Assembly: GCA_016871255.1 (NCBI GenBank)
Contig: VFZH01000006.1
Span: 1 to 56,814 of the forward strand
DNA from: Acidimicrobiia bacterium
GTDB taxonomy: Bacteria; Acidobacteriota; Vicinamibacteria; Vicinamibacterales; UBA2999
DNA: 56,814 bases
Direction: 5' to 3'
Shown here: positions 1 through 56,814 of the stretch, one piece after another
Numbering within the stretch: the first letter of the stretch is position 1
Layout: each line of letters starts with the position of its first letter
Notes under the pieces: model-generated
Database searches by the model: none
What the model was told of the DNA's origin: nothing
Seen by the model: only the letters and a program-made list of their open reading frames with translations
Made by a program: the position numbers and the translations under genes

Positions 1-578
1 GCCGCCGGCGCAGGGGGCGCCTCGGGCGGCGCGCCGGTGCCGTACGGAATGGCCGCAATCACATCTTCGTGCTGCGGCGTGCCGGACACGGACGCGGGCA
101 CGACGTCCAGCGTCCACGACACGTCGGCGGTGACCGGCGCGTAACAGAGCCGGTCGTCACACGCCTGGTAGCGCAACCGGCCGGGCACGTCGAGCGGACC
201 TTCGCCCACGCCGCCCAGGCGGAACAGCACGCCGATCGCGAACGTCTGCTCGAACACGGCGAGCGGCTCGGCCTGCCCTTCCTGGATCAAGTCGGACGCG
301 GGTGGGTAGACGACCTCGACGACCTCGACGCCGGGCGGCGGCTCGAAGCGGAGGACGGTTGGGATCAGCGTGGGGTCGCGCGGCGTGTCGGACTGGGTGT
401 GGAAGCCGTCGGGCAGGCTGACCCGGAGGGCGGCGCGGACGTCGGTACCGGCGTGAACGCCGTCGCGCTCGACGAGCGCGTGGATCTCGGCCTGGATGCC
501 GCGGACCTGGGCGCCCGCAGGTGTGGCCGCCGCGAGCAACCACGCAGCCATCACCAGACGCCCCCTGCGTGTGTGCAC
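1..578 (-). CDS. DsbD-like thiol:disulfide interchange protein, N-terminal part (cut by window edge)
   Basis: The reading frame starts with a signal-peptide-like stretch (two Arg followed by a hydrophobic AAWLLAAATPAGAQ segment) and continues as a beta-rich extracytoplasmic domain. The motif YQACDDRLCYAP matches the redox-active cysteine pair of the DsbD alpha domain, which passes electrons to periplasmic partners in cytochrome c maturation and protein repair. The membrane core and C-terminal thioredoxin domain would lie beyond the left edge. A GTG at 578 is used because it adds a basic n-region; ATG at 551 is the alternative. The gene starts 5 bases after the nuoG stop, so translational coupling is likely. 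A stand-alone DsbD-alpha protein cannot be excluded. Confidence 0.75.
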   Translation of the reverse strand, partial: MHTRRGRLVMAAWLLAAATPAGAQVRGIQAEIHALVERDGVHAGTDVRAALRVSLPDGFHTQSDTPRDPTLIPTVLRFEPPPGVEVVEVVYPPASDLIQEGQAEPLAVFEQTFAIGVLFRLGGVGEGPLDVPGRLRYQACDDRLCYAPVTADVSWTLDVVPASVSGTPQHEDVIAAIPYGTGAPPEAPPAPA

Positions 579-583
579 CTGCG

Positions 584-2383
584 CTACCCCACGGGTCTCA
601 ACGGGAGGACGCGGCCGTCCACGTACCCCTGCTCGGTCTGCACGGAATGCCCCTTCACCGGGGGCAGATCCTGGAACATGAAGTCCCACTTCCAGCGCTC
701 CGACGGGTTGGACGTCCTGAGCCAGTGGCTGGCCTTGACCGGGCGCGCGAACGTCACCTGGTCCACGTCGGCGTACGGCCCGCCGGGCAGTGCCTCGGCA
801 ATCGCCTTTCGCACATCGCCGGCCTGCGCGTAGCCGAGCGTCACGCCAAGCGCGTGCGCCACATCCACGAGAATCGACCAGTCGTCGCGCGCATCGCCCG
901 GCGGCGCAAGCGCGCGCGAGGCGCCCTGCACGCGCCCCTGGTCGTTCGTGAACAGCCCGTCCTTCTCCAGCCACGCGGACCCTGGCAAGACCACGTCGGC
1001 AGCGTCGGTGAGCGGGCTCGACTCGACGGCCTGCACGATCAACACGGCCGGCCGGCCTGCCGTGCGCGCTGCGGCCAGCCAGCTCAGGTCCCCGATCGAA
1101 CCTGCAGGACCGGGATCGACCACGTAGACCGCCTTCACCGACCCGGCGTTCACCGCCTGCTGCAGCGCCGACAGGTCGGGAACGCCGTCGTTGCCGGCGC
1201 CCACGGCGTAGCCCAGGTCGCGCGCGCCGTTCACGTTCGGCGCATCGGTGACCGGGATGGTGAACTTCACGGCCGCCGGCTGATCCTTCTCGCTCCGCTG
1301 CCAGTGCACGGTCGCCGCCGCGGCCTCGCCGAGCGCCTCCATGAGCCCCTTCAGGACGAACATCTCCTCGGTCGCCGCGTGCGCGGACACGACGAACCGC
1401 AGCGCACCGGAACCGCCTTCCCGCGCGGCACCCAGCAGCATCCCGACGGTGCGCAGCGCATCGTGCCAGCCAGCCGCAGCCTGCGCGCCATCGGCGCCGC
1501 GCACGATCGGCCGCACGAGCCGCCGCTCGCCTTCCACCCAGTGGTAGCCGAAGCGGCCGATGTCGCACATCCAGTAGCCGTTGATCTCGGGCGCCAGACG
1601 CGGCGTGATGCGCACCAGCTTCGAGCCGCGCGCCCACTCGGGCTTCCCCTTCAGCCACACGCTGGTGTGGCACCCCTTCGAGCACATCGTGCACACGGTG
1701 TCGGCCACCGCCGGGTTGTCCCACGGCCGGCTCTTGAACCGGTAGTCGCGCGTGGTGATGGCGCCCACGGGGCAGACGTCCATCAGGTTGCCGGACAGCA
1801 GCGAGTGCACGCCTTCCTCGTCGAACGTCGCGATCTCGCTCCCGTTGCCGCGATCCGCCACGCTGATCTGCGCATCGCCGTCGATCTCGCGCATGAACCG
1901 GATGCACCGCGTACACAGGATGCAGCGGTTGCGGTTCAGCATCAGCGTGGGCCCGAAGTCCACGTCGGCCATCACCCCTTCGCCGTCGAACACGCGGCGC
2001 GGGAAGTCCATGCGGCTCTCGTCCGGCCCGAAGCTGTACGAGAAGTCCTGGAGCGGACACTCGCCCCCCTTGTCGCAGACGGGGCAGTCGAGCGGGTGGT
2101 TGATCAGCAGGAACTCGAAGACGGCCGCACGCGCGTCCGCCACCTCGGGATCGGTCGTCGACACGACCATGCCCTCGCTGCAGACGGTGGAACAGGACGT
2201 CTGCAGCTTGGGCATCTTCTCGATCTTGACGATGCAGACGCGGCAGGAGCCGTCGATGTCCAGGCCGGGGTGATAGCAGTAGTAGGGCACGCGGACGCCG
2301 GCCTCGATGGCGGCCTGCAGGACGGTCCGGCCCTTCTCGACCGTCACGGGGACGCCATCGATGGTCAGCGAGACAGCTTCCAT
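584..2383 (-). CDS. nuoG: NADH-quinone oxidoreductase subunit G (iron-sulfur subunit)
   Basis: 599-residue peripheral-arm subunit of respiratory complex I that relays electrons from NADH toward quinone. All expected ligands are visible: a 2Fe-2S set (C36, C47, C50, C64), the His-Cys3 4Fe-4S set (H96, C100, C103, C109), a second 4Fe-4S set (C154, C157, C160, C204) and a third set (C231, C234, C238, C273) as found in many bacterial NuoG. A shortened molybdopterin-oxidoreductase-like fold follows. The protein is shorter than E. coli NuoG (about 900 residues) but similar to compact versions. The ATG at 2383 gives the canonical N-terminus (MEAVSLTIDG). No other nuo gene is visible; nuoEF or nuoH may lie to the left. 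Confidence 0.93.
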   Translation of the reverse strand: MEAVSLTIDGVPVTVEKGRTVLQAAIEAGVRVPYYCYHPGLDIDGSCRVCIVKIEKMPKLQTSCSTVCSEGMVVSTTDPEVADARAAVFEFLLINHPLDCPVCDKGGECPLQDFSYSFGPDESRMDFPRRVFDGEGVMADVDFGPTLMLNRNRCILCTRCIRFMREIDGDAQISVADRGNGSEIATFDEEGVHSLLSGNLMDVCPVGAITTRDYRFKSRPWDNPAVADTVCTMCSKGCHTSVWLKGKPEWARGSKLVRITPRLAPEINGYWMCDIGRFGYHWVEGERRLVRPIVRGADGAQAAAGWHDALRTVGMLLGAAREGGSGALRFVVSAHAATEEMFVLKGLMEALGEAAAATVHWQRSEKDQPAAVKFTIPVTDAPNVNGARDLGYAVGAGNDGVPDLSALQQAVNAGSVKAVYVVDPGPAGSIGDLSWLAAARTAGRPAVLIVQAVESSPLTDAADVVLPGSAWLEKDGLFTNDQGRVQGASRALAPPGDARDDWSILVDVAHALGVTLGYAQAGDVRKAIAEALPGGPYADVDQVTFARPVKASHWLRTSNPSERWKWDFMFQDLPPVKGHSVQTEQGYVDGRVLPLRPVG

Positions 2384-2447
2384 ACCGATCGGATCATATC
2401 GCAGCGTTTCGGGGGGCCGGCCGGCAGTCGCAGCGGCCAACTTCAGT

Positions 2448-2608
2448 AGGGCCCTGGCCGGAATACGGTTGCCGACTCCCGGGCGGCGAGGCGCCCGGAT
2501 CGCCAGGCGCGAGGAGGGAGCAGGCCGGGTGCCTGTGACCGACGAGCAACGCCGCGAGGCGGGATGCATCGTCGGCAGAGATGGCAACCGTATTCCGGCC
2601 AGGGCCCT
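2448..2608. repeat. Terminal-inverted-repeat element, copy 1 (161 bp, MITE-like)
   Basis: The element is bounded by 26-bp perfect inverted repeats that begin AGGGCCCTGGCCGG and end with GGTTGCC. The inner part is G+C-rich and palindromic, with no reading frame. A second copy with nearly identical inner sequence lies at 19330-19846, but that copy is split by a 351-bp insert. No convincing target-site duplication is seen. Together with the short palindrome at 2673-2698 it accounts for most of the 341-bp gap between nuoG and the M1 peptidase gene; the remaining 64 bp upstream of nuoG shows no clear promoter. Confidence 0.8.
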
Positions 2609-2672
2609 TAGCCGTCCGTCGGGGTCGGCTGCAGCTGGCCCCACATGCCGGAACCGTGACCCACCGAACACG

Positions 2673-2698
2673 CAGGGGCCGGCTTCAGCCGGTCCGCG
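2673..2698. repeat. REP-like palindrome (GGCCGGCTTCAGCCGG family)
   Basis: GGGGCCGGCTTCAGCCGGTCC, downstream of the M1 peptidase stop at 2725. It is one of at least eight dispersed copies in this window and could act as a transcription-end hairpin. Confidence 0.7.
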
Positions 2699-2724
2699 TC
2701 CGCGCCTGGCGCTGCGGCCGGGGT

Positions 2725-5412
2725 CTACTCGAAAAGGGCGAGGGCGGCGTGGTCCCGGTTCACGCGGACCTGGCGAACGGGGCCGTCGGCGGGAATGCGC
2801 CGCTCCACCTCTGCCTCGGTCAGCGGCACGACCACGTCCACGGACCGGCCGTCGGCGTATTCGATGGTGATGGTGACCGGCAGGTCGTAGATCAGCTCGC
2901 CGAGCTGCTGCAGCCGCACCTCCACCGCCCCGTCCACGACCTGGGTTCTCGCGCGCACGCGCGGCAGGCGCGACTCGCGGATCCAGCGATCGAAGAACCG
3001 CTGCAGGTCGCGCCCGGACGCCGTCTCGAACGCCACCCGCACGTCCGCCGTGCCCGCCTTCTGGAACCGGTTGCCGTAGTAGAGCATCCGCAGCCCCTCG
3101 AAGAACTCGTCGTCTCCCACGAGCCGCCGCAGCATGTGCATCACGGCCGCGGCCTTGTTGTAGAGGATGGCACGCGACGCGCGGCGGTCGCCCTCGATCT
3201 GCCCGATCCGGTACCCGAGGTACACGGGGCCCTGGTCGGCGGCGTCGATGGCCCAGCGCCGGAACTGCCGCAACATCTGCTCGAACACCTCCGGGCCGTG
3301 CCGCTCGCGCGCGTACATCGCCGCGAAGTACTGGGCGATTCCCTCGCTGATCCACTGCTCGTGGTAGTTCTCCCAGCCGACAGCCTGCCCCCACCACTGG
3401 TGCGCGATCTCGTGCGCGATGAAGAACTCGGGAAAGCCCTCGAAGACGACGGGATCGGCGCGCCAGATCGCCGAGCCGGGCGGCGGCACGTGGACCATGG
3501 CGAAGTACCCGGGACTGTGCCCGCCCGGCAGTGCGTGCTCCACCATCGCCAGCGACACGTCCGGGTACGGCACTTCACCCATGAACGAGGCGTAGAAACG
3601 CAGCAGGTCGGCGGCCGCGCCGGTCGCCTCCCGGATCCGGCCGTCGGAGATGGCGTTCACGGCCACGGTGCGGAGCGTGACGACGTCGCGCGGCCTGACG
3701 ACGGCCGGGGACCCGGCGGCCTCCTCCAGGCCTTCCTCGGGATCCGGCTGCTCCGCGGCAGGCTCGCCGCCCAGCGGCACGCGCGTTTCGACGGCGTCCT
3801 TGAAGCGAGACAGCAGCACGGCCAGGTACCGCACGGGATCGGTGGCGCGGAACGCGTAGCGCCGGCTGCGCCCCTGATCCACCAGCCCGGCCCGTCCGGG
3901 ATCCGGCTCGCCGCTGGCGACGCAGGTGAAACGCGACGGCGTCGTGATCCGGATGCCGGCCGTCGCGTGGCCGGACGCAGACGGCTGCGGATACCAGTAG
4001 CCGCGGCCGCTCAGCAGGAAGTACCGCTCGGTCGGCACGTCCATCGCGACCTGCGCAAGGTGCTTCGGCTCGAGCGGTTCCTGGTCCACGCTCTGCGACT
4101 GCATCCGCCCCTCGTATTCGACCACCAGCGACATCTCGGAGCCGCGGCGGAGCGCCATCGGCAGGTTGAGGATGATCGTGTCGCGCGTCCGGACCCGCAC
4201 GTGGAGCAGCCGCCCGAGTTCGGGGCTCGTGACCGACGTGACGCGCAGCCCCTCGGCCAGCCGCAGGCTGAGCGTGGACACGTACTCCGCCTTCGCGTGG
4301 ACGTGCAGCTCGGCGCGTGCCGTCACCTCCTGGCGCTGCGGATCGATGGTCGCGTCGATCTCGTAGTGCGTCACCTCGAAGTCGGCCAGCTCGTCTTCGT
4401 CGTACGAGGGCCCGCGCCTGCGCAACGTCTCTTCTGACGCGTAGCGCGCGATGTCTCTGCCGCGCGAGCGCTCGAACAGCGTCACGTCTTCCGGCTCGCC
4501 CGCCGACCGCGAGTACGTGAGGTGCCCGCGGCCGCGCGTCCGCACTTCCGCCAGGAAGTCGCCGTCGGGCGGCAGGATGAACCAGGCGTCGCTGCTCAGA
4601 TCGCCGAGATCGAGGCTGAACGACCGGCCGACGTCCTCGTCGAAGATCTCGCGCGCGCGCCGGAGCTGCCGGGCGTCGGCCGGAGCCGGCGTCAGCTTCC
4701 CGGTGATGCCGCGCGCCTCGAACATCCGCGGGTGCATGCGCACGAACGCGGCGTCGAAGCCGACCGACAGCGCCTCGTCGCCCGCGAGCAGCCGCACCTG
4801 GTCCCGCTCGGTCTGCGGACCGGGGGTGAACCGCATCTCCCCGCGCCCGAGCACGATCATCCCGGCCGGTCCCTGGGCGCTCGTCACGAGGTACGCGACC
4901 GACTCGCCCAGGTCGAGCGCGAGATCCGGGGCGGTGAGCGTCAGCCCGCTCGCCGTGTACGGCGTGTCGCTCAGCACCAGCCGGTGCAGCCCCTCGACGA
5001 CGGTCAGCGTGCGGGCGCTGACGATGCTCCAGGCGTCGACGGCGGTGTTGCCGCTCGCACGGCGAACGTCGAGCGTCGAGGTGAAGATGCGGGCGGTGTG
5101 TGGCGTGGCGGTGAACACGTCGATGACGAGGCTGTAGCCGTCGCCCGGGAGCGAGCCGTAGTGATGCTCGCGCGTCCGCTCCCGGACGCTGGTCGGCCCG
5201 GCCTCGCCACCGAACAGCCGCCCTTCGTACTCCGACCGGAGCGCGGGCGCGGCGTACGGCGACACCAGGTCCGCGAACTCCGCCCGGTCCCCCTCGGCCA
5301 CGACCTGTCCGATCTGCCGCAGCAGGCGGGCGACCCCTTCGTCGGACTGCCCCCGGACGGGGGCCTCGAACAGCAACACGACGGCCGCCGCGAGGCAGAA
5401 GGCGCGGGGCAT
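2725..5412 (-). CDS. Secreted M1-family zinc metallopeptidase
   Basis: 895 residues with a signal peptide (hydrophobic FCLAAAVVLLF then VRGQS). The gluzincin site HEIAH starts at residue 667, with the third zinc ligand E690 exactly 18 residues after the motif, as in M1 aminopeptidases. The classical GAMEN exopeptidase motif is not seen; the equivalent region reads GGHSPGYFAMV, so exopeptidase specificity is uncertain. The N-terminal half (about 20-400) carries unassigned beta-rich sequence ahead of the M1 fold. ATG at 5412 overlaps the preceding gene's TGA by one base (TGATG), so the two are probably co-translated. It likely digests peptides outside the cytoplasmic membrane. Confidence 0.88.
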   Translation of the reverse strand: MPRAFCLAAAVVLLFEAPVRGQSDEGVARLLRQIGQVVAEGDRAEFADLVSPYAAPALRSEYEGRLFGGEAGPTSVRERTREHHYGSLPGDGYSLVIDVFTATPHTARIFTSTLDVRRASGNTAVDAWSIVSARTLTVVEGLHRLVLSDTPYTASGLTLTAPDLALDLGESVAYLVTSAQGPAGMIVLGRGEMRFTPGPQTERDQVRLLAGDEALSVGFDAAFVRMHPRMFEARGITGKLTPAPADARQLRRAREIFDEDVGRSFSLDLGDLSSDAWFILPPDGDFLAEVRTRGRGHLTYSRSAGEPEDVTLFERSRGRDIARYASEETLRRRGPSYDEDELADFEVTHYEIDATIDPQRQEVTARAELHVHAKAEYVSTLSLRLAEGLRVTSVTSPELGRLLHVRVRTRDTIILNLPMALRRGSEMSLVVEYEGRMQSQSVDQEPLEPKHLAQVAMDVPTERYFLLSGRGYWYPQPSASGHATAGIRITTPSRFTCVASGEPDPGRAGLVDQGRSRRYAFRATDPVRYLAVLLSRFKDAVETRVPLGGEPAAEQPDPEEGLEEAAGSPAVVRPRDVVTLRTVAVNAISDGRIREATGAAADLLRFYASFMGEVPYPDVSLAMVEHALPGGHSPGYFAMVHVPPPGSAIWRADPVVFEGFPEFFIAHEIAHQWWGQAVGWENYHEQWISEGIAQYFAAMYARERHGPEVFEQMLRQFRRWAIDAADQGPVYLGYRIGQIEGDRRASRAILYNKAAAVMHMLRRLVGDDEFFEGLRMLYYGNRFQKAGTADVRVAFETASGRDLQRFFDRWIRESRLPRVRARTQVVDGAVEVRLQQLGELIYDLPVTITIEYADGRSVDVVVPLTEAEVERRIPADGPVRQVRVNRDHAALALFE

Positions 5413-6593
5413 CAGATGATTCCCAGCCCGGTGCCGACGGCCTTGAAGACGTCGAGCGCGAACTGCAGGTCCTCGCGCGTGTGCTCGGCCGTGACGATGG
5501 TCCTGACGCGGGCGCGACCGCGGGGCACGGTGGGAAAGCCGATGCCCTGGGCGAAGACGCCCCGCGCGAACAGCCGGTCGGAGAGCGTCATCGCCAGTGC
5601 GCCGTCGCCCACGATCACCGGCGTGATCGGGCTCTCGCTCGCGCCCGTGTCGAAGCCGAGCGCCTGGAGCCCCGCCTTGAAGAACCGCGCGTTCGCCCAC
5701 AGCCGGTCGATGATCTGCGGCTCCTCTTCGAGCACGTCGATCGCGGCGATGCAGGCCGCCGTCACCGCGGGCGGGTGCGATGTCGAGAAGAGGAACGGCC
5801 GCGCCCGGTGGCAGAGGAACTCGATCAGCGCGCGGCTGCCGGCCGCGTAGCCGCCCAGCGCGCCCACCGCCTTCGACAGCGTGCCCACCTGCACGTCCAC
5901 GCGGCCGTGCAGGCCGAAGTGGTCTACCGTGCCGCGGCCGTTCGCCCCGAACACGCCGCTCGCGTGGGCATCGTCCACCATCATGATGGCGCCGAACTCC
6001 TCGGCCAGACTCGCGAGCTCCGGCAGCGCGCCGAGGTCGCCGTCCATGCTGAACACGCCGTCGGTGATGACGAGCGCGCGCCGCGAGCGGTCCAGCCCCT
6101 CGAGCAGTCTGCGCGCGGCGGACGCGTCCTTGTGCGGGAACACGGAGATGTCCGCCCGGCTCAGCCGCGCGCCGTCGATGATGCTGGCGTGGTTGAGCTC
6201 GTCGGAGACGATGGCGTCGCCCTTCGACAGCAGCGCCGCGACCGTGCCGGCGTTCGCGGCGAACCCGCTCTGGAACACGACCGCCGCCTCGGTCTTCTTG
6301 AACGCGGCCAGCCGTGCTTCCAGCTCCATGTGAAGCGCCATCGTGCCGCCAATCGTCCGCACGGACCCCGAGCCAACGCCCAGCTCGCGCACGGCCCGCT
6401 CGGCGCGCGCCCTGAGCGCGGGGTGCGTGGTCAGCCCCAGGTAGTTGTTGGACGAGAGATTGACGACCGAACGGTGGTCGAAGGAGGCGCGGGCCCGCTG
6501 TTCGCCATCCAGCACGCGCAGCGTGCGGAAAAGACCCGCCGCCTTCAGCGAGTCCAGCTCGGCGGCGAGGTGCGCCAGCGGATCCGGACGCAT
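5412..6593 (-). CDS. kbl: Alpha-oxoamine synthase family PLP enzyme (glycine C-acetyltransferase / KBL type)
   Basis: 393 residues, the usual length of the KBL/BioF family. These enzymes condense an amino acid with an acyl-CoA using PLP. The Schiff-base lysine is K241 in GTLSKAVGALGG; DDAH (207-210) provides the PLP-binding Asp and His. The SVRTIGGT stretch near residue 77 resembles KBL and the broad-specificity KBL/BioF enzymes more than strict BioF. No biotin genes and no threonine dehydrogenase gene are nearby, so the substrate is not fixed by context. It is the fourth gene of a minus-strand run and its stop overlaps the M1 peptidase start. Confidence 0.8.
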   Translation of the reverse strand: MRPDPLAHLAAELDSLKAAGLFRTLRVLDGEQRARASFDHRSVVNLSSNNYLGLTTHPALRARAERAVRELGVGSGSVRTIGGTMALHMELEARLAAFKKTEAAVVFQSGFAANAGTVAALLSKGDAIVSDELNHASIIDGARLSRADISVFPHKDASAARRLLEGLDRSRRALVITDGVFSMDGDLGALPELASLAEEFGAIMMVDDAHASGVFGANGRGTVDHFGLHGRVDVQVGTLSKAVGALGGYAAGSRALIEFLCHRARPFLFSTSHPPAVTAACIAAIDVLEEEPQIIDRLWANARFFKAGLQALGFDTGASESPITPVIVGDGALAMTLSDRLFARGVFAQGIGFPTVPRGRARVRTIVTAEHTREDLQFALDVFKAVGTGLGII

Positions 6594-6611
6594 GGATCGC
6601 AGTCTATACGC

Positions 6612-6662
6612 TCCCCGCCTTCGCCCGCCTTCGCGCGTTCCGCGCTTCGGCGAGGCTTCGGC
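6612..6662. repeat. Dispersed CCGCCTTCGC-type repeat, copy 1
   Basis: Short-period sequence rich in CGCCTTCGC and GCGCTTCGGCGAGGCTTCGG, filling the 69-bp gap between the KBL gene and the membrane-protein stop. A similar block is at 24507-24562. Confidence 0.55.
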
Positions 6663-8624
6663 TCACCTCGATCGCGGCAGGCGAAGCAGGACGTCCGGCC
6701 CCTCGCGGAACAGCTCGCCTGCGCCAAGGCTTCGGAGCCACGCCGTCACCCGCGGCCCGTTCCCATCGAGGTACCCCGCCTCGTGGACGATCGCGTGCGT
6801 GGCGCCGGTGTCCCCAAGCGCGGTCGCCGCATCGGCCTGCCGTCCCGGCAGCGCGCTGAGGATGCTGGCGTACCGGCCGTACCGCGGCGGGAAGAAGCCA
6901 CTGTAGCCGTTCACGAGAGGGCGCCAGTGCCGGGTCGAGTAGAACATCGCGCGCAGGTCATAGTCCGGCCATCCGAACGGAAACTCGATCAGCACGGCCT
7001 CCGCGGGGAGGCGCGAGACCTGTTCGTACACCGCAGGCGTCTGGTCTCCCCGGTAGAGGCGCCCCTCCGGCGTCGCGACACCTTCGAGCGGCGAGACGCC
7101 GTTCACCACGAACGGCAGCGACGCGGACTCGGCCAGAAACAGCACCGCGGCGACGGCCGGCACCGCGATCGACCGCCACCGGGTGGCGAGCGCGTGAAGG
7201 CCGAACCCGCCGAGCGCCGCCAGCGCCAGCGCGCCGATCATCCCGAAGCGGGCCGGCACCCGCAGGCCTTCGAAGCCGGGCACGTACTCGAAGAGCACCC
7301 GATAGGGCGCCGGCAGATCCAACGGCCGCCCCCCCGATGTCGGGGCCGGGCCGAGCGACAGCCACCACGCCGCCACGATCATCACCAGCAGCAGCAGCTC
7401 GGGCTGGCGCGCGGCGCGTGCGCAAGAGGCCCTCACGCGCGGCGACACGCCAGCCGCCGCGGCCGCGGCGAGCAGGCTCAGCACCAGCGGCCGGCCGATA
7501 TCCGCCGCCCGGAACGTGAAGAGCCCGAAATCGATCGTGATCCGGCGCTCGAACACCATCAGGACAACGAAGGCACCGGCCGCCATCGCCACGGCCACGA
7601 GCGCGCGCGCCGGGCGCGACAGATGTCCGCCGTCGGACGCGCGGCAGCGGGCGAGCCAAGCGGTGATGCCGGCCAGCGCCAGCAGCATCGGCATCGCCCC
7701 GGGAAACAGGTCGCCCTCGGCGCGGGGAAACGCGCGAACCACAGGGCCCCACACCCGGTTGTGCTCCGCAGCCGTCAAGTAGGCGTATGCGTCGGCCGAA
7801 TAGGACGCCACCTCCGCCAGATCGCGTCCTCCTCCGAGCACGTCGCGCAGCAGGAGGTAGGGGTAGAGGAACACCGCCATCACCAGCGCGGAGGCCAGAC
7901 CGGCGGCGCTCAACTCGACCCACGTGCGTGGTGTCCGCCACCGTCCGCGCACGGTGACGTCCCAGACGACGTACGCCGCGGCGAACGGCGCGAAGTAGAG
8001 CAGGTAGTAGCCGCACGACAACCCCTGGGCGACGAACGCCGCGGCCGCACCGGCCAGCGCCCACCGGCTCGCGGTGTCGAAGTACCGCCGCAGGGCGAAC
8101 AGCGTGAACGCCATCCACTGCGCCGACATCACCTGCAGGTGCGACGACTGCGCCATGCGGTACGGCGCGAACGCGAACAGCAGCCCCGCCACGAACGCCG
8201 CCCGGGGGCTGCACCCCAGCTCGCGAAGCAGGAGGAACGTACCGAGACCGCTCAGCACGAAGGTCGACAGGAACAGCAGGTTGTAGATGAGGATGGGGTT
8301 CGGCGCCACCGCGTAGATCGGGCAGGCCTGCAGCGCCTGGGCGATCAGGTGCTCCGAATAGGCGAGCGTCAGCGGCTCGGGGTGGAAGATGTTCGCGTCG
8401 AAGAACGTCGCCAGGACGCCGAGATGGCCGGAGAGCAGCAGGCCGAACTGCCGGCAGCCCCAGGCGAGGATCCACATGTTGAGGATCGAATCGCCCAGAT
8501 CCCAGGCCACGTCGGACGCGAGGCCGCGGCCGAGGGGCCAGGTCATGACGAACGTGATGGCGGCGTAGGCGAGCGCGGCCGTCCACGTCTGCCTGCGGCG
8601 GTCGCGGCGCGCGTCCGGACTCAC
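6663..8624 (-). CDS. Large polytopic membrane protein, GT-C / YfhO-like
   Basis: 653 residues with about 11-13 predicted hydrophobic segments between residues 10 and 480 and a soluble C-terminal domain of about 150 residues. The layout, with an acidic residue pair (WDLGDS) in the first periplasmic loop followed by many helices and a C-terminal extracytoplasmic domain, is typical of GT-C glycosyltransferases that use polyprenyl-linked sugars. I see no decisive catalytic signature, so the substrate is unknown. The GTG start at 8624 overlaps the stop of the permease gene (GTGA). It is probably co-expressed with the permease and aminotransferase genes. Confidence 0.7.
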   Translation of the reverse strand: MSPDARRDRRRQTWTAALAYAAITFVMTWPLGRGLASDVAWDLGDSILNMWILAWGCRQFGLLLSGHLGVLATFFDANIFHPEPLTLAYSEHLIAQALQACPIYAVAPNPILIYNLLFLSTFVLSGLGTFLLLRELGCSPRAAFVAGLLFAFAPYRMAQSSHLQVMSAQWMAFTLFALRRYFDTASRWALAGAAAAFVAQGLSCGYYLLYFAPFAAAYVVWDVTVRGRWRTPRTWVELSAAGLASALVMAVFLYPYLLLRDVLGGGRDLAEVASYSADAYAYLTAAEHNRVWGPVVRAFPRAEGDLFPGAMPMLLALAGITAWLARCRASDGGHLSRPARALVAVAMAAGAFVVLMVFERRITIDFGLFTFRAADIGRPLVLSLLAAAAAAGVSPRVRASCARAARQPELLLLVMIVAAWWLSLGPAPTSGGRPLDLPAPYRVLFEYVPGFEGLRVPARFGMIGALALAALGGFGLHALATRWRSIAVPAVAAVLFLAESASLPFVVNGVSPLEGVATPEGRLYRGDQTPAVYEQVSRLPAEAVLIEFPFGWPDYDLRAMFYSTRHWRPLVNGYSGFFPPRYGRYASILSALPGRQADAATALGDTGATHAIVHEAGYLDGNGPRVTAWLRSLGAGELFREGPDVLLRLPRSR

Positions 8625-9667
8625 GACTCCGTCGGGTCGAGCACCAGCTCTTCGAACAGCACCTGGACCACCGCCGCGGTGGGCACGGCGAGCACGGCGC
8701 CCAGCAGGCCCCAGAGAGAGCCGCCAAGCAGGAGCGCCACGATCACGACCGCCGGGCTGATGCCCACCTGCCGCGACATGATCCGCGGCACCAGCACGTG
8801 GTTCTCGAACTGCTGCTGCAGGAAGAAGAACACCGCCGTCGCGATCGCCAGCGTCGGCGACGCGCTCAGCGCCACGAGCACGGCGGGTACCGCGGCCAGG
8901 ATCGGCCCCACCACGGGGACCAGACCGCCGACGGCGGCGATGGCCGCCAGCACGTAGAAGTAGGGCACGCCGAGGAGGAACAGGCCGAGCGCCGCCGTCG
9001 CGCCGATGACCAGCGCCAGCATCAACTGCGCCACGAGCCAGGCGCTGACCTTCGCGGAGACGCGCAGGCACGCCTCCTCCACGCGCGGCCGCCGCTCGCG
9101 CGGGAACAGCCGGACGAACGTCCGCACCATCGCCTCGGCGTCGGCCAGCATGTAGAAGACCAGGATCAGGATCGTGACCGCGCCGAAGACGCCGCCGACC
9201 AGCCCGCGGACGGCCCCGGTCACGGTGGCCACCATGTCCGTGCCGGCGATCGGCGTCCGCTCGAACGCCTCGCGCAGGCTGATCTGCCGCGTGAGCAGCC
9301 CCGCTTCGACGAGCGTCTGCTGTCCCTGCTGCAGAAGCTGCGGCGCACGTCTGCCCAGCTCCTTCGCCTGGGACACGAGCGGCGGCGCCACCATGGCGCC
9401 GATGCCCGACAACGCGCCGACGAGCAGGGCATACACGACGAGAATGGCGCCCCACCGGGGCAACGCGAGGCGTGGCAGGCGGCGGACGCGCAGGCGCTCC
9501 AGCGTGCCGACGATCGGACCCAGGCCCACCGCCACGATCGCGCTGACGTAGATGAGCATCAGCGCTTCGCGGACGAGGTACACCGCCCACGCAATCGCCA
9601 CGGTCACGACAGCGGCGACCAGCGCGTAGCGGACGAGCGCGTGGGGATCGCCGTCGTGTCCGGTCAC
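8621..9667 (-). CDS. AI-2E family transporter (PerM/UPF0118 type)
   Basis: 348 residues with the family layout: N-terminal helices (about 12-60), a soluble amphipathic region (about 75-150) and a C-terminal bundle of five or so helices, including the conserved FYMLADAE and GGLVPVVGP stretches. Members are putative exporters or Na+/H+ antiporters; few are truly AI-2 exporters, so the substrate is left open. It starts with GTG at 9667 in a GTGA overlap with the aminotransferase stop, and ends in a second GTGA overlap with the next gene. This indicates one transcript. Confidence 0.85.
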   Translation of the reverse strand: MTGHDGDPHALVRYALVAAVVTVAIAWAVYLVREALMLIYVSAIVAVGLGPIVGTLERLRVRRLPRLALPRWGAILVVYALLVGALSGIGAMVAPPLVSQAKELGRRAPQLLQQGQQTLVEAGLLTRQISLREAFERTPIAGTDMVATVTGAVRGLVGGVFGAVTILILVFYMLADAEAMVRTFVRLFPRERRPRVEEACLRVSAKVSAWLVAQLMLALVIGATAALGLFLLGVPYFYVLAAIAAVGGLVPVVGPILAAVPAVLVALSASPTLAIATAVFFFLQQQFENHVLVPRIMSRQVGISPAVVIVALLLGGSLWGLLGAVLAVPTAAVVQVLFEELVLDPTES

Positions 9668-10890
9668 GACCGCTGGAGGTACGCGGTGGTGAACGACGCG
9701 AAGTCGTCGTAGACCGACGACAGGGTGGCGGGATCCGCCAGGAACACGACGCGGAAGAACCCGGCGTGCGCCGGCATGCCGAACCCCGATCCGTGGACGA
9801 CGAGAATGCCGGTTTCCCGGAGGAGCGCCAGTACGAACTCCTCGTCCCGGCGCCCGGGCGGCAACGACACGGACGGCATGGCGTAGAACGCCGCGCGCGG
9901 CATCACGCAGCGCACGCCCGGGATCGCCGACAGCCGCTCGGTGGTGATCCGCGCCCGCTCGGCCAGCGCCGTCCGGAAGGCCACGAGGTGCGAGCGATCG
10001 CCTTCGAGCGCTTCGCGCACGGCGTACTGCATCGGGCCGGGGCTGCACAGCCGGCCGTCGGCCATCTTCCGCAGCGCCGTCAACAGCGGATCGAGCCTGG
10101 GGGTGCCGCCGACGACCAGCCACCCCGTGCGCCACCCGGGCGCGAGGTACGCCTTCGACAAGCTCGACATCGAGATGACCGGCGCGTCGGGGTCGAGCGC
10201 CCCGAGCAGCGGCACCGTGCCTTCGTAGGCGGTGTCGGCGTACACGTCGTCGGCAAGCACCAGCAGGCCGTGCTGCTCCGCGAGATCGAGCAGCGCCCGC
10301 CCCGTGCGCTCGGGATACACCGCACCGGTCGGGTTGTTCGGATTGATCACGACGAGCACACGGGTCCGCGGCGTGACCAGGCTCCGCAGGTGATCGAGGT
10401 CGGGGAACCAGTTGTCCTCGGGATCCGTGCGGTAGCACAGCGGCCGCCCGCCCAGCTTCGCGATCACCGCCGTGTAGAGCGGGTAGGACGGCAGCGGGAC
10501 GAGCACCTCGTCGTCTTCGTCGACCGCCGCGGACAACACGAGATCGATCGCTTCGGAGGTCCCGGTGGTCAGGAGCACACGTTCCGGCGACGTGCGTCCG
10601 CCGCGCGCGCGGTAGTCGTCGGACACCGCAACCCGGCCTTCGAGGATGCCCTGCGACGGCACGTAGCCGTTCATGCCGGCGCGCATCGCCCGCTCGACGG
10701 CGTCGATCAGGTGCGGCGGCGGCTGAAAGCCGAAGGCCACCGGATCGCCAATGTTGAGGTAGCGAACCTTGCGGCCGGCGAGCTCCACCTGCTGCGCTTC
10801 CGCCACGATGTTGCGAATGGCGTAGGAGAAGCGCTCGGTACGCGCTGCAGCCGATAAAGCGGACGTGTGCATCGGCATCAGAAGGTCCAT
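9664..10890 (-). CDS. Class I PLP aminotransferase, alanine-aminotransferase-like (AlaA/AlaC group)
   Basis: 408 residues of fold-type I aminotransferase. The PLP lysine is K246 in SSLSKAYLAPGWR, with the NPNNPTG motif at 183-189. The N-terminal LNIGDPVAFGF is close to the AlaA/AlaC signature (LNIGxPxxFGF), which suggests pyruvate/glutamate-alanine transamination. It is the first gene of a five-gene minus-strand run extending to 2725 and is divergent from the VWFA gene across 131 bp. Confidence 0.85.
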   Translation of the reverse strand: MDLLMPMHTSALSAAARTERFSYAIRNIVAEAQQVELAGRKVRYLNIGDPVAFGFQPPPHLIDAVERAMRAGMNGYVPSQGILEGRVAVSDDYRARGGRTSPERVLLTTGTSEAIDLVLSAAVDEDDEVLVPLPSYPLYTAVIAKLGGRPLCYRTDPEDNWFPDLDHLRSLVTPRTRVLVVINPNNPTGAVYPERTGRALLDLAEQHGLLVLADDVYADTAYEGTVPLLGALDPDAPVISMSSLSKAYLAPGWRTGWLVVGGTPRLDPLLTALRKMADGRLCSPGPMQYAVREALEGDRSHLVAFRTALAERARITTERLSAIPGVRCVMPRAAFYAMPSVSLPPGRRDEEFVLALLRETGILVVHGSGFGMPAHAGFFRVVFLADPATLSSVYDDFASFTTAYLQRS

Positions 10891-11021
10891 CTTAGCCGTT
10901 CATCCGTGCAGGTCTTACACGGGCGGGGTGGTTTTCACACGGGATCGACTCGGATATCATCTGTCAACCGACTGAAAGCAAAGCACTTGCCGACTGGCAC
11001 AACGCTTGATATGGAGGTGGT

Positions 11022-12089
11022 GTGACGCGGAGTCTCGCCATGCTGCTGGCCACCCTGACGCTCGCCCCGCCACTGGCGCCACCGCTCGCCGGTGTCGGGA
11101 GGCACATTGCGACTGGAGAACCACGGGCGATCAGCCTGCCGATCGACGCGGGGTCCGACATCGGTTGGGCCGGGGGCCGGCTTCAGCCGGCACGGTCGGA
11201 CCAGGCGCAGGCCACGTTCTCCGGCCGGGTCGAAGTGGTCACGCTGAGCGTGACGGTACGCGACGTCAAGGGACGCGTGGTCAAGGGGCTTGCGCGGGCG
11301 GACTTCGATGTGCTCGATCGCGGCGAGGCGCGGGACGTCAAGGCGGTCTTCCCGGGCGACACCGCGATCAGCCTGGCCGTGCTGCTCGACATCAGCGGGA
11401 GCATGGCGGTCGGTGGAAACATGGATCGGGCGCGGCAGGGCGTGCGGCTGGCCCTCGGCGAACTGCAGAACGGCCGCGACGAGGCGGCGCTCTACACGTT
11501 CGACCACGAGCTGCAGCAGGCGCACGGGTTCACAGCCGATCTGCAGCGCGTGATGGCGATCAGCCTCGAGGGGCGGCCGTGGGGCCGGACGTCGCTGTTC
11601 GACGCGATCGGAACAGCCGCCCGTCACGTGAGCGCGCGGAGCAACCGGCATCGCGCCCTGCTCGTCGTCACCGACGGCGTGGACACGTACAGCCGCATGA
11701 CGGCGGCGGAGGTCTCGGCGATCGCCAGCGTCATCGACGTGCCGGTCTACCTGCTCGTCGTGGCGAGCCCCGTGGACAACCCGGCCCGCCGGCTGGCCGA
11801 GGACGCCGGGGGCGCGGCCCGCACGGCCACGTTGGCGGACCTCGCGCGATGGACGGGGGGCGACATGACGGTGGTGAGCGCGAGGGAAGACGCGGCCGCC
11901 ACGATTGCGGGCGTGATGGAGGAGATCCGTCATCGCTATCTGGTGTCCTTCGAGCCGGACGGAACGCCGGGCTGGCATCCGCTCGAAGTCAGCGTCAGGG
12001 GACGGGCCCATCGGGTCCGGGCGCGGGGCGGCTACATGGCCGGTCCGGCGCCTGCCACGTCTCCGGACGGCCGCCCGGCCGGCAGGTAA
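11022..12089 (+). CDS. Secreted VWFA-domain protein (VWFA-related acidobacterial domain)
   Basis: 355 residues with an N-terminal signal sequence. A short pre-domain reads VVTLSVTVRDVKGRVVKGL then DFDVLD, the hallmark of the VWFA-related acidobacterial family. The MIDAS site follows as DISGS from D123. The family is greatly expanded in Acidobacteriota and is thought to mediate metal-dependent protein contacts outside the cell; no enzyme role is known. The GTG start at 11022 has a GGAGG ribosome-binding site 4-5 bases upstream. Residues about 50-59 (WAGGRLQPAR) are encoded by a REP-like palindrome lying in the linker, an apparent in-frame insertion. Confidence 0.85.
   Translation: MTRSLAMLLATLTLAPPLAPPLAGVGRHIATGEPRAISLPIDAGSDIGWAGGRLQPARSDQAQATFSGRVEVVTLSVTVRDVKGRVVKGLARADFDVLDRGEARDVKAVFPGDTAISLAVLLDISGSMAVGGNMDRARQGVRLALGELQNGRDEAALYTFDHELQQAHGFTADLQRVMAISLEGRPWGRTSLFDAIGTAARHVSARSNRHRALLVVTDGVDTYSRMTAAEVSAIASVIDVPVYLLVVASPVDNPARRLAEDAGGAARTATLADLARWTGGDMTVVSAREDAAATIAGVMEEIRHRYLVSFEPDGTPGWHPLEVSVRGRAHRVRARGGYMAGPAPATSPDGRPAGR
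11172..11192. repeat. REP-like palindrome inside the VWFA gene
   Basis: GGGGGCCGGCTTCAGCCGGC lies in frame in the region between the signal peptide and the VWFA pre-domain. It is the same family as the copies at 2673, 17321, 24420 and elsewhere. Confidence 0.75.
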
Positions 12090-12121
12090 CGCGGGAACGA
12101 CCGAACACGAGGAGGACGATC

Positions 12122-12799
12122 ATGCGGAAGGGACTGATACCGGCGGTGCTGTTCGGCGCGGCGATCGCCACGGCGCCGGCGTGCGCCACGAAGGGGTTCG
12201 TGCGCACGTCTGTCGGCGAAGTGGACAGCAAGGTCGACTCGCTGGCCACGTCGCTCGAGGAAACCCAGGCCCGAACCGAGGCGCGCATCGGCCAGGTCGA
12301 CTCGAAGGCCGAGGCGGCCGCGTCGGCGGCCGCCAACGCACGGCGTACGGCAGAGGAGGCCAACACGGCGGCCAAGGGCGCCGACTCGAAGGCCGACGCG
12401 GTCGGTTCGCGCGTCGCCGCGGTGGAAGCCGCCGCACGGCGGCTGATCTACGAGGTGACGATCAACGAGAGCCAGGGCAACTTCCAGTTCGGGCAGGCCG
12501 ACCTGCCGGAAGAAGCCAAGGCGGCGATCGACGAGCTCGTCAGCAAGCTCACGGGCGGCGAGCAGGGTGTGTTCCTCGAGATCGAAGGGCACACGGACAG
12601 CACGGGCTCCGCGGAGCTGAACCAGAAGCTGGGCCTCGAGCGCGCCGAGGCGGTGAAGATGTACCTGTACGAGCAGCACAAGGTGCCGCTGCACAAGATG
12701 AACGTGATCAGCTACGGCGAGGACAAGCCGTCGGCGCCGAACGACACGCGCGACGGGCGCGCGCAGAACCGACGCGTCGTCATCCGCGTATTGGCGTAG
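12122..12799 (+). CDS. OmpA-family outer-membrane protein with coiled-coil linker
   Basis: 225 residues. A signal sequence ends at an Ala-Pro-Ala-Cys site (C21), so it may be a lipoprotein, although the lipobox is imperfect. Residues 30-105 form an Ala/Glu/Lys-rich heptad region resembling Lpp-type coiled coils. Residues about 108-225 are an OmpA C-terminal peptidoglycan-binding domain with EGHTDSTGS and the RA(E)AVKMYL helix, ending in NRRVVI. The likely role is tethering the outer membrane to peptidoglycan. A GAGGAGG ribosome-binding site lies 6 bases before ATG 12122. It is 32 bp after the VWFA gene and probably co-transcribed. Confidence 0.9.
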   Translation: MRKGLIPAVLFGAAIATAPACATKGFVRTSVGEVDSKVDSLATSLEETQARTEARIGQVDSKAEAAASAAANARRTAEEANTAAKGADSKADAVGSRVAAVEAAARRLIYEVTINESQGNFQFGQADLPEEAKAAIDELVSKLTGGEQGVFLEIEGHTDSTGSAELNQKLGLERAEAVKMYLYEQHKVPLHKMNVISYGEDKPSAPNDTRDGRAQNRRVVIRVLA

Positions 12800-12811
12800 G
12801 CGCGCCACGGA

Positions 12812-12847
12812 CGGCGGGCGACTCCAGCCGGGAGGGGTCGCCCGCCG
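12812..12847 (+). terminator. Hairpin after the OmpA-type gene
   Basis: An 11-bp perfect stem (CGGCGGGCGAC / GTCGCCCGCCG) with a 14-base loop starts 13 bp after the stop at 12799. There is no T-tract, so it is at best a non-canonical terminator. Confidence 0.5.
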
Positions 12848-12969
12848 CGCGCCCGGCATCGAGGCGGATGACGACGCGAAATCCCAGGTTCGGACAATCG
12901 GGCGTTCGTCAACGCAATCGTCAATCCCCAATCACCAGTCTCCGATGGATTTGCCCGTATCATCCCGTC

Positions 12970-13152
12970 GTGCGTCTCTACGTTGGTCCGATGGACGCCG
13001 TGCTCGTCGACGTGGACGAGGACGGGCGCGTCCGGTTCGAGAACGAGGAGTGGACCGTCCCCACGCTGCAGGAACGGCGCGCCATCATCCACGCCGCCCG
13101 GGGTGAAGTCGAAGCACTGACGGCACTTCTGGACGTCATGGATCGCGACTAG
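12970..13152 (+). CDS. Small acidic protein of unknown function (60 aa)
   Basis: A 60-codon frame with unbiased, protein-like composition: an N-terminal beta segment (MRLYVGPMDAVLVDVDEDG), then an amphipathic helix ending in VMDRD. I do not recognise a family. A TATCAT hexamer at 12958-12963 ends 6 bases before the GTG at 12970, so a leaderless transcript starting at this codon is plausible; ATG 12991 is the alternative start. It is isolated between the OmpA gene and the Mo-hydroxylase operon. The gap before it (12848-12957) shows nothing else. Confidence 0.5.
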   Translation: MRLYVGPMDAVLVDVDEDGRVRFENEEWTVPTLQERRAIIHAARGEVEALTALLDVMDRD

Positions 13153-13232
13153 CCAGGGCCCCGGGCCGCCGGTGGCACCGTCGAGGTCTGCCTGCGTCGG
13201 GACTCGGGCCTTGGGATCCCGGATTTCAGGAC

Positions 13233-13261
13233 TTGGGATTTCTCTCCTCGCGCGGTATAGT
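13233..13261 (+). promoter_or_regulatory. Predicted sigma70-type promoter for the Mo-hydroxylase operon
   Basis: TTGGGA (13233-13238) and TATAGT (13256-13261) are separated by exactly 17 bp, 36 bp before the first gene's ATG. They match the consensus at 4/6 and 5/6 positions, which stands out in DNA of this G+C content. Confidence 0.5.
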
Positions 13262-13297
13262 CGGGCGTTTCCACTTCCATCTCCTGAGGGCTTGCGC

Positions 13298-13906
13298 ATG
13301 GCGCAGAACGACGATCCTGCCGGCACCGTCTCCAGGCGCGACTTCATCAAGACCGTTGGCGCCACCTCCGTGGCTGCCGGCGTCCTGGCACCCGCGGCGC
13401 CCGTCACCGCACAGGGTCCGGCCGCGCTGGGGCCGGGACCGGTGCCCGTCAACCTGACGATCAACGGCCGCGCGCGGACGCTGCAGATCGAGCCGCGCGT
13501 CACGCTGCTCGACGCGGTACGCGATCACGCGAACCTGACGGGCAACAAGCGTGTCTGCGACCGCGGCACCTGCGGCGCGTGCACGATGATCGTGGACGGC
13601 CGCACGGTCTACTCCTGCTCGACGCTCGCGATCGACGTGCAGGGCTCCCGCATCCGTACGGTGGACGGCCTCGCCAACGGCGACGACCTGCACCCGGTGC
13701 AGGAGGCTTTCTGCGCCGCCGACGGCATGATGTGCGGCTTCTGCACGCCGGGCTTTGTCATGGCGACGGTGGCCCTGCTCGAGAAGTACCCGAAACCGAC
13801 CATCGCGCAGGCCAGGCGTGAGCTGGACGGCAACGTCTGCCGCTGCGGCACGTTCAACCGCGTGTTCGAAGCGGCGCTGAGCGCCGGGGGGGTGAACCGT
13901 GGCTAG
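13298..13906 (+). CDS. Tat-exported 2Fe-2S subunit of a xanthine-dehydrogenase-family molybdenum hydroxylase
   Basis: 202 residues. A twin-arginine signal (SRRDFIKTVG, residues 12-21, then a hydrophobic Ala-rich stretch) directs export. The plant-ferredoxin 2Fe-2S ligands are C87, C92, C95 and C107. The second cluster uses C146, C149, C181 and C183 (CGFC ... CRC). It passes electrons from the molybdenum centre to the FAD subunit. The large subunit has no signal of its own, so the complex is probably folded first and exported together, as with E. coli PaoABC. The start at 13298 begins just before the Tat motif. It overlaps the next gene by 8 bp. Confidence 0.92.
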   Translation: MAQNDDPAGTVSRRDFIKTVGATSVAAGVLAPAAPVTAQGPAALGPGPVPVNLTINGRARTLQIEPRVTLLDAVRDHANLTGNKRVCDRGTCGACTMIVDGRTVYSCSTLAIDVQGSRIRTVDGLANGDDLHPVQEAFCAADGMMCGFCTPGFVMATVALLEKYPKPTIAQARRELDGNVCRCGTFNRVFEAALSAGGVNRG

Positions 13907-16103
13907 GAAGATGCAGCAGCCGACGCCCCAGCCGACGCCCCAGCCGACGGAGAACGCGACGAAATACGCGTGGACGGTGCCGCCGGACCGGACGCGCGTG
14001 ATCGGCACGTCGGTGCCGCGCGTGGACGGGCCGGACAAGGTCTCGGGCCGCGCCAAGTACACCTACGACATCGCGCGGCCGGGCATGCTCCACGCCCGCG
14101 CCGTCCGCTCACCGCACCCGCACGCGCGCATCGTCTCGATCGACTTCTCGGCGGCGAAGGCCGCTCCGGGCGTGCGTGGCGTGCTGACCTGGAAGGACCC
14201 TGGCACGGAGGTGATGTACCAGGGCGACGTCGTGGCGGCGGTGGCGGCGGACACCGAGCCGCAGGCGCGCGACGCGGCCCGGCTCGTGCGCGTCGAGTAC
14301 GAAGTCCTGCCATTCTTCAGCAGTGAAGCCGCGGCCATGCAGCCGGACGCGCCGGTCGTCTTCCCGAACGGCAACACGCAGGCCGGCCAGACCCAGGAAA
14401 CGGGCGACCTGGCCGCAGGGTTCGCGGCGGCGGCGCACACGCTGGAGGCGACCTACAGCACCCACGTCATCACGCACGTGTGCCTCGAGAGCCACTGCTC
14501 GGTCTGCGAGTGGAACGGCGACCAGCTGACGGCCTGGGTCTCGACGCAGGGCGTCCACGCCTCGAAACAGCAGATCGCGGGAGCCCTGAAGATCGACCAG
14601 GCCAACGTCCGCGTCATCTGCCAGTACATGGGCGGCGGCTTCGGCAGCAAGGTGACGGCCGACGCCCCGATCATCATCCCGGCGCGAATGTCGAAGGATC
14701 TGGGCGCGCCGGTGAAGATGGTGCTCGATCGCAAGGAAGAGCACCTCGACTCGGGCAACCGCCCCTCCGCCTTCGCGCGGGTGCGCGCAGGGGTGTCGGC
14801 GGACGGGATGCTGACGGCGTTCGATGGCGTGACGTGGGGCACGGGCGGCGCCGGCCAGGGGGCGAACTTCCCGCTCCCCTACATCTACCAGTTCCCCAAC
14901 CGCCGCCGGGCGCACACCAACGTCTACATCAATACGGGGCTGCAGCGGCCCATGCGCGCCCCGGGGCACCCGCAGGGCTGTTTCGTCACCGAGATGCTGC
15001 TCGACGAGCTGGCGGATCTGGTCGGCCTGGATCCGCTCGAGTTGAGGTTGAAGAACCTCCCGCCCACGGCTCCCGACGCGATGTGGGCCGAGTACTACCG
15101 GATGGGCGCGAAGCAGTTCGGCTGGGACCGCCGCCATCCGACCGGCGACCGCAATCCCGGACCGATCAAGACGGGCATGGGCGTGTCGGCCAACCAGTGG
15201 GGCGGCGGCGGACGCGCGGGCGCCGCGCACGTCCGCATTCAGCCCGACGGCTCGGTCCTGGTGCAGTGCGGATCGCAGGACCTGGGCACGGGCACGCGCA
15301 CGCTGCTGCCGGTCATCGCCGGTGAAACGCTCGGGGCGCCGCTGGACGCGATTCGCGCGGAGATCGGCGACTCGAACCTGCCGTTCGCGGGCGTGTCTGG
15401 AGGCAGCACGGCAACCCCGGGCATCGCACCGGCCATCCGGATCGCCTCCGGGCGCGCGCGCGACGCGCTGTTCGCCCGCGTGGCGAGCGCCCTCGACGCG
15501 GCGCCGGAGGAGCTCGCCGCGGGCGACGGGCGGATCTTCGTGAAGGCGGCGCCGGAGCGCTCGCTCGCCTGGCGGGCTGCCTGCAAGCTGCTCGGCCAGG
15601 AGCCGATCACCGCCGACGGACAGTGGGAACCGGGCTTCTCGAGCGTCAACACGAGCGGCGTGCAGTTCGCCGAAGTCACGGTGGACACCGAGACGGGCAT
15701 CGTGAAGGTCACACGCATCCTGGCAATCCAGGACTGCGGCTTGGTGCTCGACAGGCTGCTGGCCGAGTCGCAGGTATACGGCGGCGTCATCGGCTCGCTC
15801 AACTTCGCGCTGTTCGAGGACCGGACGCTCGACCCGCGCACGGGCGTGATGCTGAACCCGAACATGGAGCACTACCTGCTCGCCGGCATGACGGACGTCC
15901 CGCAGATCGACGTCGTGCTGATGGATATGCCGGAACGCGGGGTCATCGGCATCGGCGAGCCGCCAACCGTGTCCACGGCGTCGGCGATCGCCAACGCCGT
16001 CCGCAACGCGCTCGGCGTGCCGATACGGAGCCTGCCGCTGCACCCGCACCGGGTGCTCGCGGCGATCGACGCTCACACCAACTCGGGAGGGGGGCCAGCA
16101 TGA
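13899..16103 (+). CDS. Molybdopterin-binding large subunit of xanthine-dehydrogenase-family hydroxylase
   Basis: 734 residues, the catalytic subunit holding the molybdenum cofactor. It has the family's aldehyde oxidase/xanthine dehydrogenase a/b hammerhead (about 30-120) and Mo-binding domains, including GGGFGSK and RAPGHPQG. The conserved base is E687 in GIGEPPT. Substrates may be aldehydes or N-heterocycles; sequence alone does not choose. The N-terminus carries PTPQPTPQPT from a short DNA tandem repeat. The start is GTG 13899 or ATG 13911. The stop overlaps the FAD-subunit start by ATGA. Gene order is 2Fe-2S, Mo, FAD, which differs from paoABC. Confidence 0.92.
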   Translation: MARKMQQPTPQPTPQPTENATKYAWTVPPDRTRVIGTSVPRVDGPDKVSGRAKYTYDIARPGMLHARAVRSPHPHARIVSIDFSAAKAAPGVRGVLTWKDPGTEVMYQGDVVAAVAADTEPQARDAARLVRVEYEVLPFFSSEAAAMQPDAPVVFPNGNTQAGQTQETGDLAAGFAAAAHTLEATYSTHVITHVCLESHCSVCEWNGDQLTAWVSTQGVHASKQQIAGALKIDQANVRVICQYMGGGFGSKVTADAPIIIPARMSKDLGAPVKMVLDRKEEHLDSGNRPSAFARVRAGVSADGMLTAFDGVTWGTGGAGQGANFPLPYIYQFPNRRRAHTNVYINTGLQRPMRAPGHPQGCFVTEMLLDELADLVGLDPLELRLKNLPPTAPDAMWAEYYRMGAKQFGWDRRHPTGDRNPGPIKTGMGVSANQWGGGGRAGAAHVRIQPDGSVLVQCGSQDLGTGTRTLLPVIAGETLGAPLDAIRAEIGDSNLPFAGVSGGSTATPGIAPAIRIASGRARDALFARVASALDAAPEELAAGDGRIFVKAAPERSLAWRAACKLLGQEPITADGQWEPGFSSVNTSGVQFAEVTVDTETGIVKVTRILAIQDCGLVLDRLLAESQVYGGVIGSLNFALFEDRTLDPRTGVMLNPNMEHYLLAGMTDVPQIDVVLMDMPERGVIGIGEPPTVSTASAIANAVRNALGVPIRSLPLHPHRVLAAIDAHTNSGGGPA

Positions 16104-17086
16104 AGGCCTTTGCCTACGTCAACCCGTCGAACGAGAGCGACGCGCTCGCCGCGCTGCGCAGCGGCGGCATCGTCCGTCCACTGGGCGGCGGACAGGACCT
16201 GCTGGCGCGGCTCAAGGACTACCTGGACGAGCCGGACCGCCTGGTCAGCGTCAAGGGCGCGCTGAATCGCGAGGCGGCCGCCACGGGCGACGGCGGCCTG
16301 CGCATCGGCGCGGCCATGCGGCTGTTCGAGGTTGCCGAGCACCCGGAGATCCTGAAGCGCTACCCGGCCCTGGCCGAAGCCGCCTCGACGGTCGGCTCGC
16401 CGCAAATCCGCCACCAGGGCACGGTGGGCGGCAACCTGAACCAGCGCCCGCGCTGCTGGTACTTCCGCCAGGAAGAGTTCGTCTGCTTCAAGAAGGGCGG
16501 CAACCGCTGCTTCGCGGCGGACGGCGAAAACCAGTACCACTCGATCTTCGGCAACGACGGTCCGAGCAAGATCGTGCACCCGTCGAGCCTGGCGGTGCCG
16601 CTGGTCGCCTACGGTGCACGGTTCCGGCTGGCCAGTGCCAGCGGAGAGCGGGAGGTGGCGGCCGCCGACTACTTCACGCTGCCGTCGATGCAGACGGTGC
16701 AGAAGGAGAACGTGCTCGCAGACGATGAACTGCTGACGCACGTGATCCTCCCCGCCCCGGGCAACGTGCGGAGCGGGCACTACGAGGTGCGGTTCAAGGA
16801 ATCGCGCGACTGGCCGATGGCGTTCGCCACGGTGGTGCTGGCGATGAACGGCCCGTCGATCGACTCGGCGCGCGTCGTGCTGGGCGCCGTGGCGCCGGTG
16901 CCGTGGCGCGCGGAAGACGCGGAGCGCGTGCTCCGCGGCCGGCTGCTGGACGACGCGGCGGCGGACGTGGCGGGGGAAGCCGCCGTGCGCGGCGCGAAGC
17001 CCCTCGCCCAGAACGCCTACAAGATCCGGATCACCCGCACGGCCGTGAAGCGCGCCGTGCTGGCCGCGGCCGGAAGGAGCGTGTAG
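16100..17086 (+). CDS. FAD-binding subunit of the Mo hydroxylase, with extra Fe-S cysteines
   Basis: 328 residues of the CO-dehydrogenase flavoprotein type. FAD phosphate-binding stretches are RPLGGGQD (26-33) and TVGGNL (108-113). Directly after comes CW at C119, then C129 and C137, in the position where PaoB and 4-hydroxybenzoyl-CoA reductase beta hold an additional 4Fe-4S cluster. A fourth Cys is not obvious nearby, so cluster binding is inferred. It accepts electrons from the 2Fe-2S subunit. The ATGA overlap with the large-subunit gene shows tight coupling. Confidence 0.9.
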   Translation: MKAFAYVNPSNESDALAALRSGGIVRPLGGGQDLLARLKDYLDEPDRLVSVKGALNREAAATGDGGLRIGAAMRLFEVAEHPEILKRYPALAEAASTVGSPQIRHQGTVGGNLNQRPRCWYFRQEEFVCFKKGGNRCFAADGENQYHSIFGNDGPSKIVHPSSLAVPLVAYGARFRLASASGEREVAAADYFTLPSMQTVQKENVLADDELLTHVILPAPGNVRSGHYEVRFKESRDWPMAFATVVLAMNGPSIDSARVVLGAVAPVPWRAEDAERVLRGRLLDDAAADVAGEAAVRGAKPLAQNAYKIRITRTAVKRAVLAAAGRSV

Positions 17087-17088
17087 CC

Positions 17089-17316
17089 ATGCATCATCCA
17101 GACTCGCCCGCCGTGGTCCCCGGAGTGCAGTGCGAGCACATCCGCCACAAGGCGATGTACGTGATGTCGGTGGAAAACCGCGATGCCCTGCGCTTCTACG
17201 ACGCCTACGACAGCGCGTCGTACTGGTGTCAGGAGACATCGAGCGGGTTCGGCCCGGACGGCCACCCCGTCCGGCCGGACTGCTGCATCGCCGGGCGCGG
17301 CTGCTGCCGGCACTGA
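17089..17316 (+). CDS. Cys-rich small protein following the Mo-hydroxylase genes
   Basis: 75 residues with six cysteines: one near residue 15 (VQCEHIRHK), one in YWCQE and four in the tail (DCCIAGRGCCRH). Histidines are frequent. There is no signal peptide and I recognise no named family. A strong GGAAGGAG ribosome-binding site overlaps the end of the FAD-subunit gene, and ATG follows that stop by 2 bases, so it is almost certainly the fourth gene of the operon. The Cys/His pattern suggests metal or Fe-S binding, perhaps for assembly of the enzyme or as an electron carrier; this is inference. Confidence 0.7.
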   Translation: MHHPDSPAVVPGVQCEHIRHKAMYVMSVENRDALRFYDAYDSASYWCQETSSGFGPDGHPVRPDCCIAGRGCCRH

Positions 17317-17320
17317 GAAC

Positions 17321-17346
17321 GGGCCGGCTGAAGCCGGCCCGCTTTT
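17321..17346 (+). terminator. REP-like hairpin followed by TTTT
   Basis: GGGCCGGCTGAAGCCGGCCC followed by GCTTTT, 5 bp after the Cys-rich gene. It belongs to the dispersed palindrome family but here has the form of an intrinsic terminator, which would reduce read-through into the DUF1326 gene. Confidence 0.55.
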
Positions 17347-17375
17347 CCGGTATCCTGTCGTGTGAGGTATCTGAC

Positions 17376-18035
17376 ATGAAACAGCTGACGTTGACGGCGG
17401 CGCTCGTGGGACTCGTTGGGGCCTCCCTGCTGGCTGGCGGTCCGAACTCGGTCAGCGGCACCTACGCCGAGGCGCGCACGGCCCACGTGTTCGCGGGCGG
17501 GTGCGTGATGAACAGCGAAGCCGGCACGTCCGGCCGCCAGGCGGTCCTGGCCTGGAAGGTGGACACGGGCAGCTACAACGGCGTGGCGCTCGACAACCTG
17601 TCGATCGTGGCCGCCGTGACGGCGGACCGGAACCTGGGCATCCAGGAGATCGGCGGCGACAAGCCGAACACCAGGGCCGCTGTGTACGTGGACGAGCAGG
17701 CGACCCCCCGGCAGCGGATGGCGCTGGTGGCCATGGCCAACGAGCTCTCGCGCGGCATCGTCTCCACCGTGGTCGAGATCACGCCCGCCCCGATCCGCTT
17801 CACCGACGATGCGCACGCGGTGCGCGTGGCGGCGGGCCAGGTGGCGCTCGACGTGGACAAGCACATCGAGCACGACCCGAGCTGCGGCGACATGCAGTGG
17901 TTCCACCCGCTGTCGTCCACCGCGTCGTCCGGGATGGGCATGACGAAGCGTCACGCCTTCACCGGCACCGCGCTCGGCACGAAGTGGAGCGATCCGAACA
18001 AGCGGTCGGCCTTCTTCGGCACGTTCAGCCGCTGA
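17376..18035 (+). CDS. Secreted DUF1326-family protein
   Basis: 219 residues: a signal peptide (MKQLTLTAALVGLVGASLLAGG) then a DUF1326 domain starting VSGTYAEARTAHVFAGGCVMNSE, the typical family opening. The family's function is unknown. Its position after a periplasmic Mo-hydroxylase operon, and its own export signal, suggest work in the same compartment. A TATCCT hexamer at 17351-17356 could be its own -10 element. The perfect hairpin after the gene (18059-18091) marks the transcript end. Confidence 0.8.
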   Translation: MKQLTLTAALVGLVGASLLAGGPNSVSGTYAEARTAHVFAGGCVMNSEAGTSGRQAVLAWKVDTGSYNGVALDNLSIVAAVTADRNLGIQEIGGDKPNTRAAVYVDEQATPRQRMALVAMANELSRGIVSTVVEITPAPIRFTDDAHAVRVAAGQVALDVDKHIEHDPSCGDMQWFHPLSSTASSGMGMTKRHAFTGTALGTKWSDPNKRSAFFGTFSR

Positions 18036-18058
18036 TACGCGGCCGCGACCGCCATCGT

Positions 18059-18091
18059 CAACAAGGGCCGGCGTCGTGCCGGCCCTTGTTG
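18059..18091 (+). terminator. Intrinsic-terminator-like perfect hairpin
   Basis: A 14-bp perfect stem (CAACAAGGGCCGGC with its complement) and a GTCGT loop lie 24 bp after the DUF1326 stop. The right arm ends in CTTGTTG, giving a weak T-rich end. Confidence 0.75.
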
Positions 18092-18154
18092 CGTACAGAC
18101 GCACGCCCGCCACACAATCGCAGTACCACCACGGCGTTCACCTCATGTTCCTGT

Positions 18155-18176
18155 GGGGCCAGCTGAAGCTGGCCGC
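18155..18176. repeat. REP-like palindrome (GGCCAGCTGAAGCTGGCC variant)
   Basis: Variant copy of the dispersed family, just upstream of the SDR gene. Confidence 0.65.
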
Positions 18177-18191
18177 TGCGAGCGTCAGTTC

Positions 18192-18932
18192 ATGGACCTG
18201 CTCAACACAGTCGTGCTGATCACCGGCGGGCGCCGCATGGGCCAGGCGCTGACCGAGGCGCTCGCCGCACGCGGCGCGGATGTCGCGCTGACCTGGCGCG
18301 GGGGCCGGGCCGAGGCGGAGAGCGCGGTCGCCGCCGCACAGGCGGCCGGCCGCCGCGGGCTCGCCATCGAGGCGGACCTCACCGCTCCCGATGCCTGCCG
18401 GCACGCGGTGAACGCCGCAGCCGAGGGCCTCGGCCGGCTCGACGTCCTGATCCACATGGCCTCGATGTACCGCGCCGTGGCGTTCGACGAGCTGACCGAG
18501 CGCGACTGGGCCGGCCAGCTCGCCGTCGATCTGTCGTCCACGTTCCACTGCGCGTACGCCGCGGTGCCCCACCTCCGGCGCGCGGGTGGCGGCCGCATCA
18601 TCACGTTCGGAGACTGGGTGGCCGCCAGCGGACGGCCGCGCTACCTGGGGTACGTGCCGTACTACGTGGCCAAGAAGGGCGTGATCGCGCTGACCGAAGC
18701 GCTCGCCCTGGAACTGGCCGGGGACAGGATCCTCGTAAACGCGATCGCGCCCGGTCCGATCGCCCCCCCCTCTGGCACGTCCGCCGACGAAGTCCGCAAG
18801 GTCGAGCAGGCGACACCGCTCGGCCGCTGGGGCGGCGAGGGTGCGATTGTGCAGGCGGTGCTGGCGCTGATCGAGACCGACTTCATCACGGGCGAAACCC
18901 TGCGCGTGGACGGAGGGCGGCACCTCAAGTGA
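18192..18932 (+). CDS. Short-chain dehydrogenase/reductase, pteridine-reductase-like features
   Basis: 246 residues of classical SDR length. The dinucleotide site reads TGGRRMG (11-17), with Arg in the second and third variable positions as in PTR1/FolM-type NADPH pteridine reductases. The catalytic pair is Y157 and K161 (YYVAK). Where most SDRs have catalytic Ser the sequence is GDWVAASG, which again recalls the Asp of PTR1, although spacing differs. FabG-like activity remains possible. The start at 18192 avoids including the upstream palindrome. The stop overlaps the next gene by GTGA. Confidence 0.85.
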   Translation: MDLLNTVVLITGGRRMGQALTEALAARGADVALTWRGGRAEAESAVAAAQAAGRRGLAIEADLTAPDACRHAVNAAAEGLGRLDVLIHMASMYRAVAFDELTERDWAGQLAVDLSSTFHCAYAAVPHLRRAGGGRIITFGDWVAASGRPRYLGYVPYYVAKKGVIALTEALALELAGDRILVNAIAPGPIAPPSGTSADEVRKVEQATPLGRWGGEGAIVQAVLALIETDFITGETLRVDGGRHLK

Positions 18933-19330
18933 CCACCGCCGTCGCCGGCGCGCCGCGCACCTGGCTGAGGCTGGAAGGGCTGGCCGTGCTGGCGGCCAGC
19001 GTCATCGCGTACCGCTGGCAGCTCGGAGGCTGGACGACGTTCGCGCTGCTGTTCCTCGCGCCCGACCTGGGCCTGCTCGGGTACTTCGGAGGCCCCCGCC
19101 TCGGCGCCCGCACCTACAACCTCACGCACAACTACGTCGGCCCGCTCTTCCTCATGCTGTACGGACTGTACGTGGGCCGCGCGGACGTCGTGCCGTACGC
19201 GCTGATCTGGACCGCGCACATCGGCTTCGACCGGGCGCTGGGGTTGGGGCTGAAGTACCCGCAGGCGTTCGAGGCCACGCACCTGGGCAGGGTTGCCGGA
19301 CCGGGCCGACGGACGCCACGGGCCGGCTGA
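18929..19330 (+). CDS. DUF4260-family membrane protein
   Basis: 133 residues with about four hydrophobic segments. It has the family pattern LRLEGLAVL, ALLFLAPDLGLLGY, YNLTHNY and HIGFDRALGLGLKYP. Function is unknown. It starts with GTG in a GTGA overlap with the SDR gene. The last base of its stop codon is the first base of the inverted-repeat element at 19330, so the C-terminal end was probably set by the insertion. Confidence 0.85.
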   Translation: MTTAVAGAPRTWLRLEGLAVLAASVIAYRWQLGGWTTFALLFLAPDLGLLGYFGGPRLGARTYNLTHNYVGPLFLMLYGLYVGRADVVPYALIWTAHIGFDRALGLGLKYPQAFEATHLGRVAGPGRRTPRAG

Positions 19331-19846
19331 GGGCCCTGGCCGGAATACGGTTGCCGACTCTCGGGCGGCGAGGGCGCCCGGATCGCCAGAGAGCTGATCA
19401 CGTCCCCAGAGGTGGCGACCCGTCTGTAGCGGGTCCTGTCGCCGGGTTTCCCCACCCCGTGCTCGGCGCCACACACGCCCCGACGGGCACGGCGCCTGCG
19501 GCGCGGGGTGGGGAGGCCCCTCGGCTCCACCCGCGTGAGGACGCGTCGCCTGGTGGGCCGCGGGGATCGACACGGGGAGGCGCCTGGGATCGCATGCGGG
19601 CATGCCGACTCCCATTCGCCGGGCCTGCCGGACGGAGCGGACCGCCGAGGCGGTGCGCGTGGCCCAGGCGCGCCACCGTGGCCAATCTCCAGAGGCTGGC
19701 GCGCCTCACACAGGCCGCATGACTCTACGTGTTCAACTCCCCAGGCGCGAGGAGGGAGCAGGCCGGGTGCCTGTGACCGACGGGCAACGCCGCGAGGCGG
19801 GATGCATCGTCGGCCGAGATGGCAACCGTATTCCGGCCAGGGCCCT
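19330..19846. repeat. Terminal-inverted-repeat element, copy 2 (interrupted)
   Basis: The same 26-bp terminal inverted repeats as copy 1 at 2448-2608, and near-identical inner arms. The inner part is split: the left arm runs to the CCAG at 19386-19389 and the right arm resumes at a second CCAG at 19741-19744, with 351 bp in between. Its two ends overlap the stop codons of the convergent DUF4260 and methyltransferase genes. It fills the whole 514-bp gap; I see no gene in it. Confidence 0.8.
19390..19740 (+). ncRNA. Insert with structured-RNA character, possibly a stand-alone HEARO/omega RNA
   Basis: A 351-bp non-coding insert inside repeat copy 2, flanked by CCAG direct repeats. It can fold strongly: GGCGACCC pairs with a region ending GGGTCCTGTCGCC (19413-19443), and CCCCACCCCG...CGGCGCC pairs with GGCGCC...CGGGGTGGGG (19450-19514). 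The segment GTCGCCGGGTTTCCCCACCCCGT looks to me like the conserved core of HEARO (IscB-associated omega) RNAs, but this is from memory. ATGA, the motif often found directly after HEARO RNAs, occurs at 19719. No IscB gene is present, so if correct it is an orphan copy. Confidence 0.4.
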
Positions 19847-21317
19847 AACCGCCTTCGGTTGGTCTCTTGCGCTTCAGCACACGCAGCCGGCCCTGTGCGT
19901 CTTCACCCACGATCCCCCGGGACCGGGCGCTCTCGAGGACCTTGGGCCACCGGGCGGCGAAACGCGGGCGCGCGTAGTCGGGCAGCAGCAGTACCGCCAT
20001 CTCGTAGGCGCGTCGATAGAGCGTCAGGCGGCGGCAGCGCTGATCCTCGGACATCGGCGTCCACGCCGCCGGACCATCCACCTTCCTGGCCAGGCACGAG
20101 AAGTTGCCGCCGTCGCGGCGGATGTGCACCACCTTGAAGCCGGAGGCCTCCAGCATGCGCACGAGGCTGTCCCGATCGAACGTCTGCAGGTGGAAGGCGT
20201 TCAACGTGTTGAACATCGACTTCTCCCTGTGCAGGAACTCGTCCTCGAACGGCTCGTTGAAGATGTAGAGGTGTCCACCGGACACGAGGCTTTCCCGAAC
20301 CGTCTCGAGGTACTCGCCCGGCCGGATCGTGTGCGTCAGCATGTGGTTCGACACGACCAGGTCGAACGGACCCGGGTACGGCACGGTGAAGCGATCGAAC
20401 TCGAGCTTCGCGTCGGCCGGGATGCCGTAGACCTCCTGGATGAGCAGCCGCTGGTTCGGGAAGAGGGGGATGGTGAACACTTCGGCGCCGTAGAGACGGC
20501 GGAGCGACGCGGAGATCGAGCCGAGACGCGACCGGACCTCCAGCACGCGGGGCGCGTTCAGCGTCACGAGCGATCCGATCAGCTCGACGTGCCGGCTGTT
20601 CGCCAGCCGATCCTCCTCGAGCTGCCACAGGTGGTCCTTGTGTCCGACGGTCACGTGTTCGGAGACGAAGGCGCCGCGGCTGGCCAGCGCCCGCAGCCGG
20701 GCCCGGCCCTCGTCGTCCAGTTCGTACGAGCTGAGCGTGATCTTTCCCGACCGCCGCTCGCCCAGCCCGACGCGCCCAAGGCTCTCCTCGAAGTGCTCCA
20801 GCAGCCACGCAAAGCGGGCGCCGGCCGGGCGGCGGCTCGCGTAGACGAGGCCGCAGGCGTGGCAGAGCGCGTAGTCGTACCGCGCCGCCTTCGCGTCCGG
20901 CATCTGCCGCATCGTGATCATCTTGTTGAAGCGGCACACGATCGACCGCTCCGGTGACGCACACACCGGACACTGCTCGAGCCGCTCGATCGGCCCGGGG
21001 GGGCAGTCGGTCCCCGGTGTCTCGTCCGCCGGCTCGTCCGGCGCGACCTCCAGCGGAAGCGGGCCCCCGAACGGCTTCCGAGGTACGTCCTGCTCGCTCA
21101 CGTCCTCGCCGTTGAGCGTCCGGCGCAGCCGCTCCTGTTCCTCCGCCAGCTCGCCGAGCTGGCGACCGAGCTGTTCCTGCCGGGTGGACAACGCGCGCAG
21201 CGTGTGGCTTTCCAGGCGATCGAGGCGGCGCTCGACCAGCTCCGTCAGGGCATCGAAACGCCTCGGCGTGGTCAGCGGACCAGTCAGGCTGCGAAGAACC
21301 CGGCGCAACGCACTCAC
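19845..21317 (-). CDS. Class I SAM methyltransferase with N-terminal coiled coil and zinc ribbon
   Basis: 490 residues. Residues about 15-60 are a charged coiled coil (TELVERRLDRLESHTL onwards). A zinc-ribbon-like pair CPVC ... CHACG follows (about 105-145). The C-terminal half is a Rossmann methyltransferase with the segments VLEVRSRLGSISASL, FDLVVSNHMLTH and GGHLYIFNEP. The fusion is typical of sugar or small-molecule methyltransferases in surface-polysaccharide pathways; the substrate is unknown. GTG 21317 is chosen because GAGGTG lies about 9 bases upstream; the TTG at 21341 is the alternative. The stop codon lies inside the end of the inverted-repeat element. Confidence 0.75.
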   Translation of the reverse strand: MSALRRVLRSLTGPLTTPRRFDALTELVERRLDRLESHTLRALSTRQEQLGRQLGELAEEQERLRRTLNGEDVSEQDVPRKPFGGPLPLEVAPDEPADETPGTDCPPGPIERLEQCPVCASPERSIVCRFNKMITMRQMPDAKAARYDYALCHACGLVYASRRPAGARFAWLLEHFEESLGRVGLGERRSGKITLSSYELDDEGRARLRALASRGAFVSEHVTVGHKDHLWQLEEDRLANSRHVELIGSLVTLNAPRVLEVRSRLGSISASLRRLYGAEVFTIPLFPNQRLLIQEVYGIPADAKLEFDRFTVPYPGPFDLVVSNHMLTHTIRPGEYLETVRESLVSGGHLYIFNEPFEDEFLHREKSMFNTLNAFHLQTFDRDSLVRMLEASGFKVVHIRRDGGNFSCLARKVDGPAAWTPMSEDQRCRRLTLYRRAYEMAVLLLPDYARPRFAARWPKVLESARSRGIVGEDAQGRLRVLKRKRPTEGG

Positions 21318-21337
21318 GACGACATGCACCTCATGAC

Positions 21338-22210
21338 TCAACGATCTCCGGCGGCAACGCCCACGCGGTTGAGGATGGCCGTCAACGTGGCCGTTGCGCC
21401 CGAAAGCGGCAGGTTGCTCACGTAGCAGTGTCGCACGCCGCGATCCATCAAGGCCCGCAGCGTCCGCGCGCACACGTCCACTGGCGTGGCGCCGTTCGCG
21501 AACTCCCGCAGCAGACCGTCAACGGGCACGGGCAGGAACCGCGACAGGATGTCGAGCGTGCGCGGGTTCGCGCTCCGGTAGTAGAAGACGCCGAACATCG
21601 CCGGGTACGGGACGCCACGCGTCGCCACCTCGTCGAGGAACGCGTCGACAGGGGCGAGGTCGAGGTGGCTGACCACCTGCGTCAGGTAGAACTCCGCGGT
21701 GAAGTGATCGTCCAGCAGGTACTCGACCTGCCTGCCCGGGTCGGCGTGCGGGTTCGCCCAGCCGCCGAGCACCAGGCGGGGCTCGTGGCTCCGGATGGCC
21801 TGCCGGAGCTGCCACGCGTGCTCGACACATCGCGCGCGGCCAACGGTCCGATCCCCGCCGAGCACGACGAGCGAGGAGCAGCCCTGCTGCCACGCCTGCT
21901 CGGCGTACGACAGGCAGTACTGCAGCGAGTGCTTGCTGGTCAGGAACGGCAGGATGCGCTCGCGCGGCACGTCGGGCCCCAGGTTCGCCACCAGGTGCCG
22001 CAGGTTGTTCTCCTCCTGCGTGCCGACGGCGCTGTCGGTCAGGCAGACGCGCACGCTCTGGCGCACGAGGTTCCGCACCGCGTGGTACATGTCGATCCAC
22101 GCGTCGATCCCCTCGCTGGCATCGAGTTCCGCGCGCGGCGGCCGCAGCTCGGCGGCCACCACGCCGGACGCGCCGCCGAGCGCGTCGAGCAGCGGGCTCG
22201 TTCTCGTCAT
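21338..22210 (-). CDS. Methylenetetrahydrofolate-reductase-like TIM-barrel protein
   Basis: 290 residues. The sequence fits the MTHFR barrel: AAELRPPRAE at the first strand, SLVVLGGDRTVG, LGGWANPHADPGRQVEYLLDD, then FYLTQVVSHLD and MFGVFYYRS. True MetF uses FAD to make 5-methyl-THF for methionine synthesis. The motif details differ (GGWANPHAD in place of the YPEGH-type loop), so it may be a divergent paralog with a different role. ATGA overlap with the upstream S9 peptidase gene suggests co-translation, although no functional link is evident. Confidence 0.7.
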   Translation of the reverse strand: MTRTSPLLDALGGASGVVAAELRPPRAELDASEGIDAWIDMYHAVRNLVRQSVRVCLTDSAVGTQEENNLRHLVANLGPDVPRERILPFLTSKHSLQYCLSYAEQAWQQGCSSLVVLGGDRTVGRARCVEHAWQLRQAIRSHEPRLVLGGWANPHADPGRQVEYLLDDHFTAEFYLTQVVSHLDLAPVDAFLDEVATRGVPYPAMFGVFYYRSANPRTLDILSRFLPVPVDGLLREFANGATPVDVCARTLRALMDRGVRHCYVSNLPLSGATATLTAILNRVGVAAGDR

Positions 22211-24489
22211 TCGGCGCGCGACGAAGCGCCCGCTACGGGCTCGGTCCCGACGGTCCGCATCAGGAAATCGTATGTCAGCCGCTGGAGGTGCAGGTACTGG
22301 CGGGGGTCGGAGACCCCGTGCCGCGACCGCGGGTAGATCATCACCTCGAAGGTCTTGCCCGCCCGCTGCAGGGCGTACACGAGCTGCATCGTGTTCTGGA
22401 CGTGGACGTTGTCGTCGATCGTGCCGTGCACGATCAGCGCGCGGCCATGCGCGTCCGCGGCGGCCTCGACCACCGAACTCCGATCGTAGCCCGCCGGGTT
22501 GCGCTGAGGCGTCTGCATGTAGCGCTCGGTGTACACCGAGTCGTAGTTCCGCCAGTCGGTCACGGGCGCGCCGATCACGGCGGCCGCGAAGCTGGTGCTG
22601 TGCGTGAGGGCGTAGCCGGCCATGTAGCCGCCGTAGCTCCAGCCGCCGATGGCAATGCGGGCCGGATCGACCCAGGGCTGATCCCGGAGCCACGCCAGGC
22701 CGTCTTCGATGTCGCGCAGTTCCACTTCACCCAGGCGGCCGTAGATGGGCCATTGCGACTCGGCGCCCTTGCCGCTGGCGCTCCGGTTGTCGCAGACCCA
22801 GACGACGAAGCCGCTCTGCGCGAGCAGCTGCAGGAACAGGTGTTCGGATCCCATCCACACGTCGAGGACGGACTGGGCGCCCGGTCCGGCGTACGTGTGC
22901 TGATACACCGGGTACCGGCGGGCGGGGTCGAAGTGGCGGGGCTTGATCAGCATCGCCTCCATCGCGAACCCGTCCCGGGCCGGCACCTGGAGAAACTCCG
23001 GCCGGGCGAGGCCGTATTCCGCGAGGGCGGGTGCCGGGTTCTCGTCGATCACCCGTACTTCGGAGCCGTCCGCGGCATGCAGCCGCACCTGCGTGGGAGT
23101 GAGCACCGCGCCCCACGAGTCGAGGTACAGGCTGAAGTCCGGATTGAAGGTCGCGCGGTGCGTGCCTTCCGCCTTCGACAGCCGCTCCGGCTCGCCGCCG
23201 TCCAGCCGCACGCGGTAGACGTGGCGGCCGATCGGGCTGTGTGCCGTACCCGTGTAGTAGATCCAGCCACCGCGTTCGTCCACGCCGTGCAGCGTCCGGA
23301 CGTCCCATCGTCCGCTGGTCAGCGCGTTGACGGGCGTGCCGTCCGCGGCGTAGCGGTAGAGATGACGGAAGCCGCTGCGCTCGCTCAGCCAGAGGAACGA
23401 GCCGTCCTCCAGCCAGGTGGGGCCGCCGAGCACGTTGACCCAGGCCGGCGTCGTCTCGCGCAGGATCGGCCGCGCGCGGCCGTTCGACGCCTCCGCGCGG
23501 TAGAGATCGAGCACCGTCTGCTCGCGGTTCTGCACCTGGAAGTAGACCGCCCCGGAGTCGGGGCTCCAGTCCACGTCCACGATGAGCGTGTCGTCGGGGC
23601 TGTAGGCCCCGAGGTCGGCCCACGCGATTGAGCCGCCCGATGCCTTGACCACGCCGAGCTGCACGAGCGGGTTGGGATCGCCGGCGTTCGGGTAGTCGGT
23701 CGTCTCGATCCCCGGGCGCGCGGGTATGTGGTCGATGACGGCGAACTCGGGCACGGGCCGTTCGTCGAGGCGCAGGAATGCCAGCCGCGCGCTGTCCGGG
23801 CTCCACCAGTAGCCGCGGAAGGACCCACGACCGTAGATCTCCTCCTGGTAGAGCCAGTCCAGGCGTCCGTTCAGGATCTGGGGCCCGCCGTCGCTGGTGA
23901 GCTGGCGTTCCCGGCGCCGCGCGATCTCCACCGTGAAGAGGTTGTGGCCGCGGGTGAAGGCGACGAACGCGCTGTCGGGGCTGAAGGTGGGATCCTCCTC
24001 GGCGCCGGCGGCTGTGGTCAGCCTCGTGACGCGCGCCGGCGCGAGCTCGTAGAGGTACAGATCTTCGGCGACGGTCACCATCAGCGCCGAGCGATCGGCG
24101 TTGAAGATCAGGCCGGCGCCGTTGGCGGCGGCGCTCGCCTCGTTGGCCCGCACGCCGGCCGCCACCAGGGCGGCTTCCACGCGGGAGACGTCGAGAAACG
24201 TGGTGGTTTCGCCCGTGCGCGCGTGGACCTTCAGCCACTGGCGGTCGCCGCCCGTACGCCGCGTCCACAGGTAGTGCTCCGCATCGATCCATCGCAGGCC
24301 GCTCGGCGGCGAGCCGCTGAACGACACGCGCTGGTCGGGGTCGTAGATCGCCTCGATGCTGAGCGTCTTCTCCTGCGCGAAGGCGCCGCCTGCCCCGACG
24401 AGGATGAGCCCGAGCACCAGGGGCCGGCTGAAGCCGGCCCCTGCAGGCGGTCGATCGGGCGCCACATCTCCCAACGTTCGGCGAGACAT
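22207..24489 (-). CDS. Secreted S9-family dipeptidyl peptidase (DPP IV-like)
   Basis: 760 residues: an N-terminal beta-propeller (DPPIV_N, about 60-520) and a C-terminal alpha/beta hydrolase. The catalytic triad is S618 (GWSYGGY), D692 or D693 (HGTIDDNVH) and H724 (RSRHG). It removes dipeptides from peptide N-termini, probably in the periplasm or outside. The signal peptide hydrophobic core (LVLGLILVGAGGAFAQ) is preceded by PPAGAGFSRP, which is encoded by a REP-like palindrome, so the n-region was lengthened by a repeat. The 3' end overlaps the MTHFR-like gene. Confidence 0.92.
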   Translation of the reverse strand: MSRRTLGDVAPDRPPAGAGFSRPLVLGLILVGAGGAFAQEKTLSIEAIYDPDQRVSFSGSPPSGLRWIDAEHYLWTRRTGGDRQWLKVHARTGETTTFLDVSRVEAALVAAGVRANEASAAANGAGLIFNADRSALMVTVAEDLYLYELAPARVTRLTTAAGAEEDPTFSPDSAFVAFTRGHNLFTVEIARRRERQLTSDGGPQILNGRLDWLYQEEIYGRGSFRGYWWSPDSARLAFLRLDERPVPEFAVIDHIPARPGIETTDYPNAGDPNPLVQLGVVKASGGSIAWADLGAYSPDDTLIVDVDWSPDSGAVYFQVQNREQTVLDLYRAEASNGRARPILRETTPAWVNVLGGPTWLEDGSFLWLSERSGFRHLYRYAADGTPVNALTSGRWDVRTLHGVDERGGWIYYTGTAHSPIGRHVYRVRLDGGEPERLSKAEGTHRATFNPDFSLYLDSWGAVLTPTQVRLHAADGSEVRVIDENPAPALAEYGLARPEFLQVPARDGFAMEAMLIKPRHFDPARRYPVYQHTYAGPGAQSVLDVWMGSEHLFLQLLAQSGFVVWVCDNRSASGKGAESQWPIYGRLGEVELRDIEDGLAWLRDQPWVDPARIAIGGWSYGGYMAGYALTHSTSFAAAVIGAPVTDWRNYDSVYTERYMQTPQRNPAGYDRSSVVEAAADAHGRALIVHGTIDDNVHVQNTMQLVYALQRAGKTFEVMIYPRSRHGVSDPRQYLHLQRLTYDFLMRTVGTEPVAGASSRAE
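24420..24444. repeat. REP-like palindrome inside the S9 peptidase signal-peptide region
   Basis: GGGGCCGGCTGAAGCCGGCC with flanks, translated in frame as part of the signal peptide n-region. Confidence 0.75.
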
Positions 24490-24506
24490 TCGCGAAAGCT
24501 TAGCAC

Positions 24507-24562
24507 CGCCCGCCTTCGCGCCCGCCTGCGCGCCTTCGGCGCTTCGGCGGGGCTTCGCTCGG
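24507..24562. repeat. Dispersed CCGCCTTCGC-type repeat, copy 2
   Basis: Block of CGCCTTCGCGCCCGCC and GCGCTTCGGCGGGGCTTCG between the divergent S9 peptidase and metallo-hydrolase genes; similar to 6612-6662. Confidence 0.55.
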
Positions 24563-24593
24563 AGGACCTCGCTCGCCCGTGACAGTATGGGGC

Positions 24594-25967
24594 GTGGCCA
24601 CGCTGACCTTTCTCGGGGCGGCCCGGACGGTGACCGGGTCCAAGTACCTTCTCCAGCACAACGACACGCGGCTGCTCATCGACTGCGGGCTCTTCCAGGG
24701 GCTGAAACCGCTCCGGCTGCGCAACTGGGACCCCTTCCCGGTCGAGCCTTCGTCGATCGACGCGGTCGTCCTGACGCACGGGCACCTGGATCACATCGGC
24801 TACCTGCCGCGGCTGGTGGCGAAAGGCTATCGAGGCCGCGTGTTCTGCACGCCCGGCACCGCCGACCTGGCGAAGCTGATCCTGCCCGACTCCGGACGCA
24901 TCCAGGAGGAAGACGCGCGGCAGGCGAACCGCCACGGCTACTCGAAGCACCACCCGGCGGAGCCGCTCTACACCGAAGCGGACGCCTACCGGGCGCTGTC
25001 GCAGATGTCGCCGCACGGCTACCACCGGTCGCTGGAGATTCTCGACGGCGTGACGATCGAGTTCGTGCCCGCCGGGCACCTGCTCGGATCGAGCTTCATC
25101 GTGCTGACGACCGAAGGGCACCGCATCCTGTTCGGCGGCGATCTCGGACGCTACAACCGCCCGGTGCTCCCGGATCCGTCGGATGCCCCGGGCGCAGACG
25201 TGATGCTGGTCGAGTCCACGTACGGAAACCGGGATCACCCCGACGACGATGTCGGGCGCACGCTGGCGCGGGTCATCCGCGAAACGGCGGAGAACGGTGG
25301 GAAGGTCATCATCCCGAGCTTTGCCATCGGCCGCGTGGAGGAACTGCTGTACTGGATTGGGCGGCTCGAGGACGAGCGCCGGATTCCGGTGCTGCCCGTC
25401 TACGTGGACAGCCCGATGGCGGCGGCAGGCCTGGAGTTCTACCACACGCGTGCGGCGGAACTGGACGAAGACATGCGGCCCGAGTCGAAGGACGTGTCGG
25501 CGCTCGCGACCCTGCGGTTCCAGACCGTGTCGTCGCCGGAAGAATCGAAGCGGGTGACCGCGGACACCACGCCGTCGATCGTCATCTCGGCGAGCGGGAT
25601 GGCCACGGGTGGGCGCGTGCTGCACCACCTCAAGGCGACGCTGCCAGACCCGAAGCACACCGTGCTGTTCGTCGGCTACCAGGCGGCCGGCACGCGGGGG
25701 CGGACGTTGACCGAAGGTGCGCCGACGGTCCGGATCCACGGACTGGACGTGCCCGTGCGGGCACGGATTGCGCGGATCGACTCGATGTCGGCCCACGCGG
25801 ACCGCGGCGAAGTCCTGCGCTGGCTGCGTACGGCGCCGGCGCCGCCGCAACACCTGTTCCTGGTGCACGGTGAGCCGGAGCCGATGGACGCGTTGAAGGA
25901 GCAGATCGAGACGGAGCTGGGCTGGACCGTGTCGACCCCCTCGTACGGCGAGGTCGTGACGCTGTAA
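24594..25967 (+). CDS. Beta-CASP family metallo-beta-lactamase-fold ribonuclease
   Basis: 457 residues. The metal site is HGHLDH (H62, H64, D66, H67), followed by AGHLLGSS and GGDLGR; the beta-CASP part has ESTYGNR, PSFAIGR and SASGMATGGRVLHHL, then DSMSAHAD. This combination is typical of CPSF-like bacterial RNA-processing hydrolases (RNA 3'-end or decay nucleases). GTG 24594 gives the usual MATLTFLGA start; GTG 24579 is the alternative. The next gene begins one base after its stop, so the two are probably co-translated. Confidence 0.9.
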   Translation: MATLTFLGAARTVTGSKYLLQHNDTRLLIDCGLFQGLKPLRLRNWDPFPVEPSSIDAVVLTHGHLDHIGYLPRLVAKGYRGRVFCTPGTADLAKLILPDSGRIQEEDARQANRHGYSKHHPAEPLYTEADAYRALSQMSPHGYHRSLEILDGVTIEFVPAGHLLGSSFIVLTTEGHRILFGGDLGRYNRPVLPDPSDAPGADVMLVESTYGNRDHPDDDVGRTLARVIRETAENGGKVIIPSFAIGRVEELLYWIGRLEDERRIPVLPVYVDSPMAAAGLEFYHTRAAELDEDMRPESKDVSALATLRFQTVSSPEESKRVTADTTPSIVISASGMATGGRVLHHLKATLPDPKHTVLFVGYQAAGTRGRTLTEGAPTVRIHGLDVPVRARIARIDSMSAHADRGEVLRWLRTAPAPPQHLFLVHGEPEPMDALKEQIETELGWTVSTPSYGEVVTL

Positions 25968-25968
25968 C

Positions 25969-27144
25969 GTGCGCACCTACTCGCGCAGGCTGCCGGCTCA
26001 GGACGCGCAGAACGCGATCACGCACGCGGTTGCCGATTTCGAGCGGCGCGGCGTCGCGTACGTCGATCTCACCGAGTCGAACCCGACGCGCTGCGGCTTG
26101 GAGTACCCGGACGACCTGCTGCGGCCGCTTGGCGCGGCCGCCGGGCTGACGTACGCGCCGGAGCCGTTCGGCCTGCCGGAGGCACGGGAGGCGGTGGCCG
26201 CGGAGTACTCGCGGCGTGGAACCAGGATCGATCCCGCGAACGTCGTGCTGGCCGCCAGCTCCAGCGAGGCGTACGGCTGGCTGTTCAAGCTGCTCTGCTC
26301 CCCTGGCGATGGCGTGGTCGTCCCCCGCCCCAGCTATCCCTTGTTCGAGCATCTGGCGGGGCTCGAAGGAGTGGAGCCGGCCGCGTATGACCTCGAGTAC
26401 CACGGACGGTGGGAGATCGACGTCGCCAGTGTCGAGCGCGCGATCACGCCGGCTGCGCGCGCGCTCGTTGTCGTGTCGCCGAACAACCCGACCGGCTCGT
26501 ACATCACGGAAGCGGAGTGGGCGCGCCTGGCCGACGTGTGCGCCGCGAACAGTCTGGCCGTGATCGCGGACGAGGTCTTCGCGGACTACCCCCTCGACGC
26601 GCTCGAGAGCCGGGCTGTCGATCTGGCCTCATCGGACGAGGTGCTGACGTTCACGCTCGGCGGGCTGTCGAAATCTGTCGGGCTGCCGCAGCTCAAGCTG
26701 GGGTGGATTCTGGCGGGCGGACCTGCCGGCGATCGCGCGCGGGCGCTGGCCGCGCTGGAGCTCATCGCGGACAGCTACCTGTCCGTGTCCACGCCGGTGC
26801 AGCTCGCGGCACGCCACCTCCTGCGCCACGGGGCCCTCATTCGCGCGCAGATCCAGGACCGCATCCGTGCGAACCTGGGCGCCCTCCGCACCGCGGCGGC
26901 GGCCCATCCGGCGTGCGATGTGCTGCGTGTGGAAGGCGGCTGGAGCGCGGTCGTCCGCGTGCCGGCCGCGCGCTCGGAGGAGCAGCTCGTCCTCGACCTG
27001 CTGCGCCACGAGCGGGTGCTCGTCCACCCGGGCTACTTCTTCGACTTCCCGCGTGAGGCGTACGTGGTCGTCAGCCTGCTGCCACCCACTCCGGTGTTCG
27101 CCGCCGCCGCAGCGCACCTGCTCGCCCGCGCGGCAGACGTGTGA
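25969..27144 (+). CDS. Class I PLP aminotransferase
   Basis: 391 residues. It has the aminotransferase motifs SPNNPTG near residue 168, DEVFADY, and the PLP lysine in GGLSKSVGLPQLKLGW. The N-terminus (YVDLTESNPTRCGLEYP) marks the MalY/PatB-independent group often annotated simply as pyridoxal-phosphate-dependent aminotransferase. The substrate is not evident. The GTG start follows the metallo-hydrolase stop by a single base. It converges with the E1 remnant at 27181. Confidence 0.85.
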   Translation: MRTYSRRLPAQDAQNAITHAVADFERRGVAYVDLTESNPTRCGLEYPDDLLRPLGAAAGLTYAPEPFGLPEAREAVAAEYSRRGTRIDPANVVLAASSSEAYGWLFKLLCSPGDGVVVPRPSYPLFEHLAGLEGVEPAAYDLEYHGRWEIDVASVERAITPAARALVVVSPNNPTGSYITEAEWARLADVCAANSLAVIADEVFADYPLDALESRAVDLASSDEVLTFTLGGLSKSVGLPQLKLGWILAGGPAGDRARALAALELIADSYLSVSTPVQLAARHLLRHGALIRAQIQDRIRANLGALRTAAAAHPACDVLRVEGGWSAVVRVPAARSEEQLVLDLLRHERVLVHPGYFFDFPREAYVVVSLLPPTPVFAAAAAHLLARAADV

Positions 27145-27180
27145 CGGCACCCGGCACCCGGCCGCGTCCAGGACCCGTGG

Positions 27181-27825
27181 TCACCCGCCAGACCCCGGTC
27201 CATCGCGGCGATCCGCTTCGCCCACCATCTCGCGCATCGTGGCTGCCAGCCGCTGGACGTCCGGGTAGAAACGCTGCTCGAGCGCGAAGCCCGCGGGCGT
27301 GGGCACGTCGGGAAACCCGATGCGGCGGACCGGCGCGCGGAGGTGCTCGAACGCCTTCTCCGCCGCCAGGCACCCGACCTCGGCGCACAGGCCCCCTTTC
27401 TCCCACGCCGTGTCGACGACCAGCAGGCGGCCCGTCTTCCGCACCGACTCCAGGATGATGGTCTCGTCGAGCGGTTTCACGGTCCGCAGGTCGATGACTT
27501 CCACGTCGACGCCCTCGGCGGCCACGCTCGACGCCGCCTGCAGCGACAGCTCGAGCGTGTGCGACACGCCAGCCTCCGTGAGGTCGCGGCCGCGGCGACG
27601 ATGAACGCCCTTCCCGATCGGCACGCGGGCCTTCAGATCTCCCCCCTTCGCCAGGTACGCCCCATGTGTCCTGTGGCTCGAGTAGACCTGATCGGCGGAT
27701 GTCAGCGCCGCACAGCAGCCGACCGCCGTGGCTTCCTGACCGATCACGAGGTGATTGGGGGTCTTCATGCGGTCGTGACGATCCTGCGCCGCGATTTCCT
27801 CCTCGACCCGACGGATGCGGAGCAT
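27181..27825 (-). pseudogene. E1alpha/E1beta chimera: remnant of a TPP-dependent dehydrogenase gene pair
   Basis: 214 codons. Residues 1-66 (LRIRRVEEEI ... HLVIGQEA ... HGAYLAKGGDLKA) match the N-terminal part of pyruvate-dehydrogenase-type E1alpha, aligning with residues 19-84 of the intact E1alpha at 51456-52442. From residue about 67 it switches to the C-terminal third of E1beta (VEVIDLRTVKPLD ... SVRKTGRLLVVD), aligning with E1beta residues from about 190. A single in-frame deletion of roughly 1.3 kb explains it. The TPP-binding GDG-N region is gone, so it cannot be an active E1. Homology extends upstream to a TGA just before LLSLYRAM, so the N-terminus is also damaged. Confidence 0.8.
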
Positions 27826-27977
27826 CGCCCGGTAGAGCGACAGGAGTCACGAGCGGTCGTAGCTGCCGGCGTCAGCGGGAAGGGGCTGTGCGACGGACTG
27901 ATACGGGTACGTGAACACTCAGGGGGCCTCGGCGGGACGGCTGATCCCTGGCAGGCAGCGCGGATCGCGCCCTATTC

Positions 27978-27983
27978 TATAAT
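27978..27983 (+). promoter_or_regulatory. Perfect -10 hexamer upstream of the radical SAM remnant
   Basis: TATAAT in an otherwise G+C-rich gap, 55 bp before ATG 28038; no good -35 box is visible at 16-18 bp. The flanking gap 27847-28037 shows nothing else. Confidence 0.4.
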
Positions 27984-28037
27984 GGCGGCGTTCCGGTCAT
28001 CTCCGTTTCCACCCTCCGCACCTCGGCAGGAGAGGCG

Positions 28038-28670
28038 ATGGGCCGTCCGCTCGATCTGGTCCTTGTCAATCCCGGCAATCGCCTTCGCGCTTATCAGGAC
28101 CTCGGCAGGACGCTGACCGCGGTCGAGCCGCCGATCTGGGCAGGTCTGATCGCCTCGATCGCCAGACGCCGCGGCTGCTCGGTGGCGATCGTCAATGCGG
28201 CAGCCGAGGACCTGACACCCGAGCAGACAGCGGCCCGTGTGCACGATCACCGGCCGTTGCTGACGGCCGTCCTGGTCTACGGCCACCAGCCGTCCGCCTC
28301 GACGCAGAACATGCCCGGCGCGAGCGCGGTCTGCCGCGCCATCAAGGATCTCGCGCCCGACATGCCCGTCCTGATGCTGGGCGGGCACGTCGCTGCCCTC
28401 CCCGAACGGCCGCTGAGAGAGGAACGCTGCGATTTCGCCGCTCGCGACGAGGGGCTGCTGGCCGTTACCGGCCTGGTCGAGGTCCTCAGAGGTGGAGACC
28501 TCACGAAGCTGGAAAAGGTACCCGGTCTCGTGTACCGGCGGGGGGAGATCGTCTGGACGAATCCGGCGGCGCCGCTCACCACGGATCTGGACCGGGAGAT
28601 GCCGGGCGTCGCCTGGGACAGCATCGACGACTGGATGCGCGCCCACCCGTTCGTCGATGTCGCTGCCGGC
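28038..28670 (+). pseudogene. B12-binding radical SAM protein, N-terminal fragment
   Basis: About 210 codons of the cobalamin-binding N-terminal domain of a radical SAM protein. The segments LVLVNPGNR, EPPIWAGLIASI, VYGHQPSASTQNM and VLMLGGHVAALPERPL are typical of members found in surface-sugar clusters. The frame reaches GVAWDSIDDWM and then runs out of phase into heptose-kinase sequence. The radical SAM CxxxCxxC core is entirely absent, so the product cannot do radical chemistry. ATG 28038 has AGGAG 6 bases upstream, so the 5' end is intact and a truncated peptide could still be made. Confidence 0.75.
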
Positions 28671-28672
28671 GC

Positions 28673-29599
28673 CTGCCGCCGTTCTTCGCGCACCGGATGC
28701 GGATCGTCTACTCGAAGATCGAACACTGCCAGCGCGTCGAGGAGATCGCGCACCCGGCGGTGCGGGCGGTGCTGCAGTTCCTGGGATGGAACGGGGGCGT
28801 CGAAATCCACCACGACGGCGACCTGCCCGCCAGGAGCGGCATCGGATCGAGCTCGGCGTTCACCGTCGGGCTGCTCAACGCCATCCACGCCCTGCAGGGT
28901 ACGATGGTGTCGAAGCAGCAGCTGGCCACGGAGAGCATCGCCATCGAGCAGGAGATCCTGCGCGAAACGGTCGGCTCGCAGGACCAGGTCGCGGCCGCGT
29001 ACGGAGGGTTCCACCGGATCGCCTTCCAGCCGAGCGGCGAGATCGAGGTCACGCCGGTCACCGTGGCGCCCGAGTGCGTCCGCAAGCTGGACGCGCACCT
29101 GATGCTCTTCTACACGGGGATCGCACGGACCGCGTCACACGTCGCCGACACCTACGTCTCGCGCCTCGGCAGCAACAGTGACGCGCTGTTCAGCACGGCG
29201 GGGTTCGTCGGGGAGGCACTGGCCATCCTCAACGGCCGGGACCCGCTGACGCGGGTCGGCGAGCTGCTCCATGAGGCGTGGGCCATCAAGCGCAGCCTGA
29301 GCCCCACCGTCGTCAGCAACGCCGAGGTCACGGCGCTGTACGACAGCGCCCGGGAGGCCGGCGCGCTCGGCGGCAAGCTGACCGGTGCCGGCGGAGGCGG
29401 GTTCATGATGCTCTTCGTGGAACCACACCGGCAGGATCGAGTGAAGACGGCCCTGCGCCGTCTCATCCACGTGCCGTTCTCGTTCGACTCGGGCAGCCGC
29501 ATCGTCTTCCACGACTCCGAGCGGGAGTACCCGGAGCAGGAGCGGACGCGCACGGACACGGGCGTGCCCGTGGCCGCGGAACCACCGCCCATTGCATGA
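28673..29599 (+). pseudogene. hddA: D-glycero-D-manno-heptose 7-phosphate kinase (HddA-like), 5'-truncated
   Basis: Homology to GHMP-family heptose 7-phosphate kinase begins abruptly at LPPFFAHRMRIVYSKIE (28673). The ATP-binding motif LPARSGIGSSSA and the C-terminal GGKLTGAGGGGF are present. About 60 N-terminal residues, including the expected PLRISFxGGGTD substrate strand, are missing; their place is taken by the radical SAM fragment. An ATG at 28697 would still permit a 300-residue product. The family phosphorylates heptose 7-phosphate in ADP/GDP-heptose synthesis; loss of the N-terminus probably inactivates it. gmhA follows 33 bp later. Confidence 0.75.
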
Positions 29600-29632
29600 C
29601 GTCCCGCACGAGCACTGAAGAACGACGATTGC

Positions 29633-30253
29633 ATGGCTGATCACGCCGACCCGGGTACCTCGTCGCGGCTGTCGGCACTCGAGGAGATTCGCGCCACGCT
29701 CGGCGCAGGGGCCGCTCTGTACGTCTCGACGGCGCAGGCCAGCGCCGCCGCGATTGCGGACACCGCAGCCCTCATCGCCTGCGCGTTCAGAGAGGGGCGG
29801 AAGCTCCTGCTGTGCGGCAACGGCGGGAGCGCAGCCGACTGCCAGCACATGGCGGCGGAACTTGTCGGTCGTCTCACCCCCGAGACCGATCGGCCCGGGC
29901 TCCCGGCGATTGCGATCACGACCGACTCCTCGTTCCTGACCGCCCATGCGAACGACCGAGGGTTCGAGGGGGTGTTCGCCCGGCAGATCCAGGCCCTTGG
30001 CCGCACGGGCGACGTGCTCCTCGCGATCACGACGAGCGGGCGGTCGGCGAACGTCCTGCGAGCCATCCAGGAAGCGCGGCGGCAGGGGATGTCAGTGGTG
30101 GTGCTCACCGGAGCGGGCGGTCCGGCCGCCGAGGTCGCCGACGTGGGGATTACGGTTCCCAGCACGGACACCCAGCTGGTCCAACAGGTCCATGTCGCCG
30201 TCGAGCACCTGATCTGCTTCCTCGTCGAGCGCCAGCTGCACCCGCAGGACTGA
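29633..30253 (+). CDS. gmhA: Sedoheptulose 7-phosphate isomerase
   Basis: 206 residues, full length. SIS-domain enzyme that converts sedoheptulose 7-phosphate to D-glycero-D-manno-heptose 7-phosphate, the first step toward LPS or S-layer heptose. The motifs LLLCGNGGSAADCQHMAAELVGR and LLAITTSGRSANVL are characteristic of GmhA; the C-terminal helix with QVHVAVEHLICFLVE carries the conserved His/Glu pair. It is the only intact gene of the heptose locus; the kinase upstream and phosphatase downstream are broken, so the pathway here is interrupted unless other copies exist. Confidence 0.92.
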   Translation: MADHADPGTSSRLSALEEIRATLGAGAALYVSTAQASAAAIADTAALIACAFREGRKLLLCGNGGSAADCQHMAAELVGRLTPETDRPGLPAIAITTDSSFLTAHANDRGFEGVFARQIQALGRTGDVLLAITTSGRSANVLRAIQEARRQGMSVVVLTGAGGPAAEVADVGITVPSTDTQLVQQVHVAVEHLICFLVERQLHPQD

Positions 30254-30283
30254 CCTCGGCATGCGCCGTGTCGGGGCGTCCCG

Positions 30284-30480
30284 TCACGATCGTCCGGTGT
30301 CACTCTGGAGAATCCGCTCCACGCCCGTCAGCAGATCGTCGGCGATGAAGTCGGCCGAGAGCCCGTCCGGCGGGTTCGCTGCCTCGGCACGTGAACCTGG
30401 TCAAGCCGCGACGGGTAGCCGACTTCGTCGACGAGTGTCCCGTCACGATCGAGGAACACCGCGCGGTTCGGTGTGGCCAT
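30284..30480 (-). pseudogene. gmhB: Heptose bisphosphate phosphatase (GmhB/HisB-N type) remnant
   Basis: ATG at 30480 opens MATPNRAVFLDRDGTLVDEVGYPSRLDQVHV, the HAD-III N-terminus of GmhB with both nucleophile aspartates. After about 30 codons the homology stops. In another frame the C-terminal tail PPDGLSADFIADDLLTGVERIL follows and ends at 30284. About 100-plus central codons and the frame have been lost. The remainder of the gap up to malQ (30481-30658) shows no further gene. The remnant is convergent with gmhA. Confidence 0.7.
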
Positions 30481-30658
30481 CGGAGGTGCTCACCATTCGG
30501 GGTGCGGGTCCTGGCCCGCGTTGCCATCGCAGCGCGCAGCCGACCCGATCGCGGCCCGGACCAGCCGCACAGGCGGGGGGGCGTTCGAGTCGCGGTGCGA
30601 TGATAGCGTGGCCGCGCCTCCGACAGACTTCTCACGCACGGATGGGCGACACTGGAGC

Positions 30659-32275
30659 ATGGAGCGCAAGGCCCAGGTGCGGCGCGCTGGCGTCAGCGTC
30701 CCGCTCTTCTCCCTGACATCCACCCGCAGCTGGGGCATCGGCGAAATTCCCGACATCGTTCCGTTCGCGCAGTGGCTCGAGGCGGCGGGCCTGACCGCGC
30801 TCCAGATCCTGCCGATCACCGAGGTGCCCGCCGGCGAGACGTCGCCGTACTCGCCGTTGAGTGCCATGGCGATCGACCCGCAGTTCATCGCACTGGCGGA
30901 CGTGGAGGATTTCGCCGCTGCGGGAGGTGAGGCTGCTCTCGGCGCCGCCCTGCGCGCTGACCTCGATACCGCGCGGCAGGCTCGGGCGATCGACTACCGG
31001 ACACTACGGCGCGTGAAAGGTGTCGCACTCCGTCGGAGCTTCGATCACTTCCACTCCACGGAGTGGGCCGGCGGGAGCGGGCGCTCGAAAGCGCTCGCGG
31101 CGTTCGTCGAGGAGCAGGCATGGTGGCTGGATGACTACGTGCTGTTCCGGGCGCTCCACGATCGTCACGGCGGCGCGCACTGGACCTCGTGGCCGGAGCC
31201 GATCCGGGGTCGCGAACCCGGGGCGATGGCGGCCGCGCGCCAGGCGCTCGCCTCCGAGATTCGCTACTTCGAGTACCTGCAGTGGCTGGCGGCCGGGCAA
31301 TGGGCGGCGGCGCGTGCGGCCGCGTCCGGCCTCGCCATCTACGGCGACCTGCCGTTCATGGTCGGCGGGCACAGCGCTGACGTGTGGGCGCGGCAGGAGG
31401 AGTTCCGGCTCGACGTGTCGCTGGGTGTCCCGCCGGATGCGTTCAGCAAGGATGGTCAGGACTGGGGCCTGCCGATCTATCGGTGGGACGTCGTCGAGGC
31501 GGGCGGCTTCGCGTGGCTCCGGCAGCGGGCGCGCCGGAACGCGGAGTTGTACGACGGCTACCGCGTCGATCACCTCGTAGGCTTCTACCGCACCTACTAC
31601 CGGACGTCTGGTGGGAACGGTCACGAGGGGACGTTTACGCCAGATACCGAGGACGAGCAGACCGCCCTTGGCGAGCGTGTGCTCGACGTGTTCCGGGAGC
31701 CCGGCGCGCACATCATCGCGGAGGATCTCGGTCTGGTGCCGGCGTTCGTCCGCGCGTCGCTGGCGCGGCTGGGGGTAGCCGGCTTCAAGGTGCTGCGCTG
31801 GGAGCGCGAGTGGGACACCCCGGGCCAGCCGTTCATCGATCCCGTGCGCTACCCCGCCGTGTCGGTTGCCACGTCCGGCACCCACGACACCGAACCGCTG
31901 GCCATCTGGTGGCGCAACGCGCCTGAGGACGAGCGTGCTGCCGTCGAGGCAATCCCAATGCTCCGTCAAGTCCTTGACAGGGGTCTGACCCGGGTCAGAC
32001 CCGGGTCTGACCCGGGTCAGACCCCTGTCAAGGACTTGACGATCGAAGTGCGCGACGCGCTGCTGGAGGTCCTGTTCGCGGCCGGGTCGGAGTTGCTGCT
32101 GCTGCCGGTTCAGGACCTCTTCGGCTGGGCGGACCGGATCAACGTGCCGGGCACCATGGGCGGTGCGAACTGGACCTGGCGCCTGCCATGGCGGGTGGAT
32201 CAGATGGACGCGGAGCCTGTAGCCATCGCGCAGGCCGGTCGCCTTAGGGCATGGTCGGGACAGCACGGTCGTTGA
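30659..32275 (+). CDS. malQ: 4-alpha-glucanotransferase with in-frame palindromic insertion
   Basis: 538 residues, GH77. It transfers alpha-1,4-glucan chains in maltodextrin/glycogen metabolism. Catalytic motifs are present: YRVDH (nucleophile Asp), IIAEDLG (acid/base Glu) and SGTHDTE (third Asp). ATG 30659 gives the normal N-terminus (AGVSVPLFSLTSTRSWGIG). Near the C-terminus 26 residues (VLDRGLTRVRPGSDPGQTPV and neighbours) come from a 78-bp perfect palindrome inserted between AIPMLRQ and the conserved helix IEVRDALLEVLF. The frame is kept, so the enzyme may still be active with a surface loop. It is convergent with glnS. Confidence 0.9.
   Translation: MERKAQVRRAGVSVPLFSLTSTRSWGIGEIPDIVPFAQWLEAAGLTALQILPITEVPAGETSPYSPLSAMAIDPQFIALADVEDFAAAGGEAALGAALRADLDTARQARAIDYRTLRRVKGVALRRSFDHFHSTEWAGGSGRSKALAAFVEEQAWWLDDYVLFRALHDRHGGAHWTSWPEPIRGREPGAMAAARQALASEIRYFEYLQWLAAGQWAAARAAASGLAIYGDLPFMVGGHSADVWARQEEFRLDVSLGVPPDAFSKDGQDWGLPIYRWDVVEAGGFAWLRQRARRNAELYDGYRVDHLVGFYRTYYRTSGGNGHEGTFTPDTEDEQTALGERVLDVFREPGAHIIAEDLGLVPAFVRASLARLGVAGFKVLRWEREWDTPGQPFIDPVRYPAVSVATSGTHDTEPLAIWWRNAPEDERAAVEAIPMLRQVLDRGLTRVRPGSDPGQTPVKDLTIEVRDALLEVLFAAGSELLLLPVQDLFGWADRINVPGTMGGANWTWRLPWRVDQMDAEPVAIAQAGRLRAWSGQHGR
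31964..32041. repeat. 78-bp perfect palindrome inside malQ
   Basis: Every base from 31964 to 32041 pairs with its mirror base. The outer arms are CGTCAAGTCCTTGACAG; the core is four tandem 11-mers alternating GGGTCTGACCC and GGGTCAGACCC. It has a multiple of three bases and no stop in the malQ frame. No target-site duplication is apparent. Confidence 0.95.
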
Positions 32276-32286
32276 GACCGACCGCC

Positions 32287-33987
32287 CTACCCCTTCGCGC
32301 GGATGCGCGCCCAGGAATCCTTCAGCGTGACGGTGCGGTTGAACACGAGCGCGCCGGGGCGCGAGTCCGGATCGAGGCAGAAGTACCCCTGCCGCTCGAA
32401 CTGGAACCGTGCGCCGGGTTCGGCCGCCGCCAGCGACGGCTCCAGCCGGCACCCCTCCATCGTGTCGAGCGAGTGCGGATTGAGGTCCTCCTGCCAGTTC
32501 TGGCGCTCCTCCGGTTCCTCCGACGCAAACAGCCGATCGTAGAGCCGCACGGTCGCCTCAACCGCGTGGGCGGCCGACACCCAGTGCACGGTGCCCTTCA
32601 CGCGGCGCGTGGCCGTCGCGCCGTTCAGTGATTCGGTGTCGTACGTGCACCGCAGCTCGACGATCTCGCCGGCGTCGTTCTTCACGACCCGCTCGCACTT
32701 CAGGATGTAGGCGTAGCGCAGCCGCACTTCGGCGCCGGGCGACAGGCGGAAGAACTTCTTCGGCGGGTCCTCCATGAAGTCGTCGCGCTCGATGTACAAC
32801 CCGCGCGAAAACGGCACCTGCCTCCTGCCCGCTGCCGGATCTTCCGGGTTGTTCACCGCCTCGACCTGCTCGACCCGCCCCTCGGGGTAGTTCTCGATCA
32901 CCACCTTGAGCGGCTTCAGCACGGCCATTGCGCGGCTGGCCCGGCGGTTCAGGTCTTCGCGAACGGTGTGCTCGAGCAGCGCCACATCGACGACGTTCGC
33001 CTTCTTCGCCACGCCGATGCGGCTGCAGAAGTCGCGGATGGCCTCAGGCGTGTATCCCCGCCGCCGCAGCCCCGCGAGCGTCGGCATCCGCGGATCGTCC
33101 CAACCGGCGACGTGCCCGCCCTCGACCAGCGTGAGCAGCTTGCGCTTGCTCATCACGGTGTAGTTCAGGTTCAACCGCGCGAATTCGATTTGCCGCGGGT
33201 GGTAGATGCCGAGCGCGTCGAGATACCAGTCGTACAGCGGCCGGTGATCTTCGTACTCCAGCGTGCAGAGCGAGTGCGTCACCCCTTCAATCGAATCCGA
33301 CTGGCCGTGCGCCCAGTCGTACATCGGGTAGATGCACCAGGTGTCGCCCGTGCGCTGATGTGATGTCTTGCGGATCCGGTACATGACCGGGTCACGCATG
33401 TTGATGTTGCCCGACGCCATGTCGATCTTCGCACGCAGCGTCCGCGAACCGTCAGGGAACTCGCCCGCGCGCATGCGGCGGAACAGGTCGAGGCTCTCTT
33501 CAGCGGGACGGTTGCGATACGGGCTCTCACGCCCCGGCTCGGTCAGCGTGCCGCGGTAGTCGCGAATCTGGTCCCCCGTCAGCTCATCCACGTACGCCTT
33601 GCCGGCGATGATGAGCTGCTCGGCCCAGAGGTACAGCTGCCCGAAGTAGTCCGACGCGTGGAACAGCCGATCGTCCCAGTCGAAGCCGAGCCACCGGATG
33701 TCGGCCATGATCTGGTCGACGTATTCCTGCGTCTCCTTCACCGGGTTGGTGTCGTCGAGCCGGAGGTTGCAGAGCCCGCCCATCTCCTCGGCGACGCCGA
33801 AGTCCAGGCAGATCGCCTTGGCGTGCCCGATGTGCAGGCAGCCGTTGGGCTCGGGCGGAAACCGCGTGCGCACCCGGGTGTGACGGCCGGCGCGCAGGTC
33901 CTCGGCGACGATCTCGCGGATGAAGTCCTGCGAGGCTGCTTCCGCAGGTTCGCTGGCAGGAGGCTGTGGAGGCACGGGGATCGCCAT
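32287..33987 (-). CDS. glnS: Glutaminyl-tRNA synthetase
   Basis: 566 residues, class I synthetase of normal length. Signature motifs are [14 protein letters not shown] (HIGH) near residue 43 and VMSKRK (KMSKS-type) near 269. The catalytic domain contains DDTNP and the acceptor-binding insertion; the C-terminal half has the two GlnRS beta-barrels that read the anticodon, ending in VTLKDSWAR. It charges tRNA-Gln directly. The N-terminus has a Pro/Ala-rich 20-residue extension. The stop lies 12 bp from the malQ stop. Confidence 0.97.
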
Positions 33988-34019
33988 TATTCCATGACCG
34001 TCTCGGCCGGCGCCCCCTT

Positions 34020-34037
34020 GGGCCAGCTAGAGCTGGC
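34020..34037. repeat. REP-like palindrome overlapping the rmuC stop
   Basis: GGGCCAGCTAGAGCTGGC; the TAG of rmuC lies in its centre, so the repeat supplies the last codons of that gene. Confidence 0.65.
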
Positions 34038-35295
34038 GTCTACGACTGTCCCGATCCGGGCTCCGGTCTACGTCCCGTTCCGCGCCGTCGACCGTCGATG
34101 GTTCAGGGGTGGTCGCCTCTTCCGGCACACCAATCAGGTTGGCCTGGCGCAGGACGCGCGGGACGGTGTCGATACGACCCGCCGGCTGCACCTCGTCGGC
34201 GGTGGTCACGTCGAGATCGCGCAGGCGCCGGGCGCTCACCAGGACGCGTGACTCGAACGACCCGACGGCCGTGTTGTACGCCTGCACGGCGCCGTCGAGC
34301 TTCTTCCGCAGGTCGTCGAAGTACTCCGTGAACGTGGCCAGCCGCTCGTAGAACTCGCGCCCAAGCATCGCCACCTCCCGATAGTTCGTCGCCAGTGCGT
34401 CCTGCCGCCACGAGTGCGCGACGGTGGCCAGGAGGGCGATGAGCGTGATCGGGCTCGCCAGCAGCACTCGCCGCTCCAGCGCCTGCTCCACGAGCGTCAG
34501 GTCGTGCTGCAGCGCCGCCGCGAACAGCGCCTCGCCCGGGAGGAACAGCACGACCATCTCGGGCGAGTCGTCCATCTGCTCCCAGTACGCCTTGCCGGCG
34601 AGCTTCTCGACGTGGTCGCGCACCTGCCTGGCGTGGGCCGCCAGCTTCCTGCGCCGTTCCTCCTCGTCCGCGCACTCCTGCGCGTCGAGGTACGCGTCCA
34701 GCGGCGCCTTGGCGTCCACGACGATCGATCGGCCCTCGGGAAGGTGCACCACCATGTCGGGGCGGCGGCGGCCGTCTTCGGTTGAGAGCGTCTGCTGCTC
34801 GTCGAAGTCGCAGTGTTCGAGCATGCCGGCCAGCTCCGCCACGCGGCGGAGCTGCATCTCGCCCCAGCGCCCGCGCACGGCCGGCGTGCGCAGCGCGCGC
34901 GACAGCGTGTGCGCGGAGCTGCCCAGGGCGCTCACCTGCTCGGCGAGCTTCGCGTAGGCCGCGACCCGTTCGCGCTCCGCGACGGCGACCCGCGCGTCCA
35001 CCTCCTTGAGCATCCCGAGCAGCGGTTGGACGAGCGTGTCGATCGCCTGCTTCCGTGAGTCCAGATCGGCGGTCGCCTCCTTGCGCAGGCCGGCGAACGA
35101 GGCCTGGGCCAGATCGAGAAAGGCGGCGCGGTTGGCGTGCAGCGCTTCGGCCGCCAGGCTCTGGAAAGTGTCGCGCAGATGCTGCTGGTTCCGCGCGGCC
35201 GCAGCCCGCTCGGACGAGGCCACGAGCCGGGCGATGACGTACCCGAGAATCAGGCCGGACAGGCCGGCCGCGGCGGCGACGAGCAGCGCGCTCAT
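34027..35295 (-). CDS. rmuC: RmuC-family DNA recombination protein
   Basis: 422 residues. It has an N-terminal membrane segment (ALLVAAAAGLSGLILGYVIA), then a long helical/coiled-coil region (30-150). The nuclease-like domain contains RGRWGEMQL, DMVVHLPEGRSIVVDAK and FLPGEALFAAAL. RmuC limits inversions and is linked to DNA recombination and phage defence. The start at 35295 overlaps the M28 peptidase stop (ATGA). The C-terminal residues RRRQL come from the REP-like repeat at 34020. Confidence 0.9.
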   Translation of the reverse strand: MSALLVAAAAGLSGLILGYVIARLVASSERAAAARNQQHLRDTFQSLAAEALHANRAAFLDLAQASFAGLRKEATADLDSRKQAIDTLVQPLLGMLKEVDARVAVAERERVAAYAKLAEQVSALGSSAHTLSRALRTPAVRGRWGEMQLRRVAELAGMLEHCDFDEQQTLSTEDGRRRPDMVVHLPEGRSIVVDAKAPLDAYLDAQECADEEERRRKLAAHARQVRDHVEKLAGKAYWEQMDDSPEMVVLFLPGEALFAAALQHDLTLVEQALERRVLLASPITLIALLATVAHSWRQDALATNYREVAMLGREFYERLATFTEYFDDLRKKLDGAVQAYNTAVGSFESRVLVSARRLRDLDVTTADEVQPAGRIDTVPRVLRQANLIGVPEEATTPEPSTVDGAERDVDRSPDRDSRRRQL

Positions 35296-36851
35296 TGCGC
35301 CGCGCCGGGATTGCGCGGCTTCGGCAGCGGCTTGCGGGGGAGCGTCTCGTCGCGGTTGGCCGCCTGGTACGCGAGCCAGGCGACGATGACGGCGTTCCGC
35401 TTCAGGTCCTCGGACTGCAGGCGCTCGTAGAGATCCATGCTGGCGTGGTGCGAGTGCGTGAAGTACTCGATCGGATCCTGGATGAACTGGAACCCCGGCA
35501 GCCCGACATCGTCGAAGGACAGGTGATCCGTCCCCCCCGTTCCCCGAAGCGTGAGCGTGCCGGCGCCCGTCGAGGCGAACGGCTGCAGCCACTCCGCGAA
35601 GACCGGGCGCGCCGCCTCGTTGCCCTGCAGGTAGACCCCGCGGATGACGCCGGTGCCGTTGTCGAGGTTCAGGTACACGGAGAGCTTCTCGTGCTCCGGC
35701 TTCAACGCCATCGTCTGCCGATCGGCGAAGTGCTCGGCGACGTACGCGCGCGATCCGAGCAGGCCCTGCTCTTCACCCGTCCAGAGCGCCAGCCGCACCG
35801 TGCGGCGGAGCGGCAGGCCCGTCGCCTTCAGGATGCGCAGGGCCTCCATCATCACGGCGCAGCCGGCCGTGTTGTCCGTGGCGCCGGTGCCCGCGTGCCA
35901 CGCGTCGAAGTGCGCACCCAGGATGACGAGCTCGTCCCGCTTGTCCGTGCCCGGCAGGTCCGCCACGATGTTGTAGGTGTCAAGCGAGGCGTCGTGAAAG
36001 CGGTTCTCCACGTCCAGGTACACGCGCACGGGCACGTGGCGTTCGAGCATGCGTGCCAGGCGGCCATAGTGCTCCGTCGCCAGCACGAGGTGCGGGGGCA
36101 CGGCCTCGGCATCCAGGTGCCGGAGCGCCGATGAGCCGGTGACGTGCACGCTGCCGTGGTCGCCCACGCCAGACCCAGGCTCGAGCAGGGCAGCCACGCC
36201 TTCTCTTTGAAGGAAGCGCAGGCGGCGTCTGGCGAACTCGGGGTCCGGTCCTGTGGGACCGGCGTTGCCGCCGCCGCGGGACGGCGGCTGCTGCTTCTCG
36301 AGCTCGGCCAGCTCGGTGTCCGAGCGCCGCCGCCCCGGGGGCTCGAAGAAGGCCGCCACCGCGCGCGGCTGCTGTACGAGCACCACCCTCCCGGCCAGCT
36401 TCCCGGTCCACCTGGCAAAGTCCTCGTCCCGCTCGATCTCGGCCATCACGACGTCGGCTTCAATCGGTCCGACGCCGGGCGTCCACGCCCTGGGGAACGC
36501 CAGCAGCGGCCACGGCAACGGTGACACGACGCGAACCACGAGGCGCTCGTTGGACCAGCCGCGGCCGAACGGCCCCCACGGCTCCTTCCACACGTCCTCG
36601 ATGCCCCAGCCCTGGAGGCGCGACACCGTCCAGTCGGCGGCCGCATCCATGCCCGGCGAGTTGGTCAGCCGCGATCCGTGGACGTCGGTCAGCCACGACG
36701 CGGTGTCCATGACCTGCGATCGCGACAGCCCCTCGTCCCGGATCTGCTCGAGCGCGGCGGGCTCCGGCGCCGCGTGCTGCGCCTGGAGCGCCGCGACCAC
36801 GAGGCTGGCCAGCGCGGCGGCGCGGGTGGCCGCGTACAGCTGTTTCAGCAT
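35292..36851 (-). CDS. Secreted M28-family zinc aminopeptidase
   Basis: 519 residues with a signal peptide (AALASLVVAALQAQH). A protease-associated region sits at about 100-260. The M28 core shows GAHFDAWHAGTGATDNTAG (zinc His and bridging Asp), WTGEEQGLLGSR (catalytic and zinc Glu), LNLDNG and SHHASMD (final zinc His). It cleaves N-terminal residues from extracellular peptides. The gene is divergent from the DUF1015 gene across 54 bp, so the two may share a promoter region; no clear hexamers are seen there. Confidence 0.92.
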   Translation of the reverse strand: MLKQLYAATRAAALASLVVAALQAQHAAPEPAALEQIRDEGLSRSQVMDTASWLTDVHGSRLTNSPGMDAAADWTVSRLQGWGIEDVWKEPWGPFGRGWSNERLVVRVVSPLPWPLLAFPRAWTPGVGPIEADVVMAEIERDEDFARWTGKLAGRVVLVQQPRAVAAFFEPPGRRRSDTELAELEKQQPPSRGGGNAGPTGPDPEFARRRLRFLQREGVAALLEPGSGVGDHGSVHVTGSSALRHLDAEAVPPHLVLATEHYGRLARMLERHVPVRVYLDVENRFHDASLDTYNIVADLPGTDKRDELVILGAHFDAWHAGTGATDNTAGCAVMMEALRILKATGLPLRRTVRLALWTGEEQGLLGSRAYVAEHFADRQTMALKPEHEKLSVYLNLDNGTGVIRGVYLQGNEAARPVFAEWLQPFASTGAGTLTLRGTGGTDHLSFDDVGLPGFQFIQDPIEYFTHSHHASMDLYERLQSEDLKRNAVIVAWLAYQAANRDETLPRKPLPKPRNPGAAQ

Positions 36852-36905
36852 GGTGGTGATGATGCCTTCGGAATGGTTCGTGATGATACGATCGAAGGCT
36901 CGCCC

Positions 36906-38126
36906 ATGGCCAGACTACTGCCCCTGAAAGCCCTTCGTCCGGAGCCGTCCGTGGCGGCCCGTGTCGCCGCCGTGCCGTACGACGTCGTGGACGCGTCCGA
37001 AGCCCGGGCGCTCGCGAGCGGCAACCCGCTGAGCTTCCTGCACGTCTCGCGCGCGGAGATCGACCTGCCCGCTGACGTGGATCCCTATTCGGATCGCGTC
37101 TACCAGACGGCGGCCACGAACTTCGCCCGCCTGCGCGAGACGGCGCCGCTGGTCACAGACGACGAGCCGGGCGTGTACCTCTACCGCCTGCGCATGGGCG
37201 CGCACGTGCAGACGGGCGTGGCGGCGTGCTTCTCGGTGGACGAATACGACCACGACATCATCCGCAAGCACGAGCGGACGCGGCGCGACAAGGAGGACGA
37301 CCGGACGCGCCACATTCTGGAGCTGCGCGCGCAGACCGGACCGGTCTTCCTCACCTACAAGGCCGCGCCGACGGTCGACACGCTGGTCGCGCAGACGACC
37401 GCCGGTCCTCCGCTGGTGGACGTCACGGCGGCCGACGGCGTGCAGCACACGCTGTGGCGCGCGGCCGACACGGCAGCCGGAGCCCTCGTCGCGGCGTTCG
37501 CCGGCATCCCGGCGCTCTACATCGCGGACGGGCACCATCGGGCCGCCAGCGCCGCGCGGGCTCGACAGCAGCTCCGCGCCGAGGCCGGCGGCCGCCCGGG
37601 CGAGTGGGATGCGTTTCTCGCGGTCGCGTTTCCCGATCGGGAGATGCAGATCCTGCCCTACAACCGCGCGATCAAGGACCTCGGGGGCGAAACGGCGGAG
37701 TCGCTGCTGGCGAAGATCGGCCTCGTCCACGCGGTGAGCGATGGCGAGGCCTCGCCCCGCGGCCGCGGCGAGGTGGGCATGTACCTCGCCGGCCGCTGGC
37801 ACACGATCCGGCTGGCCGACGACCCGGCGAGCACCGCTCCCGACCGCCGCCTCGACGTCAGCCGACTCCAGGACACCGTCCTCGAGCCCCTGCTCGGCAT
37901 CGGCGACGTGCGCAGCGACCCGCGCATCGGCTTCGTGGGGGGCGCGCGCGGGACGGCGGCGCTGGAAGCGATGGTGAACACAGGCGCGGCGGCCGTCGCG
38001 TTTTCGATGTACCCGGTGAGCGTGGACGACCTGATGGCGATCTCGGACGCCGGCGGAATCATGCCGCCGAAGTCCACCTGGTTCGAGCCGAAACTCCGGG
38101 ACGGGTTGCTGTCGCACGAGATATAG
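36906..38126 (+). CDS. DUF1015-family protein (putative HPr-Ser-kinase/phosphatase-like fold)
   Basis: 406 residues. The family hallmark YIADGHHRAASAARA is present near residue 200, with PYDVVDASEARALASGNPLSFLHVSRAE at the start. The family is widespread and conserved but its activity is not established. A cytoplasmic location is expected; no signal peptide is seen. It is a single-gene transcript, convergent with the PDZ gene and ended by the inverted repeat at 38198-38221. Confidence 0.9.
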   Translation: MARLLPLKALRPEPSVAARVAAVPYDVVDASEARALASGNPLSFLHVSRAEIDLPADVDPYSDRVYQTAATNFARLRETAPLVTDDEPGVYLYRLRMGAHVQTGVAACFSVDEYDHDIIRKHERTRRDKEDDRTRHILELRAQTGPVFLTYKAAPTVDTLVAQTTAGPPLVDVTAADGVQHTLWRAADTAAGALVAAFAGIPALYIADGHHRAASAARARQQLRAEAGGRPGEWDAFLAVAFPDREMQILPYNRAIKDLGGETAESLLAKIGLVHAVSDGEASPRGRGEVGMYLAGRWHTIRLADDPASTAPDRRLDVSRLQDTVLEPLLGIGDVRSDPRIGFVGGARGTAALEAMVNTGAAAVAFSMYPVSVDDLMAISDAGGIMPPKSTWFEPKLRDGLLSHEI

Positions 38127-38175
38127 GCTCAGGCTCTCGGCGCCAACCTTTGCCGGAGTTCACGTGTGCTGCCGT

Positions 38176-38221
38176 AGCGGCCGACTTCAGCCGGCCCGCC
38201 GGCCAGCGGGCGCTGGCCGGC
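38176..38221. terminator. REP-like copy plus 11-bp perfect hairpin between convergent genes
   Basis: GGCCGACTTCAGCCGGCC is followed by GCCGGCCAGCG-GG-CGCTGGCCGGC (38198-38221). Placed between convergent stops at 38126 and 38250, it is suited to bidirectional termination. Confidence 0.6.
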
Positions 38222-38249
38222 ACGGGTGTCAGCTCACGTGAGCGCCAGA

Positions 38250-39161
38250 CTAGATCGGCCCGGTCCTGCGGGCCGCTCGTGGCTCGGGCGGCGCAGGGAC
38301 CGTGCCCTTCAGGACCGCGGACTTCCGGTCGCGCACGATCGCGATCTCCACGTCTGCATCGCCCTCGAGCCGGCGCACGGCATCACGCAGGTCGTCCGGA
38401 TCCTGAATGGGACTGCCGTTGAAGGTCGCGACGATGTCGCCGGCCCTGAGGCCGGCCTTCGCCGCGGGGGATTCGGGCTCGACCGACGCGACGAGCACAC
38501 CGTTGCCGGCGCCGAAGTACTCGGCGAGCTGATCGGTCAGCGGCTCGACCGACACCCCAAGCTGGCGCTGCGGCGCGCGCACGATGAAGGGTGGCTCCGG
38601 CTGCCACTCGAACTCCCGGACCTTGTCGCGCAGGCGCCGCCCCAGATCACGGATCCGGGGTTCCACCTCCCGCACGTGCAGCTCGATCTCCCGCTCGACG
38701 TCCCGCTGGTCGGGCAGCGCGGCGCGGATCCGGGCGCCCGGCGCTGACGCGGCCTCGGGCGCCATCGACAGCGTGCGGCGACCACCGTCGCGGCGGACCT
38801 CGACCTGGACGGACCGGCCCACGGGTGTTTCCTGCACCAGCCGGGCGAACTGCCGCGCGCTGCGGACGCGTTCGCCGTCGAACCCGACCACGACGTCCCC
38901 TGTCTGCAGTCCCGCGCGTGCCGCAGGGGACTCCTCGCCCACCCGCTCGACGTACGCACCGCCGGACTCCTGACTCGCAGCCTCGTCGGCTGTCAGGTCG
39001 CGCACGCTGGCTCCGATGGCAGCGCGATCCTCGATCAGCCCGCCCGCGAGGACGGGCGGTGCCGGAGCGCTTCGATCCTGTGCGCGCACCACTCCGGTTC
39101 CGAACTGGCCCAGTACTGCGACCGCCGCCACCGCCGCCGCGGCAAGAGTCGATTTCGTCAT
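38250..39161 (-). CDS. Secreted protein with two PDZ domains
   Basis: 303 residues. The signal peptide is MTKSTLAAAAVAAVAVLGQFGTGVVRAQ. PDZ 1 (about 45-130) contains GGAYVERVGEESPAARAGLQTGDVVVGFDGE; PDZ 2 (about 190-285) contains GVLVASVEPESPAAKAGLRAGDIVATFNG. No protease domain is attached, so it resembles the ligand-binding part of HtrA and may sense or present unfolded proteins. ATG 39161 is preceded by AAAGGTG at 6 bases. The 222-bp gap upstream (39162-39383) holds only a 12-bp match to the inverted-repeat end (near 39337) and no gene. Confidence 0.85.
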   Translation of the reverse strand: MTKSTLAAAAVAAVAVLGQFGTGVVRAQDRSAPAPPVLAGGLIEDRAAIGASVRDLTADEAASQESGGAYVERVGEESPAARAGLQTGDVVVGFDGERVRSARQFARLVQETPVGRSVQVEVRRDGGRRTLSMAPEAASAPGARIRAALPDQRDVEREIELHVREVEPRIRDLGRRLRDKVREFEWQPEPPFIVRAPQRQLGVSVEPLTDQLAEYFGAGNGVLVASVEPESPAAKAGLRAGDIVATFNGSPIQDPDDLRDAVRRLEGDADVEIAIVRDRKSAVLKGTVPAPPEPRAARRTGPI

Positions 39162-39383
39162 GTCGCACCTTTCCCCGGCGGCCGGGACACGACGCGCACC
39201 CGGCCGGCCGTTCACGGGGATCTGACGACAGACCCCACCAGATGGCCGGCGCGTCCGGGCATGAGGGGCGATGCGGAGGGTGCCGCCAACCAGAACTGGC
39301 CACTGGAAGCGTCGACCGGCACCCTCGGCCGGCCAAGGGCCCTGGCCGCTGCGGATGTCGACCGGTGTCTTCGGCCCGGCGGT

Positions 39384-41153
39384 TCAGCGATGGCTGACGG
39401 TCACCGCGACGGCGGTCATGTCGTCGCTCTGGGGCGCGCCGCCGCGGAACGTGCGCACGGCATCGAAAATGGCGTCGACGACGGCGCTGGCGGGTCGCCC
39501 GCGGTGGTGGTGGACAACCTCGATCAGGCGTGCGGCGCCGAACTCCTCCTCGTCCTCGTTCAGCGCCTCGAAGATGCCATCGGAGCAGAACACGAACACG
39601 TCCCCTGCGGCGAGCGGGAGGCACACTTCGTCGTACGTCGTTCGCTCGAAGGCACCCAGCGGAATCCCGGGCAGCTCGATCTGTTCGCACACGTCACGCG
39701 AGCAGCGGACGGGATACGGCAAGCCCGAGTTGGCCACGGTCACGGTGCCGGCCTTCGTGTCGAACAGGGCGTAGCAGAGCGTGCAGAAGTACTCCTCGAG
39801 CTGACGCTCGTGCAGCCGCGTGTTCATCGCGGCCAGGGTGGCGGCCACGCCGAAGTGCTCCGACTGGTACCGGCGGCGACGGATGCTCGACCGGACGAGT
39901 TCCGCCGCGTAGGCGCTGTAGAGCGCCGCCGGTACGCCCTTGCCTGCCACGTCGCCCACGGCCACGACCAGCGAGTCGGCGTCCTGCGCGCGGTAGTCGT
40001 GCAGGTCGCCCCCCAGCTCCAGAGCGGACGCGAAGCGCCCGGCGACATCGAGGCCGGGAATCGGCGGGCTGACCTCGCCGGGCTGGAGGGCTCGCTGCAC
40101 CCGTCGCGCGATGCGCAGCTCGCGCTCCATCCTGAGCTCGCTCCGCCGGATCTGCTCGTAGAGCCGCGCGTTCTCGATCGCCACGGCCGCGTGGCTCGCC
40201 AGCAGCGTCAGCATCTGCGCGTGCTCCCGCGTGAACGCGTCGAGCTCGGGGCTCTCAAGGTCGAAGACGCCGATGCAGCGGTCCTGGATGAGGAGGGGGA
40301 CGACCAGCTCGGACTGCACATCTTCCACCGCCGGAATGTAGCGGGGATCCCGGGACACGTCGGAGACCAGCACCAGCTGGCGCTGCTGGGCGGCCCAGCC
40401 CACCAGCCCCTGCCCCAGCGGCACCTCGCGCAGCGCCGACACGTCGCCGTAGCGCAGCGCCACCTTCATCTCGAGGCGCTGCTCCGCCTCGTTCATCAGC
40501 AGTATGCCGAACGTCCGGTAGTCGATGATGCGCCGGGTCAGGCTGGCGATCCGCGTGAGCAGCTCGTCCAGATCGAGCACCGACGACACTTCGCGTCCGA
40601 TCTCGGCCAGCGTCTCGAGCATCGATACGAGGCGGCGCTCCGACTCGAAGAGCCGGGCGTTCTCGATCGCTACGGCCACGTGTGCCGCGAACTGCCGCAG
40701 CAGCGCCTCGTCCTGGCTGGTGAACGCGCCGCGGCGCTCGCTCAGGAGGTTGAGCGCGCCGATCACGCGCCCCTTTCGGCGCAGCGGCACGGCGAGCTGC
40801 GCGATGATCCCGGGCACGGGGCCGCGGTAACGCGGCTCCTCGCTGACGTCGTTCACGAGAATGGGGCGGCCCTGCTCGACGGCGGCGCCCACGACGCCCT
40901 GCCCGACCTTCAGCGTCATCGTCGCCCCCGCGGGATAGCCCACCGAATAGGCGATGGTCAGCTCGTCGCGCGCCGCGTCGAGCAGGTACACGGAGAAGGC
41001 GCTGAACTCGGTGAGGCGCGCGATGAGCTGCGGGATCTTCGCCAGCAGCTCGTGGAGGTCGAGGACGGAGGTCACCTCGCGCCCCAGTTCGAACAGCGTG
41101 GACAGCTGTTCGTTCGCGGTGACGGCTCTGGGTGCGGCGGCCTCGTCGGTCAT
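39384..41153 (-). CDS. Tandem-GAF PP2C-type (SpoIIE/RsbU-like) serine phosphatase
   Basis: 589 residues. Two GAF sensor domains (about 15-165 and 185-345), each followed by the signalling helix VAIENARLFE or VAIENARLYE, lead to a SpoIIE/RsbU phosphatase domain (about 375-589). Metal-binding residues are visible in LELGGDLHDY and VGDVAGKGVPAALY, FCSDGIFEA and SDDMTAVAV. Such enzymes dephosphorylate anti-sigma antagonists in partner-switching stress pathways. No anti-sigma or antagonist gene is adjacent. ATG 41153 is preferred; GTG 41198 would overlap the divergent FabZ-like start. Confidence 0.9.
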   Translation of the reverse strand: MTDEAAAPRAVTANEQLSTLFELGREVTSVLDLHELLAKIPQLIARLTEFSAFSVYLLDAARDELTIAYSVGYPAGATMTLKVGQGVVGAAVEQGRPILVNDVSEEPRYRGPVPGIIAQLAVPLRRKGRVIGALNLLSERRGAFTSQDEALLRQFAAHVAVAIENARLFESERRLVSMLETLAEIGREVSSVLDLDELLTRIASLTRRIIDYRTFGILLMNEAEQRLEMKVALRYGDVSALREVPLGQGLVGWAAQQRQLVLVSDVSRDPRYIPAVEDVQSELVVPLLIQDRCIGVFDLESPELDAFTREHAQMLTLLASHAAVAIENARLYEQIRRSELRMERELRIARRVQRALQPGEVSPPIPGLDVAGRFASALELGGDLHDYRAQDADSLVVAVGDVAGKGVPAALYSAYAAELVRSSIRRRRYQSEHFGVAATLAAMNTRLHERQLEEYFCTLCYALFDTKAGTVTVANSGLPYPVRCSRDVCEQIELPGIPLGAFERTTYDEVCLPLAAGDVFVFCSDGIFEALNEDEEEFGAARLIEVVHHHRGRPASAVVDAIFDAVRTFRGGAPQSDDMTAVAVTVSHR

Positions 41154-41175
41154 CGGGAGGGATCTCTCCTCACGA

Positions 41176-41181
41176 TATACT
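41176..41181 (+). promoter_or_regulatory. -10-like TATACT next to the FabZ-like start
   Basis: The hexamer ends 9 bases before GTG 41191, implying a leader of only a few bases; no ribosome-binding site is visible. The -35 region (about 41153) is poor. Confidence 0.4.
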
Positions 41182-41190
41182 GATCGGCCC

Positions 41191-41658
41191 GTGGACACGC
41201 TGACGCTGCCGCTCGACTACAGTGCGATCGAGCGGATCCTGCCCCACCGCTACCCGTTCCTGCTGGTCGATCGGATCACCGAGCTCGAGCCGGACAAGCG
41301 GATCGTCGGGGTGAAGAACGTGACGCTGAACGAGCGGTACCTGTCCAGGGAACCCGGGCGGCCGGCCTCGCTGCCGCCGACGATCCTCACCGAAGCGGTG
41401 GCCCAGGTGGGAGCCATCCTGATCCTGTCGAAGCCGGACAACCGCGAGAAGCTCATCTTCTTCACCGGCATCGACCGGGTGCGGTACCGCCGGCCCGTGC
41501 GCCCGGGCGACGTGGTCGAGATCGAAGCGCGCGTCAGGCGTCTGCGGAGCCGGATGGGGCAGCTCGACGGCTTCGCCCGCGTCAACGGGGTTGTCGTCTG
41601 CGACGGCACGATGACCTTCGCGCTGGGACCGGCGGCGGCCACGGGCCAGGCCGGCTGA
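41191..41658 (+). CDS. FabZ-like hotdog-fold protein lacking the catalytic His
   Basis: 155 residues with clear similarity to 3-hydroxyacyl-ACP dehydratase FabZ: IERILPHRYPFLLVDRI, then LTEAVAQVGAIL and FFTGIDRVRYRRPVRPGD. In FabZ the active-site His lies in PGHPVMPG and works with the Glu of EAMAQ. Here the equivalent reads PGRPASLPP, so the His is Arg, with one extra residue before E68. Canonical dehydratase activity is therefore doubtful. It may be a non-enzymatic or altered-specificity paralog. The start at GTG 41191 fits the family N-terminus and a leaderless transcript. Confidence 0.8.
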   Translation: MDTLTLPLDYSAIERILPHRYPFLLVDRITELEPDKRIVGVKNVTLNERYLSREPGRPASLPPTILTEAVAQVGAILILSKPDNREKLIFFTGIDRVRYRRPVRPGDVVEIEARVRRLRSRMGQLDGFARVNGVVVCDGTMTFALGPAAATGQAG

Positions 41659-41672
41659 GCATCAGGCGGGCC

Positions 41673-41694
41673 GGGCCGGCTCAAGCCGGCCCCC
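41673..41694. repeat. REP-like palindrome after the FabZ-like gene
   Basis: GGGCCGGCTCAAGCCGGCCC; a degraded second copy (GGAAGCCGGCCCCCGC) follows near 41750-41767. Together they fill most of the 160-bp gap. Confidence 0.7.
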
Positions 41695-41813
41695 ACAGGC
41701 GTCCGCAGACGTTCCCGGGCAGGCTGGCCTTCGGCTCCGCTCAGGCCCCGGAAGCCGGCCCCCGCAGGGGGCCAGCGGGGCCCGGCACGGGTTCCCGTTT
41801 CGCTCGCCATCGG

Positions 41814-41819
41814 GTAGCA
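41814..41819 (+). promoter_or_regulatory. -10-like TAGCAT directly upstream of the PCYCGC gene
   Basis: Ends 8 bases before ATG 41828, supporting that codon as a leaderless start over the ATG at 41819 that overlaps it. Confidence 0.35.
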
Positions 41820-41827
41820 TGATCGGC

Positions 41828-42334
41828 ATGCGATCAACTCTCATTTCGCTCGGCGCCGGTCTGGTCCTGGTCGCGTTCACGTCGGTGGCACTCTACGGCC
41901 TGGCCGCCCAGCGCGGGCAGGCGCCCGCGGCCGCCGTCAAGCCGGCGCCGCCGGGACCGCTGCCTCCCATCCCGTATGACGGCTACCCGGCGCCGCGGCC
42001 GATGCCCATGGTGCAGGCCACCTACGAGTTTGCGGCGCGGCACCCGGAAGTCCTCAGCCACATGCCGTGCTTCTGCGGCTGCGACCGCAGCGCGAACCAC
42101 GGGTCGAACCACGACTGCTTCATCAAGCGGCGCGGCGCCGATGGCCGGATCCTCGAGTGGGATTCGCACGGCTACGGGTGCGCCATCTGCATCGACGTCG
42201 CGCGCGACGCCATGCAGATGCACAATGCGGGTGCCTCGGTCGTGGCCATCCGCAACGCGATCGACGCGAAGTACGGACCGCGTTTTCCGGGCGTGAACAT
42301 GCCCACGCCGAAGCCGACTGCCGCGAACAGGTGA
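41828..42334 (+). CDS. Secreted PCYCGC-motif protein
   Basis: 168 residues: a signal peptide or anchor (LISLGAGLVLVAFTSVALYGLAA), a Pro-rich stretch, then the PCYCGC-type domain with MPCFCGCDRSANHG, HDCFIK and GYGCAICIDVARDA. The three Cys clusters plus His suggest a bound metal, probably outside the cytoplasm; the family has no established function. ATG 41828 gives a better signal peptide than ATG 41819. The gene precedes the histidine kinase gene by 42 bp. Confidence 0.8.
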   Translation: MRSTLISLGAGLVLVAFTSVALYGLAAQRGQAPAAAVKPAPPGPLPPIPYDGYPAPRPMPMVQATYEFAARHPEVLSHMPCFCGCDRSANHGSNHDCFIKRRGADGRILEWDSHGYGCAICIDVARDAMQMHNAGASVVAIRNAIDAKYGPRFPGVNMPTPKPTAANR

Positions 42335-42376
42335 CCCGAGCGCCGGCTGCGGCGCACCGTGTGACGCCGATCGCGC

Positions 42377-43933
42377 ATGAGCCGGACGCCCGCCGGCACT
42401 GACCCACGGGCCCGGGGCCGCACGGCGGCCCTGGCCCGTTTCCTGGACGAAGCGCCGTTCGGCGCCTTCGTCGGCACCGTTTCCCTCCACGAACCCGGCG
42501 ACGGCACCGTGGTCGCGATGAACCCCGCCGTGGCGCAGCTCTTCGGCGCCCCCGCACAGGCCCGGCTGCATCCGCTGGCACCCGAGCGGTTCGGCGACCC
42601 GGCCGCCAGGAAGGTACTACTCGATCGACTCCGTGCCGGTGAAGAAGTCGCCGACCACCTGGTCCGGATGCGCACGATCGACGGCGCGCCGCTGTGGGTC
42701 GAGGTCACGGCGACGGCGATGCCTTCCCGTCGCCGCGGCGTGATCGCCGTCCGGGCGCTGCTGCGCGACGTGAGCGATCGGCGGCGGCGCGACGACCAGT
42801 CCCGTGCACTCCACCAGCAGCTCCTGCAGGCGGACAAGATGGCCGCGCTCGGACACACGGTGTCCGGCGTCGCCCACGAGCTGAACAACCCGCTGGCCAC
42901 GATCCTGAGCTGGGCCGAGCGGCTGTCGGAGCGGCCGCTGCCACCCGGATCGAGGGAGGGCGTGCGCGTCATCCTCGCGGAAGCCGAGCGCGCGGCGCGC
43001 ATCGTCCGCAACCTGCTGACGCTGGCGCGCAAGCGTCAATCGACGCGGGCCATGGTGGACGTGAACGAGATCATCCGCCACACGCTGGCGCTGCGCGCCG
43101 ACGACCAGCAGGCGCTCGGCGTGGTCACGGTGCAGGACCTGGCGGAAGGGCTGCCGCCGCTGCTCGCGGACGGGCACCAGATCCAGCAGGTGCTCCTCAA
43201 CCTCGTCATCAACGCCGAGCAGGCGATGCGGGCGGCGCACGGCGGCGGCCGACTGCTGGTGCGCACCTCCTTCGACCGCGAGCGACACAGGGTCGTGCTC
43301 GCGGTGGACGACGACGGACCGGGGATTCCCGAGGAGGTGCGTGCACGGATCTTCGATCCGTTCTTCACCACGAAGGCGGTGGGCGAGGGCACGGGCCTCG
43401 GGCTGTCGGTGGCCTACGCGCTGGTCCAGGAGCACGGCGGCCGCATCGACGTGGGCTCGGCGCCGGGCGGAGGGGCTGCGTTCCGCGTCGCGCTGCCGGT
43501 GAGTACGCCGCTCGCGACGCCACCGCCCCGGCCCGTCACGACGCCACCGCGTGGCGAGCTGCGGGGGCGTTCCGTCCTGGTCGTCGAAGATGAGCGCCCG
43601 CTTGCCGCGGCGGTCCTGGAGGCGCTGGGTGACGCAGGCCTGACCGTCACCTACGCCGAGGATGGCGCGCAGGCGCTGGCGCGACTCGCCGAACGGCGCT
43701 TCGATCTGGTGATCTGCGATCTGAAGATGCCGCGGGCAGACGGCCAAGCGGTGTACCGCGCGCTGCAGGCGCTCGATCCGCCGCCACCGGCAATCTTCGT
43801 CACGGGCGAGATTGCCGGCGGCGACGCCGAACGGTTCCTGCACGAGACGCGGGCGCGGTGGCTCGCCAAGCCGTTCCGGCTGGCGGAGCTGCTGCAGGCC
43901 GTGCGCGACGCGCTCGTCGTACCCCGGCCCTGA
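42377..43933 (+). CDS. Hybrid histidine kinase (PAS-HisKA-HATPase-REC)
   Basis: 518 residues, apparently cytoplasmic. A PAS-like sensor spans about 20-135. The phosphoacceptor is H167 in VAHELNNPL, an NtrB-like group. The ATPase has [10 protein letters not shown] (N box), DDDGPGIP (G1) and GTGLGLS (G2). A Pro-rich hinge leads to a C-terminal receiver with D448 (CDLKMP) and K498 (AKPF). The internal receiver suggests phosphate passage to another partner or self-control. No separate cognate regulator is adjacent, although the NtrC-type gene at 45768 is a candidate. Confidence 0.93.
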
Positions 43934-43948
43934 GCCGCGCGTGCCTGC

Positions 43949-44872
43949 TCAGCGCGCGGCGGCTGCCGCCGGCTGCGCCACGAGCGACCTGCGTGCGGTC
44001 GAGGCGCGAGCCATCTTCCGAGGGGTCGTGCGAGCGGCCGCGTACCGCACGACCGTGCCCTCCCGCGCGGGAAACGAGCCGTCGTGATCGATCGCGGCCC
44101 TGGCCATCTCCGGCTTCGGCACGAACGGCAGCACCGACGCGCGCAGCGTCGCCATGGCTTCGGTCCCCGAGAGCGAGCCGAGCGCCTCGCGCAGCCGGCG
44201 GATCGCACGCGCGTGCAGCTGCGAGACCCGCGACTCGTTGACGCCGATCTCGGAGCCGATCTGCTTCATCGTGGCTTCGCGGAAGTAGTAGAGCCCGATC
44301 ACCTTCTGCTCGCGCGCAGGCAGCCTGGCGATCGCGGCGCGCACGCGTGCCTTCGTCTCCTCCCGCTCGTAGGCCGAATCGGGCCGCTCGGGCTCGGAGG
44401 GCACGAGCACCGCCGGCAGCGACGCGTTCTGCGCCGACTCCGCGCTCGCCAGCGGCGACGTGGACTCGATGGTGTTGATGCGCACGATGGTCCGGCCGAG
44501 CTGCTTTTCGTCCGTGCCGACCCTGGCCGCGAGATCCGCCAGTGACGGCTCGCACCCGAGCTCGCGACGCAGCTCCTCGCGCGCGGCTTCGAGCTCGCGG
44601 CGCTGGCGGCGGACGCCGCGCGGCCACGCATCCCGCCGGAGCGCGTCGATCATCGCGCCCCGAACCCGGCGCTCGGCGAACGTCTCGAACTTGATGCCAC
44701 GCGCCTCGTCGAAGCGGTGCGCGGCGTCGATCAGCCCGATGACGCCGTCCTGCACCAGGTCGCCAACGTCGATCGAGTGGGGCATCGTCGCAGCCACCCG
44801 GCGGGCGAGCTGCTCCACGAACGGAAGACTGGCAACGACGCGAGGATGATTGGTGCTGGTCTGCGGACGCAT
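43949..44872 (-). CDS. FliA/WhiG-type (sigma-28 family) sigma factor with C-terminal extension
   Basis: 307 residues. Region 2 reads DLVQDGVIGLIDAAHRFDEARGIKFETFAERRVRGAMIDALRRD; region 3 follows with ELGCEPSLADLAARVG. Region 4 is LPAREQKVIGLYYFREATMKQIGSEIGVNESRVSQLHARAIRRL. This is the flagellar/WhiG group. About 70 extra residues follow region 4, rich in Arg, Ala and Ser, which is unusual. ATG 44872 has GGAGG 8 bases upstream. No flagellar gene is in the window, so the regulon is open. It is convergent with the hybrid kinase gene. Confidence 0.92.
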   Translation of the reverse strand: MRPQTSTNHPRVVASLPFVEQLARRVAATMPHSIDVGDLVQDGVIGLIDAAHRFDEARGIKFETFAERRVRGAMIDALRRDAWPRGVRRQRRELEAAREELRRELGCEPSLADLAARVGTDEKQLGRTIVRINTIESTSPLASAESAQNASLPAVLVPSEPERPDSAYEREETKARVRAAIARLPAREQKVIGLYYFREATMKQIGSEIGVNESRVSQLHARAIRRLREALGSLSGTEAMATLRASVLPFVPKPEMARAAIDHDGSFPAREGTVVRYAAARTTPRKMARASTARRSLVAQPAAAAAR

Positions 44873-45043
44873 GACGTAACCTCCGCCACCCTCTACCGCA
44901 ACCACGGTACCAGCGCTGACGACATCGCTCCGGATCAGGCCGCGATGCACGATCCTTCGCTGGAACTAACTGTACATCCTGAACTTATACAGCAGTTCCC
45001 ACCATGGGCACGTTCTGCACACCATACGGGGTTTCACCAGAAT

Positions 45044-45091
45044 CGTCAAGTTTCTGACGACAGATCCATGACATTCGCCAATACATTGGCG
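45044..45091. promoter_or_regulatory. Two short inverted repeats upstream of the sigma-factor gene
   Basis: CGTCA-N6-TGACG (45044-45059) and CGCCAA-TACA-TTGGCG (45076-45091) lie in the 308-bp gap 44873-45180. They are candidate operator sites. The gap holds no gene that I can support. Confidence 0.35.
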
Positions 45092-45180
45092 ATGCTGATT
45101 ACGATTGTGGTGTCCAGGAAACTGCCGACGCCGGCTTTCTGGTGCCGGGCGGGCAGGCGTGTCAGGAGGACCGGGGTCCG

Positions 45181-45420
45181 CTACTGGCGGGCAGGCTGTT
45201 CGACGTGGGCGCGGATGGCCCGCGAGATGCCCATGGCTTCGAGCACGCTGTTCACCATCTGCGCGGCTCTGGCCCGCTCGACGTCGGTGGTCGCTCTCGA
45301 CTCGAGCAGTTCCGCGTGCGCGAGGACGATGCCGAGCTGGTTGTTGAGCTGGTGGAACAGCGTGCGCAGCTCCAGGGTCGGCTCTGCGGGGGTCGCCTCG
45401 TGCCCCTCGGACAGGTTCAC
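45181..45420 (-). CDS. Stand-alone HisKA/DHp-like phosphoacceptor protein (79 aa)
   Basis: 79 residues, two predicted helices. LRTLFHQLNNQLGIVLAHAELL (H23 followed by QLNN) matches the phosphoacceptor helix of NtrB-type kinases (H-E-x-N-N-x-L); the second helix is DVERARAAQMVNSVLEAM. No ATPase domain follows; the frame ends at 45181. It could act as a phosphotransfer or dimer-disrupting partner for the nearby kinase or NtrC-type regulator. GTG 45420 overlaps the stop of the HTH gene by GTGA, so the pair is co-translated. Homology is by motif only. Confidence 0.65.
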   Translation of the reverse strand: MNLSEGHEATPAEPTLELRTLFHQLNNQLGIVLAHAELLESRATTDVERARAAQMVNSVLEAMGISRAIRAHVEQPARQ

Positions 45421-45629
45421 ACCTGCAGGCCCGCCTCGGGGCCGGACTTCACGGGCGACGGGCGCCGCTCCTGGGGCTCGCGCCACAGGGAGTCGGCGAA
45501 GATGCGGATGGCTCCGCCGGCGGTGCGCACGTACTGCACCTTGCCGCTGGCAATCCAGTTGTAGATCGTGCGCCGGCTCACGCCGACGACCTGGCACGCC
45601 TTGGTGATGGGGAGTGTCTCTCGCTCCAT
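45417..45629 (-). CDS. Small excisionase/MerR-like helix-turn-helix DNA-binding protein
   Basis: 70 residues from ATG 45629. LPITKACQVVGVSRRTIYNWIASGKVQYVRTAGGAIRIFADSLWRE is a winged-helix HTH of the excisionase/HTH_17 family. A longer start at 45680 exists, but the shorter one gives the family N-terminus. There is no integrase nearby, so a regulator role is more likely than excision. It forms a GTGA-coupled pair with the phosphoacceptor protein and is divergent from the NtrC-type gene across 138 bp. Confidence 0.8.
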   Translation of the reverse strand: MERETLPITKACQVVGVSRRTIYNWIASGKVQYVRTAGGAIRIFADSLWREPQERRPSPVKSGPEAGLQV

Positions 45630-45730
45630 GGCCTCTTTCCGGGTCCGGACGCTGCCGTCCTTGCCCAGACTTCTCGGCATCAGCGGGAAGGGACGTTAGT
45701 GGCGAAACGGATTGACAGTCGGGGCGGTTT

Positions 45731-45746
45731 CGTCAAACGATTGACG
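45731..45746. promoter_or_regulatory. Inverted repeat CGTCAA-ACGA-TTGACG before the NtrC-type gene
   Basis: Perfect 6-bp arms, 22 bp before ATG 45768 and between divergent genes. Related CGTCA/TGACG arms occur at 45044-45059, so a common binding protein, perhaps the small HTH protein, is possible. Confidence 0.4.
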
Positions 45747-45767
45747 ACTCTGGCCCGCATCCTCTAA

Positions 45768-47165
45768 ATGGCTGCCCCACTGGCACATATCCTCTTCGTC
45801 GACGACGAGCCCGCCCTCCGGGAGGTCACGGCGGAGCGTCTGACCGAGGCTGGACACGAGGTCGTGCAGGCGGAGAGCGGCGAGCGCGCCGTCGAGCTCC
45901 TCGAGCAGTTTGCCTTCGACGTGCTGGTGACCGACCTCCGGCTGCCGGGCATGAATGGCCTCGCGGTCATGGAGGCCGCGCTCGAGCGCTACCCGGGCAT
46001 CATCGCCATCGTGCTCACCGGGTACGGAACGGTCAGGGACGCGGTGCAGACGCTGCAGAACGGGGCCTCGGACTTCATCGAGAAGGGGCTGCCGTTCGAC
46101 GCGCTTCTGCACAGGCTGAACAAGGCGATCGAGCAGCGCCGCCTCGCGCAGGAGAACGTCTACCTGCACTCGCAGCTCGCCCGGTACACGGGCGGCGGCA
46201 TCGTGGGCAGGAGCCGGCCGATGCAGGAGCTGTTTCAGCTCATGGACGCGGTCGCGCCGTCGGCCAGCACGGTGCTGATCCGCGGGGAAACCGGGACGGG
46301 CAAGGAGGTGGTGGCGCGGGAGATCCATCGCATGAGCCCGAGGCGCACGCAGCGGTTCGTGGCGATGAACTGCGGCGCCATTCCGGAAACCCTGCTCGAG
46401 GCCGAGCTCTTCGGGCACGTGCGGGGGGCCTTCACCGGCGCGGTCGCGATGCGGCAGGGCCGGTTCGAGCAGGCGAACAAGGGCACGCTGTTTCTCGACG
46501 AAGTCGGCACGATGAGTCCGGCGCTCCAGATGAAGCTGCTCCGGGCGCTCCAGGAGCGCGAGTTCGAGCGCATCGGCGACACCCAGACCCTCAAGGTGGA
46601 CGTGCGCGTGATCGCCGCGACCAACTCGGACCTGGCAGCGATGGTGAGGGATGGCACGTTTCGCGAGGATCTCTACTACCGCCTCGACGTCATCTCGCTC
46701 GAGTTGCCGCCGCTCCGGAACCGTCGCGACGACATTCCGCTGCTCGTCCAGCACTTCCTCGAGCGGTTCGCTGCCGCGTCCGGCCGCACCGCAGACGCCA
46801 TGCAGGTTTCACAGGGCGCGATGCGCCGGCTGATGGCCTACGACTGGCCGGGCAACATCCGGCAGCTCGAGAACGCCATCGAGCGGGCCGTCGCGCTGGG
46901 TGCCGGCCGCGCGCTGATCGACGTGGACGATCTGCCGCCGGAGGTTCGGACGGCCGAGGATGCTCCGGTGGCGGTGGCGACCGACTTCCCCCAAGACGGT
47001 CTCGACCTCGCGGAACACCTCCGTGCGATCGAGCGCGACCTGATTCGCCGTTCGCTCGAGCGCACCTCCGGCAACCGGAACAGGGCGGCGGATCTGCTGC
47101 GCCTCAAGCGCACGACGCTCGTCGAGAAACTGAAACGCATGGGATCCCGCCCCGAGGTCAGGTAG
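45768..47165 (+). CDS. NtrC-family sigma54-dependent response regulator
   Basis: 465 residues: receiver (D56 in TDLRLPG), AAA+ activator domain and Fis-type HTH. Walker A is GETGTGKE (173-180), the sigma54-contact loop is GAFTGA (220-225), Walker B is LFLDEVG (241-247), and the C-terminal HTH ends RTSGNRNRAADLLRLKRTTL. It remodels sigma54-RNA polymerase after phosphorylation. The receiver lysine is followed by Gly (EKGLP) instead of the usual Pro. The next gene begins directly at the stop, so co-transcription is certain enough. Target promoters were not identified. Confidence 0.94.
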   Translation: MAAPLAHILFVDDEPALREVTAERLTEAGHEVVQAESGERAVELLEQFAFDVLVTDLRLPGMNGLAVMEAALERYPGIIAIVLTGYGTVRDAVQTLQNGASDFIEKGLPFDALLHRLNKAIEQRRLAQENVYLHSQLARYTGGGIVGRSRPMQELFQLMDAVAPSASTVLIRGETGTGKEVVAREIHRMSPRRTQRFVAMNCGAIPETLLEAELFGHVRGAFTGAVAMRQGRFEQANKGTLFLDEVGTMSPALQMKLLRALQEREFERIGDTQTLKVDVRVIAATNSDLAAMVRDGTFREDLYYRLDVISLELPPLRNRRDDIPLLVQHFLERFAAASGRTADAMQVSQGAMRRLMAYDWPGNIRQLENAIERAVALGAGRALIDVDDLPPEVRTAEDAPVAVATDFPQDGLDLAEHLRAIERDLIRRSLERTSGNRNRAADLLRLKRTTLVEKLKRMGSRPEVR

Positions 47166-48227
47166 ATGCCACCACGCTACGCGTACTGGACGATTCTTGC
47201 GGGGGGGCTGCCGACATCCTTCCGCGCGGCCACGCGGGACGAGCTGCTGCCGACCTTCAAGCGGCTGAAGCAGAGGCACGCCGATGCGGAGCTGAAATGG
47301 TTCTCCGGCGGCAGGCTCTGGAACTCGCAGGAAGAATCGAGGCGGGGCCACGGGCATCGCGATCGCCCGCGGGGGAAGGAACGCTTCAGCGCCGACCGGG
47401 GCGATGACCGCCGGGAGGAAGGGTTCGGCACCGATCGGCGTGGCCCCGACGGCCCTCGGGGCAAGGATCGCTTCGGATCGAAGCGCGACGATCGCCGGCC
47501 GGGCCCCCTCACCGCGGGCCGGCCGGACGCGCGGCGCCGGGAAGGCCGTCCGCACGGCCGGGACCGGTTCGGCCCGAAGCGGCCGGATCGCGACAGAGGG
47601 GCGTTCCCCGCGCCCGATCGACGCGAGAGTGAGGGGCCTCGCGGGAAGGACGGCGCCGGCCGTGCACGCCGTGAGGAGGGGGTGGGCGGCCCAGCCCCGC
47701 GCCCGGAGCGGCGCGGGCGAGACTGGCGCCCGGGGGGCGATCACCGCGATCCGCGCCAGCGGTTCGACGACGCCCGGAAGGCGCGGAACGCCGAGAACCG
47801 GAAACGGAAGTTCGAGCGGCGGCAGCTCGGCACGCGCCAGGAACAGCGGGCGCGGCGCGAGCCCGTGGTGTCGGTGCTGCACGTGGTGCTCTTCCGCCCG
47901 CGCGGCGACGTGCCGCCGGCCGAACAGCGCGCTCTCGCCGAATCGTTCGAGCAGGCGCTTCGCGCCATCCCCTCCGTCCGATCGGCGCGCGTCGGCAGGC
48001 GGGTGCGTTTCGGACACGCGTACGAACAGCACCCCCAGGCGGACCTGCCGTATGCGGCGATCCTCGAGTTCGCCGACCGGGAGTCCCTGGAGACGTACCT
48101 CCGGCACGAAGCGCACGCGGAGCCGGCGCGACGCCTGTTCGAGGTGATGGAAGAAGGGGTGATCTTCGACTACGAGATCATCGACGCGCACGGAAGCGCG
48201 TCGTGGGCGGGGAGGTGGCTGCGCTGA
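47166..48227 (+). CDS. Arg/Gly-rich protein with N-terminal YAYWTILAGG domain and C-terminal Dabb barrel
   Basis: 353 residues. Residues 1-55 form a small domain (YAYWTILAGGLPTSFRA ... LKWFSGGRLW) that I do not recognise by name. Residues about 56-235 are an extremely charged, low-complexity linker rich in Arg, Asp, Gly and Lys (RGKDRFG, RRPDR and similar). Residues about 240-345 are a stress-responsive A/B barrel (Dabb), from VSVLHVVLFRPRGDVPPAEQ to GVIFDYEII. RGG-type linkers often bind RNA. It starts directly at the NtrC-type stop. Confidence 0.75.
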   Translation: MPPRYAYWTILAGGLPTSFRAATRDELLPTFKRLKQRHADAELKWFSGGRLWNSQEESRRGHGHRDRPRGKERFSADRGDDRREEGFGTDRRGPDGPRGKDRFGSKRDDRRPGPLTAGRPDARRREGRPHGRDRFGPKRPDRDRGAFPAPDRRESEGPRGKDGAGRARREEGVGGPAPRPERRGRDWRPGGDHRDPRQRFDDARKARNAENRKRKFERRQLGTRQEQRARREPVVSVLHVVLFRPRGDVPPAEQRALAESFEQALRAIPSVRSARVGRRVRFGHAYEQHPQADLPYAAILEFADRESLETYLRHEAHAEPARRLFEVMEEGVIFDYEIIDAHGSASWAGRWLR

Positions 48228-48233
48228 GCGCCC

Positions 48234-49615
48234 TTAGGAGGCGAGGATGCGCCCCTGGCTGGCGCCGGCGCTGAGCGCCACGCGCTCGACGAACCCGGCC
48301 ATCCGCGGGTAGATGGCGCGGGCGTCGAAGCGGGCCTGGAAGAGCGCCCGCGCCCGGCGCCGCATCTGCAGCCGCTTCGCGCGGGGCGCATCCACCAGCG
48401 CGAGAATGGCGCGCTGGAGCGACCGGGGCATGCCCGCGTCGTACTGCTCGCCGATCCGGTGCTCGCGAATCAGCGCCTCGAGCTCGCCGCCGAGCGACGA
48501 CACCTGCGGCAGGCCGGCCGCCATGTACTCGAAGGTCTTGTAGGGCAGCGACTGCGTGGCGTTCCGGGTGTACGGCAGAGCCCCACCGTGGCGTGCGCCA
48601 TCAGCTCGGCGAGGGAGCGCTGGTCGAGCCAGCCGGTCAGCGTGAGATTCGGCAGCCCGTCGGAGCGGCGCCGCATGCGTTCCATGCGATCGCCGTCTCC
48701 GGCGATCACGAACTGGATGTCCGAGCGCCCGGCGCGGCGCATCTCGGCCGCACATGCGGCGATCGTGTCGAGGTCGTAGCTCTGGCCGAAGCTCCCGCTG
48801 AACGCCACGAGCCTGGCGCCGTCGGGGATGCCGAAGCGGGTCCGGAACGCAATCGGCGGCCGCGCGCCCTCGTCGGGGGGGTCCGACACGTCCGGGTCGT
48901 ATCCGAGTGGAAAGACCTCCGCCGGCAGTGCCGCGCGCCCTTCGGCGCGGGAGGCGCCCCAGCGCAGGTACGTGTCCGACACGGCCGTCAGGCCCGACGC
49001 GGCCCCGAGCGCGCCCGCCACCCTCCGGAACTCCCGCGCGAGCAGCCCCCGCACAGCGGGTCGGGCGATCGGCGGCACCACGCTCAGGTAGATGTCGGGC
49101 CACGGGTCCTGCACGTCCACGACCACGGGCACGCCGAGCGCCCGCCCGGCGCCGACCGCCGCCTCACACAGTTCCGGCGTGGGCACCGACGCCACGATGA
49201 CGTCCGGCCGCGCCGCCCCGGCCACCAGGCTGGTGAAACGCGCGGCCAGCGCGCGATGGTGAAACCAGCGGGAGAGGGCCACGTTGCGGCGGTACCCGGG
49301 CTGGCAATGCAGCAGCTGCAGGACCAGGCCCCTCGACACCTCGATGCGCTTGTCGGTGTGAAAGCGATGCCGGCGCGCGAGGTGCTGGAACGTCGAGTTC
49401 CACCACACGACCTGATGCCCGCGCCGCGCCAGTTCCCGGCTCAACAAGCCGTACCGATGGTCGCGGGCTCCGGGATCGATCCCGGCGATCGGCTCACCGG
49501 CGTGCACAATCCACACGTTCAGCGTCGGAACCATGGCCCGCTGCCGGTCCGCGTGAATAGCCGCTTCCGGCGGATCGGAAAGCGCATCCTGCCGTTCTGA
49601 CACGTGATCGCTCAC
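48234..49615 (-). pseudogene. GT4-family glycosyltransferase with a frameshift
   Basis: The upstream frame (49615 to about 48580) encodes a GT-B N-terminal domain (WIVHAGEPIAG, DVQDPWPDIYLS) and the start of the nucleotide-sugar domain (VAFSGSFGQSYDL, VIAGDGDR). Near 48578-48584 homology jumps to another frame, which supplies LPYTRNATQSLPYKTFEYMAAGLPQVSS and the C-terminus to 48234. One base is missing around GGGGCTC/TGCCG. This is a real frameshift mutation or a sequencing error. If repaired, it would be a complete 460-residue transferase. GTG 49615 overlaps the HAD gene stop. Confidence 0.75.
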
Positions 49616-50349
49616 AGGCCCAGAGCCCGCCGGATCCGGCCCTTCAGGCCGGGCACCGGCGCCGCGGCATCCCCCGCCGCCTCAAGGCGGCGCATCGCGT
49701 CCGCGAACGAAAAGACCGTCTCGATACGCATGCGGGCCGCACCCGGAGGGGCGGACGCAGCCGAGTCCCGCCACACGAGAATCGGCGTGGCGATCGAGTC
49801 GGTCGCCACATCCAGGCAGTTTTCCGGGCGATCGTCGATCACCAGGTCGAGCGCCAGCGATCGGGCGACGAGCCCGCGCGAGCCATCGACCACGAACACA
49901 CTGGGCAGGTCGAAGCCCTGCGCCGCCAGCCATCGCTGCGACTGGCGCTGCGCCGTCTCGCCGACGGTGGACGGCCGCTGGGTCAGGAAGATGACCTCCC
50001 ACGCCCGCTCTCCGGCGGTCTGCGCCAGCCTGGCCACGGCGCCCGGCTCGAGCTCCTTCAGCGTCGTCCAGAAGTTCTCGATGCGCCGGACGTGCGACCA
50101 GAGCCTCCGGTACTCCCGGCTCGTGAGGGGGCGCCGCGACGCGGGCGCCGACGCCGACTCGCCAGACGGGGCCGGCCGGCCTGGCGAGTCCTCACCCTCA
50201 TCCTCGGAATCGACCGGGGGCACCGCCGACGCGCCGCCGCCCTGCCCCAAATCCACGTCTGGACCGAAGAGGGCCTCGGCCTCCCGCTGCAGGGCTGCCC
50301 CCATGTCAGCAAGCGTGCCGTCGAGATCACAACCGATGCGCAGTGTCAC
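49612..50349 (-). CDS. HAD-superfamily hydrolase with a disordered insert
   Basis: 245 residues. The HAD nucleophile motif is CDLDGTLAD near residue 9; later motifs are IFLTQRPS (motif II) and LVIDDRPENC (acidic motif IV). Between them, at about 35-75, sits a Pro/Ser/Glu/Gly-rich insert (VDSEDEGEDSPGRPAPSGES). The overall pattern recalls 5'(3')-nucleotidase-like HADs, but the substrate is unknown. GTG 50349 is used since the HAD motif follows at once. The location between glycosyltransferase and E1 genes suggests a sugar-phosphate role. Confidence 0.75.
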   Translation of the reverse strand: MTLRIGCDLDGTLADMGAALQREAEALFGPDVDLGQGGGASAVPPVDSEDEGEDSPGRPAPSGESASAPASRRPLTSREYRRLWSHVRRIENFWTTLKELEPGAVARLAQTAGERAWEVIFLTQRPSTVGETAQRQSQRWLAAQGFDLPSVFVVDGSRGLVARSLALDLVIDDRPENCLDVATDSIATPILVWRDSAASAPPGAARMRIETVFSFADAMRRLEAAGDAAAPVPGLKGRIRRALGL

Positions 50350-50434
50350 GATGTCCGTCCGGGGCAGGCTCCGGAATCCTGAGCGCCCCGCGGCAGCATA
50401 TCGCGCCCGCTGCAACAGGGACGAACGCGGGGGG

Positions 50435-51451
50435 TCACGCGTCCGCCGGCAGGGCCCCGGATCTGGCCCCGCGCGTGGTGGTCGTGGTGGCTTGCACGGC
50501 GGCCGCGATCGACTCGGCCGTCGGATAGTACGCCCGCTCCTGGTGCCGGCTCATCGGAGCCGGGGTGTCCGGCAGGCAGACCCGGCGCGGCGGGGCCTGC
50601 AGGGCGTCGAGGACCTCTGTCGCCGCCGCCGCCAGGATCTCGGCAGCCGTGCCGAACCCCTCCCAGGCGGCATCGGCGACCACCAGCCTTCCCGTCTTCC
50701 GTACGGACGAGAACACCAGGTCCCGATCCCACGGCTTGACCGAGCGGAGGTCGATTACCTCGACACTGATCCCGGCCCGATTCAGACGCTCGGCCGCGTC
50801 GAGCGCCCGTGGCACCATGATCGACGTTGCGACCACGGTCACGTCCGTGCCGGTCCTCAGCCGCCGCCCGGTGCCGATCGGCACGCGGTACAGCCCCTCG
50901 GGCACCTCGCCTGATTCCCCGTACAGCCAGCGATCGTCGATGTAGACGACCGGGTTGCCGTCGTAGACGGCGTCGATCAGGAGGCCTTTCGCATCCCGCG
51001 GGGTCGCCGGCATGACCACCTTCAGGCCGGGCACGTGGGCGAACACGGCCTGCAGCGACTGCGAATGCTGGGCCGCCTGCTCGCCGCCCCGGTTGACGAT
51101 GGCCCGCACCACGACCGGCACTCCCAGGGCCCCGTTGAACATGTACGACCAGTTGGCCGCCTGGTTCACGATCGGGTCCACGGCGAGCAGCATGAAGTCC
51201 ATCCGCGGGTGCACCACGATCGGCCTGAGCCCGGCCAGCGCCGCGCCGACGGCGAGGCCGGTCACGGCGTTCTCGGACACGGGGGAATCCATGATGCGGT
51301 CCCGCCCGAACTCCACGTCGAGACCCTGCATGCTGGAGCCGACATACCACGGGCTCCACACGCCCTGTCCGACGACGAACACACGCGGGTCCGACGCGAG
51401 CAGCAGCGCGTGTGCCTCGCGAATCGCCTCGGCGTAGGTCAGCGTCCGCAC
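50435..51451 (-). CDS. TPP-dependent dehydrogenase E1 component, beta subunit
   Basis: 338 residues of the transketolase-C/E1beta type. Landmarks are DSPVSENAVTGLAVGAALAGLRPIV (cofactor-side strand with Glu 60), NWSYMFNGALGVPVVVR, and VEVIDLRSVKPWD with SVRKTGRLVVAD in the C-terminal domain. With the alpha subunit it would decarboxylate a 2-oxo acid using TPP. No E2 or lipoyl protein is nearby, and the genes sit inside a polysaccharide cluster, so acyl transfer to a sugar or another acceptor is possible. It starts 4 bases after the alpha stop. Confidence 0.88.
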   Translation of the reverse strand: MRTLTYAEAIREAHALLLASDPRVFVVGQGVWSPWYVGSSMQGLDVEFGRDRIMDSPVSENAVTGLAVGAALAGLRPIVVHPRMDFMLLAVDPIVNQAANWSYMFNGALGVPVVVRAIVNRGGEQAAQHSQSLQAVFAHVPGLKVVMPATPRDAKGLLIDAVYDGNPVVYIDDRWLYGESGEVPEGLYRVPIGTGRRLRTGTDVTVVATSIMVPRALDAAERLNRAGISVEVIDLRSVKPWDRDLVFSSVRKTGRLVVADAAWEGFGTAAEILAAAATEVLDALQAPPRRVCLPDTPAPMSRHQERAYYPTAESIAAAVQATTTTTRGARSGALPADA

Positions 51452-51455
51452 GATC

Positions 51456-52442
51456 TCATTCCACCCGCGCCGCGAAGACGTGCGCCCCGGCATCCTCCGG
51501 TCTGGCGTCCGGTGCGGCCTTCGCCCGGGCGAGCGCAGCGCGCACCTCTTCCCGCGCGTCGCGCTCAATGGCCGCCAGCCGTCCGGCGTCCATCCCGGCG
51601 GCCTGCAGCCACGCGCCCGCGCGGGCGATCGGGTCATTCGCCATCCAGCCGGCCAGGTCGGCACGGCGCCGGACGCCCACGTCGAGGTCCTCCGCAGGAC
51701 CGACGTGCCCTCTCCACCGGAAGGTTCTGCACTCAAGGAACACCGGCCCAACGGCACGCGCGTGCGCGACGGCCTGCACGGCGGCCGTGTGCACCGCGAG
51801 CACGTCGTTGCCGTCGACTTGGTCGCCCGGCACACCCAGGGCACGCGCGGTGTCGACGATGGCCTCCGCCGCCCGGCGTTCGGACAGCGACAGGTGGCTG
51901 GCATAGAGGTTGTTCTCGCAGACGAACACGACGGGCAGCTTCCAGAGCGCGGCGAGGTTCACCGATTCGTGATAGTGGCCCTCCTCGGTTGCGCCGTCAC
52001 CGAAGAAGCTCACGGACACGCGATCCGTCTTCAGGCGTCGCGTCGCGAGGGCGGCGCCGACAGCCAGCGGGATCGTGGCGGCCACGAGAGGCACGGTGCC
52101 GAGGATGCCGACCTCCGGGGCGAACAGGTGCATCGATCCGCCCCGTCCGCCGCTGCAGCCGCTCGGCTTGCCGAGGATCTCGGCCAGCAGCCCCGTCAGA
52201 TCCCCGCCCTTCGCGAGATAGTGACCGTGCGACCGGTGCCCGCCCCAGACGTAGTCGTCGCGCCTGAGAGCGGCGCAGATGCCGGCGGGAATCGCCTCCT
52301 GCCCGATGCAGAGGTGGCAGGGGCAGAGCACCTCGCCCCGCTCGACCAGATCCGCGATGCATTCTTCCACGCGACGGATACGCAGCATGGACGCGTAGAG
52401 GCCCTCGACGAACGGAACGGAGGGAATCACGCGTGCGGGCAC
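51456..52442 (-). CDS. TPP-dependent dehydrogenase E1 component, alpha subunit
   Basis: 328 residues. The TPP/Mg site is GDGATEEGHYHESVN (GDG 148-150, N162). HLCIGQEAIPAGI and HRSHGHYLAKGGD are the conserved N-terminal stretches and GGRGGSMHLF the phosphorylation-loop region. It pairs with the following E1beta gene. A damaged paralog with the same opening is at 27181-27825 beside heptose genes. GTG 52442 is the first usable start, giving a short extension before the usual LYASMLRIRR. Confidence 0.88.
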   Translation of the reverse strand: MPARVIPSVPFVEGLYASMLRIRRVEECIADLVERGEVLCPCHLCIGQEAIPAGICAALRRDDYVWGGHRSHGHYLAKGGDLTGLLAEILGKPSGCSGGRGGSMHLFAPEVGILGTVPLVAATIPLAVGAALATRRLKTDRVSVSFFGDGATEEGHYHESVNLAALWKLPVVFVCENNLYASHLSLSERRAAEAIVDTARALGVPGDQVDGNDVLAVHTAAVQAVAHARAVGPVFLECRTFRWRGHVGPAEDLDVGVRRRADLAGWMANDPIARAGAWLQAAGMDAGRLAAIERDAREEVRAALARAKAAPDARPEDAGAHVFAARVE

Positions 52443-52454
52443 CGGCCAGGCATG

Positions 52455-53405
52455 TCAGCGAGGGGCGTGGGCGGACCGGGGCGGCAGCGCCGCGTCCTCC
52501 ACCAGTCCCGAGAAGTCTATCCGTTCGTCGAGCGCGGCCAGGTTCTCGCGAAGCTGCGCCACGCTCTTGATCCCGACGACTGCCGCGGACACGAGGCCGG
52601 ACCCGAGCACCCACTGCAGCGCGGCCTGGGCGGGACGGAGACCTGCGGCGGAGGCGCGATGGCCGAGATGTTCGAGCAGGCGCTCCTCCGCAACGGACAG
52701 CGGCGGCAGCCGGCTGCGCCGATCGGTCGGGTCGAATCGCGTGGCGCGCGAGTAGCGCCCGCCGAGCAGACCCCGGGCCAGACAGCCGTAGGCAACGGTG
52801 AGGAGCCCGCGGTGGCGCGCGTCTTCCAGGGCAGGCACCGCCCGCCGGTCGAACAGGCTGAACGGCAGCTGCACGGCCGCGACCGGTGCCCGGGCCAGGG
52901 CCGCCGTCACCTCTGCCGATGAGAAGTTCGAGCAGCGGATCCAGCCGATCTTGCCGGCCTCGACACACCGCAGGAGCGCCGCCATCGTCTCTTCGACCGG
53001 CGTCCGTCCATCCGGCCAGTGTACGAAGTAGAGCGGAATCCGTTCGAGCTTCAGCCGCCGGAGGCTGCCTTCGACTGCGTCCGCGATCGCTGCCGCGCTG
53101 TTGTCACGCCGCGTCTCGGCGCGTCGGCTGGTGCCGGCCCAGCGCCACCGGACGCCACCCTTGGTCGCCACCACCACCTGGTGGCGCCTGGTGTCCAGCG
53201 CCTCCGCCAGCCGCTCTTCGGACAGCCCGAGTCCGTAGACATCCGCGGTATCGAACAGCGTCACGCCGGCGTCGACGGCCTCGCGGACGGCTGCCCGGAT
53301 ACCGGACACATCGACAGGCCCCCAGTCGGTGCCCCCCAGCGGTTCGCACCCGAATCCGATCCGCGAGACCAGGGGTCCGTCAGATCCGAGTCGAACGTAC
53401 TCCAT
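52455..53405 (-). CDS. Aldo/keto reductase
   Basis: 316 residues, (beta/alpha)8 barrel. The catalytic tetrad is D52, Y57 (FDTADVYG), K82 (ATKGG) and H129 (YFVHWPD). NADPH-binding features are in the C-terminal part (SAAVVGIKSVAQLREN). It probably reduces a sugar aldehyde or keto group given the polysaccharide context; this is inference. Its start overlaps the 3' end of the sugar transferase gene by 26 bp, a large overlap that supports co-transcription. Confidence 0.9.
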   Translation of the reverse strand: MEYVRLGSDGPLVSRIGFGCEPLGGTDWGPVDVSGIRAAVREAVDAGVTLFDTADVYGLGLSEERLAEALDTRRHQVVVATKGGVRWRWAGTSRRAETRRDNSAAAIADAVEGSLRRLKLERIPLYFVHWPDGRTPVEETMAALLRCVEAGKIGWIRCSNFSSAEVTAALARAPVAAVQLPFSLFDRRAVPALEDARHRGLLTVAYGCLARGLLGGRYSRATRFDPTDRRSRLPPLSVAEERLLEHLGHRASAAGLRPAQAALQWVLGSGLVSAAVVGIKSVAQLRENLAALDERIDFSGLVEDAALPPRSAHAPR

Positions 53406-53994
53406 GGCCTCGGGACAGCATCGCCTGGACGGTGCGCGCCAGGATCTTGAGATCGACCGCGAACGACGACTCTCGGACGTACTTCAGCCGGAGCTCGTTT
53501 TTCTGCGCGAGCACGGACCGGCGGTACACCTCGTCGACGTCCTCGGCGCCGACCACCGACGCCAGGTCGATGAAGCGCAGCGACGCGTAGTCGGTGATGC
53601 CCGGGCGAACGGAGAGGATGGCGCGTTCGCGGTCGCCGTACAGTCGCGTGTACTCTTCCACCTCCGGCCTGGGCCCGACGAGGCTCATCTCGCCGCGGAC
53701 GACGTTGATCAGCTGTGGCAGCTCGTCGAGCTTGTATCGGCGGAGCACCCGCCCGAGGCGCGTCACGCGCGGGTCGTCGAGGCCGGTGGTGGTGCCCCCG
53801 AGGCGCTCGGCGTCCGCCACCATCGTCCGGAACTTCAGCATGTCGAAGGGCCGGCCGTGCCGCCCCGTCCGCCGGCCTCGATACAGGATCGGGCCCGGCG
53901 AGTCGACGCGGACGGCGGCAGCCACCGCCAGCAGCACGGGCCCGAGCGCGCAGAGCAGCGCGGTCGCCACGGCCAGGTCGAAGGCGCGCTTCAT
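53380..53994 (-). CDS. Initiating phosphoglycosyltransferase (bacterial sugar transferase family)
   Basis: 204 residues, PglC-like minimal form. One N-terminal membrane helix (DLAVATALLCALGPVLLAVAAA) is followed by the catalytic domain: KFRTM, DELPQLINVVRGEMSLVGPRPE and RPGIT. It moves a sugar phosphate from a UDP-sugar onto polyprenyl phosphate, starting a repeat unit at the inner membrane. It overlaps the FlaA1-like gene by ATGA, fitting production of the sugar and its loading as one unit. Confidence 0.93.
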   Translation of the reverse strand: MKRAFDLAVATALLCALGPVLLAVAAAVRVDSPGPILYRGRRTGRHGRPFDMLKFRTMVADAERLGGTTTGLDDPRVTRLGRVLRRYKLDELPQLINVVRGEMSLVGPRPEVEEYTRLYGDRERAILSVRPGITDYASLRFIDLASVVGAEDVDEVYRRSVLAQKNELRLKYVRESSFAVDLKILARTVQAMLSRGHGVRSTRI

Positions 53995-55862
53995 GCGGAC
54001 CTCTGGGATGCCGGGGTGCGGGACACGAACCCTGGCACGATCTCGTGCAGACGGGCCAGCACCTCGGAGACACGGCCGGCGGCGGCGGCGTCTTCGAGCG
54101 ACGCGACGGCCTGGAGCAGGCCGCCCGCGCGCACCGCCGCGCGCCGGGACGACACGCGGCGGACCTTGGGCACACCCGACGGCGCCGCGTCCTCATCGTC
54201 ACCGACCAGCTCCTCGGAGAGCTTTTCGCCCGGCCTGGGCCCGATGAACTGGATGGGTATCTCGACCTCCGGAATGTAGCCGGACAGGCGGATCAGGTCG
54301 CGCGCCAGGTCCAGCAGATTCACCGGCCCGCCCATGTCGAGCACGTACACCGACCCACCGCCCTGGTGCGTCGCCGCCTGCAGCACGAGCTGGACGGCTT
54401 CGGAGATCAGCATGAAGTAGCGCTGCATGTCCGGGTGCGTGACGGTCACGGGACCACCGGCGGCGATCTGATCGAGAAAGAGCGGCACGACGCTCCCGTT
54501 GCTCGCGAGCACGTTGCCGAAGCGGACCGCGCTGAAGTCGGTGCGACCGCCGGCCCCGGCCATGGCCTGCGTGGTCAGTTCGGCCACGCGCTTCGTCGCT
54601 CCCATGATGCTCGTGGGGTTCACGGCCTTGTCGGTCGAGATCAGGACGAACCGCGACGCTCCGTGCCGCTGCGCGGCCTCCGCCACGAGCCGCGTCCCCC
54701 GGACGTTGTTCTTGACGGCCTCGCAGGCGTTCGCCTCCATGAGCGGCACGTGCTTGTGGGCGGCCGCGTGGAACACGACGTCCGGACGGTACTCGGACAT
54801 CAGGGCCTCGATGCGCGCCTGGTCGGTCACGTCGGCGATTGCGCCGACGAGGGGGACCGCCGGGTGCGTACGCGCGAGGGAGTTGAGCAGATCGAACAGC
54901 GCGTTTTCGTAGCGGTCGAGAACCACGAGACGCGAGGGCATGAACGCGGCGGCCTGGCGGCAGATCTCCGAGCCGATGGACCCCCCGGCGCCGGTGACGA
55001 GCACCCGGCGCCCGGCGAGCAGCTCTCGCACGGGCGCGGGGTCGAGCTCCACGGGGTCGCGCTGGAGCAGATCCTGCACCTCCAGCGGGCGGATCTGGCC
55101 GACGTCGACGGGTCGGCCGAGAAAGTGGCCCAGCCCTGGCAGCGTGGTGATGCGGACCTTGGAGTGCTCCAGCGCCCGGACGATGGCCCGCAGCTCCTGC
55201 GGCGACGCCGTCGGCACGGCGATCAGCACCTCGTCGGCGTTGACCTGCTGCAGGATGGCCTTCGCCTCGGCGCGTCCGCCAAGGACCGGCAGGCCGTGAA
55301 TGGTGCGCCCGTACTTCGACGAGTCGTCGTCCAGAAAGCCGACAGGCTGTGCGCCGTAGGCCGGGTTCTGGCGCATGTCGCGGACGATCAGCTCGCCGGC
55401 GTCACCGGCCCCGAACACCAGCACCCGACGCCCCTGCCGGCTCTGCGCCAGCTCGCGGTAGATGCGGTGCGACAGCCGCACACCCGTCAGCAGGCACACC
55501 AGCAGGATGCTGTCGATCATCAGAATCGACTTCGGGAACGGCCGCGGAACGCCCAGCGCCAGGTGCAGCGCGAAGTACAGCAGGCTGCTCAGCAGCACCG
55601 CGAGCAGGATGTTCCGCAGGTCGTAGATGCTGGTGTAGCGCCACAGGCCCTGGAACAGCCGGAAGGGGATAAAGAGCGCAACCCGGCACGCGACCAGGAG
55701 CGGAATCGTCTGGAAGAAGTAGCCGACGTACTCCTCGGGAATCTCCCCGTCGAACCGCAGCCACGCGGCCGCCGCAGCCGACGCCACGATGAGCATGGCG
55801 TGGACCACCACGGCGATCAGGCGGCGGAACCGGATGACCGGCGGCACGCGTTCGCCGATCAT
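53991..55862 (-). CDS. FlaA1/CapD-family membrane nucleotide-sugar dehydratase/epimerase
   Basis: 623 residues. Four N-terminal membrane helices (about 8-140) precede a first Rossmann domain (RVLVFGAGDAGELI). The SDR catalytic domain has VTGAGGSIGSEICRQ, AAAHKHVPLME, STDKAVNPTSIMGATKR and RFGNVLASNGSV. The SMxxxK arrangement is typical of the WbpM/FlaA1 4,6-dehydratase group, which makes UDP-4-keto-6-deoxy sugars such as bacillosamine precursors. The product would feed the adjacent sugar transferase. ATG 55862 overlaps the GT2 stop. Confidence 0.93.
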   Translation of the reverse strand: MIGERVPPVIRFRRLIAVVVHAMLIVASAAAAAWLRFDGEIPEEYVGYFFQTIPLLVACRVALFIPFRLFQGLWRYTSIYDLRNILLAVLLSSLLYFALHLALGVPRPFPKSILMIDSILLVCLLTGVRLSHRIYRELAQSRQGRRVLVFGAGDAGELIVRDMRQNPAYGAQPVGFLDDDSSKYGRTIHGLPVLGGRAEAKAILQQVNADEVLIAVPTASPQELRAIVRALEHSKVRITTLPGLGHFLGRPVDVGQIRPLEVQDLLQRDPVELDPAPVRELLAGRRVLVTGAGGSIGSEICRQAAAFMPSRLVVLDRYENALFDLLNSLARTHPAVPLVGAIADVTDQARIEALMSEYRPDVVFHAAAHKHVPLMEANACEAVKNNVRGTRLVAEAAQRHGASRFVLISTDKAVNPTSIMGATKRVAELTTQAMAGAGGRTDFSAVRFGNVLASNGSVVPLFLDQIAAGGPVTVTHPDMQRYFMLISEAVQLVLQAATHQGGGSVYVLDMGGPVNLLDLARDLIRLSGYIPEVEIPIQFIGPRPGEKLSEELVGDDEDAAPSGVPKVRRVSSRRAAVRAGGLLQAVASLEDAAAAGRVSEVLARLHEIVPGFVSRTPASQRSA

Positions 55863-56740
55863 CCCGCGGCCTCCGCGCCGTACAGGTGCGGCAGCCGGAG
55901 CCGCCGCCGCAGGCCCACCATGCTGCGGTACGGAGGGAACAACGACATGGCGGCGTGCAGCCGCCGCAACCCCGTCGGCCGCACAAGCCGATCGTCCCGC
56001 CACAGCCAGTCCGCGTCCAGCAGGCTCATCGCGTGTTCCGCCATGCCATCGAACAGGCGCACGACTTCGCGGCACTCCCGCAGGAACCCCGGATCGTCGC
56101 TGGCCGCCCGCGGGTGGGGCTGGTGCACGAGACACACCGAATCGCTGATGTCCACGACCGGGATCCCCCGCCGCTTCATCTCGTAGACCGCCCAGCCGTC
56201 CGTGCCGTACCGTCCCATCGGCAGGGGCGGCGGGCGAAACGGCAGCCGCCGCGGATGCGCCCAGAGATCGACGTACTGATGTCCGGCCCGCTGGCCCTCC
56301 GCGCGCACGGCCCGGTGGACGCGTGCGAACCAGTCAGGGGCGTCGAAATCCACCTGCAGCGGCCGGCGCAGGTCGTGCCGTCCCGCAGCCAGGAAGTAGT
56401 CGCCGCCGTCGAAGGCCCCCGCCGCCGCCTCGATCACGGCCGTGAAGTCCGGCGGCACCAGCACGTCGGCGGTCGAACACACCACGATGTCGCCCCTCGC
56501 ATGTGCGATCCCCTGCTCCACGAACGAGTCGAACAGAGGCACCCCCGAGGCGGCTCGCCGCACGCCGTCGACCACGCGCACGCCGAGTCCCGATACCGCC
56601 TGCCGGGTCGTGCCCTCTTCGTCCTCCGCGAGGATCACCTCGCACGCGGGCGTCGTGGCCAGCCAGGACCGGACGGTGTTGAGCTGGAGTTGCGCGGTCT
56701 CGCCGCGGAACGGGCGCATCGGGGCGAAGATCGTAATCAC
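55859..56740 (-). CDS. GT2-like glycosyltransferase
   Basis: 293 residues. A GT-A-like start (ITIFAPMRPFRGETAQLQLNTVRSWL) is followed by ARGDIVVCSTADVLVPPDF, where STAD may serve as the metal-binding acidic motif. The C-terminal third contains WDRLLR-like Arg-rich helices. No membrane segment is seen. The acceptor is unknown. GTG 56740 overlaps the stop of the upstream gene by GTGA. It is part of the same polysaccharide transcript. Confidence 0.75.
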   Translation of the reverse strand: MITIFAPMRPFRGETAQLQLNTVRSWLATTPACEVILAEDEEGTTRQAVSGLGVRVVDGVRRAASGVPLFDSFVEQGIAHARGDIVVCSTADVLVPPDFTAVIEAAAGAFDGGDYFLAAGRHDLRRPLQVDFDAPDWFARVHRAVRAEGQRAGHQYVDLWAHPRRLPFRPPPLPMGRYGTDGWAVYEMKRRGIPVVDISDSVCLVHQPHPRAASDDPGFLRECREVVRLFDGMAEHAMSLLDADWLWRDDRLVRPTGLRRLHAAMSLFPPYRSMVGLRRRLRLPHLYGAEAAG

Positions 56741-56814
56741 CGATCGGGCTCCCCAGACTCCGCAACCTCGTCGATCGCCCGATCGATCGCGTCGAGATCC
56801 GGCAGGCGGTCCTC
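56737..56814 (-). CDS. C-terminal end of an unidentified gene (cut by window edge)
   Basis: Only about 25 codons are visible (DRLPDLDAIDRAIDEVAESG then EPDR and stop). The GTGA overlap with the GT2 gene and acidic helical composition make it a credible coding end. The family cannot be assigned. Confidence 0.55.
   Translation of the reverse strand, partial: EDRLPDLDAIDRAIDEVAESGEPDR

Follow-up and report, generated by a model that had tools for sequence, protein, structure and literature searches.

How did a perfect palindrome of 78 bp come to lie within the open reading frame of malQ, a gene for a 4-alpha-glucanotransferase? The question arises from a 56,814-nucleotide stretch of DNA, here called the window, which we analysed together with the remainder of the genome and its relatives. 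An earlier, sequence-only reading had proposed that the whole palindrome was an in-frame insert of recent arrival or under active correction. The palindrome itself is confirmed, and its origin can now mostly be explained, although not all of the 78 bp share the same history.

The palindrome and the linker of MalQ

The features on which the argument depends are listed below by window position.

30659..32275, + strand: malQ, GH77 4-alpha-glucanotransferase (Pfam E 2.7e-120); the frame is open through the palindrome
31958..32041, + strand: variable inter-helix linker of MalQ, 84 bp, from alignment with relatives and a structure model
31964..32041, unstranded: perfect palindrome, 78 bp (39+39, spacer 0), from a repeat search
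31964..31980, + strand: left arm, 17 bp, unique to this locus; encodes RQVLD, which aligns with RxRL at the end of the native helix in relatives
31981..32024, unstranded: core, four 11-mers GGGTCWGACCC in tandem, W being T, A, T and A in turn; probable dispersed REP-like element
32025..32041, + strand: right arm, 17 bp, exact inverted copy of the left; encodes VKDLT

Much of the initial description was borne out. The two arms of the palindrome (31964-32002 and 32003-32041) are 39 nt each and 100% complementary, with 0 nt between them and 0 mismatches, the four 11-mers alternate as described, and a single frame crosses them within a GH77 gene. This is by far the longest perfect even palindrome in the window; none of at least 18 bp occurs elsewhere in it, the two 22-mers detected being parts of the 78-bp one. 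Folded as RNA it reaches -81.6 kcal/mol (z -14.7 against 200 shuffles), and an Rfam search with three loci returned five matches, all to miRNA models and far under their gathering scores. The start codon of malQ at 30659 is a choice, the longest open reading frame beginning at 30473. An antisense open frame of 482 aa (window 31004-32452, - strand) also crosses malQ and yields the same array peptide because of the palindrome's symmetry; it is probably not a gene.

MalQ was matched in 38 of 40 genomes (our own and 39 relatives), our own giving a single match once the opposite-strand reading of the palindrome and an array at another place are set aside. In 29 relatives the linker spans 21-66 bp, 63 being the most frequent length; its 84 bp here amount to a net gain of about 7 codons over that length and not the 26 originally supposed. 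Removing all 78 bp would leave a linker of 2 codons, below the relatives' minimum of 7, while removing about 45 bp would leave about 13 codons, inside their range; the likely import is therefore the array of 44-46 bp. The 17-bp arm sequence was found nowhere else in the genome at up to 2 mismatches, so that only the array looks imported. The array occurs in none of the 29 relatives, and none of their linkers holds a palindrome of more than 16 bp. What stands of the proposed insertion is thus a lineage-specific, in-frame intruder, with a core of 44 bp that recurs across the genome and arms that do not. Two other readings were rejected: insertion of the whole 78 bp as the simplest account, on the linker lengths and the unique arms, and delivery of the arms by the element, on their confinement to malQ. 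Since an insert of precisely 44 or 46 bp would put the gene out of frame, we infer that a small adjustment in length came with or after insertion of the array.

A structure model built from a seven-sequence alignment (mean pLDDT 79) places the array at residues 441-456, counted from 30659, where it makes up the last part of a predicted helix (433-446) together with a loop (446-456) of pLDDT below 50. The next predicted helix, at 462-473, agrees with the earlier placement of the insert just before a helix.

A dispersed 11-bp repeat and a single Y1 transposase

The core belongs to a repeat family. The 3.91 Mb genome contains 123 exact units of GGGTCWGACCC (66 + 57), against 0/0 for a reversed-pattern control, grouped in 43 arrays of 2-5 units (12 with two, 21 with three, 9 with four and one with five). 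Abutting 22-mers were found in only 3 of 193 genomes of the class (71 in our own, 20 in G088 and 9 in G048); single units are more widespread, with at least one in 131 of 162 genomes of the order and up to 128 copies. In 40 of the 43 arrays the first unit has a fourth G before it, and in 42 the last has a fourth C after it. The arrays are also polar: 24 begin with A and end with T, so that GGGGTCAG faces inwards at both ends, 6 show the opposite order (24 vs 6, p 0.0014) and 13 have like ends. That malQ carries the rarer order, T first and A last, counts against the explanation we favour. The genome has five further four-unit arrays that are perfectly palindromic over 44-50 bp, which weakens the argument that such symmetry is too unstable to be old; arrival, correction or both nevertheless remain a fitting account of it.

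According to a rough, home-made codon-score gene caller, 38 arrays lie outside predicted genes and 5 within coding genes; by eye, 24 of the 38 intergenic arrays overlap a gene 3' end or lie within 50 bp of one. Many dispersed, mostly extragenic palindromic copies are a trait of GTAG-type REPs. However, the GT[AG]G foot was absent within 6 nt of the edge in all 43 arrays, and the family is therefore not classed as a GTAG REP; the CGTC tag of another REP type accompanies only 2 of 43.

Two arrangements recur around the arrays. Beside 13 of the 43 (L003, L009, L022, L028, L033, L036, L037, L039, L040, L045, L046, L128 and L129) lies another short hairpin motif, GTACGCAG...CTGC, in many cases with TGTGGA after it; it is present also without arrays and is possibly an older repeat family which the arrays join. 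Ten pairs of arrays (L033, L035, L038, L042, L045, L050, L126, L127, L128 and L129) stand 65-132 bp apart around mostly unique sequence, four of them at 74 or 76 bp and two at 97 bp, and in several the first array starts 1-4 bp past a stop codon. The idea that such pairs are the ends of one conserved longer element was discarded, the ten inner sequences (65-132 bp) having only short matches and the GTACGCAG motif in common.

The five intragenic arrays fall in four predicted genes, all supported by Pfam: malQ, a PF02636 methyltransferase, an ABC transporter (array at the C-terminal end) and a nitroreductase-family protein (two arrays). The loop comparison covered MalQ, the methyltransferase and the nitroreductase-family protein. 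In each the array encodes RVRPGSDPG or VRPGSDPG within a loop of variable length, and the peptide is absent from the aligned relatives (29 MalQ, 7 methyltransferase and 11 nitroreductase-family rows, one of the last being a fragment that leaves the loops uncovered). Three nitroreductase-family relatives (L227, L228 and L229) carry other repetitive peptides, GATSRHVGATSHPV and GTPGTPGTPG, at the array loop, as if this loop collects repeats.

A candidate mobiliser is encoded in the same genome. The only match to PF01797 (Y1_Tnp), at C9:21831-22169, scores 49.6 bits against a cut-off of 23, and its gene lies between the arrays C9:21638-21670 and C9:22399-22431. The upstream array is 144 bp from the gene; the downstream one (L096:2096-2128) overlaps its end, the stop codon being a TGA inside the array. 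The protein marginally matches the NCBIfam model REP_Tyr_transpos (NF047646; 81 bits, cut-off 80) and resembles TnpArep (PDB 4er8, E 2.5e-4), and H60 and H62 of the HxH motif, as well as Y120, are invariant in 11 aligned homologues. It thus has the two marks of a RAYT, namely a Y1 HUH/Tyr domain that fits a curated model and a gene flanked by a dispersed repeat. At 200 aa, against a median of 235 in the 18 relatives measured, it is missing some 30 C-terminal residues present in most of them. Since its flanking arrays are of the forms T..A and T..T, no more than one of them can have the motif GGGGWSAS at its outer edge.

Of the 162 genomes of the order, 99 encode RAYT-like proteins, and 102 of the 110 loci collected have usable flanks (L101 and L106 are without a usable flank or stop codon). 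GGGTCNGACCC was found at the flanks of 9 of 30 RAYT loci of the order (our own, L097, L098, L099, L100, L102, L103, L104 and L124), among them the closest relatives of the transposase, which belong to other genera; both flanks carry it in 9 of 102 loci. The exact palindrome is absent from the flanks of L105 and L107, two of the closest RAYTs with usable flanks, which counts against the favoured explanation. The non-palindromic half motif GGGGTCWGA appears at one flank or both in 41 of 80 RAYT loci of named genomes and at both in 18, usually in forward orientation on the upstream side and reversed on the downstream side; GGGGWSAS takes this orientation in 32 of 102 loci. In a tree of 110 rows, 12 of them flanked by the palindrome, 8 changes suffice to explain the trait, against 11.6 in shuffles (0/500 as low), and palindromic flanks are therefore clustered on the tree without forming a single clade. 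Genomes of the order with at least 10 units have a RAYT match more often (30/36 vs 69/126, counted by eye; Fisher p 0.0018), while the 6 of 36 genomes with at least 10 copies and no match again count against the favoured explanation. Short RAYT proteins go with palindromic flanks (11/24 vs 2/78, p 8e-7, with relatedness ignored, 8 of 110 loci dropped, and broken or mis-started frames of lengths 1, 1, 38 and 112 in the short class).

Two of these loci deserve separate mention. L107, from another family of the order, has tandem 13-bp arrays of GGGGTCAGACTCC and its reverse complement at 1389-1427 and 2878-2955, a sister form, with a different period, of the 11-bp arrays. The L104 protein, from the same family as our own genome, equals that of L140 over the compared stretch.

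Origin of the array and its arms

Given the dispersed arrays, the Y1 transposase between two of them and the presence of GGGTCNGACCC at the flanks of its nearest relatives, the core is probably a non-autonomous palindromic element of REP-like type that belongs to the only RAYT/TIRYT-type transposase of the genome, is built in tandem at 11 bp and entered malQ in frame. The sequence-only reading was right about the intruder and missed that its core belongs to a repeat family tied to a transposase. By analogy with REPs, the transposase would act at the replication fork, where it would recognise the hairpins in their single-stranded form and move or copy them. Arrays may lengthen or shorten by steps of 11 bp, through slippage or through insertion beside an existing hairpin. 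In malQ, one copy would have landed in a loop able to tolerate it, its open frame reading ...TRVRPGSDPG..., and only versions that preserve the frame would have survived selection. Neither a target-site duplication nor an empty site was found at the DNA level, the closest relative compared belonging to another genus, and this too counts against the favoured origin.

The arms are a separate matter. Locus-specific inverted arms of at least 5 bp touch 6 of the 43 arrays, against a mean of 0.57 for shuffled flanks (0/5000 as high); they measure 17 bp in malQ, 11 in L051, 7 in L038 and in L047 with one edge base skipped, and 5 in L022 and L044. Somewhat less surely than the steps above, the array hairpin may have led the polymerase to switch template, copying one flank onto the other and leaving perfect arms of 17 bp. 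The alternative is that the array landed in the centre of a palindrome already present in malQ, its arms being older than the array. The residues encoded by both arms agree with those of the relatives (R..L in the left arm, LT in the right), which favours array entry into an existing hairpin and is not what a one-sided copy would predict; the arms at array edges elsewhere suit this scenario too, and insertion targeted to hairpins would be natural for a single-strand transposase. Nevertheless, the lack of any palindrome longer than 16 bp in 29 of 29 relatives favours template switching, and a native, coding, perfect palindrome of 32-34 bp would itself need explanation. We consider the older palindrome possible but unlikely, and lean towards template switching beside the array hairpin.

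Other accounts dispense with mobility. Arrays could be binding sites of a DNA-binding protein, as near-palindromic tandem sites spaced at 11 bp, about one helical turn, and ten pairs around unique sequence might suggest. Their positions are not conserved, however, with the 22-mer restricted to three genomes of the class; by the rough gene calls they favour gene 3' ends and even enter coding genes, and the genome's only Y1 transposase sits between two of them, all of which makes this account improbable. Alternatively, the insert might have been selected as a useful peptide or as an mRNA hairpin controlling malQ, given the nearly identical peptide TRVRPGSDPG in three enzymes and a very stable RNA fold. 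The likeness of the peptides follows from the open frame of the array, which dictates them; the loops concerned are variable, the malQ stretch is modelled at low confidence and no relative compared has kept the insert, so we regard selection of this kind as very improbable. Least credible is an assembly artefact in which a mis-joined palindrome supplied the inverted arm. The draft, of metagenome type, is in 243 contigs, and palindromes trouble assemblers, but the uninterrupted frame matches MalQ on both sides and similar arrays occur on many contigs with ordinary asymmetric flanks.

A REP-like, transposase-linked origin of the array thus remains the reading we prefer. Beyond it, and distinctly speculative, a TIRYT-like lineage of this order may have lost its C-terminal tail while GGGGTCAG became a self-complementary hairpin amplifying as 11-bp arrays; these would serve as in-frame peptide cassettes in enzyme loops and would palindromise their flanks by template switching, a mobile repeat seeding growing perfect palindromes. 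We hold this scenario to be doubtful.

Comparison with known systems

Excerpts of the literature describe REPs inside genes in frame, as well as RAYTs with terminal inverted repeats (TIRYTs) and the motif GGGGWSAS (PMC3733652). Dispersed TIR families, some as dimers or clusters, and a sharply defined group in Acidobacteria are likewise described for TIRYTs and TIRtrons (Di Nocera et al. 2013, PMC3733652; Quentin et al. 2018, PMC6006769). Most TIRYTs are assigned to subclass 2.1, near whose genes, in the excerpts of one survey, no REP-like sequences are reported (Quentin et al. 2018, PMC6006769). Template switching, as excerpted from PMC8794818, creates perfect hairpins and inverted arms in one event.

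The present system resembles TIRYTs and TIRtrons, as excerpted from PMC3733652 and PMC6006769, in its Y1 transposase with putatively inverted flanking repeats and in GGGGTCAG, which the TIRYT motif fits. It differs in that the motif is a full palindrome repeated head-to-tail each 11 bp in 43 arrays, and in a 200-aa protein without the longer C-terminal tail of most relatives. An HTH-like extension at the C-terminus is a mark of TIRYTs and subclass 2.1. With REPs, REPINs and BIMEs and their RAYTs it shares short palindromes scattered mainly between genes and close to their 3' ends, one flanked RAYT, inverted pairs and occasional in-frame insertion in genes; unlike them, it has no GT[AG]G foot (0/43) and its 11-bp units are contiguous, while REPs are spaced and 20-40 bp long. 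Intragenic REPs and the Rickettsia palindromic elements (RPE) likewise lie in frame in conserved protein genes as 20-30 aa tolerated in loops, according to excerpts of PMC3733652; here the sequence is different, and a candidate mobiliser resides in the same genome. Template-switch hairpins of the kind outlined in PMC8794818 are here proposed only, beside a REP-like array in a bacterial gene. In a literature search outside subscription journals, the letters of the 11-mer and of GGGGTCAGA retrieved, among the matches listed, only unrelated eukaryote, virus and bench work, and no 11-bp REP array was among them.

These comparisons tie the unusual palindrome of a metabolic gene to a family of transposases in which the larger subclass is reportedly without REP-like repeats. 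They also outline a natural series, from single motif through spaced hairpins to 11-bp arrays, in which to study by what steps terminal repeats turn into dispersed hairpins and how these are tolerated in coding genes, and the locus-specific arms are a test case for template switching next to mobile hairpins. TIRYTs and in-frame REPs are already known, and what is new is the 11-bp tandem palindromic form rather than the kind of system: one that stands between TIRYT and REP, with a RAYT-type protein and a GGGGTCAG-type motif, yet palindromic and in tandem at 11 bp.

Follow-up and report, generated by a model that had tools for sequence, protein, structure and literature searches.

A candidate DHp-only histidine phosphotransferase encoded among hybrid kinase, FliA/WhiG-type sigma factor, and NtrC-type regulator genes in Vicinamibacterales

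In the CckA-ChpT-CtrA systems of Caulobacter and Brucella, phosphate is shuttled from the receiver of a hybrid kinase to a DNA-binding regulator by a single histidine of ChpT, a kinase-derived protein that does not autophosphorylate (PMC3433190, PMC9981736, PMC5898713). ChpT has retained a C-terminal ATPase-like domain in degenerate form, and descriptions of Spo0B and PhyT also class these two as degenerate kinases. HPt proteins (Ypd1 and the HPt of ArcB and RcsD) link a hybrid-kinase receiver to a response regulator by means of a four-helix bundle formed within one chain. In HisKA domains, the acidic residue next to the phosphoacceptor His (+1) is required only for kinase activity and the Asn or Thr at +4 only for phosphatase activity, and replacing the His itself lowers phosphatase activity little (Willett and Kirby, PMC3510030).

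The 79-residue protein described here, designated DHP, is similar to ChpT, Spo0B, and PhyT in being a proposed kinase-derived DHp protein with one His, but it consists of the hairpin alone, lies under a FliA-type promoter, and would feed an NtrC-type sigma-54 activator. It matched none of the ChpT/Spo0B/PhyT-type family models and is not filed with these proteins because the ATPase-like domain is absent; the dimer and the phosphotransfer by which they are recognized are predicted properties of DHP. Its proposed role is that of an HPt, from which it differs in having two helices, not four in one chain, with an NtrB-like H-box (HQLNN), and model searches returned no HPt match. The nearest identifiable relatives are the HisKA (DHp) domains of NtrB/CrdS-type kinases, the kinase of the locus included, which share with DHP the H-box His, the Asn at +4, and the two-helix hairpin; unlike them, DHP has no ATPase domain and no acidic +1 residue, and the Pro at +5 of the kinase H-box is replaced by Gln. 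No description of the DHP circuit was found in the open-access literature searched.

The gene for DHP lies on a 56,814-nucleotide stretch (the window), which is contig C6 of a 3.9-Mb genome that is 99.8% complete. It belongs to a cassette in the order hybrid kinase, FliA/WhiG-type sigma factor, DHP, HTH protein, and NtrC-type regulator, with the kinase and regulator genes on the forward strand and those in between on the reverse. The 518-aa kinase (PAS-HisKA-HATPase-receiver, positions 42377 to 43933, forward) carries an HELNNPL H-box and a receiver with all of its residues (E-D, D, T, and K) present. Just upstream, positions 41819 to 42334 encode a small protein that carries a PCFCGC-type cysteine motif; many loci have an orthologue at the corresponding position, and the protein could be part of the signal input. 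The sigma gene (43949 to 44872, reverse) scored 201.3 bits against TIGR02479 (FliA_WhiG), above the cutoff of 189.6; the listed ORF begins at GTG 44950, but the start is probably the ATG at 44872, because a conserved sigma-54 promoter sits at 44898 to 44912. DHP is encoded at 45181 to 45420 (reverse; GTG start at 45420, stop at 45181) and overlaps by GTGA the gene of a 70-aa HTH_17/excisionase-BldC-like DNA-binding protein (45417 to 45629, reverse; ATG 45629, TGA 45417 to 45419). The latter was above the cutoffs of both HTH_17 (35.3/27 bits) and TIGR01764 (35.2/28.8 bits) and below that of the BldC model (23.9/77 bits). Positions 45768 to 47165 (forward) encode a 465-aa regulator that is a complete NtrC type by its domains (receiver, AAA+, and Fis HTH) and its GAFTGA motif. 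Its receiver reads FIEKGLPFD, with a KPFxF-type motif in nearly all orthologues; the lysine is retained. An earlier note on this DNA had described a DHp-like two-helix unit with HQLNNQL and no ATPase, a GTGA shared with an excisionase-type HTH gene, and a FliA-type sigma gene, a sigma-54 activator, and an HELNNPL hybrid kinase nearby, and the ORF, the overlap, and, by domain and model searches, the neighboring genes were confirmed.

The DHP reading frame ends after the second helix. AlphaFold2 modeled the protein alone as two long helices (residues 14 to 41 and 46 to 74; core pLDDT of about 97, pTM 0.66), as expected of the hairpin proposed earlier, and the best PDB fold match of the model was the DHp domain of GacS (probability 1.00, TM 0.64/0.82, E 0.29), the nonsignificant E values of the fold matches being due to two-helix hairpins being common. 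No Pfam or NCBIfam model matched the window DHP; Pfam HisKA, to which it was unmatched, was hit weakly by 13 of 46 homologues, with a best E of 0.0017 and the gathering score not reached, and a PDB sequence search with the family profile gave nothing significant. At the profile level, hhalign aligned DHP to the DHp of kinases from these loci with a probability of 89% and an E of 2.5e-7, the latter applying to one comparison. Across the phylum, the next-best matches of the DHP profile were kinases, among which the locus kinase recurred in many genomes with further matches, and descent of DHP from the DHp of the locus kinase is a plausible inference from these comparisons.

The His and the Asn at +4 (His23 and Asn27 in the window) were invariant in all 87 intact DHP sequences, some of which are from the same genome with different ends, the count by genome being in agreement. 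A conserved His had also been anticipated in the earlier description of the protein as phosphoacceptor-like. At +1, the residue was R, Q, K, T, S, or A and was acidic in only one sequence of the 87 (from G308). Such a residue pattern is that of a domain not capable of autokinase activity, possibly a phosphatase, that has kept the His that phosphotransfer needs; since this His matters little for HisKA phosphatase activity, its invariance points to phosphotransfer. The dN/dS of DHP was low in the closest pairs, mostly <0.1. A chance or vestigial ORF is ruled out by this value, by the invariant His, and by the occurrence of DHP in 133 genomes. Open frames of 593 to 613 aa around DHP in three loci (L193, L194, and L195), considered as possible fusions, run antisense to the regulator gene.

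With a profile built from 46 homologues, DHP was detected in 133 of 162 genomes of one large order of soil Acidobacteriota, presumably Vicinamibacterales, in exactly one copy each. Beyond the order, the best matches weakened from about 1e-20 to 1e-7 or worse, and these were mostly HisKA domains of full kinases. The gene order and orientation seen in the window were kept across about 15 families, and the constant partners of DHP were the sigma gene, the sigma-54 activator, and a hybrid kinase whose receiver is intact. In family f4, the genes for the kinase and regulator have been relocated away from sigma-DHP; where they have moved (L062, L208, and L209), DHP still adjoins the sigma gene.

The intergenic DNA was conserved as well. 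Between DHP and the sigma gene, and facing the latter, the sigma-54 motif TGG[CT][AC][CT]N4-5TTGC was found in 79 of 87 genomes compared to 0.35 in shuffled sequences, a ratio which, like the others given here, describes conservation and not a probability because the shuffles keep only base composition and the genomes are related. In the window, this promoter (TGGTACCGTGGTTGC, 44898 to 44912, reverse) lies 25 nt before the ATG of the sigma gene. Upstream of it are two copies of an 18-bp palindrome with 7-bp arms, TCGTCAA-N4-TTGACGA, taken to be the upstream activating sequence (UAS): TCGTCAGAAACTTGACGA (45043 to 45060), centered about 140 bp from the −24 box, and TCGCCAATGTATTGGCGA (45075 to 45092), 32 bp further upstream and centered about 172 bp from it. 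With ≤4 mismatches, the UAS occurred in 82/87 genomes versus 6.8 expected, specifically with a spacer of 4, which is the real form, a spacer of 5 giving no result. At least two sites were present in 72/87 genomes at a 5-mismatch threshold, typically 31 to 33 bp apart, and the tandem sites were centered at distances of around 140 and 172 bp from the −24 box. A further, perfect copy (TCGTCAATCGTTTGACGA, 45730 to 45747) lies between the HTH and regulator genes; it and the one-mismatch copy at 45043 to 45060 were the best in a whole-genome palindrome search. Outside the locus, the only single-mismatch copy in the genome is at G000:C220:2661-2678, which may be a target or due to chance, and weaker copies elsewhere mean nothing, since sites with two mismatches total 20 against 15 for the control.

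A FliA-type motif, CTANNG-N13-15-GCCGA[TG], faces the HTH gene in 35 of 70 genomes, compared to 0.1 in shuffles, and none of the 70 has it facing the regulator gene. In 1.32 Mb, there were 41 strict sites, 37 of them before HTH and three directly before DHP in genus g262, which has lost the HTH gene; families f3 and f11 include 10 genomes without HTH, and in these no such site was found before DHP. The window has a degenerate form, CTAACG-N15-GCCGAGAA (45671 to 45699, reverse), of this motif conserved in its relatives, in position to serve HTH-DHP. The only strict match in the genome outside the locus is at G000:C114:8502-8528, again a possible target or chance. Since the sigma-54 promoter, the palindromes, and the FliA-type promoter are all conserved, expression of the sigma factor should be turned on by the regulator, and that of DHP, in turn, by the sigma factor. 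We regard this cascade, from activator and sigma-54 to the sigma gene and on to HTH-DHP, as highly probable.

The distribution of DHP also bears on its partner. Of the DHP-bearing genomes, 79 have the kinase in the locus, and the receiver residues of this kinase (E/D-D, D, T/S, and K) were intact in every one of them. Nine genomes lacked DHP despite the stretch being spanned, and in six of these either the kinase or its receiver was gone or had degenerated: the receiver was lost in G053 and the kinase in G457, while in G509, G510, G511, and G512 the acid pair of the receiver was changed to EH, EN, EH, and EE, respectively. The other three (G009, G021, and G023) retained intact receiver residues, from which it follows that the activator may not always need DHP. 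The association was significant by Fisher test (p 1.6e-7 by genome and 2e-4 with genus g267 counted once, deeper relatedness being ignored in both), corresponding by lineage to two or three events, with G053 and g267 sharing one family. Eight genomes whose contigs break off within the locus (G007, G016, G039, G041, G338, G437, G454, and G475) were left out of this count. Kinases that appeared to be receiver-less in L071, L074, and L197, and the relocated kinases of G465 to G467, were artefacts of frame choice, an N run, or long linkers, and their receivers are intact. All nine DHP-less loci retained the sigma gene, and the UAS and sigma-54 promoter were kept in DHP-less genomes. A decayed remnant of DHP, VARLNDELGVAFAHAERF, from which the phosphoacceptor His is gone, lies between the sigma and HTH genes of G021 (L185). 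In G050, DHP, the sigma gene, and the regulator are present with no recognizable kinase orthologue.

Overall, the support readable from the sequences comprises the cassette, the conserved His and Asn at +4 together with the missing acidic residue at +1, the predicted hairpin, the promoters and UAS, and the co-loss with the kinase receiver. We favor, with somewhat better than even confidence, a reading in which DHP is a minimal, DHp-only histidine phosphotransferase acting between the kinase receiver and the regulator and expressed as feedback. DHP would dimerize into a four-helix bundle, and phosphate would pass from the kinase His to the Asp of the kinase receiver, to His23 of DHP, and to the Asp of the regulator, or in the reverse direction as a drain. 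The phosphorylated regulator would bind the tandem palindromes upstream of the sigma-54 promoter and, with sigma-54, turn on the FliA/WhiG-type sigma gene; the sigma factor would then transcribe HTH-DHP from the FliA-type promoter, closing a feedback loop on the phosphorelay. This loop would be self-reinforcing with phosphotransfer and self-limiting with phosphatase activity. Synteny, the invariant His and Asn, the match to the kinase-DHp profile, the co-loss with the receiver, the promoters, and the fold match to GacS DHp would all be consistent with phosphotransfer, whereas the three DHP-less genomes with an intact receiver, the kinase-less G050, and an Asn at +4 as invariant as the His would speak against it. 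Also on the negative side are the small number of co-loss events by lineage, the nonsignificant fold matches, the weak HisKA hits, and the lack of a FliA-type site before DHP in families f3 and f11.

The main rival to a phosphotransferase is a dedicated aspartyl-phosphate phosphatase, in which Asn27 would position a water molecule to dephosphorylate the regulator or the kinase receiver, so that the sigma cascade would be under negative feedback. With its invariant Asn at +4 and no acidic residue at +1, DHP matches HisKA mutants that are kinase-dead but phosphatase-competent (PMC3510030). Its FliA-type promoter places it below the regulator, a natural position for negative feedback, and the regulatory DNA kept by the DHP-less genomes indicates that activation can run without DHP. 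However, HisKA phosphatase activity hardly depends on the His, which is nonetheless invariant in DHP, and a phosphatase of the regulator would not be expected to vanish as the kinase receiver decays. We thus consider a phosphatase rather unlikely, if the strongest of the alternatives. DHP could also be a noncatalytic binder, e.g., an anti-sigma factor or escort of the neighboring FliA-type sigma factor, or a receiver decoy. Small helical partners of FliA-type sigma factors are known (FlgM), and DHP stays beside the sigma gene even where the kinase and regulator have moved. This explanation is improbable in our view, as an H-box in which His and Asn are strictly conserved while the +1 position varies freely is hard to account for without phosphoryl chemistry; moreover, model searches gave no FlgM match, and the sigma gene persists in every DHP-less locus.

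Lower still in probability is a direct partnership, in which the HTH-DHP pair is the working unit and the HTH protein is under direct control of DHP through the phosphorylation state of the latter, close to the proposal of the earlier note that the pair could intercept phosphate and report to DNA. The translational overlap of the two genes and their co-occurrence in 76 of the 89 DHP-bearing genomes surveyed are in its favor; the overlap is of 4 nt with the HTH stop in 21 of 41 pair-bearing loci (45 loci examined). Yet DHP persists without HTH in the 13 other genomes (families f3 and f11 and genus g262) and HTH without DHP in five, and in g262 the FliA-type promoter directly precedes DHP after the loss of HTH. 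An obligate HTH-DHP module as the basic unit is rejected on these counts: the gene pairing predicted earlier is indeed conserved, and is common but separable. What stands of the earlier interpretation is, hence, a DHp-only, phosphoacceptor-like protein with an invariant His, under selection, usually adjacent to the HTH gene and amid kinase, sigma, and NtrC-type genes, and what lacks support is the two-gene unit. The simplest route to DNA is through the activator, by way of its own UAS and sigma-54 promoter.

In flagellar systems (FlgSR and FlrBC), a two-component NtrC-type activator drives a FliA-type sigma gene through a sigma-54 promoter. The window's genome has no flagellin gene, as is the case for 34 of the 59 genomes of the set examined, and flagellated relatives carry a separate FliA in their flagellar clusters, about 40% identical to the locus sigma factor; a flagellar regulator is thereby rejected as an identity of the locus in this genome. 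The flagellar cluster of the Luteitalea-like G037 holds an NtrC-type regulator 49% identical to that of the locus. Given this regulator and the separate FliA, the sigma factor and activator of the locus look like paralogues of the flagellar ones that have been repurposed. The sequence of activator, sigma-54, and FliA-type sigma factor is the same as here. Compared to such flagellar hierarchies (for one, see PMC7064773), the locus adds the hybrid kinase, DHP, and the HTH protein, its sigma factor would feed back on DHP, and flagellin is missing.

In other Acidobacteriota, flagellar operons were also seen to encode distant stand-alone DHp-like mini-proteins of 66 to 118 aa: between flgE and fliL (L267:5877-6077, reverse; HisKA E 4e-5, below the cutoff) in a cluster that also has an NtrC-type regulator and a kinase, directly after flgE (L269:16694-17050, forward), and near fliN (L268:9054-9296, reverse). 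Another type of stand-alone mini-protein (HELSNALETI.QAAYLL) occurs in two further Acidobacteriota genomes of one family (L115 and L116), and G006 encodes a 215-aa protein (L270:8890-9534, forward) made of a HisKA-like hairpin (HDLNNALTTVLGHAEWLL) and a receiver with no ATPase domain. Minimal DHps may form a broader unnamed class.

A more far-reaching version of the phosphotransferase reading, which we advance tentatively and hold with less than even confidence, is that a phosphotransferase reduced to the DHp hairpin and split from its kinase has become an obligate link of the relay, transcribed by the very sigma factor that the relay activates, so as to form a self-reinforcing or self-limiting switch that has outlived the flagellar hierarchy in which the sigma factor and activator originated. 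If phosphotransfer by DHP is true, a DHp hairpin alone, with no ATPase-like remnant, would suffice as a phosphotransferase, about the smallest kinase-derived one. The wiring from phosphorelay to sigma-54, FliA-type sigma factor, and phosphotransferase would be readable from the DNA, and a natural experiment would be provided by those lineages where decay has affected the transferase along with the kinase receiver. It would also mean that a near order-wide circuit operates in these abundant, poorly studied soil bacteria.
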